A stretch of DNA of 22,310 bases from a virus: the IMG/VR virus record IMGVR_UViG_3300025525_000006, positions 1 to 22,310 of that record; one strand, written 5' to 3'. Positions within the stretch are counted from its first letter, which is position 1. Each line of letters begins with the position of its first letter. Positions 1 to 22,310 of this stretch are shown one piece after another. The notes under the pieces were generated by a model that was given only the letters and a program-made list of their open reading frames with translations, was not told the origin of the DNA and did not search any database. A program made the position numbers and the translations under genes.

Positions 1-337
1 GCGGCCAGGGAGATTTACCCTCTTGCGCGCACCGCTCTCCTCACCCGGAAGTCGACGAACAGAATTCTCCGGGTATCCTGCATTATCGCTATATGAAACT
101 GACAGTTTGCTTACAGCAAGTCAGTCAAATAAAACGCGGGCGGTCCGGAAGTCGAAATTGATGCTCTGCAGCATGGCGTCACCTGAGGGTTTTCCCTGTT
201 GCCCGCACCAAGGCAACCATTAAACCCGCGATTGTTTGCTTCAATGCAGCAAAATATCCGAAAGTTATAAGTTCGACCTGGTTGTGAGCGATAACGACAA
301 GGACTGCGTGGCGCGGCCTGACGCGCCGCGCGCCATT
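1..337. other. Flanking host DNA, no gene recognised
   Basis: No credible gene is visible here. The short open frames on both strands lack a ribosome-binding site and family resemblance, and the longest (minus strand, about 179-415) runs across the tRNA promoter. Base composition is lower in GC than the prophage to the right. The stretch is best read as intergenic chromosome upstream of the tRNA gene. Confidence 0.6.
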
Positions 338-365
338 TTGCGAACGTAGCTGAAACCAGTATAAT
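338..365 (+). promoter_or_regulatory. Putative sigma70 promoter of the tRNA-Phe gene
   Basis: TTGCGA at 338-343 and a perfect TATAAT at 360-365 are separated by 16 bp. A start near 372 would leave a leader of about 80 nt before the tRNA. A GC-rich palindromic stretch lies just upstream. The assignment rests on consensus match and position only. Confidence 0.6.
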
Positions 366-452
366 CGCGCCTCTTTTGATGCTGTCCCGCCTAAAGCGGC
401 ATCAACTTCAGGCAAGAACCGCGGCCTGCGGCAGGCAGTAGAGGCTAATTAT

Positions 453-528
<76 letters not shown>

Positions 529-536
529 AACAAAAC

Positions 537-570
537 AATGGCTTGCAGAGATGTAGGCCATTTCTTTTTT
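537..570 (+). terminator. Intrinsic terminator of tRNA-Phe
   Basis: AATGGC (537-542) pairs with GCCATT (557-562) and is followed by TTTCTTTTTT-type sequence. It lies 8 nt after the encoded CCA. The stem is short (6 bp) with a 14-nt loop, so strength is uncertain, but position and T-tract fit a tRNA terminator. Confidence 0.6.
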
Positions 571-603
571 CAGCCTCTGCGTCCATGTAGGCGCTATGTA
601 GGC
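551..603 (+). repeat. Three direct copies of ATGTAGGC
   Basis: The octamer ATGTAGGC occurs at 551-558, 585-592 and 596-603, between the tRNA terminator and the presumed phage end. Its role is unknown. It could be part of the phage end, a leftover attachment site next to a tRNA gene, or chance repetition in a short interval. Confidence 0.5.
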
Positions 604-783
604 AAATCAGGTTGATTCGTCCGGGGGGAGCGTTCAATCTGGCACTAAATCGGGAGGATGCGGGAGCTGCCGAAAGTTCAAGGGATATCGGGACTTAGGT
701 GTGAATATGGCAGGTTTAACGGTTGGCACAGATTTCGAGCAAAACCGGCTGAAAGGCGGCTTTTTTTGCGCGAGAATTGGCAC
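604..783. promoter_or_regulatory. Presumed left end with spaced transposase-site candidates
   Basis: This non-coding stretch carries three similar sites beginning TGGCAC: TGGCACTAAATCGG at 640, TGGCACAGATTTCG at 724 and TGGCACTCAATCTA at 778. The spacings are 84 and 54 bp. Phage Mu attL carries three transposase sites (L1, L2, L3) with a long first and shorter second gap, so the layout is suggestive. ATCGGG also recurs at 649, 687 and 797. The exact end is not identified; a TG at 613 is one option. Confidence 0.45.
741..767 (-). terminator. Weak terminator after the repressor gene
   Basis: AAAACCGGCT, a short loop and AGGCGGCTTTTTTT form an imperfect stem with A- and T-tracts on opposite sides, so it could act on either strand. 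It lies 17 bp beyond the minus-strand repressor stop. The stem has a mismatch and a bulge, hence low confidence. Confidence 0.35.
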
Positions 784-1410
784 TCAATCTATTGAGATCG
801 GGGGTAAGGGTAACATGTCCGATCCGGGCTCAATGCCTCGCTTGAAGCAATCCGACTCGTAGGCCATTCGCAGCGCGCCACGGAGCGCTTCAGGACTTCC
901 CGTCCAGCGCTGCAACTGCCGATCATCCCCTTCGCTCATGAGAGCGACAACGCGATAGGCGCCGAGCGCCACTCTGGCGCGCGTCTCGTCATCGAGGCGG
1001 CGCATCCATTCCGTTCGCTCCGCGGCAAGAGCGATCCGTATTGCAGACTCCGCGACAGGGATCGATTCCTCGACTCGCGCGGCCAGGGCCCCCGCGCGCT
1101 CTCCTGCCTGCGCCATTCCGACCTTGTCCGAGAGAAACTGCGCCCGCTGCTCATCCGTCCATTGAACCGGTTTGCGCTGTAGCACCGCCGGCACCTCGCC
1201 ACGCTGGCGCGCCTCGATCAGCACGAGCACCTCGGGCGGCGGTTGATATTCGCGGCGTCGCCCTATACGTCCAGCGCTCTTTACCTCTCGATACTTCCAA
1301 CCCTCCACCGTCGCGCGGTCGCGAACTCTGCGCCCAGACTGTGGGTATCCAGGCAAACCGAGCGCCGCAATCTCCTCTGCCGTGTACCACCGCGCAGCGT
1401 CTGAATTCAT
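784..1410 (-). CDS. c: Mu-type repressor with MuA-like N-terminal DNA-binding domain
   Basis: This 208-residue protein probably keeps the prophage silent by binding the adjacent operators. Its N-terminus (YTAEEIAALGLPGYP, then RVRD, EGW and REYQPPP) closely matches the first 60 residues of the transposase encoded at 2876. In phage Mu, too, the repressor and MuA have related N-terminal operator-binding domains. The rest is helical and charged, with no recognised domain. I chose the ATG at 1410, because the longer frame starts with TTG five codons upstream. The start codon overlaps one copy of the ATGTCCGAAT motif, which suggests autoregulation (inference). It is transcribed away from the early operon, the usual Mu-like arrangement. 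Confidence 0.8.
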   Translation of the reverse strand: MNSDAARWYTAEEIAALGLPGYPQSGRRVRDRATVEGWKYREVKSAGRIGRRREYQPPPEVLVLIEARQRGEVPAVLQRKPVQWTDEQRAQFLSDKVGMAQAGERAGALAARVEESIPVAESAIRIALAAERTEWMRRLDDETRARVALGAYRVVALMSEGDDRQLQRWTGSPEALRGALRMAYESDCFKRGIEPGSDMLPLPPISID

Positions 1411-1553
1411 GTCCGAATTAATCAATTATTTGAAAAGCCATGCTGTTTAGTATGTAAGGTACTGATTCATAATTATTTAACCAAATGTCCCAATGGTGGA
1501 CGGAGGGGGTCTTGTATTCGGACGCCAAATTATTCTTGACGTAATGTCCGAAT
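1409..1553. promoter_or_regulatory. Early operator region: four ATGTCCGAAT-type sites
   Basis: ATGTCCGAAT occurs exactly at 1409-1418 and 1544-1553. A one-mismatch copy, ATGTCCCAAT, lies at 1485-1494, and ATTCGGAC (inverse of GTCCGAAT) at 1516-1523. The sites sit in the AT-rich gap between the repressor and Ner genes, one over the repressor start and one inside the proposed early promoter. By analogy with Mu they should bind the repressor and, as the transpositional enhancer, the transposase; this binding is inferred. Confidence 0.65.
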
Positions 1554-1564
1554 GTCTTTATTGT
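1536..1564 (+). promoter_or_regulatory. Putative early promoter (Pe)
   Basis: TTGACG (1536-1541) and TATTGT (1559-1564) are separated by 17 bp, just upstream of the Ner gene. The operator copy at 1544-1553 fills the spacer, so a bound repressor would block polymerase. Matches to consensus are 5/6 and 4/6. Confidence 0.55.
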
Positions 1565-1599
1565 TCGCCCCATCGTCAATCGTGAAGTACTTAACTGAC

Positions 1600-1920
1600 A
1601 TGGCTAAAAAATCCCGCATCAAGCAGGACTGGCACAGAGAAGACATCAAGGCGGCGCTGCGCAAGGGCGGCTCCTCCTTCGCAAAACTGGCGCGGGCGCA
1701 TGGCTACCACGTCTCCGCCGTACGCCTCGCCCTGGTGGTGCCCTACCCGAAGATGGAGCGCCTGATCGCCGAGACCCTGGGCGTTACGCCGCCCGACATC
1801 TGGCCGTCGCGCTACACCCCCGGCGCGCTAGCCAACCCGCGCAACTGGCGGCGTCTCAATAACGTCAATTGTAGCCCTTCCTCTCCCGCCGGCAACGTCA
1901 ATCAGCGCAAGGCCGCCTGA
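1600..1920 (+). CDS. ner: Ner-like winged-HTH negative regulator
   Basis: The 106-residue product resembles the Ner/Nlp family of small phage DNA-binding proteins. The pattern DWHREDIKAALRKGG, then SFAKLARAHG and TLGVTPPDIWPSRY, is typical and spans about residues 10-70. In Mu, Ner damps transcription from both the early and repressor promoters. The start at ATG 1600 (MAKKSRIKQDW) fits the family; the frame can be extended upstream to 1552, but that would include the promoter. A C-terminal tail of about 35 residues goes beyond the usual Ner length and looks disordered. The stop is followed directly by a GTG start of the next gene. Confidence 0.85.
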   Translation: MAKKSRIKQDWHREDIKAALRKGGSSFAKLARAHGYHVSAVRLALVVPYPKMERLIAETLGVTPPDIWPSRYTPGALANPRNWRRLNNVNCSPSSPAGNVNQRKAA

Positions 1921-1921
1921 C

Positions 1922-2386
1922 GTGAGCCGCCTCCGCGACCTCCTTACCGGCAGTCTGTTTGCCGCCGAACCCGAGCGCCCCGGCGCGCTCGGCTGCCGCG
2001 TCGAGATCGCGGCAACGATGGCGGACGCCCTCAAGCGCGCCCGCGAGCGCGGTCTCAGCCGCGAGCAGGTCGCCACCCGCATGGCCTACCACCTGGGCGA
2101 GAAGTTCAATCCCGACACCCTGAACGGTTACACGGCGCCCTCGCACACCGAGCGCGCAGAGAGCCCGCGCGACATCAGCCTGATGCGGGCGATGGCCTTC
2201 GACGCCGCCCTCGACGAGGACGCGCTGCTTTCTCTTTATGCCGGCAAGCGCGGCGCCCGCCGTGTCGTCACCGACGAGGAGGCCGCGCTGATCGAACTGG
2301 GGCGCATTCACCAGGAAGAGAAGGACCTCGCCGAGCGCAAGCGAGCGCTGCAGGCGCTGCTGAAGATCAAGGGAGGGCGGCAGTGA
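1922..2386 (+). CDS. Hypothetical early protein, possible HTH
   Basis: A 154-residue protein starting at GTG 1922, one base after the Ner stop, so probably translated by coupling. The region around residues 40-75 (RERGLSREQVATRMAYHLGE) looks like a helix-turn-helix, followed by an acidic helical stretch and a C-terminal basic coiled-coil-like segment (residues 125-150, rich in E, K and R). I do not recognise a named family. Small proteins of this kind follow Ner in several Mu-like phages. A strong terminator follows about 70 bp downstream. Confidence 0.7.
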   Translation: MSRLRDLLTGSLFAAEPERPGALGCRVEIAATMADALKRARERGLSREQVATRMAYHLGEKFNPDTLNGYTAPSHTERAESPRDISLMRAMAFDAALDEDALLSLYAGKRGARRVVTDEEAALIELGRIHQEEKDLAERKRALQALLKIKGGRQ

Positions 2387-2457
2387 TCGATTCTGTTTTC
2401 CGGTGTCTCCTCCCTGCGCCGGCGCCGGCGGTTTCATCCTTTCCCGCCGGCATTTTG

Positions 2458-2490
2458 GCCCCCGCCCGCGGCAACGGGCGGGGGCTTTTT
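2458..2490 (+). terminator. Strong intrinsic terminator inside the early operon
   Basis: GCCCCCGCCCG (2458-2468) pairs perfectly over 11 bp with CGGGCGGGGGC (2475-2485) around the 6-nt loop CGGCAA, followed by TTTTT. It lies between the hypothetical gene at 1922 and the genes for the Gp27-like protein and transposase, all on the plus strand. It should strongly reduce read-through unless it is overridden. Confidence 0.88.
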
Positions 2491-2510
2491 CTTCAGAGGA
2501 GATGGTGCGC

Positions 2511-2879
2511 GTGAGCCGAGTGTCCAACATAGAGCGACTGCCGCAGATCGTGCGGGCGGAGATCGACCGCCGGCTCACCAAAAACGGCTTCGGTGATTAC
2601 GTGGCGCTCGCCGCCGATCTGCGACAACGAGGCTTCAACAAGATCAGCAAGAGCAGCCTGCATCGCTACGGCCTGCAGCTCAAGCGCCGGATACAGATGG
2701 GGCGTGCGCGCGAGGAACTGGAGACGGCGGGCATCTCGACCGAGATCGCGGCGGAACTGACTGGAGAAGCTACCTTGGTGGTGGTGATCGACCGGCGCAA
2801 TGGCCGGGCGCGGCTGGTCTCTTCGCCTGCGCCGGCGCCGGAAGTCATAGCGCACCTGAAAACGATGGTGCGCGCATGA
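2511..2879 (+). CDS. Early Gp27-like (DUF3486-like) DNA-binding protein
   Basis: The 122-residue product resembles the N-terminal part of the phage small terminase Gp27/DUF3486 encoded at 17967. Both open with a short VEALP/IERLP-type segment, then a Y-x-AL motif and an almost identical ISKSSLHRYG / ISKSAIHRYG helix. It lacks the long helical C-terminus of the packaging protein. Its role in the early operon is unknown; DNA binding is likely. I chose GTG 2511 because AGGAG at 2497-2501 lies 9 nt upstream and the resulting N-terminus aligns with the later paralogue; ATG 2502 is the alternative. The stop overlaps the transposase ATG (ATGA). Confidence 0.75.
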   Translation: MSRVSNIERLPQIVRAEIDRRLTKNGFGDYVALAADLRQRGFNKISKSSLHRYGLQLKRRIQMGRAREELETAGISTEIAAELTGEATLVVVIDRRNGRARLVSSPAPAPEVIAHLKTMVRA

Positions 2880-5125
2880 CAAAAACCCACTACTCCTGTG
2901 CCGAGCTGGCGGCGCTCAGGCTGCCGGGGTATCCGGGCACGGAGCGGAGATTCCGCGACCTGGTCGAGCGCGAGGGCTGGGCTTTCGTGGAGATCAAGAG
3001 CCGGGGCAAGGGCGGCATCCGCCGCGACTACGCCCCGCCCCCCGCGGTGGCCAAGCTCATCGCCTCGCGCCAGGCGATTCAGGCCGACGGCGCGGCAGCG
3101 CGAACCGCGCGGGCGATCAAGGCCGCCGTGCATGCCCAGGCGGTGGCCGAAAATAACGCCAGAACGGCCGTCGCCTTCGACGATCTGTGGGTGCAGCTGT
3201 CGCCAGGCGGGCGGGAGAAGTTCGACGCCAAGTTCGAGATCGTGCTGGCCTGGCGCAACTTCTTCGCCGAGCGCGGGCTCAAGCGCAAGGCGAGCTTCGC
3301 CGCCTTCGCCGCCGCCCATAACGCCAAGCACCTGCCGGGCATCACGGAGGCGATGCGCGCGGCCTACCCTAAAATCAGCGCGCGCAGCATCGAGCGCTGG
3401 GTGCTCGACAACGAAAAACGCGGCCTCGTGGTGATGGCCGACGGGCGCCACCGCAAGGGCGGGGGCACATCCACCATCGAGCAGCACCCGGAGCTGGAGA
3501 AGCTCATCCTTGGCGTGCTGGCCGAGAAGCCGCACGTGTCGCACACCCACCTGCAGGACATCATCAACCACGGCCGCATCGACAAGCAGACCGGCGAGGT
3601 CCTCTGGCCCGAAATCACCTACTCGGCGCTCAACCGCTACATCAGCAAGTGGAAGGCGCAGAACGCCCAGGCGCACCTCCTCGCCACCAACCCGGATGCC
3701 TGGAAGAGCAAGTACCTCTCCAGCCTGGGCAAGCTCGACGGCGACATCGTGCGGCTCAACCAGCGCTGGGAGATGGATGGCACGCCGGCCGACTGGATGC
3801 TGCGCGGCGGGCGTTACAACGCCTCGGTGGTCATCGACGTGTGGAGCCGCCGGGCGAAGATCCTGTTCTCGAAGAGTGCGCGCACGGAAACCAACAAGGC
3901 GCTGATGCGCCGCGCCGTGCTCGACTGGGGCGTGCCCGAGCAAGCCAAGACGGACAACGGCTCCGACTACGTCAGTCGCGAGATGCTGCTCTTTTTCGAG
4001 GATCTGGGCATCGACGGGGTGCAGAGCGCCAAATTCTCACCCTGGGAGAAGGCCCACGTCGAGAGCTTCATCAAGACGTACCTGCACTCCATGCTGGAGC
4101 TGCTCGATGCCTTCATCGGGCACAACGTGGCCGAGCGCAAGGCCATCCAGGCGCGGGCGAGCTTCGCCGAGCAGCTTTTCAGCAAAAACGCCGTCGTCGA
4201 AGTTGACATGACGGTGGAGGAGCTGCAGGCGCTCACCGACGCCTGGCTGGAGGGCACCTACCACCGAAACGAGCATTCCACGCTGGGCGTGTCGCCCTTC
4301 GAGCGGGCCGCCTCATGGACCGGCGCGATACGCCGGGTGGGTAGCGAGCGGGCCCTCGACATCCTGCTGTGGAAGCCGGTCAAGCGCGCCCCGGTCATCA
4401 GCGCCAAGGGCATCCGCTACGACAAGGCCTGGTTCATCCACGAGCTGCTGCCTCTTCACGCCGACAAGGACGCCGACATTCGGCTCGATCCGGCCGACCT
4501 TGGCCGCATGGTGGTGCGGGTGGACGGCAAGTTCCTTTGCATCGCCGAGTGCCCAGAGCGCACCGGCATCGATCAGGCGGCAGTGGCCGCGAAGGGGCGG
4601 GCGCTGCAGCGCGAGTGGGCCAATGAGGAGCGGGCCAGGACGCGCGAGCGGCGCAAGGGGCTATCGACCGACGCCATCGTGCGCGGAATCATCCTCGATC
4701 GCGCCCGCGAGGCCGGCAAGGTCGCCATGTTGCCCAAACGCGCCGAGTCGCACGCCACTGCCGCGCTCACCGAGGCCGAGGAAATCGCCGCGCGCCTGGC
4801 CGGCGAGATTCGACCCGCTGCGGAAGATCCGGTGCTCTCCGTGCCGCCCTCGATCCGCCCGGCGCGGCCCGAGCCATCGGCCAAGGTGGGCGTCATCCCA
4901 GAGACGCCGGAGCTGCGCTACCGCTTGTGGCGCGATCTCACCGATCGCTTCCAGCGCGGCGAGGTCATCGCAATCGCCCAGCTAGAGGAGAGCCCGCAGC
5001 TGCGCCGCTGGCTCACCACCTGGCCGCAGTCGGCGGAAGGGCGCTCCCTGCTCAAGCGATATGAAGAGTCCAAAAAGGAAACGGGCAACCCGTCTGGCAA
5101 CGGACTGCCCGCGTTGATTCGCTAA
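2876..5125 (+). CDS. A: MuA-type DDE transposase
   Basis: This 749-residue protein cuts and joins the phage ends during integration and replicative transposition. Residues 1-70 form the Mu enhancer-binding domain (CAELAALRLPGYPG, GWAFVEI). About 100-260 are helical end-binding subdomains. The RNase H-like core carries the catalytic triad D301 (EMDGTPAD), D360 (KTDNGSDY) and E396 (HVESF), a D-D-(35)-E spacing, shorter than in MuA itself. About 450-560 fits the beta-barrel Mu-transpos_C region, and a charged helical tail follows that would contact the partner ATPase. It is somewhat longer than MuA (663). No frameshift or missing catalytic residue is seen, so it is probably functional. The start overlaps the upstream stop. 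Confidence 0.95.
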   Translation: MTKTHYSCAELAALRLPGYPGTERRFRDLVEREGWAFVEIKSRGKGGIRRDYAPPPAVAKLIASRQAIQADGAAARTARAIKAAVHAQAVAENNARTAVAFDDLWVQLSPGGREKFDAKFEIVLAWRNFFAERGLKRKASFAAFAAAHNAKHLPGITEAMRAAYPKISARSIERWVLDNEKRGLVVMADGRHRKGGGTSTIEQHPELEKLILGVLAEKPHVSHTHLQDIINHGRIDKQTGEVLWPEITYSALNRYISKWKAQNAQAHLLATNPDAWKSKYLSSLGKLDGDIVRLNQRWEMDGTPADWMLRGGRYNASVVIDVWSRRAKILFSKSARTETNKALMRRAVLDWGVPEQAKTDNGSDYVSREMLLFFEDLGIDGVQSAKFSPWEKAHVESFIKTYLHSMLELLDAFIGHNVAERKAIQARASFAEQLFSKNAVVEVDMTVEELQALTDAWLEGTYHRNEHSTLGVSPFERAASWTGAIRRVGSERALDILLWKPVKRAPVISAKGIRYDKAWFIHELLPLHADKDADIRLDPADLGRMVVRVDGKFLCIAECPERTGIDQAAVAAKGRALQREWANEERARTRERRKGLSTDAIVRGIILDRAREAGKVAMLPKRAESHATAALTEAEEIAARLAGEIRPAAEDPVLSVPPSIRPARPEPSAKVGVIPETPELRYRLWRDLTDRFQRGEVIAIAQLEESPQLRRWLTTWPQSAEGRSLLKRYEESKKETGNPSGNGLPALIR

Positions 5126-5138
5126 CCACGGAGGCATG

Positions 5139-5885
5139 ATGACAGAAACGAAGATTCGCAACAAGGGGCGCGACGACGTCGCTCCCATCGCTACCCTTGA
5201 TCTGGTCGCGGCGGTGCTGGAACGCCTGGCCGGGCGCAATGGCGCGCTGCCGGGACTGGGTGTGCTGCATGGGCCGGCTGGCTGGGGCAAAAGCTTCTGT
5301 GCCAACGCGCTGGCCAACGAGCGGCGCGGCTACTACGTGCGCATGCTCTCCGCCTGGCGCGGAAAAACGCTGCTGGTGAAGATCCTGGAAGAGATGGGTG
5401 TGCGCGCCGGTGGCACTGTGCCGCAGCTGCTCGATCTCGTCGCCGAGCAGCTCAGAAGCTCGCGCCGGCCGCTGATCATCGACGAATTCGACCACTGCGC
5501 CAAGAGCGACGCAATGGTCGAGTTGGTGCGCGACATCTACGAAGCCTCGCAGAGCGCCATCCTGCTGATCGGCGAGGAAGGGCTGCCGAGGAAGCTTGAG
5601 CGCTGGGAGCGCTTCCACTCGCGCGTGCTCGCCTGGGCGGCGGCGCAGCCGGTATCGGAAGGCGACGCCGCCAAGCTGGCCGCCATCTACTGCCCCGGTG
5701 TGCGGATCGCCGAAGACCTGGCCGCGCACCTGGTGGACATCGCCAAGGGCTCGGTACGCCGCGTGTGCGTGAACCTCACCCTGATCCATGAGCGCTGCCT
5801 CACCGAAGGGCTGGACGAGATAAGCGCGGCGCGCTGGGGCGAGCAGCCCTTCTACACGGGCAAGAGCCCGGAGCGGAGGGTGTGA
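5139..5885 (+). CDS. B: MuB-type AAA+ ATPase, transposition target selector
   Basis: A 248-residue AAA+ ATPase. Walker A is GPAGWGKS (about residues 45-52) and Walker B LIIDEFD (112-118), followed by a sensor-like LLIGEEG. In this family the ATPase binds DNA non-specifically, delivers target sites to the transposase and stimulates strand transfer. It is shorter than MuB (312) and closer to the ExeA-like ATPases of BcepMu-type phages, as it lacks a long N-terminal HTH domain. GGAGG at 5130-5134 favours ATG 5139 over ATG 5136. It lies directly after the transposase gene, as in Mu. Confidence 0.93.
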   Translation: MTETKIRNKGRDDVAPIATLDLVAAVLERLAGRNGALPGLGVLHGPAGWGKSFCANALANERRGYYVRMLSAWRGKTLLVKILEEMGVRAGGTVPQLLDLVAEQLRSSRRPLIIDEFDHCAKSDAMVELVRDIYEASQSAILLIGEEGLPRKLERWERFHSRVLAWAAAQPVSEGDAAKLAAIYCPGVRIAEDLAAHLVDIAKGSVRRVCVNLTLIHERCLTEGLDEISAARWGEQPFYTGKSPERRV

Positions 5886-6526
5886 TGGCGCACGGCCGTA
5901 AGCCCGCCCACATCGAGTTGTCCGGTGGCAAAGGCCCGCGCCAGCGCGTGTGGGACGCCATCCGACGCCGGCGCGGCGCCGAGTTCGACCTCCTCGACGT
6001 CAACCCGGGCGACGTGCCGCGCGATACGGTGCGCGACTACGTGCTGTCGCTCACCCGCGCCGGCCACCTGGAAGCCGTTGGCGCCTGCGGCGGCCCGCAT
6101 GACCGACGCCGCTACCGGCTCGCCAACGACGCCGGCCTGGAAGCCCCGCGCGTGCGCCGAGACGGCACGCCCGTGACACAGGGGCTCGCCCAGGAGCAGA
6201 TGTGGCGCACGCTGCGCCGCCACACCGGCGACATCAACGCCCGCGAACTGGCCGCGCATGCCGGCACCAGCGCGGCGCCCGTCTCGCCGGTGGCCGCCAC
6301 CGACTACCTGCGCAATCTGCACACGGCAGGCTATCTGGTCGTCACCGCCGAAGGGCGAGGCGCAGGGCGCGGCGGCGTGGCCGCGCGCTACCGGCTGCGC
6401 GCCGAGAGCAACACCGGCGCGCGCGCTCCGATGGTGTGCCGCTCGCGCGCCATCTACGACCCGAACCTCGGCCGCATCGTCTGGCACGAGCCCGTTACAG
6501 AGGAGGACGCCATCTATGGACGGTAA
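5885..6526 (+). CDS. Tandem winged-helix hypothetical protein
   Basis: A 213-residue protein with two similar winged-helix-like halves. The first covers about residues 15-80 (VWDAIRRRRGAEFDLLDV through RRRYRLAND). The second covers about 100-175 (MWRTLRRHTGDINARELA through RYRLRAES). Both end in a wing-like Y-R-L segment. It is probably a DNA-binding regulator or transposition accessory, but no specific function is known to me. The ATG at 5885 overlaps the ATPase stop (TGATG), with GGAGG 5 nt upstream; a GTG at 5882 is the alternative. The end overlaps the next gene by 11 bp. Confidence 0.75.
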   Translation: MAHGRKPAHIELSGGKGPRQRVWDAIRRRRGAEFDLLDVNPGDVPRDTVRDYVLSLTRAGHLEAVGACGGPHDRRRYRLANDAGLEAPRVRRDGTPVTQGLAQEQMWRTLRRHTGDINARELAAHAGTSAAPVSPVAATDYLRNLHTAGYLVVTAEGRGAGRGGVAARYRLRAESNTGARAPMVCRSRAIYDPNLGRIVWHEPVTEEDAIYGR

Positions 6527-6848
6527 CGCCCGCTGGCGCGAGCTGCTCGAAGCGGACATCGTGCGCGCCGGCCGCGCCGGCAAGGCCGAGGTGGCGCGGC
6601 GCCTGGGTGTCTCGCGCCCCTACATCAGCCGCGTCATGAGCGGCAGCCTTGTGCCGGTGCCGAAAAAGTTCATCGACCGCGTGCTGCGGCGCCTGGACCG
6701 CCTGACCTGCCCGGCTGACGGCGTGGAGATCGAGCGCAGCGAATGCGACGCCGCGCTGCGCCCTGCCCCCACCCACAACCCCTTCGCCATGCGGCGCTGG
6801 GGCGCCTGCCAGCAGTGCCCGCATAAACCCGAAAAGGAGTGCCCATGA
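6516..6848 (+). CDS. HTH regulator with cysteine-rich tail
   Basis: A 110-residue protein with a clear helix-turn-helix at about 24-44 (AEVARRLGVSRPYISRVMSG), of the XRE/LacI-like type. Five cysteines follow (65, 77, 98, 101, 109), including CQQC and a final C in a GACQQCPHKPEKEC context, which may bind a metal. Proteins like this recur in early regions of Mu-like phages as putative regulators; the target is unknown. GAGGAGG about 10 nt upstream supports ATG 6516, inside the end of the previous gene. Confidence 0.78.
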   Translation: MDGNARWRELLEADIVRAGRAGKAEVARRLGVSRPYISRVMSGSLVPVPKKFIDRVLRRLDRLTCPADGVEIERSECDAALRPAPTHNPFAMRRWGACQQCPHKPEKECP

Positions 6849-7243
6849 AAACCACCGCACCACGCCCCCCCCTCATGGACCGCATCCGCCTGGCCGCCGG
6901 CATGCGCTGGCGCGGCCGGCTGCCCGGCTGGCGCGAGATCGCCCCGGCCCTGCAGGGCATCGGCCTCGCCGCCGGCTTGATCGTGCTCTTCGGCATCGTT
7001 GGCCGGCTCGATTACGAGATCGAGCGCGCCGCCGAGCTGGAGGCGAAGGCGGACAGCCTGGCCTGGCGCGCGGCCATCGCCGACGACATGACCGAGCGCT
7101 TCCGCATCGCCCGCCTCGACGCCGAGCACTACCAGGACTACGTCATTGCCTGCCTGCGCGGCGACCGCGAATGGGTGCTCGGCGGAGAGCGCTGGGAGTG
7201 CAAGGCGAAGCCCGTCGGCCCCTACGTTCCGAAGGAGAACTGA
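6845..7243 (+). CDS. Single-pass membrane protein, unknown function
   Basis: A 132-residue protein with a basic N-terminus, one hydrophobic segment at about 35-54 (LQGIGLAAGLIVLFGIVG) and a charged helical C-terminal part that includes a C..W-C-rich end (IACLRGDREWVLGG). The likely topology is N-in/C-out in the inner membrane. ATG 6845 is chosen because AGGAG lies 5 nt upstream; it overlaps the previous stop (ATGA). Codons 7-9 contain a run of eight C (6865-6872). It could be an exclusion or lysis-related protein, but nothing in the sequence shows this. Confidence 0.7.
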   Translation: MKTTAPRPPLMDRIRLAAGMRWRGRLPGWREIAPALQGIGLAAGLIVLFGIVGRLDYEIERAAELEAKADSLAWRAAIADDMTERFRIARLDAEHYQDYVIACLRGDREWVLGGERWECKAKPVGPYVPKEN

Positions 7244-7244
7244 G

Positions 7245-7886
7245 ATGAATGACTATCGCCCGCGTCCCGGCAGCGCCGCCGAGAAGGCCCTCGATTACAT
7301 CGGCAAAAACGGTGGCGCTGCGCGCAGCGGGGAAATCGCCGCCGCCATTGGCATCGAGACGAAACAAATCAGCGCCGGCCTCGCCGCCCTCGTCGAACAC
7401 GGCCTGCTCGTCGCCTGCGATGTGACGGCGCCTGGCAAGCCGCCGCAAAAGGAATACCGGATCTCCGGCGGCGGCAAGCCGATGACGTGGCGCGAGCCGA
7501 AGTCGGCGCATGCCGCCGCTCCTGCCACGGGAAAGCCGGCCCACGTGGCGGCACACGAAACCGTCAAACCGGCCCCCAAGCTGCGCAAGGCGCCGAAGCC
7601 TGCCAAGTCCCACCCGCGCGGCGCGAGCCGCCCCAGGGTCACCGGCCGGCTGCTGCGCGCCGCTGCGAAAGGGCAGCAGAAAACTGCAAAACCGGCCCAA
7701 ATCATTCCTGAAAATATTCCCGGCCAGGAGCCGATACGTAGCGCTACGAATTTCCGCTGCGGCGTCTTCAGCGACGGCTCACTGGTGCTGCGGCTGCGCG
7801 ACGGCAGCCTGGCCGAGCTGCCGCCCGACGACACGCGCGCGCTGCTCGACTACCTCGACCGCTCGCTGCTGCGGGAGGCCGCGTGA
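7245..7886 (+). CDS. Winged-helix protein with basic linker
   Basis: A 213-residue protein in three parts. Residues 10-75 are a winged helix (KALDYIGKNGGAARSGEIAA, TKQISAGLAALVEHGLL). About 84-150 is an Ala/Pro/Lys-rich flexible linker. About 168-210 is a small domain (FRCGVFSDGSLVLRLRDG, ETR-like DDTRALLDYLDR). The last part recurs as a C-terminal module in early genes of Mu-like phages. Function is unknown; DNA binding is likely. AGGAG 7 nt before ATG 7245 supports the start. Confidence 0.75.
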   Translation: MNDYRPRPGSAAEKALDYIGKNGGAARSGEIAAAIGIETKQISAGLAALVEHGLLVACDVTAPGKPPQKEYRISGGGKPMTWREPKSAHAAAPATGKPAHVAAHETVKPAPKLRKAPKPAKSHPRGASRPRVTGRLLRAAAKGQQKTAKPAQIIPENIPGQEPIRSATNFRCGVFSDGSLVLRLRDGSLAELPPDDTRALLDYLDRSLLREAA

Positions 7887-8248
7887 TCCGCCCGCTCGAA
7901 TCATTCTCCGTCAGCCATCGCGGCCTGCGCCTGCGCGTCAGGCTGTACGCCTCGACGCGCCAGGTGGACCGCATCTACAGCGGCGGCGGCCGGCGCCGTG
8001 GAGGGGGGGGCATGGAGACGCACGCCTTCTACCTTGGCAGCAAAAGTCAGCGTGCGCGGCACGGCGGCACCATCGCCCTGCCGGGCAACGGGCGGCTCAT
8101 CGAGCTGGTGCCGCACGAAGTCACGCACGCCGTCATGGACAGGCTCGGCGAAGTGCGCAGCGAGGACGACGAGAGGCTGGCCTACGCCGTCGGCGTGCTC
8201 TCGGCTCGCATCATCGCCAGGCTGCGCCGCAAGGGGTACGCGGTATGA
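7883..8248 (+). CDS. Small HEXXH metallopeptidase-like protein
   Basis: A 121-residue protein starting at GTG 7883, overlapping the previous stop. The centre of the protein has HEVTH at 78-82, the zinc-protease HEXXH motif, preceded by a hydrophobic strand (RLIELVP). E94 or E97 (SEDDERLAYAVG) could be the third zinc ligand, as in gluzincin-type enzymes. The N-terminal half looks beta-rich with a glycine stretch (34-43). A run of eight G (8003-8010) lies in the coding sequence just before METHAF. The substrate is unknown; an anti-defence or repressor-cleaving role is speculation. Confidence 0.65.
   Translation: MIRPLESFSVSHRGLRLRVRLYASTRQVDRIYSGGGRRRGGGGMETHAFYLGSKSQRARHGGTIALPGNGRLIELVPHEVTHAVMDRLGEVRSEDDERLAYAVGVLSARIIARLRRKGYAV
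8003..8010 (+). repeat. Eight-G homopolymer inside a coding region
   Basis: A run of eight G in the HEXXH protein gene. The present length keeps the frame through the HEVTH motif. Such runs are prone to slippage by polymerase or sequencing. Confidence 0.9.
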
Positions 8249-8562
8249 GACTGCCCAGCCTCGCCGAACAGGTCGTCGACGCCAACCTGGCGATGCGCCA
8301 CCTGGCCGACGAAGACCGGCTGCGCAAGGAGCGCAACGCGCTCATGCGCCGGCACACCGGCCACAACGCGACGGGGCCGACGCTGAAGGATCGCCTCCTG
8401 CAACTGCTCTCCGCTCGCGGGGAGCTGAGCCTGCCGGCGATCAAGCTGGAATTCCCGGACGCCACGGCCCGCAGGCTGCACGAGGCGCTCACGCAGCTCA
8501 TCGCCGCCGGCCGCGTCGAGCGCGCCGGCACGCGCCGCCTCTACCGCTACCGCCTCGCCTGA
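8245..8562 (+). CDS. Small winged-helix hypothetical protein
   Basis: A 105-residue protein with a charged helical N-terminus (residues 1-40) and a winged-helix C-terminal half (LKDRLLQLLSARGELSLPAI, ATARRLHEALTQLIAAGRVE, then wing RRLYRYRLA). It is probably DNA-binding. It starts at ATG 8245, overlapping the upstream stop (ATGA). No specific family is recognised. Confidence 0.7.
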   Translation: MRLPSLAEQVVDANLAMRHLADEDRLRKERNALMRRHTGHNATGPTLKDRLLQLLSARGELSLPAIKLEFPDATARRLHEALTQLIAAGRVERAGTRRLYRYRLA

Positions 8563-8576
8563 CGAAAGGAGACACG

Positions 8577-8894
8577 ATGGCCACCACCCACCAGCTGCTC
8601 GCCGCGCTCGCCGGCCACATCGGCCGCGACAAGGGCATCACCTCTGCCCACCTCGCCGCCCTGCTCGACGTGCCCGCCCGCCGCGTGCGCACGATGGTCT
8701 CCGAGCTGCGCCTCGAAGGCGAGGCCGTCTGCGGGCACCCCGCCACCGGCTACTTCATGGCCGCCACCGCCGAAGAGATCGAGGCGACCTGCCAGTTCCT
8801 CCGCGCCCGCGCCATGCACAGCCTGGTGCTGGAGAGCCGCCTCCGGAAACTCCCGCTGCCCGACCTGGTCGGCCAGCTCAAGCTCAGAACGTAA
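8577..8894 (+). CDS. Small HTH protein, phage early gene
   Basis: A 105-residue protein. Residues 17-62 form a helix-turn-helix with wing (GITSAHLAALLDVPARRVRT, then GHPATGYFMA). The C-terminal helix (AEEIEATCQFLRARAMHSLV) may dimerise. AAAGGAG upstream supports ATG 8577. It resembles many short phage regulators, but its target is unknown. Confidence 0.72.
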   Translation: MATTHQLLAALAGHIGRDKGITSAHLAALLDVPARRVRTMVSELRLEGEAVCGHPATGYFMAATAEEIEATCQFLRARAMHSLVLESRLRKLPLPDLVGQLKLRT

Positions 8895-8914
8895 CTCAAC
8901 CGAAAGGAAGCCGC

Positions 8915-9520
8915 ATGCAAGCCCCCATCGCCCTGGAAGACATCCGCGCCGCCGCGCAGCGGCTGGCCAACGCCCACAACGACACCGCCGGCACCGCCGC
9001 CCTGTTGAACGCCGAGATCAAGGCCGCCATCGCCCCCATCCTCGACCGCTACAAGGGCACCATCGACACCTACGCCGTCGCCGAGGCCGCCTCGCGCGCG
9101 CGGCTCGACTGCCTGCTGACCGACGCACCGAACCTCTTCGTCAAGCCGCGCAGCCTCGCCGTCGATGGCGTGCGCTGCGGTTACCTCAAGGCGCCCGACA
9201 CGCTCGACTGGGACGACGACGAGATCGTCATCGCCCGCATCAAGGCCCTGCGGCCGGATCTCGCGCCGCTCCTCATCCGCTCGCGCGAAAGCCTCGTCGT
9301 CGACGCCCTGACGGGCCTCGACGCGAAAACCCTGATCGCCTTCGGCATCCGCACCATTACCGGCGTCGACGCCAGCTTCATCACCGTCGGCGACAACGAC
9401 GCCGAGAAGCTCACCCGCATCGTCATTGCCGCGGCCGCCGACCGGCAGGGCGAGGACGCGACGCCGAAGGCAAAGAAGGGCAAGGCGAAGCGGGTGGCCG
9501 CAGAAGGGGCGCGGCCGTGA
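8915..9520 (+). CDS. gam: Gam-like host-nuclease inhibitor (DNA end-binding)
   Basis: A 201-residue protein with the outline of Mu Gam. A long helical N-terminal segment (residues 5-75) is followed by a GxxxGYLKAPDTLDW strand, IARIKAL, an LIRSRESLVVDAL segment and a GIRTITGVDASF end, paralleling Gam's IRTKQEINKEAIL and GITVKSG blocks. Mu Gam is a Ku-like protein that protects linear DNA ends from exonucleases. The C-terminal 25 residues are a Lys/Ala-rich tail that may bind DNA. Position among early genes upstream of GemA and Mor fits. Similarity is judged by eye and is distant; DUF3164 is the alternative. Confidence 0.6.
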   Translation: MQAPIALEDIRAAAQRLANAHNDTAGTAALLNAEIKAAIAPILDRYKGTIDTYAVAEAASRARLDCLLTDAPNLFVKPRSLAVDGVRCGYLKAPDTLDWDDDEIVIARIKALRPDLAPLLIRSRESLVVDALTGLDAKTLIAFGIRTITGVDASFITVGDNDAEKLTRIVIAAAADRQGEDATPKAKKGKAKRVAAEGARP

Positions 9521-9708
9521 TCATCAGCCAACTCATCGAGGAACTGCAGAAGCTGCCGCCGTACTACCCGGTTTTCGTGCTCGCGCCGGACATTGAGACC
9601 GTCGACGGAAGCGAGCCGAACTATCTCGCGATCCGTGACGCGGACACGGACAACCTGCATGGCGCGATCGGCACCGCCGTCATCCTCGACGCGCGGGAGC
9701 GCATATGA
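9517..9708 (+). CDS. Hypothetical 63-residue protein
   Basis: A small acidic protein starting at GTG 9517 over the previous stop (GTGA) and ending in an ATGA overlap with the next gene. It opens with LIEELQKLPPYYPVFV. No membrane segment or known motif is seen. Coding is supported by the tight coupling on both sides. Confidence 0.6.
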   Translation: MIISQLIEELQKLPPYYPVFVLAPDIETVDGSEPNYLAIRDADTDNLHGAIGTAVILDARERI

Positions 9709-9932
9709 AGATCACCCTCAACGCGCGGGTCAAATTCTCCGCCGGCGCCTACAACTGCGCCATCCACAAGGCGCGCGGCTCCTCGACCATGAACGCCGAA
9801 ACCGCCGTGCGCCGCGCCGCCGAGCGCTACGTCGCCGGCGGCGCCCTCGCCGTGGCCGGTGTGCGGTACGTGTCCGGGACGGACGTCGACGGCGGTCAGG
9901 TGTGGGAAGTCTGTCTGGGGAAAGCGGCATGA
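9705..9932 (+). CDS. Hypothetical 75-residue protein
   Basis: A small protein starting MKITLNARVKFSAGAYN, with a short helical middle (ETAVRRAAERYVAGG) and a beta-type end. Start and stop overlap its neighbours. Function is unknown. Confidence 0.6.
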   Translation: MKITLNARVKFSAGAYNCAIHKARGSSTMNAETAVRRAAERYVAGGALAVAGVRYVSGTDVDGGQVWEVCLGKAA

Positions 9933-10189
9933 AGATCGCGGACATCGAGATCGGGAAAACCTACACCTACTGGCCCCCGCAGGGCGCCGAAGACAACCTG
10001 CACTTCCCGGCCGAAGTGGTCGAGATCGGCAAGCTGGTCAAGGTGCGCATCCGGCGTGTCGAGGGCGAGTGCCTGCGCAGCGTCTCCGCGCGCCGCCTCA
10101 CCATGAATGGCGAGCTGCGCCTGGAATCGAGGGGGGGGGCTTGCAGACTCGCCCGAAGAGCGGGGCGGCGATTCTGGAAAAGGCGCTGA
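9929..10189 (+). CDS. Small hypothetical protein, likely frameshifted at poly-G
   Basis: As sequenced it encodes 86 residues: a beta-rich, SH3-like domain (MKIADIEIGKTYTYWPP through SARRLTMNGELRL), then a run of nine G and an arginine-rich tail that does not look natural. With one more G (or two fewer) the frame would instead end in LQTRPKSGAAILEKALI with its stop at 10194, one base before the gemA ATG. This matches the tight gene spacing seen elsewhere. So the present frame is either a sequencing error, a slipped phase-off state or a real truncation. Function is unknown. Confidence 0.6.
   Translation: MKIADIEIGKTYTYWPPQGAEDNLHFPAEVVEIGKLVKVRIRRVEGECLRSVSARRLTMNGELRLESRGGACRLARRAGRRFWKRR
10131..10139 (+). 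repeat. Nine-G homopolymer at an apparent frameshift
   Basis: Nine consecutive G near the 3' end of the hypothetical gene at 9929. Upstream and downstream coding signals lie in different frames across this run. Confidence 0.9.
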
Positions 10190-10195
10190 TCTGAC

Positions 10196-10678
10196 ATGAA
10201 ACCCGCCCCCGACCTGCGCAAGCGCGAGCTGGCCGCGATCCACATCGCGCGGCAGCAGCTCGGCATGGACGAGGCCACCTACCGCGACATGCTGTGGGCG
10301 GTGGCGCGCGTGCGCTCGGCGGCGGATCTCGACTGGGCCGGGCGGCGCCGCGTGCTCGACCACCTGGCCGGCTGCGGCGCGCGGATCGGCGGCAAGGCGC
10401 CCGGCGCCCGTCCGGCCCGGCCGAACGAATGGACCTTCATCGACCGCGCCGCCGAGGACTGCCGCCCCATGCTGCGCAAGCTCTGCGTGCTCTGCCGCGA
10501 GCTGGGCATCGAGCGCGGCAAACAGAAGCGCTACGTCGAGGGCATCGCCCGGCAGATGTCCGGCCTCGAATGCGGCGGCGCCGTCGTCAAGCCGCTGGAG
10601 CTGTGCACCTACAGCGAGCTGTGGCGCATCACGGCCGCGCTCAACAAGCACCTGCAGCGGCGGAAGGAACGGGCGTGA
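10196..10678 (+). CDS. gemA: GemA-like regulatory protein (Mu gp16 family)
   Basis: A 160-residue member of the GemA family (DUF1018). The N-terminal block ELAAIHIARQQLGMDEATYRDML and the C-terminal RKLCVLCRELGI, QKRYVEGIARQMSG and ELWRITAALNKHLQRR blocks are characteristic. In Mu, GemA modulates host gene expression and DNA topology; the biochemical activity is not well defined. A Pro/Ala-rich linker lies at about 65-80. Its place just before mor is conserved in Mu-like phages. ATG 10196 follows the presumed true end of the preceding gene by one base. Confidence 0.88.
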   Translation: MKPAPDLRKRELAAIHIARQQLGMDEATYRDMLWAVARVRSAADLDWAGRRRVLDHLAGCGARIGGKAPGARPARPNEWTFIDRAAEDCRPMLRKLCVLCRELGIERGKQKRYVEGIARQMSGLECGGAVVKPLELCTYSELWRITAALNKHLQRRKERA

Positions 10679-10908
10679 GCGGGCACGCCATGCTCGCCTT
10701 CGCCTTCATCGTCGGCGCCGGCTTCGGCGCGGTGATCGCCTGGGCCTGGTTCGAGCGCTGCGGCCGCCCGCGCGAGGTGAAGATCATCATCGACCAGGAG
10801 CTGGCCAGCAAGATCGACCAGCGCTTCATCATGGGCTGGCTCGATTCGCGCGGCCTGGTGTGGATGCTGAAAGGGATGGAGACGATCACGAAGGGGAAGA
10901 CGCGATGA
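10675..10908 (+). CDS. Small single-pass membrane protein
   Basis: A 77-residue protein from GTG 10675 (GTGA overlap with gemA). Residues 5-26 are hydrophobic (MLAFAFIVGAGFGAVIAWAW), followed by a soluble basic tail. One membrane pass is predicted. A holin-like role is possible in principle, but one pass, early position and tail length do not show it. Confidence 0.65.
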   Translation: MSGHAMLAFAFIVGAGFGAVIAWAWFERCGRPREVKIIIDQELASKIDQRFIMGWLDSRGLVWMLKGMETITKGKTR

Positions 10909-11261
10909 GCGAAGCGCAGCCGAGCCTTCTGGAGCGCGGTTACCCGGAACTGCTGGCCGACCTGGCCGACCAGGTTGCGGCCAGGCTGGTCGATAACGGC
11001 GTCGAGATCGAGCGCGCGGCGGACATCGGCCTGGCCATCGCCGAGCACGTGCGCACCAACTGGTCCGGGCAGAGCCTCTACCTGCCGAAGGGCGTCCAGT
11101 ACGACATCACCCGCCGCGACCTGGAGATCTTCGAGCGCTTCAACGGCACCAACCACGAGCCGCTGGCGCGGGAATACAATCTCACCGTCATGCGCATCTA
11201 CCAGATCGTCAAGGCCGTCCGTGCCGAGATGATCAGGAAGCGCCAGGGTTCGTTGTTCTGA
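10905..11261 (+). CDS. mor: Mor/C-family transcription activator
   Basis: A 118-residue activator of the Mor family. It has an N-terminal dimerisation helix region (YPELLADLADQVAARLVDNG, IGLAIAEHVRTNW), the GQSLYLPKG strand typical of Mor, and a C-terminal helix-turn-helix (IFERFNGTNHEPLAREYNLT, VMRIYQIVKAVR). In Mu, Mor turns on the middle promoter, leading to late expression. Size is close to Mu Mor (129). ATG 10905 overlaps the upstream stop. It is the last gene of the tightly coupled early block, which fits its role as the next-stage switch. Confidence 0.9.
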   Translation: MSEAQPSLLERGYPELLADLADQVAARLVDNGVEIERAADIGLAIAEHVRTNWSGQSLYLPKGVQYDITRRDLEIFERFNGTNHEPLAREYNLTVMRIYQIVKAVRAEMIRKRQGSLF

Positions 11262-11271
11262 GGGAGGGGAT

Positions 11272-12036
11272 ATGGGGCTGTTCGGTTTTCTGTCGGGTCT
11301 GCGCGAAGATGGTTTCGAAAAGGCGTTTTCACGGGTGACCAAAGAAACCACCTTAACGGAGGCCGCCAAGTCATTGGTCAGGCCAATATTGCGTGCTGCA
11401 TATGAAGGCGAATCTGCTCACAGCGCCGCGAAGAAGATAACTGGTGTTGTTCCGGAGGAAACGTGGAAATGGCCGGCCTACGATGAGCAGGCTCCATCCA
11501 TCAGGCGGGCCGAGATGGCGATGCGCAGTGAAGTTATTGCCAAGGCCAAACTCGATGAACTGCTCGACATGGTTCCTCGCAGTGTCCTCAAGACGATTTA
11601 TCGCGAACTGTGCGTAGGAAAGTTGCCCGCGCGACACGCAGAATTCGTGTCGGCAATTTTAGCGGCCCTCACGAAAGGAAACAGGAAAGACATTACGGAT
11701 CGTCTGCGTACTGCCGCACTCGACCAAATGAACAATGACTTCACCGCGTCACCCAAAGCTGGGCCAGCCGTCGGGAGCCAAACCGAAGCCTTTGTGAATC
11801 GGGTGCTGCGGATGGCATTCGGTCTCTCTCAGTGGTCGCGAATCATCGAAAACAAACACGCCAATTCGAGCCTGATGCTCGACGTCCCGGAGCCTTGGCG
11901 TGCGAAACCCGAGTGCCTGTCATTGAACGGGAAACCAAGAAGCATCGATAACGAGTGCTGGGAAAAGCATTTGCCGCCATGCGAGCGTGTTGATTGCCTT
12001 TGTGGCCTCATTCCAGTCACGAAACGAAGAAATTGA
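11272..12036 (+). CDS. AT-richer orphan gene, candidate moron
   Basis: A 254-residue protein that I do not recognise. The gene is visibly poorer in GC and uses different codons from its neighbours. It sits alone between mor and the proposed antisense RNA locus, a typical place for recently acquired cargo. The body is mainly helical (30-150). The C-terminus has five cysteines (215, 229, 237, 242, 244) in PECLSLNGK and LPPCERVDCLCG, which may form a metal-binding knuckle and loosely recall the C-rich end of MuF-type proteins. No signal peptide is evident. GGGAGGGG precedes ATG 11272. The stop overlaps the -35 box of the next promoter. A role in exclusion or host defence is conjecture. Confidence 0.75.
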   Translation: MGLFGFLSGLREDGFEKAFSRVTKETTLTEAAKSLVRPILRAAYEGESAHSAAKKITGVVPEETWKWPAYDEQAPSIRRAEMAMRSEVIAKAKLDELLDMVPRSVLKTIYRELCVGKLPARHAEFVSAILAALTKGNRKDITDRLRTAALDQMNNDFTASPKAGPAVGSQTEAFVNRVLRMAFGLSQWSRIIENKHANSSLMLDVPEPWRAKPECLSLNGKPRSIDNECWEKHLPPCERVDCLCGLIPVTKRRN

Positions 12037-12062
12037 CTTCAGTGCCAAATGGGGCGTAAAGT
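12033..12062 (+). promoter_or_regulatory. Putative promoter for the C4-like RNA
   Basis: TTGACT (12033-12038) and TAAAGT (12057-12062) are 18 bp apart. The -35 box overlaps the stop codon of the preceding gene. The predicted start, about 12069, coincides with the first hairpin of the structured RNA. Matches are 5/6 and 4/6. Confidence 0.55.
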
Positions 12063-12068
12063 CCGCGC

Positions 12069-12155
12069 GTCGCCGAGAAAGAGGCGACCGGGGGTGACAG
12101 CCCGAATCGGAAAGGCGGCGAAGAGCCGCACAGCGTTTGCCATGCGGCTTTTTTA
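12069..12155 (+). ncRNA. C4-like antisense RNA upstream of antirepressor gene
   Basis: About 87 nt of compact structure between a promoter-like sequence and an intrinsic terminator. Hairpin 1 is TCGCC (12070-12074) with GGCGA (12083-12087). Hairpin 2 is CGGG (12089-12092) with CCCG (12101-12104), showing GGTGACAG in its loop. Hairpin 3 is GCGGC (12115-12119) with GCCGC (12125-12129), which competes with the terminator stem. Boxes GGCGACCG (12083-12090) and GGGGTGACAG (12091-12100) are complementary to 12242-12249 and 12226-12236 in the antirepressor leader, in antiparallel order. This is how C4 RNAs of phages P1 and P7 block ant translation. Membership of the Rfam C4 family is my inference and was not tested. 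Confidence 0.55.
12124..12154 (+). terminator. Intrinsic terminator/attenuator ending the C4-like RNA
   Basis: AGCCGCA (12124-12130) pairs with TGCGGCT (12143-12149), followed by T's to 12154. The 5' arm can pair instead with GCGGC at 12115-12119, giving mutually exclusive structures. It would stop most transcripts before the Bro-N gene. Confidence 0.8.
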
Positions 12156-12225
12156 TCGCCAGGCGTGTCCGAGTACGGGCGGCCGGGCGGAGGGAGCCGC
12201 AAGGCTCGCCGGTGCCTTTCCCGGT

Positions 12226-12249
12226 CTGTCAACCTCCGTTTCGGTCGCC
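12226..12249 (+). promoter_or_regulatory. Proposed target of the C4-like RNA in the antirepressor leader
   Basis: CTGTCA, a bulged A and CCTC (12226-12236), then CGGTCGCC (12242-12249), pair with the two boxes of the upstream RNA, about 18 base pairs in two blocks. The site lies roughly 54-77 nt before the Bro-N ATG. Between site and start are small hairpins (CCCG/CGGG and CGGTT/AACCG) and the ribosome site AAAGGA. No convincing leader-peptide start was found after the target. Confidence 0.5.
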
Positions 12250-12302
12250 CACCCGTTTGACAGCGGGCAGGCGGTTCCAAACCGTCACGAAAGGACCACA
12301 CC

Positions 12303-12992
12303 ATGAATCAACTCATCCCCGCCGAATTCCACGGCACCCCCGTTCGCATCATTGATCGAGAAGGCCAGAAATGGCTCGCCGCCGAGGAGATCGGGCGCTG
12401 TCTCGGCTACGACGCGGCAAATGCCCGCAAGGGCGTGCTCAAGCTGTACGAGCGCCACGGCGACGAGTTCACCGAGGCAGATACATTCGTCGTCAAATTG
12501 ACGGCGAATTCACGAGGCAATCCCAACACCCGCATCTTCTCCGACACCGGCTGCATCAAGCTCGGCTTTTTCGCCTCGACGCCCCGGGCCAAGGAGTTCC
12601 GCGCCTGGGCTTCCCGCGTGCTGGCGGGCGGGCAGGCGCAGGGCTACCCCGTCGCCGCCCTGCGCCAGGACCTGGCCCTGGCCCGCGAGCTGGGCGGCCT
12701 GCGCGACCAGGTGCGGGCGCAGAACGAGATGATCCTCGCCCTCTACGGCCGCGTGGATACCGCCCAGCGCGGCCACATCCGGGCGGTGACCCGGCTGCTC
12801 GGCCTGGAGAAGCGCCAGGCGCGGCGCGAGCGCATCGAGACGGCCCTCCGCATGGAGGCGGCCGGCATCCCGCGCGAGGAGATCGTGCGCGCCACCGGCA
12901 TGAGCTTCGGCCTGCTGCGGGCGCACGTCTTTCGCGCCCGCCGCGACGGCCGGCTGCCGGGGCATGGCGGCCGGGAAGGGGGTGCGCAATGA
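12303..12992 (+). CDS. Bro-N domain antirepressor-like protein
   Basis: A 229-residue protein with an N-terminal Bro-N domain (residues about 5-105: FHGTPVRIIDREGQKWLAAE, IGRCLGYDAANARKGV, FSDTGCIKLGFFAS, AKEFRAWASRVLAG), as in phage antirepressors. The middle (125-180) is coiled-coil-like. The C-terminus has a resolvase-type HTH (RMEAAGIPREEIVRATGMSF). Bro-N/Ant proteins counter phage repressors and help induction or entry into the lytic cycle. AAAGGA lies about 8 nt before ATG 12303. Expression is probably limited by the upstream terminator and antisense RNA. A role other than antirepression, such as a general DNA-binding regulator, is possible. Confidence 0.82.
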   Translation: MNQLIPAEFHGTPVRIIDREGQKWLAAEEIGRCLGYDAANARKGVLKLYERHGDEFTEADTFVVKLTANSRGNPNTRIFSDTGCIKLGFFASTPRAKEFRAWASRVLAGGQAQGYPVAALRQDLALARELGGLRDQVRAQNEMILALYGRVDTAQRGHIRAVTRLLGLEKRQARRERIETALRMEAAGIPREEIVRATGMSFGLLRAHVFRARRDGRLPGHGGREGGAQ

Positions 12993-13237
12993 CCCGGTAC
13001 CTTGACATCAACGCCGCCGAGCTGGCGACCTATGCGGCGCAGATGCGCTATATTGCGCTGGCCGCACGCTGCATGGAGGCCGGCCCGCCGGCCGACAAGC
13101 TGGAGCGCGAGAACTGCGTGCTCTACTTGCTGGAGGTGATCGAGGACATCGCCGCCCGCGCCGAGGGCGCGGCGGAGAGCCTGCGGGATGCGCTGGCGGC
13201 CGCCAGCGCGGCGCCTGACGTTAGTAAAACCCTTTAA
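12989..13237 (+). CDS. Hypothetical 82-residue protein
   Basis: A small, mostly helical, acidic protein (residues 10-75, e.g. ELATYAAQMRYIALAARC and YLLEVIEDIAARAEGA), with no membrane segment. The ATG overlaps the Bro-N stop (ATGA), so the two are probably co-translated. It may act with the Bro-N protein (inference). The stop lies in a short palindrome, CCCTTTAAGGG. Confidence 0.65.
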   Translation: MTRYLDINAAELATYAAQMRYIALAARCMEAGPPADKLERENCVLYLLEVIEDIAARAEGAAESLRDALAAASAAPDVSKTL

Positions 13238-13250
13238 GGGAACCGCCCCG

Positions 13251-13279
13251 CCCGCATGCGTAGCCTACGCGCATGCGGG
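13251..13279 (+). promoter_or_regulatory. Inverted repeat covering the amidase start codon
   Basis: CCCGCATGCG (13251-13260) and CGCATGCGGG (13270-13279) are perfect inverse complements; the inner bases TAG/CTA also pair. The amidase ATG at 13273 lies in the 3' arm. The RNA hairpin would hide the start codon; as DNA the palindrome could be an operator. Confidence 0.65.
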
Positions 13280-13782
13280 AAATCAATCTGATCGTTATTC
13301 ACTGCTCCGCCACGCCGAACGGCCGCTGGGTGTCCACGCTCGACATCGATCAGTGGCACGCCGCGCGCGGCTTCAAGCGCCGGGGCGATTGGCGCGCCCG
13401 CCAGAATGCCCAGCTCGGAGCCATCGGCTACCACTTCGTCGTCTACACCAACGGCGCCATCGCCACCGGTCGCCACCTCGCCGAGGTCGGCGCGCACGTT
13501 TACGGCAACAACCGCAGCTCGATCGGCATCTGCGTCGCCGGCACGGACAAGTTCACGCGCGCACAGTGGGGCAGCCTGGCCGCCCTGGTGGATCGGCTGC
13601 GCCAGGAGTTCCCCGGCGCCCGCATCACCGGCCACCGCGACCTCTCGCCGGATAAGGACAACGACGGCCTGGTCGAACCCTGGGAGTGGTTGAAAACCTG
13701 CCCCGGCTTCGATGTCGCCGCCTGGCAGCGCGCCGACATGTTGCCGCCGCCCGCCGGCGTCCTGGAGGAGGACCCGGCATGA
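13273..13782 (+). CDS. N-acetylmuramoyl-L-alanine amidase (endolysin)
   Basis: A 169-residue endolysin of the Amidase_2/PGRP (T7 lysozyme-like) family, cutting the bond between muramic acid and the stem peptide for host lysis. Zinc ligands are H10 (IHCSAT), H121 (GHRDLSPD) and C143 (KTCPGFDV), with Y53-H54 (GYHFVV) in the active site. The GLVEPWEWLKTCPGFD insert is common in phage amidases of this group. No signal peptide is seen, so it needs a holin or other export to reach the wall. The start codon lies inside an inverted repeat. It opens the lysis-type cassette. Confidence 0.93.
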   Translation: MREINLIVIHCSATPNGRWVSTLDIDQWHAARGFKRRGDWRARQNAQLGAIGYHFVVYTNGAIATGRHLAEVGAHVYGNNRSSIGICVAGTDKFTRAQWGSLAALVDRLRQEFPGARITGHRDLSPDKDNDGLVEPWEWLKTCPGFDVAAWQRADMLPPPAGVLEEDPA

Positions 13783-14129
13783 GAGCGATCTTTCTGCTGG
13801 CCTTCCTGCTGCTCGCCTGCGGCGCCCAGGCTGCGGCCGACGCCATGCAGGAGACGCGCTACTGCGGCGAGCCGCGCCGCGACGCACAGGGGCGAATGCT
13901 TCGCCGCGCCGACGTGCTGGCGGCCTTCCGCAAGCTGTACCCCTGCCCGGAGACAGGCAAGGTGCGAGGCGCCTGCCCCGGCTGGGCCATCGACCACGTC
14001 ATCCCGCTGGCCGTCGGCGGCTGCGACGCCGTGCGCAACCTGCAGTGGCTGCCGACCGATCTCAAGTCCTGCCCCGGCAAGGTCTGCAAGGACCGCTGGG
14101 AGCGCGACGTCTACAGGAGAAACCCATGA
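13779..14129 (+). CDS. Exported HNH-motif protein
   Basis: A 116-residue protein with a hydrophobic signal (MRAIFLLAFLLLACGAQAAA). The LLAC segment with C14 could also be a lipobox. The mature part has an HNH-endonuclease-like core: DHVIPLAVGG (D72, H73), NLQWLP (N87) and KDRWERD (104-110), with six cysteines outside the signal that may form disulfides in the periplasm. If active it would be a secreted nuclease; an Rz-like lysis role is not supported by motifs. ATG 13779 overlaps the amidase stop, and GGAGGAGG lies a few bases upstream. Confidence 0.75.
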   Translation: MRAIFLLAFLLLACGAQAAADAMQETRYCGEPRRDAQGRMLRRADVLAAFRKLYPCPETGKVRGACPGWAIDHVIPLAVGGCDAVRNLQWLPTDLKSCPGKVCKDRWERDVYRRNP

Positions 14130-14548
14130 AAGTCGCCATCCTCACGCCGCACCTCAAGGCCGAAGCCCTCGACAGCCAGCACTGGCGGCTGCTCGAACCG
14201 CTGGCATTCCGCGTCACCTGCGACGAGTGGCCGGAGCCGTTCGAGGTCGTCGTGCCGGGCGGCTATGTCACCGACTTCGAGAGCGTGCCGCGCCTGCTGG
14301 TCTTCGCCTACGCCCTCATCAAGGGCCGCGCGCGCCGCGCCGCCACCGGGCACGACTTCCTGATCGACTGGATGCGGGGCGAAGTGGCCGAGCCGCTGCG
14401 CCCGGCCACGGTGCCGTTCCGGCCGGCGCGCGCCTGGATCGACCGCTTTTTCCACGCCGCGATGGTGGCCGAGGGAACCGGCTTCCTGGCCCGCAACACG
14501 GCCTACCTCGGCGTATCCGCCTACACGCTTTTCACCGGAGGAAAATGA
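14126..14548 (+). CDS. DUF1353 family protein
   Basis: A 140-residue protein with the DUF1353 pattern: WPEPFEVVVPGGYVTDFESV, PRLL, ATGHDFLID and ARAWIDRFFHAAMVAEG. The function of the family is unknown; it is common next to lysis genes in tailed phages. GGAG before ATG 14126, which overlaps the previous stop, supports the start. A hydrophobic C-terminal stretch (NTAYLGVSAYTLF) is too polar for a clear membrane pass. Confidence 0.85.
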   Translation: MKVAILTPHLKAEALDSQHWRLLEPLAFRVTCDEWPEPFEVVVPGGYVTDFESVPRLLVFAYALIKGRARRAATGHDFLIDWMRGEVAEPLRPATVPFRPARAWIDRFFHAAMVAEGTGFLARNTAYLGVSAYTLFTGGK

Positions 14549-14550
14549 CC

Positions 14551-15057
14551 ATGAAACGCACGCTGCAACACCTGCTCCTCGCCGCCGTCCTGGCCGGGCT
14601 GGCTTTCGGCGCCCGCGCCGGGGCGCTCACCGACTACGCCGAGAACAAGATCGTCGACGCGCTGATCCGCGCCCAGTCGCTCGGCGCGCCGGCCACCTGG
14701 CACGTCGCCCTCTACACCACCTGCCCGACCGACAGCACGGCAGGCACCGAGGTCTCCGGCGGCAGCTACGCGCGCGTGGCGGTCACCGCGAGCCTCGCCA
14801 ACTGGGCCGGCACGCAGTCGGCCGGCAGCACCACGGCCAGCTCGGGCACGGGCGGCACCACCAGCAACAACAACACGATCACCTTCCCGGCGCCGACGGC
14901 GAACTGGGGCGTCGTCGTCTGCTGGGCGCTGACCGACGCCTCGACCTCGGGCAACATCTGGGTCTACGCCGCGCTGACGCAGTCGAAGACCATCAACAAC
15001 GGCGACGCCGCGCCGAGCTTCGCCCCGGCCGCGGCGACCTTCCAGATCGACAACTGA
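14551..15057 (+). CDS. Fibre-like domain protein with a signal peptide
   Basis: A 168-residue protein. It starts with an apparent Sec signal (MKRTLQHLLLAAVLAGLAFG, cleavage near ARAGA). The rest matches a domain often annotated as phage tail-fibre protein: ALTDYAENKIVDALI, VALYTTCPTD, GTEVSGGSYAR and TFPAPTANWGVVVCWAL. That domain is usually found without a signal, so export is odd. ATG 14551 is preferred, as GGAGG lies 9 nt upstream; ATG 14545 is nearer. It could be a virion protein, or an exported surface/exclusion protein (inference). Confidence 0.7.
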   Translation: MKRTLQHLLLAAVLAGLAFGARAGALTDYAENKIVDALIRAQSLGAPATWHVALYTTCPTDSTAGTEVSGGSYARVAVTASLANWAGTQSAGSTTASSGTGGTTSNNNTITFPAPTANWGVVVCWALTDASTSGNIWVYAALTQSKTINNGDAAPSFAPAAATFQIDN

Positions 15058-15060
15058 GCC

Positions 15061-15261
15061 ATGTCCGCCATTTTCGCGACAGGTCAATCCGTGCGAGTGC
15101 TGCCGCCTTTCGGCGACGGCATTACCGTGTTGGAGGTCGTTGAGGTACAGCATTTCGACGCCGACGGGGCGTTCTGCCCGCCGCCGGGCGCCGGTGTGCA
15201 GTACCCCCTCTCCGACGGGCGCGCCTACCTTGCCGAGTTCGTCGCGGCCGCAGGGATATGA
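15061..15261 (+). CDS. Hypothetical 66-residue protein
   Basis: A small protein (MSAIFATGQSVRVLPPFGDG) with beta-type composition, perhaps an SH3-like fold. It lies 3 bp after the preceding stop and overlaps the next ATG. Function unknown. Confidence 0.6.
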   Translation: MSAIFATGQSVRVLPPFGDGITVLEVVEVQHFDADGAFCPPPGAGVQYPLSDGRAYLAEFVAAAGI

Positions 15262-16073
15262 TCGCCACGCTCGACCAACTGATCGCCGCCCTCGCCAACA
15301 ACAGCGAACCGGCCGTCATCAACAAGGCCAGCATCGCCACGCAGGCCGCCGGCGGCTTTTCCTCGCTGTGGCGCGCCACCGGCACGCCGGCGCAGGGCGC
15401 CATCCCCGGCGCCGCCGCCATCTGCACCAAGAGCCTGCTGGGCGCCCTCAAGGGCTTCGCCAGCGCCGGCGGCGGCGAGAGCGTCTATCTCGGCCGCCTG
15501 TTTCTGCTCTCCGGCAACAGCGCCACCAGCGTGCAGCTGCACGACCGCCTGGCGCACATGGGCGGCCTCTCCGGCACCGTCACCACGGCGCAGACCGTCG
15601 GCGTCGACGTCACCTCGCTCATCGGCTCGCGCTGTGCTGCCGACTGCCAGGCCGTGCAGTGGTGGATCGAGCAATACACCGCCATCGGCACCACGGCGGT
15701 GAGCGCCACCGTGACCTACACCGACGCTCTCGGCAACGCCGGCAAGACCGTGTCGGTGTCGATCGGCGGCGCCTCGCCGCTCAACCAGCCCAGCCGCATG
15801 TTCCCGATCCCCGCCCCGGCCGACGGCATCGCCATCAAGAGCATCCAGACGATCCAGCACGCCACCACCGGCACGGCGGGCAGCTACGGCATCACCGCCA
15901 CCCGTTCGCTCGGCGGCCTCTCGCTCGGGCTGGCCAACAGCGGCGTCGTGGCGGACTGGGCCGGCCTCGGCCTGCCGCAGGTGCCGAACGACGCCTGCAT
16001 TTTTCCGATCATGATCTGCGGCACCACCAGCACCGGCGTGCTGTACGGCAACGCCGAACTGATCACGGGCTGA
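15258..16073 (+). CDS. Hypothetical virion-like structural protein
   Basis: A 271-residue protein rich in Ala, Gly, Thr and Ser, with long beta-type stretches from about residue 90 onward (e.g. VQWWIEQYTAIGTTAVSATV) and no signal peptide or enzyme motif. A helical N-terminus (MIATLDQLIAALANN) is followed by a glycine-rich region. Composition and position among fibre-like genes suggest a capsid or fibre component. I cannot name a family. It starts at ATG 15258, overlapping the previous stop. Confidence 0.65.
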   Translation: MIATLDQLIAALANNSEPAVINKASIATQAAGGFSSLWRATGTPAQGAIPGAAAICTKSLLGALKGFASAGGGESVYLGRLFLLSGNSATSVQLHDRLAHMGGLSGTVTTAQTVGVDVTSLIGSRCAADCQAVQWWIEQYTAIGTTAVSATVTYTDALGNAGKTVSVSIGGASPLNQPSRMFPIPAPADGIAIKSIQTIQHATTGTAGSYGITATRSLGGLSLGLANSGVVADWAGLGLPQVPNDACIFPIMICGTTSTGVLYGNAELITG

Positions 16074-16075
16074 CC

Positions 16076-16978
16076 ATGCGAGCCTGGCAATCCGGCGCAC
16101 CCTTCCCCGGCGGCGCATCCGTCTGGTGGGAGCCGAACACGGCGGCGATCGCCACGGCCGCCTTTTTCGAGTCTGCCGGCGGCCAGGCCGCCGCGCTCGA
16201 AGGCGCCGCGCAAGCGCAGGCCGGCGCCTCGGCAACGCTCACCACGCTGATTCGGCTGCTCGGCGGGGCAAACGCCCAGGCGGGTGGCCAGGGCGGACTG
16301 ACGGCGCAGATCACGCTCGCCGGAGCGGCCATCGCGGCCGCATCGGCTTCCGGCAGCATCGCCCAACCGATCAACCTCCAGGGCAGCGCGCTTTCCGTCT
16401 CGACCGCCGCCGGCGCGCTCACGGCGCAGATCCGTCTCGACGGCGCCGCGTTGGCGATCGCCGCCGCTGCGGCCGGGCTGACGACCGCCATTCCCCTGAC
16501 CGGTGGCGGCGAAAGTCAGTCCGCAGCGGACGGCGGTCTGGCGACCGGCATTGCGCTGTCGGGCGCCGCCGCCGCGCAAGCGTCCGGCGCCGGTTCGCTG
16601 GCGGCGCCCCCGGTCGAACTCGCGGGCGCCGCGGCGGCTTCAGCCGGGGCGCAAGCGGACCTGACCGTGCAGATTCTGCTCGCCGGGAGTGCGGCCGGCG
16701 CATCGTTCGGCGCGGCGAGCCTGACGACGCAGATCCGACTCACCGCCGAAGCGCTGGCGCAGGCCGTCGCCGACGGCGCGCTGACCGCCTCCATCGACCT
16801 CGCCGGCCTGGCGCAGGCCGACGCCTACGGCAGCGGGAATTTAACGGCCGGGCTGGCTCTGCCGGTGCCGAATCGCAGCATCACGGCGGTGCTGGCCCGC
16901 CGCATCTGGCGGGCCGATGGCGTCGCGCGCCGAACCATTGCGACGGCGCCCATGCGCCGCTACGTGGCCCGCTTGTGA
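16076..16978 (+). CDS. Tandem-repeat Ala/Gly-rich fibre-like protein
   Basis: A 300-residue protein. After a short head (WQSGAPFPGGASVWWEP), residues 44-264 consist of eleven repeats of 20 residues (one of 21), each about AALAxAxAxGxLTAQIxLAG. The repeats would form a regular beta-rich rod. The C-terminal 36 residues are basic (RSITAVLARRIWRADGVARR). There is no signal peptide. Tail fibre or head decoration is the likely role, and copy number may vary by recombination. It ends in a GTGA overlap with the next gene. Confidence 0.7.
   Translation: MRAWQSGAPFPGGASVWWEPNTAAIATAAFFESAGGQAAALEGAAQAQAGASATLTTLIRLLGGANAQAGGQGGLTAQITLAGAAIAAASASGSIAQPINLQGSALSVSTAAGALTAQIRLDGAALAIAAAAAGLTTAIPLTGGGESQSAADGGLATGIALSGAAAAQASGAGSLAAPPVELAGAAAASAGAQADLTVQILLAGSAAGASFGAASLTTQIRLTAEALAQAVADGALTASIDLAGLAQADAYGSGNLTAGLALPVPNRSITAVLARRIWRADGVARRTIATAPMRRYVARL
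16205..16867 (+). repeat. Eleven 60-bp coding repeats
   Basis: Degenerate 60-bp units (one of 63 bp, in the seventh copy) encode the 20-residue motif of the protein above. Conserved positions are an LT or I pair near residue 12-13, I at 16, L at 18 and G at 20. DNA copies have diverged, so they are old rather than freshly expanded. Confidence 0.85.
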
Positions 16979-17286
16979 AAACCGTTCTGTGGCCCGCGAA
17001 AGACCCCGCCGAGAAAGTGTGGGCGACCTTCGACTACGGCGCGGCCCTGGAACCCGGCGAAGTCATCCAGTCGGCGGCGATCGGCGTCTCGCTCAAGCAG
17101 GGCACGGACGCCGCGCCGGCGGCGATCCTCGCCAGCGCAGCCGTGCTGCTGGCGGGCGGGCGCGTGACGCAGCGCATCCAGGGCGGCGTCGACGGCGCCG
17201 CCTACCTGGTGCGCTGCGCCGCCACCACATCGACGGAGCGCGTTTTACTTTTGGCCGGCGTGCTGCCGGTGGAGGCGATCACGTGA
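16975..17286 (+). CDS. Fibre-tail adaptor-like protein
   Basis: A 103-residue protein starting at GTG 16975 (GTGA). It has the layout of small phage proteins called fibre-tail adaptor: WPAKDPAEKVWATFDYGAAL, PGEVIQSAAIGV and an Ig-like end with GGVDGAAYLVRC and TSTERVLLL. Such proteins are thought to bridge virion parts. It follows the repeat protein directly, so the two may form one structure (inference). Confidence 0.65.
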   Translation: MKTVLWPAKDPAEKVWATFDYGAALEPGEVIQSAAIGVSLKQGTDAAPAAILASAAVLLAGGRVTQRIQGGVDGAAYLVRCAATTSTERVLLLAGVLPVEAIT

Positions 17287-17657
17287 CGATGCAGATGGAG
17301 CTGTGGCAGCTTTTCACGCTGCTGGGGGCGCTTTTCGGCGCGGTGTGGTCCTTCGGCAGGGTGTTGATGCGGCAGATCGATCTGCGGCTCGACGCGCGCT
17401 TCGGGGCGCAGGAGACCGCGCGCGAGCAGGCGCAGCACCACTGGGACGCCAGATTCTCCGGCCTGGAGCGCTCCAGCGTCATGGAGGCCAACAAGTGGCA
17501 GCGCATCGAGCGCGACCTGCTGTCGCTCAAGGCCGACCTGCCGGTGCAGTACGTGCGGCGCGAAGACTACGTGCGCAACCAGACGGTGATCGAGGCGAAG
17601 CTCGATTCGGTCGCTCTGAAGATTGAAAACCTACAGATCAAGGGGATGCAGCGATGA
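17283..17657 (+). CDS. DUF2730-like membrane/coiled-coil protein (Mu gp25 position)
   Basis: A 124-residue protein with one hydrophobic N-terminal segment (LWQLFTLLGALFGAVWSFG, residues about 7-25) followed by a long charged coiled coil. This architecture and the position just before gp26- and gp27-like genes match the DUF2730 family (Mu gp25). Function is not established. GGAGG 7 nt upstream supports GTG 17283, overlapping the previous stop; ATG 17289 is the alternative. Confidence 0.75.
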   Translation: MTMQMELWQLFTLLGALFGAVWSFGRVLMRQIDLRLDARFGAQETAREQAQHHWDARFSGLERSSVMEANKWQRIERDLLSLKADLPVQYVRREDYVRNQTVIEAKLDSVALKIENLQIKGMQR

Positions 17658-17965
17658 ACATCGATCAAGCCAAGGTGCGGCGGGAGTCGCTGCGCTGGTA
17701 CCTCATCCTGGCGTTGTACAACGCCCGGCCGGAAGAGGTCTGCGAGGACATCGTGCAGGCCACCATGCGCGCCATCTACCCGGATGTCACGCCGCTGGAG
17801 GTGCGGCAGCAGCTCGACTACCTGGCCGACCGCGAGCTGGCCAATGTGCGCAAGGAGCCCTCCGGCCGCTGGTGGGTCGACCTTACCCGCTACGGCGTGG
17901 ACATCGCCGAATACACGGTCGAGTGCGATCCCGGCATCGCCCGCCCGGCGAAGTACTGGAGCTGA
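17654..17965 (+). CDS. Mu gp26-like winged-helix protein
   Basis: A 103-residue winged-helix protein (SLRWYLILALYNARPEEVCE, VTPLEVRQQLDYLADRELA, wing GRWWVDLTRYGVDIAEY). It matches the ArsR-like proteins that precede the small terminase in Mu-like phages (Mu gp26 position). Its role is unknown, perhaps regulation of packaging genes. ATG 17654 overlaps the previous stop. Confidence 0.82.
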   Translation: MNIDQAKVRRESLRWYLILALYNARPEEVCEDIVQATMRAIYPDVTPLEVRQQLDYLADRELANVRKEPSGRWWVDLTRYGVDIAEYTVECDPGIARPAKYWS

Positions 17966-17966
17966 G

Positions 17967-18512
17967 ATGGCGCGCAGAAGCAGCGTCGAGGCGTTGCCGA
18001 AAGCCGTTCGCGAATGGCTGGACCGCGCCCTCATCGAGGGCAACTTCAGCGGCTACGAGGCGCTGGAGGCGGCGCTCGGCGAGCGCGGGCACCAGATCAG
18101 CAAGAGCGCCATCCACCGCTACGGCAAGCCGCTGCAGCGCCGCCTGGCCGCCATCAAGGCCAGCACCGAGGCCGCGCGCCTGCTCACCGAGGGCGCGGCC
18201 GACGACCAGGACGCCCGCTCCGAAGCGGTGATCGCCCTGGTGCAGACCGAACTGTTCGAGACGCTGGTCAACCTGCAGGAAGCCACCGACGAGGACATCG
18301 ATCCCGCCCAGCGCGTGAAGCTGCTCTCGACGGCCGCCAAGAACATCGCCACGCTCTCCCGCGCCTCGGTGAACCTGAAGAAGTTCCAGAGCGAGGTGCG
18401 CGATCGCGCCAAGGCGGCGGCCGACGCGGCGGAGCGCATCGCCAAGCGAGGCGGGCTCTCGGCCGCCTCGGTGGCCGAGATCCGCAAAAGCATTCTGGGC
18501 ATTGCCGCATGA
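17967..18512 (+). CDS. Small terminase subunit, DUF3486 (Mu gp27)
   Basis: A 181-residue protein of the DUF3486 family: MARRSSVEALPKAVREWLDR, a helix-turn-helix ending ISKSAIHRYGKPLQRR, then a long helical segment (TELFETLVNLQEATDE, LLSTAAKNIATLSRASV) for oligomerisation. In Mu-like phages it recognises the phage DNA for headful packaging together with the large subunit. It starts one base after the previous stop and overlaps the large terminase start (ATGA). Its N-terminal domain is paralogous to the early protein at 2511. Confidence 0.9.
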   Translation: MARRSSVEALPKAVREWLDRALIEGNFSGYEALEAALGERGHQISKSAIHRYGKPLQRRLAAIKASTEAARLLTEGAADDQDARSEAVIALVQTELFETLVNLQEATDEDIDPAQRVKLLSTAAKNIATLSRASVNLKKFQSEVRDRAKAAADAAERIAKRGGLSAASVAEIRKSILGIAA

Positions 18513-20086
18513 CGCTCAACCCTCTCGTCGAAGCGATATCGGCGGCATCCCCGGCCGACGCGCCGCCGCCCGTGCTGCTGAGCTACCAGCAGCGCTGGGT
18601 GGCCGACGACTCGCCGCTGAAGATCGGCGAGAAAAGCCGCCGCATCGGCTTCACCTGGGGCGAGGCCTCGGACGACGTGCTGATCGCCTCGGAAGAGGGC
18701 GGCTCCAACGTCTTCTACATCTCGGCGACGCAGGACATGGCGCTCGAATACATCGAGGCGTGCGCCATGTGGGCGCGCGCCTTCGACCTGGCGGCCGGCG
18801 AGGTCGAAGAGGGCATCTTCCTCGACGCCGGCGACAAGGAGATCAAGACCTACCGCATCGACTTCCCGAAGTCCGGCAAGCGCATCGTCGCGCTCTCCAG
18901 CCGGCCGGCCAACCTGCGCGGCAAGCAGGGCGTGGTGGTCATCGACGAGGCGGCCTTCGCGCCGGATCTCGCCGGCCTCATCAAGGCGGCGATGGCGATG
19001 CTGATGTGGGGCGACAAGGTGCGCATCTTCAGCACGCACAACGGCGAGGACAACCCCTTCAACGAACTCGTCAACGAGATCCGCGCCGGCAAGCGCAAGG
19101 GCACGGTGCATCGCGTCACCTTCGCGGACGCCGTGGCCGACGGGCTGTATCGCCGCGTCTGCCTGCGCAAGGGCCGCGCCTTCCGCCAGGAGGACGAGGA
19201 CGCCTGGGTGGCCGACGTGCGCGACTTCTACGGCGACGACGCGGCCGAGGAACTCGACGCGATCCCGGCCCGGGGCGGCGGCATCTACCTGCCGCTGGCC
19301 CTGGTCGAGGCGCGCATGACGCCGGTCGGGGCGAACCTGCCGATCGTCCGGCGGCGCTGGCCGGACGAGTTCGGCCTGCTGCCCGAGCCCGTACGCGCGG
19401 CGGAAGTCGACGCCTGGCTGCGGGAGGAAGTGGCGCCGGCCCTGGCCGGGCTCGACCCGAACCGGCGCCACGGTTTCGGCCAGGACTTCGCTCGCGTCGG
19501 CGACCTGTCCGTCGTCACCGTGCTGGAGGAAGGCACGGACCTCGTCGAGCGGTGCCGCCTGACGATCGAGATCGGCAACTGCCCCTTCGCGCAGCAGCGG
19601 CAGATCGTCAAGTTCATCGGCGAGAACCTGCCGCGCTTCCATTCCGCCGCGATGGACGCCACCGGCAACGGCGCGGATCTCGCCGAGTTCGCCGCCGACA
19701 CCTTCGGCCACAGCCGCATCGAGCAGGTGAAGCTCACCGACGCCTTCTACCTGGCGAACATGCCGCGTTTCAAGGCCGCCCTGGAGGACGCCACCCTGGA
19801 CAACCTGCCGCGCGACGACCAGTGCCGCGACGACCTGCGCGCCGTCAAGAAGATCGACGGCGTGCCGAAGCTCGGCCGCGCCAAGACGCAGGCGGCCGAC
19901 GGCAAAAAGGTGCAGCGCCACGGCGACTTCGCCATCGCCCTGTTCCTGGCGCACTACGCCATGAAGCGCGACGTGGCGCCGATCGAATACACGCCGGCGC
20001 CGTCCACGGCAGCGCGCTGGGACGGCGCCGGCGACGACGACAACAGCGACGCCGACGCCCTCGTCGCCGCTGCGGGAGCATGGTAA
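18509..20086 (+). CDS. Large terminase subunit (Mu gp28)
   Basis: A 525-residue packaging motor of the Mu gp28 type. The ATPase half shows an atypical Walker A region (KIGEKSRRIGFTWGEA, 38-53), Walker B VVVIDEAAF (142-150, D146/E147) and the coupling motif RIFSTHN (172-178). The nuclease half has the acidic residues D326 (GQDFAR) and D383 (AMDATGNG). It cuts and pumps phage DNA into the prohead through the portal encoded next. Length is normal for the family (Mu gp28 is about 550). The stop overlaps the portal ATG (TAATG). Confidence 0.93.
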   Translation: MTLNPLVEAISAASPADAPPPVLLSYQQRWVADDSPLKIGEKSRRIGFTWGEASDDVLIASEEGGSNVFYISATQDMALEYIEACAMWARAFDLAAGEVEEGIFLDAGDKEIKTYRIDFPKSGKRIVALSSRPANLRGKQGVVVIDEAAFAPDLAGLIKAAMAMLMWGDKVRIFSTHNGEDNPFNELVNEIRAGKRKGTVHRVTFADAVADGLYRRVCLRKGRAFRQEDEDAWVADVRDFYGDDAAEELDAIPARGGGIYLPLALVEARMTPVGANLPIVRRRWPDEFGLLPEPVRAAEVDAWLREEVAPALAGLDPNRRHGFGQDFARVGDLSVVTVLEEGTDLVERCRLTIEIGNCPFAQQRQIVKFIGENLPRFHSAAMDATGNGADLAEFAADTFGHSRIEQVKLTDAFYLANMPRFKAALEDATLDNLPRDDQCRDDLRAVKKIDGVPKLGRAKTQAADGKKVQRHGDFAIALFLAHYAMKRDVAPIEYTPAPSTAARWDGAGDDDNSDADALVAAAGAW

Positions 20087-21636
20087 TGGCACAGATCCTC
20101 GACCAGTTCGGCCGCCCCATCGAGCGCGCCGCCCTCACCGAACCGCAGACCTCCCGCCTCGGCCACCTGGCGCGGGAGTTCGCCACGCACCCGTCGCGCG
20201 GTCTCACGCCGGGCAGGCTGGCGCGCATCCTCGCCGACGCCGAGCAGGGCGACATCGTCGCGCAGCACGATCTCTTCCTCGACATGGAGGAGAAGGACGG
20301 CCACGTCTTCGCCGAGATGAGCAAGCGCAAGCGCGCCCTGCTGACGCTGGACTGGAACATCGCGCCGCCGCGCAACGCCAGCAAGGCCGAGGAAGACGAC
20401 GCCGCCTGGCTGCGGGAAATGCTGCTCGACGTGCCGGCCCTGGAGGACGTGCTGCTCGACGCGCTCGACGCCATCGGCCACGGCTTCTCCGCGCTGGAGC
20501 TGGAGTGGCAACTGCAGGGCCGCGAATGGCTGCCGAAGTCGGTCACCCACCGGCCGCAGAGCTGGTTCCAGCCCGGCCGCGAGGATCGCAACGAGCTGCG
20601 CCTGCGCGATTACACGCCGGACGGCGCCGAGCTGCGGCCCTTCGGCTGGATCGTGCACACGCACCGGGCGAAGAGCGGCTACCTCACGCGCGGCGGCCTG
20701 CACCGCGTGCTGGCCTGGCCGTATCTGTTCAAGAACTATTCGGTGCGCGACCTCGCCGAGTTCCTGGAAATCTACGGCCTGCCGCTGCGCCTGGGCAAAT
20801 ACCCGTCGGGCGCCTCCGACCAGGAGAAGCTGACCCTGCTGCGCGCGGTCTCCGGCATCGGCCACAACGCCGCCGGCATCATCCCGGAAGGCATGATGAT
20901 CGAGTTCGAGGCGGCGGCGCAGGGGCAGCACGACCCCTTCGCGGCCATGATCGACTGGTGCGAGCGCACGCAGAGCAAGGCGATCCTCGGCGGCACCCTC
21001 ACCAGCCAGGCCGACGGCAAGAGCAGCACCAACGCGCTTGGCAATGTGCACAACGAGGTGCGCCACGATCTGCTGGTCTCAGACGCCATCCAGCTCGCCG
21101 CCACGCTGTCTCGCGACCTGGCCTACCCGTTGCTGGTCATCAACCGGGGACCGCGCGATCCGCGCCGGCTGCCGCGCTTCGTCTTCGACACGCGCGAGCC
21201 GGAGGATCTGTCCCTTTACGCGGAAGCGCTGCCGAAGCTGGTGGGCGTGGGCATGCGGGTGCCCGCCAGCTACGCCCACGACAAGCTGCGCATCCCGGAG
21301 CCGAAGGAAGGCGAGGACGTGCTGGCCGTCCAGGCGCCCGCACCGCAGGAGGCGCTCAGGGTTGCCCTCGCCGCCCTCAAAGCCGGCGCGCCCGCCCAGG
21401 ACGAGTTCGACGTGTTTGCCGACGACATGGCATCCGACTGGGAGCGCGTCACCGCCCCGCTGGTCTCGCCGATCGAGCGCCTGGCGGCCGAGTGCCGCAG
21501 CATCGAGGAGTTCAAGGCCCGCCTGCCGCAGCTGCTGGAGCAAATGGACACGGCCGCCCTGACCGAGGCGCTGGCGCAGGCGCAGTTCGCCGCCGCCGTC
21601 TTCGGCCGCGCCGAGCCGCCGGAGGGTGGACTGTAA
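20086..21636 (+). CDS. Portal protein, DUF935 (Mu gp29)
   Basis: A 516-residue protein of the DUF935 portal family. Typical parts are ILDQFGRPI at the start, DMEEKDGHVFAEMSKRKRAL, LDALDAIGHGFSALELEW, RGGLHRVLAWPYLFKNYSVR and EFLEIYGLPLRLGKYPSGAS. It forms the ring at the capsid vertex through which DNA passes. Length matches Mu gp29. Start and stop overlap the neighbouring genes by one base (TAATG on both sides), so terminase, portal and MuF are translated as a block. Confidence 0.95.
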   Translation: MAQILDQFGRPIERAALTEPQTSRLGHLAREFATHPSRGLTPGRLARILADAEQGDIVAQHDLFLDMEEKDGHVFAEMSKRKRALLTLDWNIAPPRNASKAEEDDAAWLREMLLDVPALEDVLLDALDAIGHGFSALELEWQLQGREWLPKSVTHRPQSWFQPGREDRNELRLRDYTPDGAELRPFGWIVHTHRAKSGYLTRGGLHRVLAWPYLFKNYSVRDLAEFLEIYGLPLRLGKYPSGASDQEKLTLLRAVSGIGHNAAGIIPEGMMIEFEAAAQGQHDPFAAMIDWCERTQSKAILGGTLTSQADGKSSTNALGNVHNEVRHDLLVSDAIQLAATLSRDLAYPLLVINRGPRDPRRLPRFVFDTREPEDLSLYAEALPKLVGVGMRVPASYAHDKLRIPEPKEGEDVLAVQAPAPQEALRVALAALKAGAPAQDEFDVFADDMASDWERVTAPLVSPIERLAAECRSIEEFKARLPQLLEQMDTAALTEALAQAQFAAAVFGRAEPPEGGL

Positions 21637-22310
21637 TGTTGCGCCTGCTCTCCCTGCCGCCCGAGGAGGCGATTGCCTTCTTCCGCCAGAAGGGCTTCAG
21701 GATCGGCTTCGACCACCGCGACGTGTGGCAGGCCGAGCACCAGGCCGCCTTCACGGTGGCCAAGGCCATGCAGCTCGATCTGCTCGCCGACATCCGCGAG
21801 CAGGTCGACGCCGCCATCGAGCTGGGCACCACCTTCGAGACGTTCCGTGCCGCGCTCAAGCCGAATCTGGTCAAGCGCGGCTGGTGGGGGCGGGCGACGA
21901 TGATCGACCCGGCCGACGGCCAGCCCAGGGAAGTCCAGCTCGGCAGCACGCGCCGGCTCAAGGTGATCTACGACACCAACCTGCGCACCGCGCACAGCGA
22001 GGGGCAGTGGGCGCGCATCCAGGAGTCGAAGGCGGCGCTGCCCTATCTCATGTACGACCACACCCCCTCGGCGCATGAGCGCAAGGAGCACGCCGCCTGG
22101 GACGGCCTGGTGCTGCCCGCCGACGACCCGTGGTGGCAGTCGCACTACCCGGTGCGTGCGTGGGGCTGCAAGTGCCGGGTGATCCAGCTCGGCAGCCGCC
22201 AGGTCGAGCGCCTGGGCGCCAAGGTCGGCACGGCGCCGCCGGAGCGTTACCAGGACTACACCAACAAGCGCACCGGCCAGACCAGCCGCGTGCCGGCCGG
22301 GGGCGACCCC
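21636..22310 (+). CDS. MuF-type head morphogenesis protein, 5' part
   Basis: The first 225 residues of a phage Mu gpF (gp30) homologue; the frame is open at the window edge. Characteristic blocks are PPEEAIAFFRQKGF, TNLRTAHSEGQWARI, HAAWDGLVLPADDPWW and VRAWGCKCRVIQL. The protein is a minor head component injected or bound near the portal. Its position after the portal gene is conserved. No truncation is seen within the window; the missing part is simply outside it. Confidence 0.92.
   Translation, partial: MLRLLSLPPEEAIAFFRQKGFRIGFDHRDVWQAEHQAAFTVAKAMQLDLLADIREQVDAAIELGTTFETFRAALKPNLVKRGWWGRATMIDPADGQPREVQLGSTRRLKVIYDTNLRTAHSEGQWARIQESKAALPYLMYDHTPSAHERKEHAAWDGLVLPADDPWWQSHYPVRAWGCKCRVIQLGSRQVERLGAKVGTAPPERYQDYTNKRTGQTSRVPAGGDP

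Follow-up and report, generated by a model that had tools for sequence, protein, structure and literature searches.

The C4 RNA of bacteriophages P1 and P7 is said, on the work of Citron and Schuster (1990, 1992) and Hartmann et al., to repress ant at its ribosome site and to be cut by RNase P. The same two properties, repression of ant by ribosome-site pairing and RNase P cleavage, are summarised for P1/P7 C4 in PMC5320573. The CI RNA of P4 terminates transcription via seqA and seqC (PMC10111431; discussion of PMC4825925). In Gifsy-1, IsrK supplied in trans raises anrP translation >100-fold and transcription 8-fold (Hershko-Shalev et al. 2016, PMC4825925); the authors liken IsrK to P4 seqA, and P1 C4 is absent from the passages of that paper concerned. 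The Rfam C4 and isrK models have already been reported to detect relatives of P4 CI and seqA (PMC10111431), and the overlap between isrK and c4-a1b1 may likewise have been mentioned earlier in the literature. When the Rfam models are applied, P1 scores 68.8 bits with C4, 51.0 with c4-a1b1 and 35.1 with isrK; the P4 CI region scores 74.9 bits with C4, and the P4 leader 60.8 with isrK; and Gifsy-1 scores 79.3 bits with isrK, 69.0 with C4 (over orf45/STnc1160) and 48.1 with c4-a1b1.

The locus of interest lies in an IMG/VR record of 22,310 bases (the window, meaning the whole stretch analysed), which is a fragment of a Mu-like phage. An earlier note on this DNA had proposed a C4-type antisense switch, with the logic of the P1 immI locus, upstream of a Bro-N antirepressor gene. 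The C4 model and the compensatory changes described below both bear this out: the observation is real and was correctly suspected, with the regulator and target RNAs swapped, and the locus adds one more member to the C4/CI class.

The C4 RNA, its leader and the antirepressor gene

The gap before the Bro-N gene spans 12037–12302 (266 bp, the length reported earlier), and is bordered on its other side by a gene at 11272–12036. All of the gap features described here are on the + strand. A C4 antisense RNA (RF01695) occupies positions 12171–12256: the Rfam covariance model, which the earlier note had recommended running on the locus, returns 56.4 bits (E 1e-8), above the gathering score of 45. Our own model, R1, gives 61.4 bits, with the window C4 belonging to the R1 training set. 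Both the minimum free energy fold and the centroid fold are the C4 fold, in which a long P1 stem encloses P2 and P3 (z score of the C4 segment, -3.3). According to this fold and the Rfam alignment, the b' sequence GCCTTTC (12214–12220) sits in the loop of hairpin P3, and the a' sequence CTGTCAA (12226–12232) is unpaired between P3 and P1. Alignment with the annotated 77-nt C4 of P1 predicts a mature form of 77 nt at 12177–12253; the mature-end motif is GGG in the window and GGT in P1.

Downstream of C4 lies ant (12303–12992, ATG at 12303), encoding a 229 aa antirepressor. Its product matches Pfam Bro-N (PF02498; 39.6 bits against a cut-off of 25.6, E 8.5e-10) and the PHROGs anti-repressor Ant (E 3.8e-21), in agreement with the earlier identification. 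Two boxes that had previously been missed precede the gene. The first, a2 (TTGACAG, 12257–12263), is complementary to a' over 7 nt and lies within a small hairpin (12252–12267). The second, b2 (GAAAGGA, 12289–12295), is the Shine-Dalgarno sequence of ant and is complementary to b' over 6 nt (GAAAGG, 12289–12294). The a2/b2 target is thus located at the ant ribosome site. A search of the window for further C4 target sites returned none beyond the two of this locus. By analogy with the antirepressors of Salmonella prophages, which Lemire et al. 2011 reportedly found to act in trans, Ant may act on the repressors of other phages. We also observed a forward reading frame (12049–12306) that ends at the TGA (12304–12306) within the ATGA of the ant start, like the orf45/anrP overlap in Gifsy-1; the frame is without an evident start codon and ribosome site 3' of the promoter.

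That promoter is a sigma-70-type sequence at 12033–12062 (TTGACT-18-TAAAGT; -35 at 12033–12038, -10 at 12057–12062), with a predicted start near 12069. The promoter-like pair at 12033 and 12057 had been noticed before, and is indeed the only one in 11900–12400 (0.1 expected in shuffled sequence). Its position is that of the annotated P1c4 promoter of P1, and among 87 loci a -35/-10 signal recurs ahead of a1 with a constant separation.

From the predicted start runs a terminated leader RNA of the IsrK / seqA / c4-a1b1 type (12069–12154; fold z score, -3.0), comprising (i) hairpin 1 (12069–12088), (ii) hairpin 2 (12089–12104), whose loop carries the a1 box TGACAG (12095–12100), (iii) the b1 box GAAAGGC (12110–12116), and (iv) an intrinsic terminator (12124–12154; stem AGCCGCA/TGCGGCT at 12124–12149, T6 at 12149–12154). 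The hairpins and terminator agree with those described in the earlier note; a simple terminator scan finds no match at 12124–12154 because of the 12-nt loop. The a1 core pairs with 12226–12231 of a' over 6 nt rather than 7, there being one mismatch beside the core, and b1 is complementary to b' (12214–12220) over 7 nt. The leader matches Rfam isrK (RF01394) over the full model length (1–77) with 44.0 bits (E 3.6e-8), below the cut-off of 50, and positions 12056–12108 match c4-a1b1 (RF03163), also over the full length, with 32.7 bits (E 2e-6), below the cut-off of 46.7. Judged from its sequence, the leader works like isrK; being sub-threshold, it is not filed as a member of the family.

A possible antiterminator, GCGGC-GAAGA-GCCGC (12114–12128), would pair a GCGGC adjacent to b1 (12115–12119) with the 5' arm of the terminator (12124–12128). 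Of 87 loci, 72 have a terminator-like structure between a1 and C4 (shuffled sequence, 28%). Where the terminator is clear, 30% of loci have an antiterminator of at least 5 nt; the figure is 8% after re-pairing and 18% in a reversed-sequence control. Sequence comparison is thus only suggestive of an antiterminator that competes with the 5' arm. A universal antiterminator was rejected: the element is enriched, yet the reversed-sequence control is part-positive, and Gifsy-1 is without one.

Target boxes across C4 loci

C4 loci were gathered mainly with the Rfam C4 model, which includes none of the target boxes. The sources were genomes of Burkholderiales and Gammaproteobacteria, a dozen genomes found via a C4 core pattern, P1, Gifsy-1 and the window. 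The resulting co-variation set contains 88 loci with 35 distinct a' 6-mers. For each locus, a' was compared with the a1 region (80 nt upstream) and the a2 region (22 nt downstream), and foreign controls used the a' of a locus with another word.

All four boxes co-vary with their partners. Complementarity of at least 6 nt links a' to its own a1 in 98% of loci (foreign a', 13%) and to its own a2 in 89% (foreign, 6%). For b', the mean longest match is 7.0 nt with its own b1 and 7.5 nt with its own b2, compared with 4.2 and 4.3 nt, respectively, for foreign pairings. None of 2000 permutations did as well for the sum of any of the four (a1, a2, b1 and b2). Spacing is also constant across loci, with 8 nt between a1 and b1 and 22 nt between a2 and b2. 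In genomes with multiple copies, a matching a1 is retained at 91 of 98 C4s and a matching a2 at 74 of 98; the leader target therefore matters no less than the one at the ribosome site. The co-variation data make the role of the a1/b1 target—long "putative"—testable.

Two further ideas were rejected. Firstly, a hairpin between a2 and b2 was considered as a conserved spacer, but it occurs in 44 of 77 loci, against 36.7 expected in shuffles; only the spacing is constant. Secondly, immunity repulsion, in which co-resident C4s avoid the same a' word, is contradicted by the occurrence of identical words in 9.1% of comparisons within genomes versus 2.5% between genomes (all 5000 permutations fell below the observed number of words shared within genomes).

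Some genomes contain C4s in arrays. One contig (L173, G668:C9; positions 1700–3092) carries four tandem C4 modules, ~355–600 nt apart and each with its own promoter, whose a' words (AGTTCGA, AAGGTCA, ACTGCTA and AATGCGA) are each matched by their own a1 and a2; the reading frames between the units are short or truncated, and a large phage-satellite-like gene follows. The genome of Chromobacterium aquaticum DSM 19852 (G008; L035, L174, L175) contains 37 C4 matches, some in close tandem, a case similar to the many C4-like RNAs of Acinetobacter baumannii (PMC5320573).

The same loci bear on two ways of assigning roles to the RNAs in the window. In the earlier note, an RNA of about 85 nt starting near 12069 was taken to be the C4 RNA; that is, the upstream RNA (12069–12154) would be the antisense regulator, and 12226–12249 its target in the ant leader. 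The two perfect complementary boxes on which this was built do exist, and IsrK, a relative of the upstream RNA, acts in trans in Gifsy-1 (PMC4825925, in the passages concerned). Of the two boxes, the first is the genuine a1:a' pair, and the check for co-variation that had been suggested is positive for it. The second is a perfect 8-nt complement (12083–12090 with 12242–12249), but it does not co-vary: over 87 loci, the pairing energy is -10.55 kcal/mol for own and -10.60 kcal/mol for re-paired segments, 578 of 1000 permutations being as good. This rules it out as part of the switch; its downstream segment (12242–12249) lies in the closed P1 stem of C4. The conserved second pair is instead b1:b' (12110–12116 with 12214–12220), which had gone unnoticed. 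Furthermore, it is 12171–12256—within what had been called the leader—that exceeds the C4 gathering score and folds as C4, and the upstream RNA would leave the ribosome-binding site uncovered, while a' and b' match a2 and the Shine-Dalgarno sequence. We therefore consider it very unlikely that the upstream RNA is the regulator; it is the target leader.

Proposed control of ant

We propose that the gap is a C4-type antisense immunity module, in which C4 prevents translation of ant through a2/b2 and favours termination through a1/b1, and we put the probability of this reading at roughly 0.87. Transcription from the promoter at 12033–12062 would mostly end at the leader terminator (12154), releasing an IsrK/seqA-like RNA of ~86 nt, and read-through transcripts would carry the C4 RNA (12171–12256) together with the ant mRNA. 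C4 would be cut out as an RNA of ~77 nt, RNase P being the probable nuclease, as it is in P1/P7; its fold leaves a' single-stranded and exposes b' in the loop of a hairpin. In trans it would (i) pair with a2/b2, covering the ribosome-binding site of ant so that Ant is not made, and (ii) pair with a1/b1 in nascent leaders, favouring termination and hence silencing the operon that encodes it, in the manner of CI at P4 seqA. The released leader would be a target of C4 too, and may titrate it (as IsrK in Gifsy-1), setting a threshold for induction.

Several points count against this model. In the window, the leader is sub-threshold for both isrK and c4-a1b1, a1:a' spans only 6 nt, and the mature-end motif departs from that of P1; among the loci, the antiterminator is not universal. 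For IsrK itself, the authors of PMC4825925 invoke a single folding switch together with a translated orf45, and report that co-expression of orf45/STnc1160 failed to relieve the growth arrest caused by IsrK.

The Gifsy-1 experiments can also be read in the light of the C4 boxes. Aligning Gifsy-1 (NC_010392.1, L123, 34119–34316) with the window (12069–12263) places, in IsrK numbering, a1 at 26–32, b1 at 42–47, a' at 158–164, a2 at 192–198 and b2 at 222–227, with the bases agreeing at the mutated positions checked. The published compensatory mutants of isrK-orf45, G28A/C162U and G31A/C159U, are thus a1:a' base pairs. As given in the part of PMC4825925 that reports them, the double mutants yield 224 and 327 units, respectively, versus 4 for the wild type, and the fold considered there covers nt 1–180 only. 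The C4 reading, applied to the published table, would predict such partial restoration, because a2 lies outside the folded 1–180 nt and stays mismatched to the mutant a'. This offers a new reading of the IsrK mutants: partial restoration is expected if a2 was left mismatched.

A rival scheme dispenses with termination control: a2/b2 would be the only site at which C4 represses ant, and the role of the short leader RNA would be confined to titrating C4. The trans effects of IsrK on anrP quoted above fit such a sponge, as does the lack of an antiterminator at some loci. Nevertheless, more C4s retain a1 than retain a2, P4 CI and seqA do control termination, and the a1 mutations G28A and G31A raise anrP translation in cis, an effect not foreseen by a purely trans-acting sponge (PMC4825925, in the passages on these mutants). 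We regard this scheme as doubtful, though it retains appreciable weight.

Alternatively, the whole leader could act in cis as a single long folding switch of the kind put forward for isrK-orf45, and C4 would never exist as a free RNA. For its part, a1 is able to pair with a' within one molecule, and native gels described in PMC4825925 show two conformers of the Gifsy-1 RNA. This account is difficult to reconcile with the processed, free C4 RNA of P1 and P7, with the stable C4 RNAs of Acinetobacter (PMC5320573), and with the detection of STnc1160 as an RNA in Salmonella (PMC4825925, in the passage concerned). Moreover, a2 and b2 co-vary too, and a folding switch would leave them unused. We judge it improbable.

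The mor-to-endolysin slot and related modules

The window encodes a Mu-type transposase A, a MuB-like ATPase, a Ner-type regulator and Mor (phrog_310, phrog_296 and HTH_35; Mor E 7.7e-33; Pfam and PHROGs), in line with a Mu-like phage. The phage's own repressor is encoded at 784–1425 on the minus strand. The C4 module, the gene at 11272–12036, ant and a small ORF (12989–13237) make up a segment on the + strand (11265–13218) between mor, which ends at 11264, and the endolysin gene. Four close Mu-like relatives (L132, L133, L134 and L126/L135, the last being one contig) match the window with 84–89% DNA identity on both flanks and nowhere inside the segment, the match resuming at 13215–13219 at the endolysin gene. 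In place of the 1.95 kb of the window that includes the C4-ant cassette, these relatives have 0.6–0.8 kb of other sequence, and searches of the four returned no C4 match. Since they match both flanks but not the segment, the C4-ant cassette is an accessory insertion; the earlier suggestion that the phage has two independent immunity layers is not supported as stated. A nucleotide search with the gap against 50,697 phage records returned no match.

This accessory status, together with the a1 mismatch beside the 6-nt core, could indicate a decayed remnant that is functionless in this phage. Against this, all parts are present, both targets match, and the ant frame is uninterrupted and preceded by a good ribosome site; we find such decay extremely unlikely, and retain the module reading.

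The combination had also been called unusual beside a Mu-type switch. This finds no support as worded: in Mu-like L007/L010 (IMG/VR), the same mor-to-endolysin slot holds a C4 followed by a small ORF and the gene for an ORF6N antirepressor, and Mu-like L002 carries, in the mor-lysis slot, an RNA of the sRNA-Xcc1 type together with a Bro-N antirepressor that shares 53% identity with that of the window. The window is a further case of a Mu-like phage equipped with a complete C4 switch, and C4-type cassettes recur in the interval from mor to the lysis genes, a position comparable to the one that isrK-anrP occupies in Gifsy-1, with antQ on one side and the lysis genes on the other.

Other structured RNAs were seen in this material. 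A Mu-like contig (L012) contains two type II hammerhead ribozymes (1264–1328 and 6503–6567; 76 bits), one of which ends 2 nt before a region encoding a homologue of the window gene at 10196–10678. Positions 2398–2493 of the window match Rfam anti-hemB (Burkholderia RNA 7) with 49.6 bits, barely above the cut-off of 49.5, and overlap a Mu Gp27-like reading frame (2403–2879) at its start.

In L002, the RNA that precedes ant escapes the C4 model and scores 49.1 bits with sRNA-Xcc1 (RF02221), below the cut-off of 53. Nonetheless, it carries a', b', a1/b1 and a2/b2. sRNA-Xcc1 is an orphan sRNA linked to virulence regulators of Xanthomonas. PMC12444791 places it ahead of symE in integron cassettes of Xanthomonas and gives no mechanism, and we found no literature linking it with C4. 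Across 29 sRNA-Xcc1 loci (drawn from L142–L171 and L002), a' matches its own upstream region over a mean of 8.0 nt (5.8 re-paired) and its own downstream region over 6.6 nt (5.2 re-paired); the figures for b' are 6.1 nt upstream and 5.8 nt downstream (5.3 and 4.8 re-paired). None of 2000 permutations was as good, and a control segment, P2, shows no signal. The gene that follows is a SymE_toxin gene at the four loci inspected for it (L142, L144, L167 and L168) and a KilA-N gene at L159. A search for the L142 region in plasmids returned no match.

We lean towards the view that C4, P4 CI, STnc1160 and sRNA-Xcc1 form one class of self-addressed antisense modules, sharing a terminated leader, an antisense RNA with words a' and b', and a duplicate of the target located at the following ribosome site. 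The primary target would be the leader (through attenuation or titration); the a' and b' words would drift freely yet stay matched; and the module would be passed among antirepressor, KilA-N and SymE toxin genes, in some cases as tandem arrays whose units each have a word of their own. The four-box anatomy suggests a function for the orphan RNA: if the view is correct, sRNA-Xcc1 is a cis-encoded repressor of the adjacent symE. It resembles the window module in having four co-varying boxes in the same order, and differs in its consensus sequence and in not being recognised by the C4 model.

Among the described systems, the immI locus of P1/P7 shares with the window its promoter, a1/b1, C4, a2/b2 over the ribosome site and an antirepressor gene, all found by the same Rfam models, and the order of parts agrees with the P1 record (AF234172), which annotates P1c4, a1, b1, c4, a2, b2, icd and ant. 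P1 differs in possessing icd, whereas the window has no icd frame between C4 and ant; in addition, P1 Ant1 has a KilAC (ANT) domain and the window antirepressor Bro-N, and the host phage of the window module is a Mu-like, transposing one. The immunity region of P4 has its parts in the same order, as does Gifsy-1; its CI region matches C4 and its leader, which has an intrinsic terminator, matches isrK. The P4 RNA, however, controls termination upstream of replication genes, while in the window an antirepressor gene lies downstream, with a2/b2 at its ribosome site. The isrK-orf45-anrP locus of Gifsy-1 has the same anatomy and, as in the window, is found after a late regulator and before the lysis genes; there, AnrP has an ORF6N domain rather than Bro-N, and orf45 starts at the 5' end of C4, where the window has no such start codon. 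Finally, Mu-like L007/L010 hold their C4 module in the same mor-to-endolysin slot, but pair it with an ORF6N antirepressor and an icd-like small ORF, in contrast to the Bro-N antirepressor of the window.
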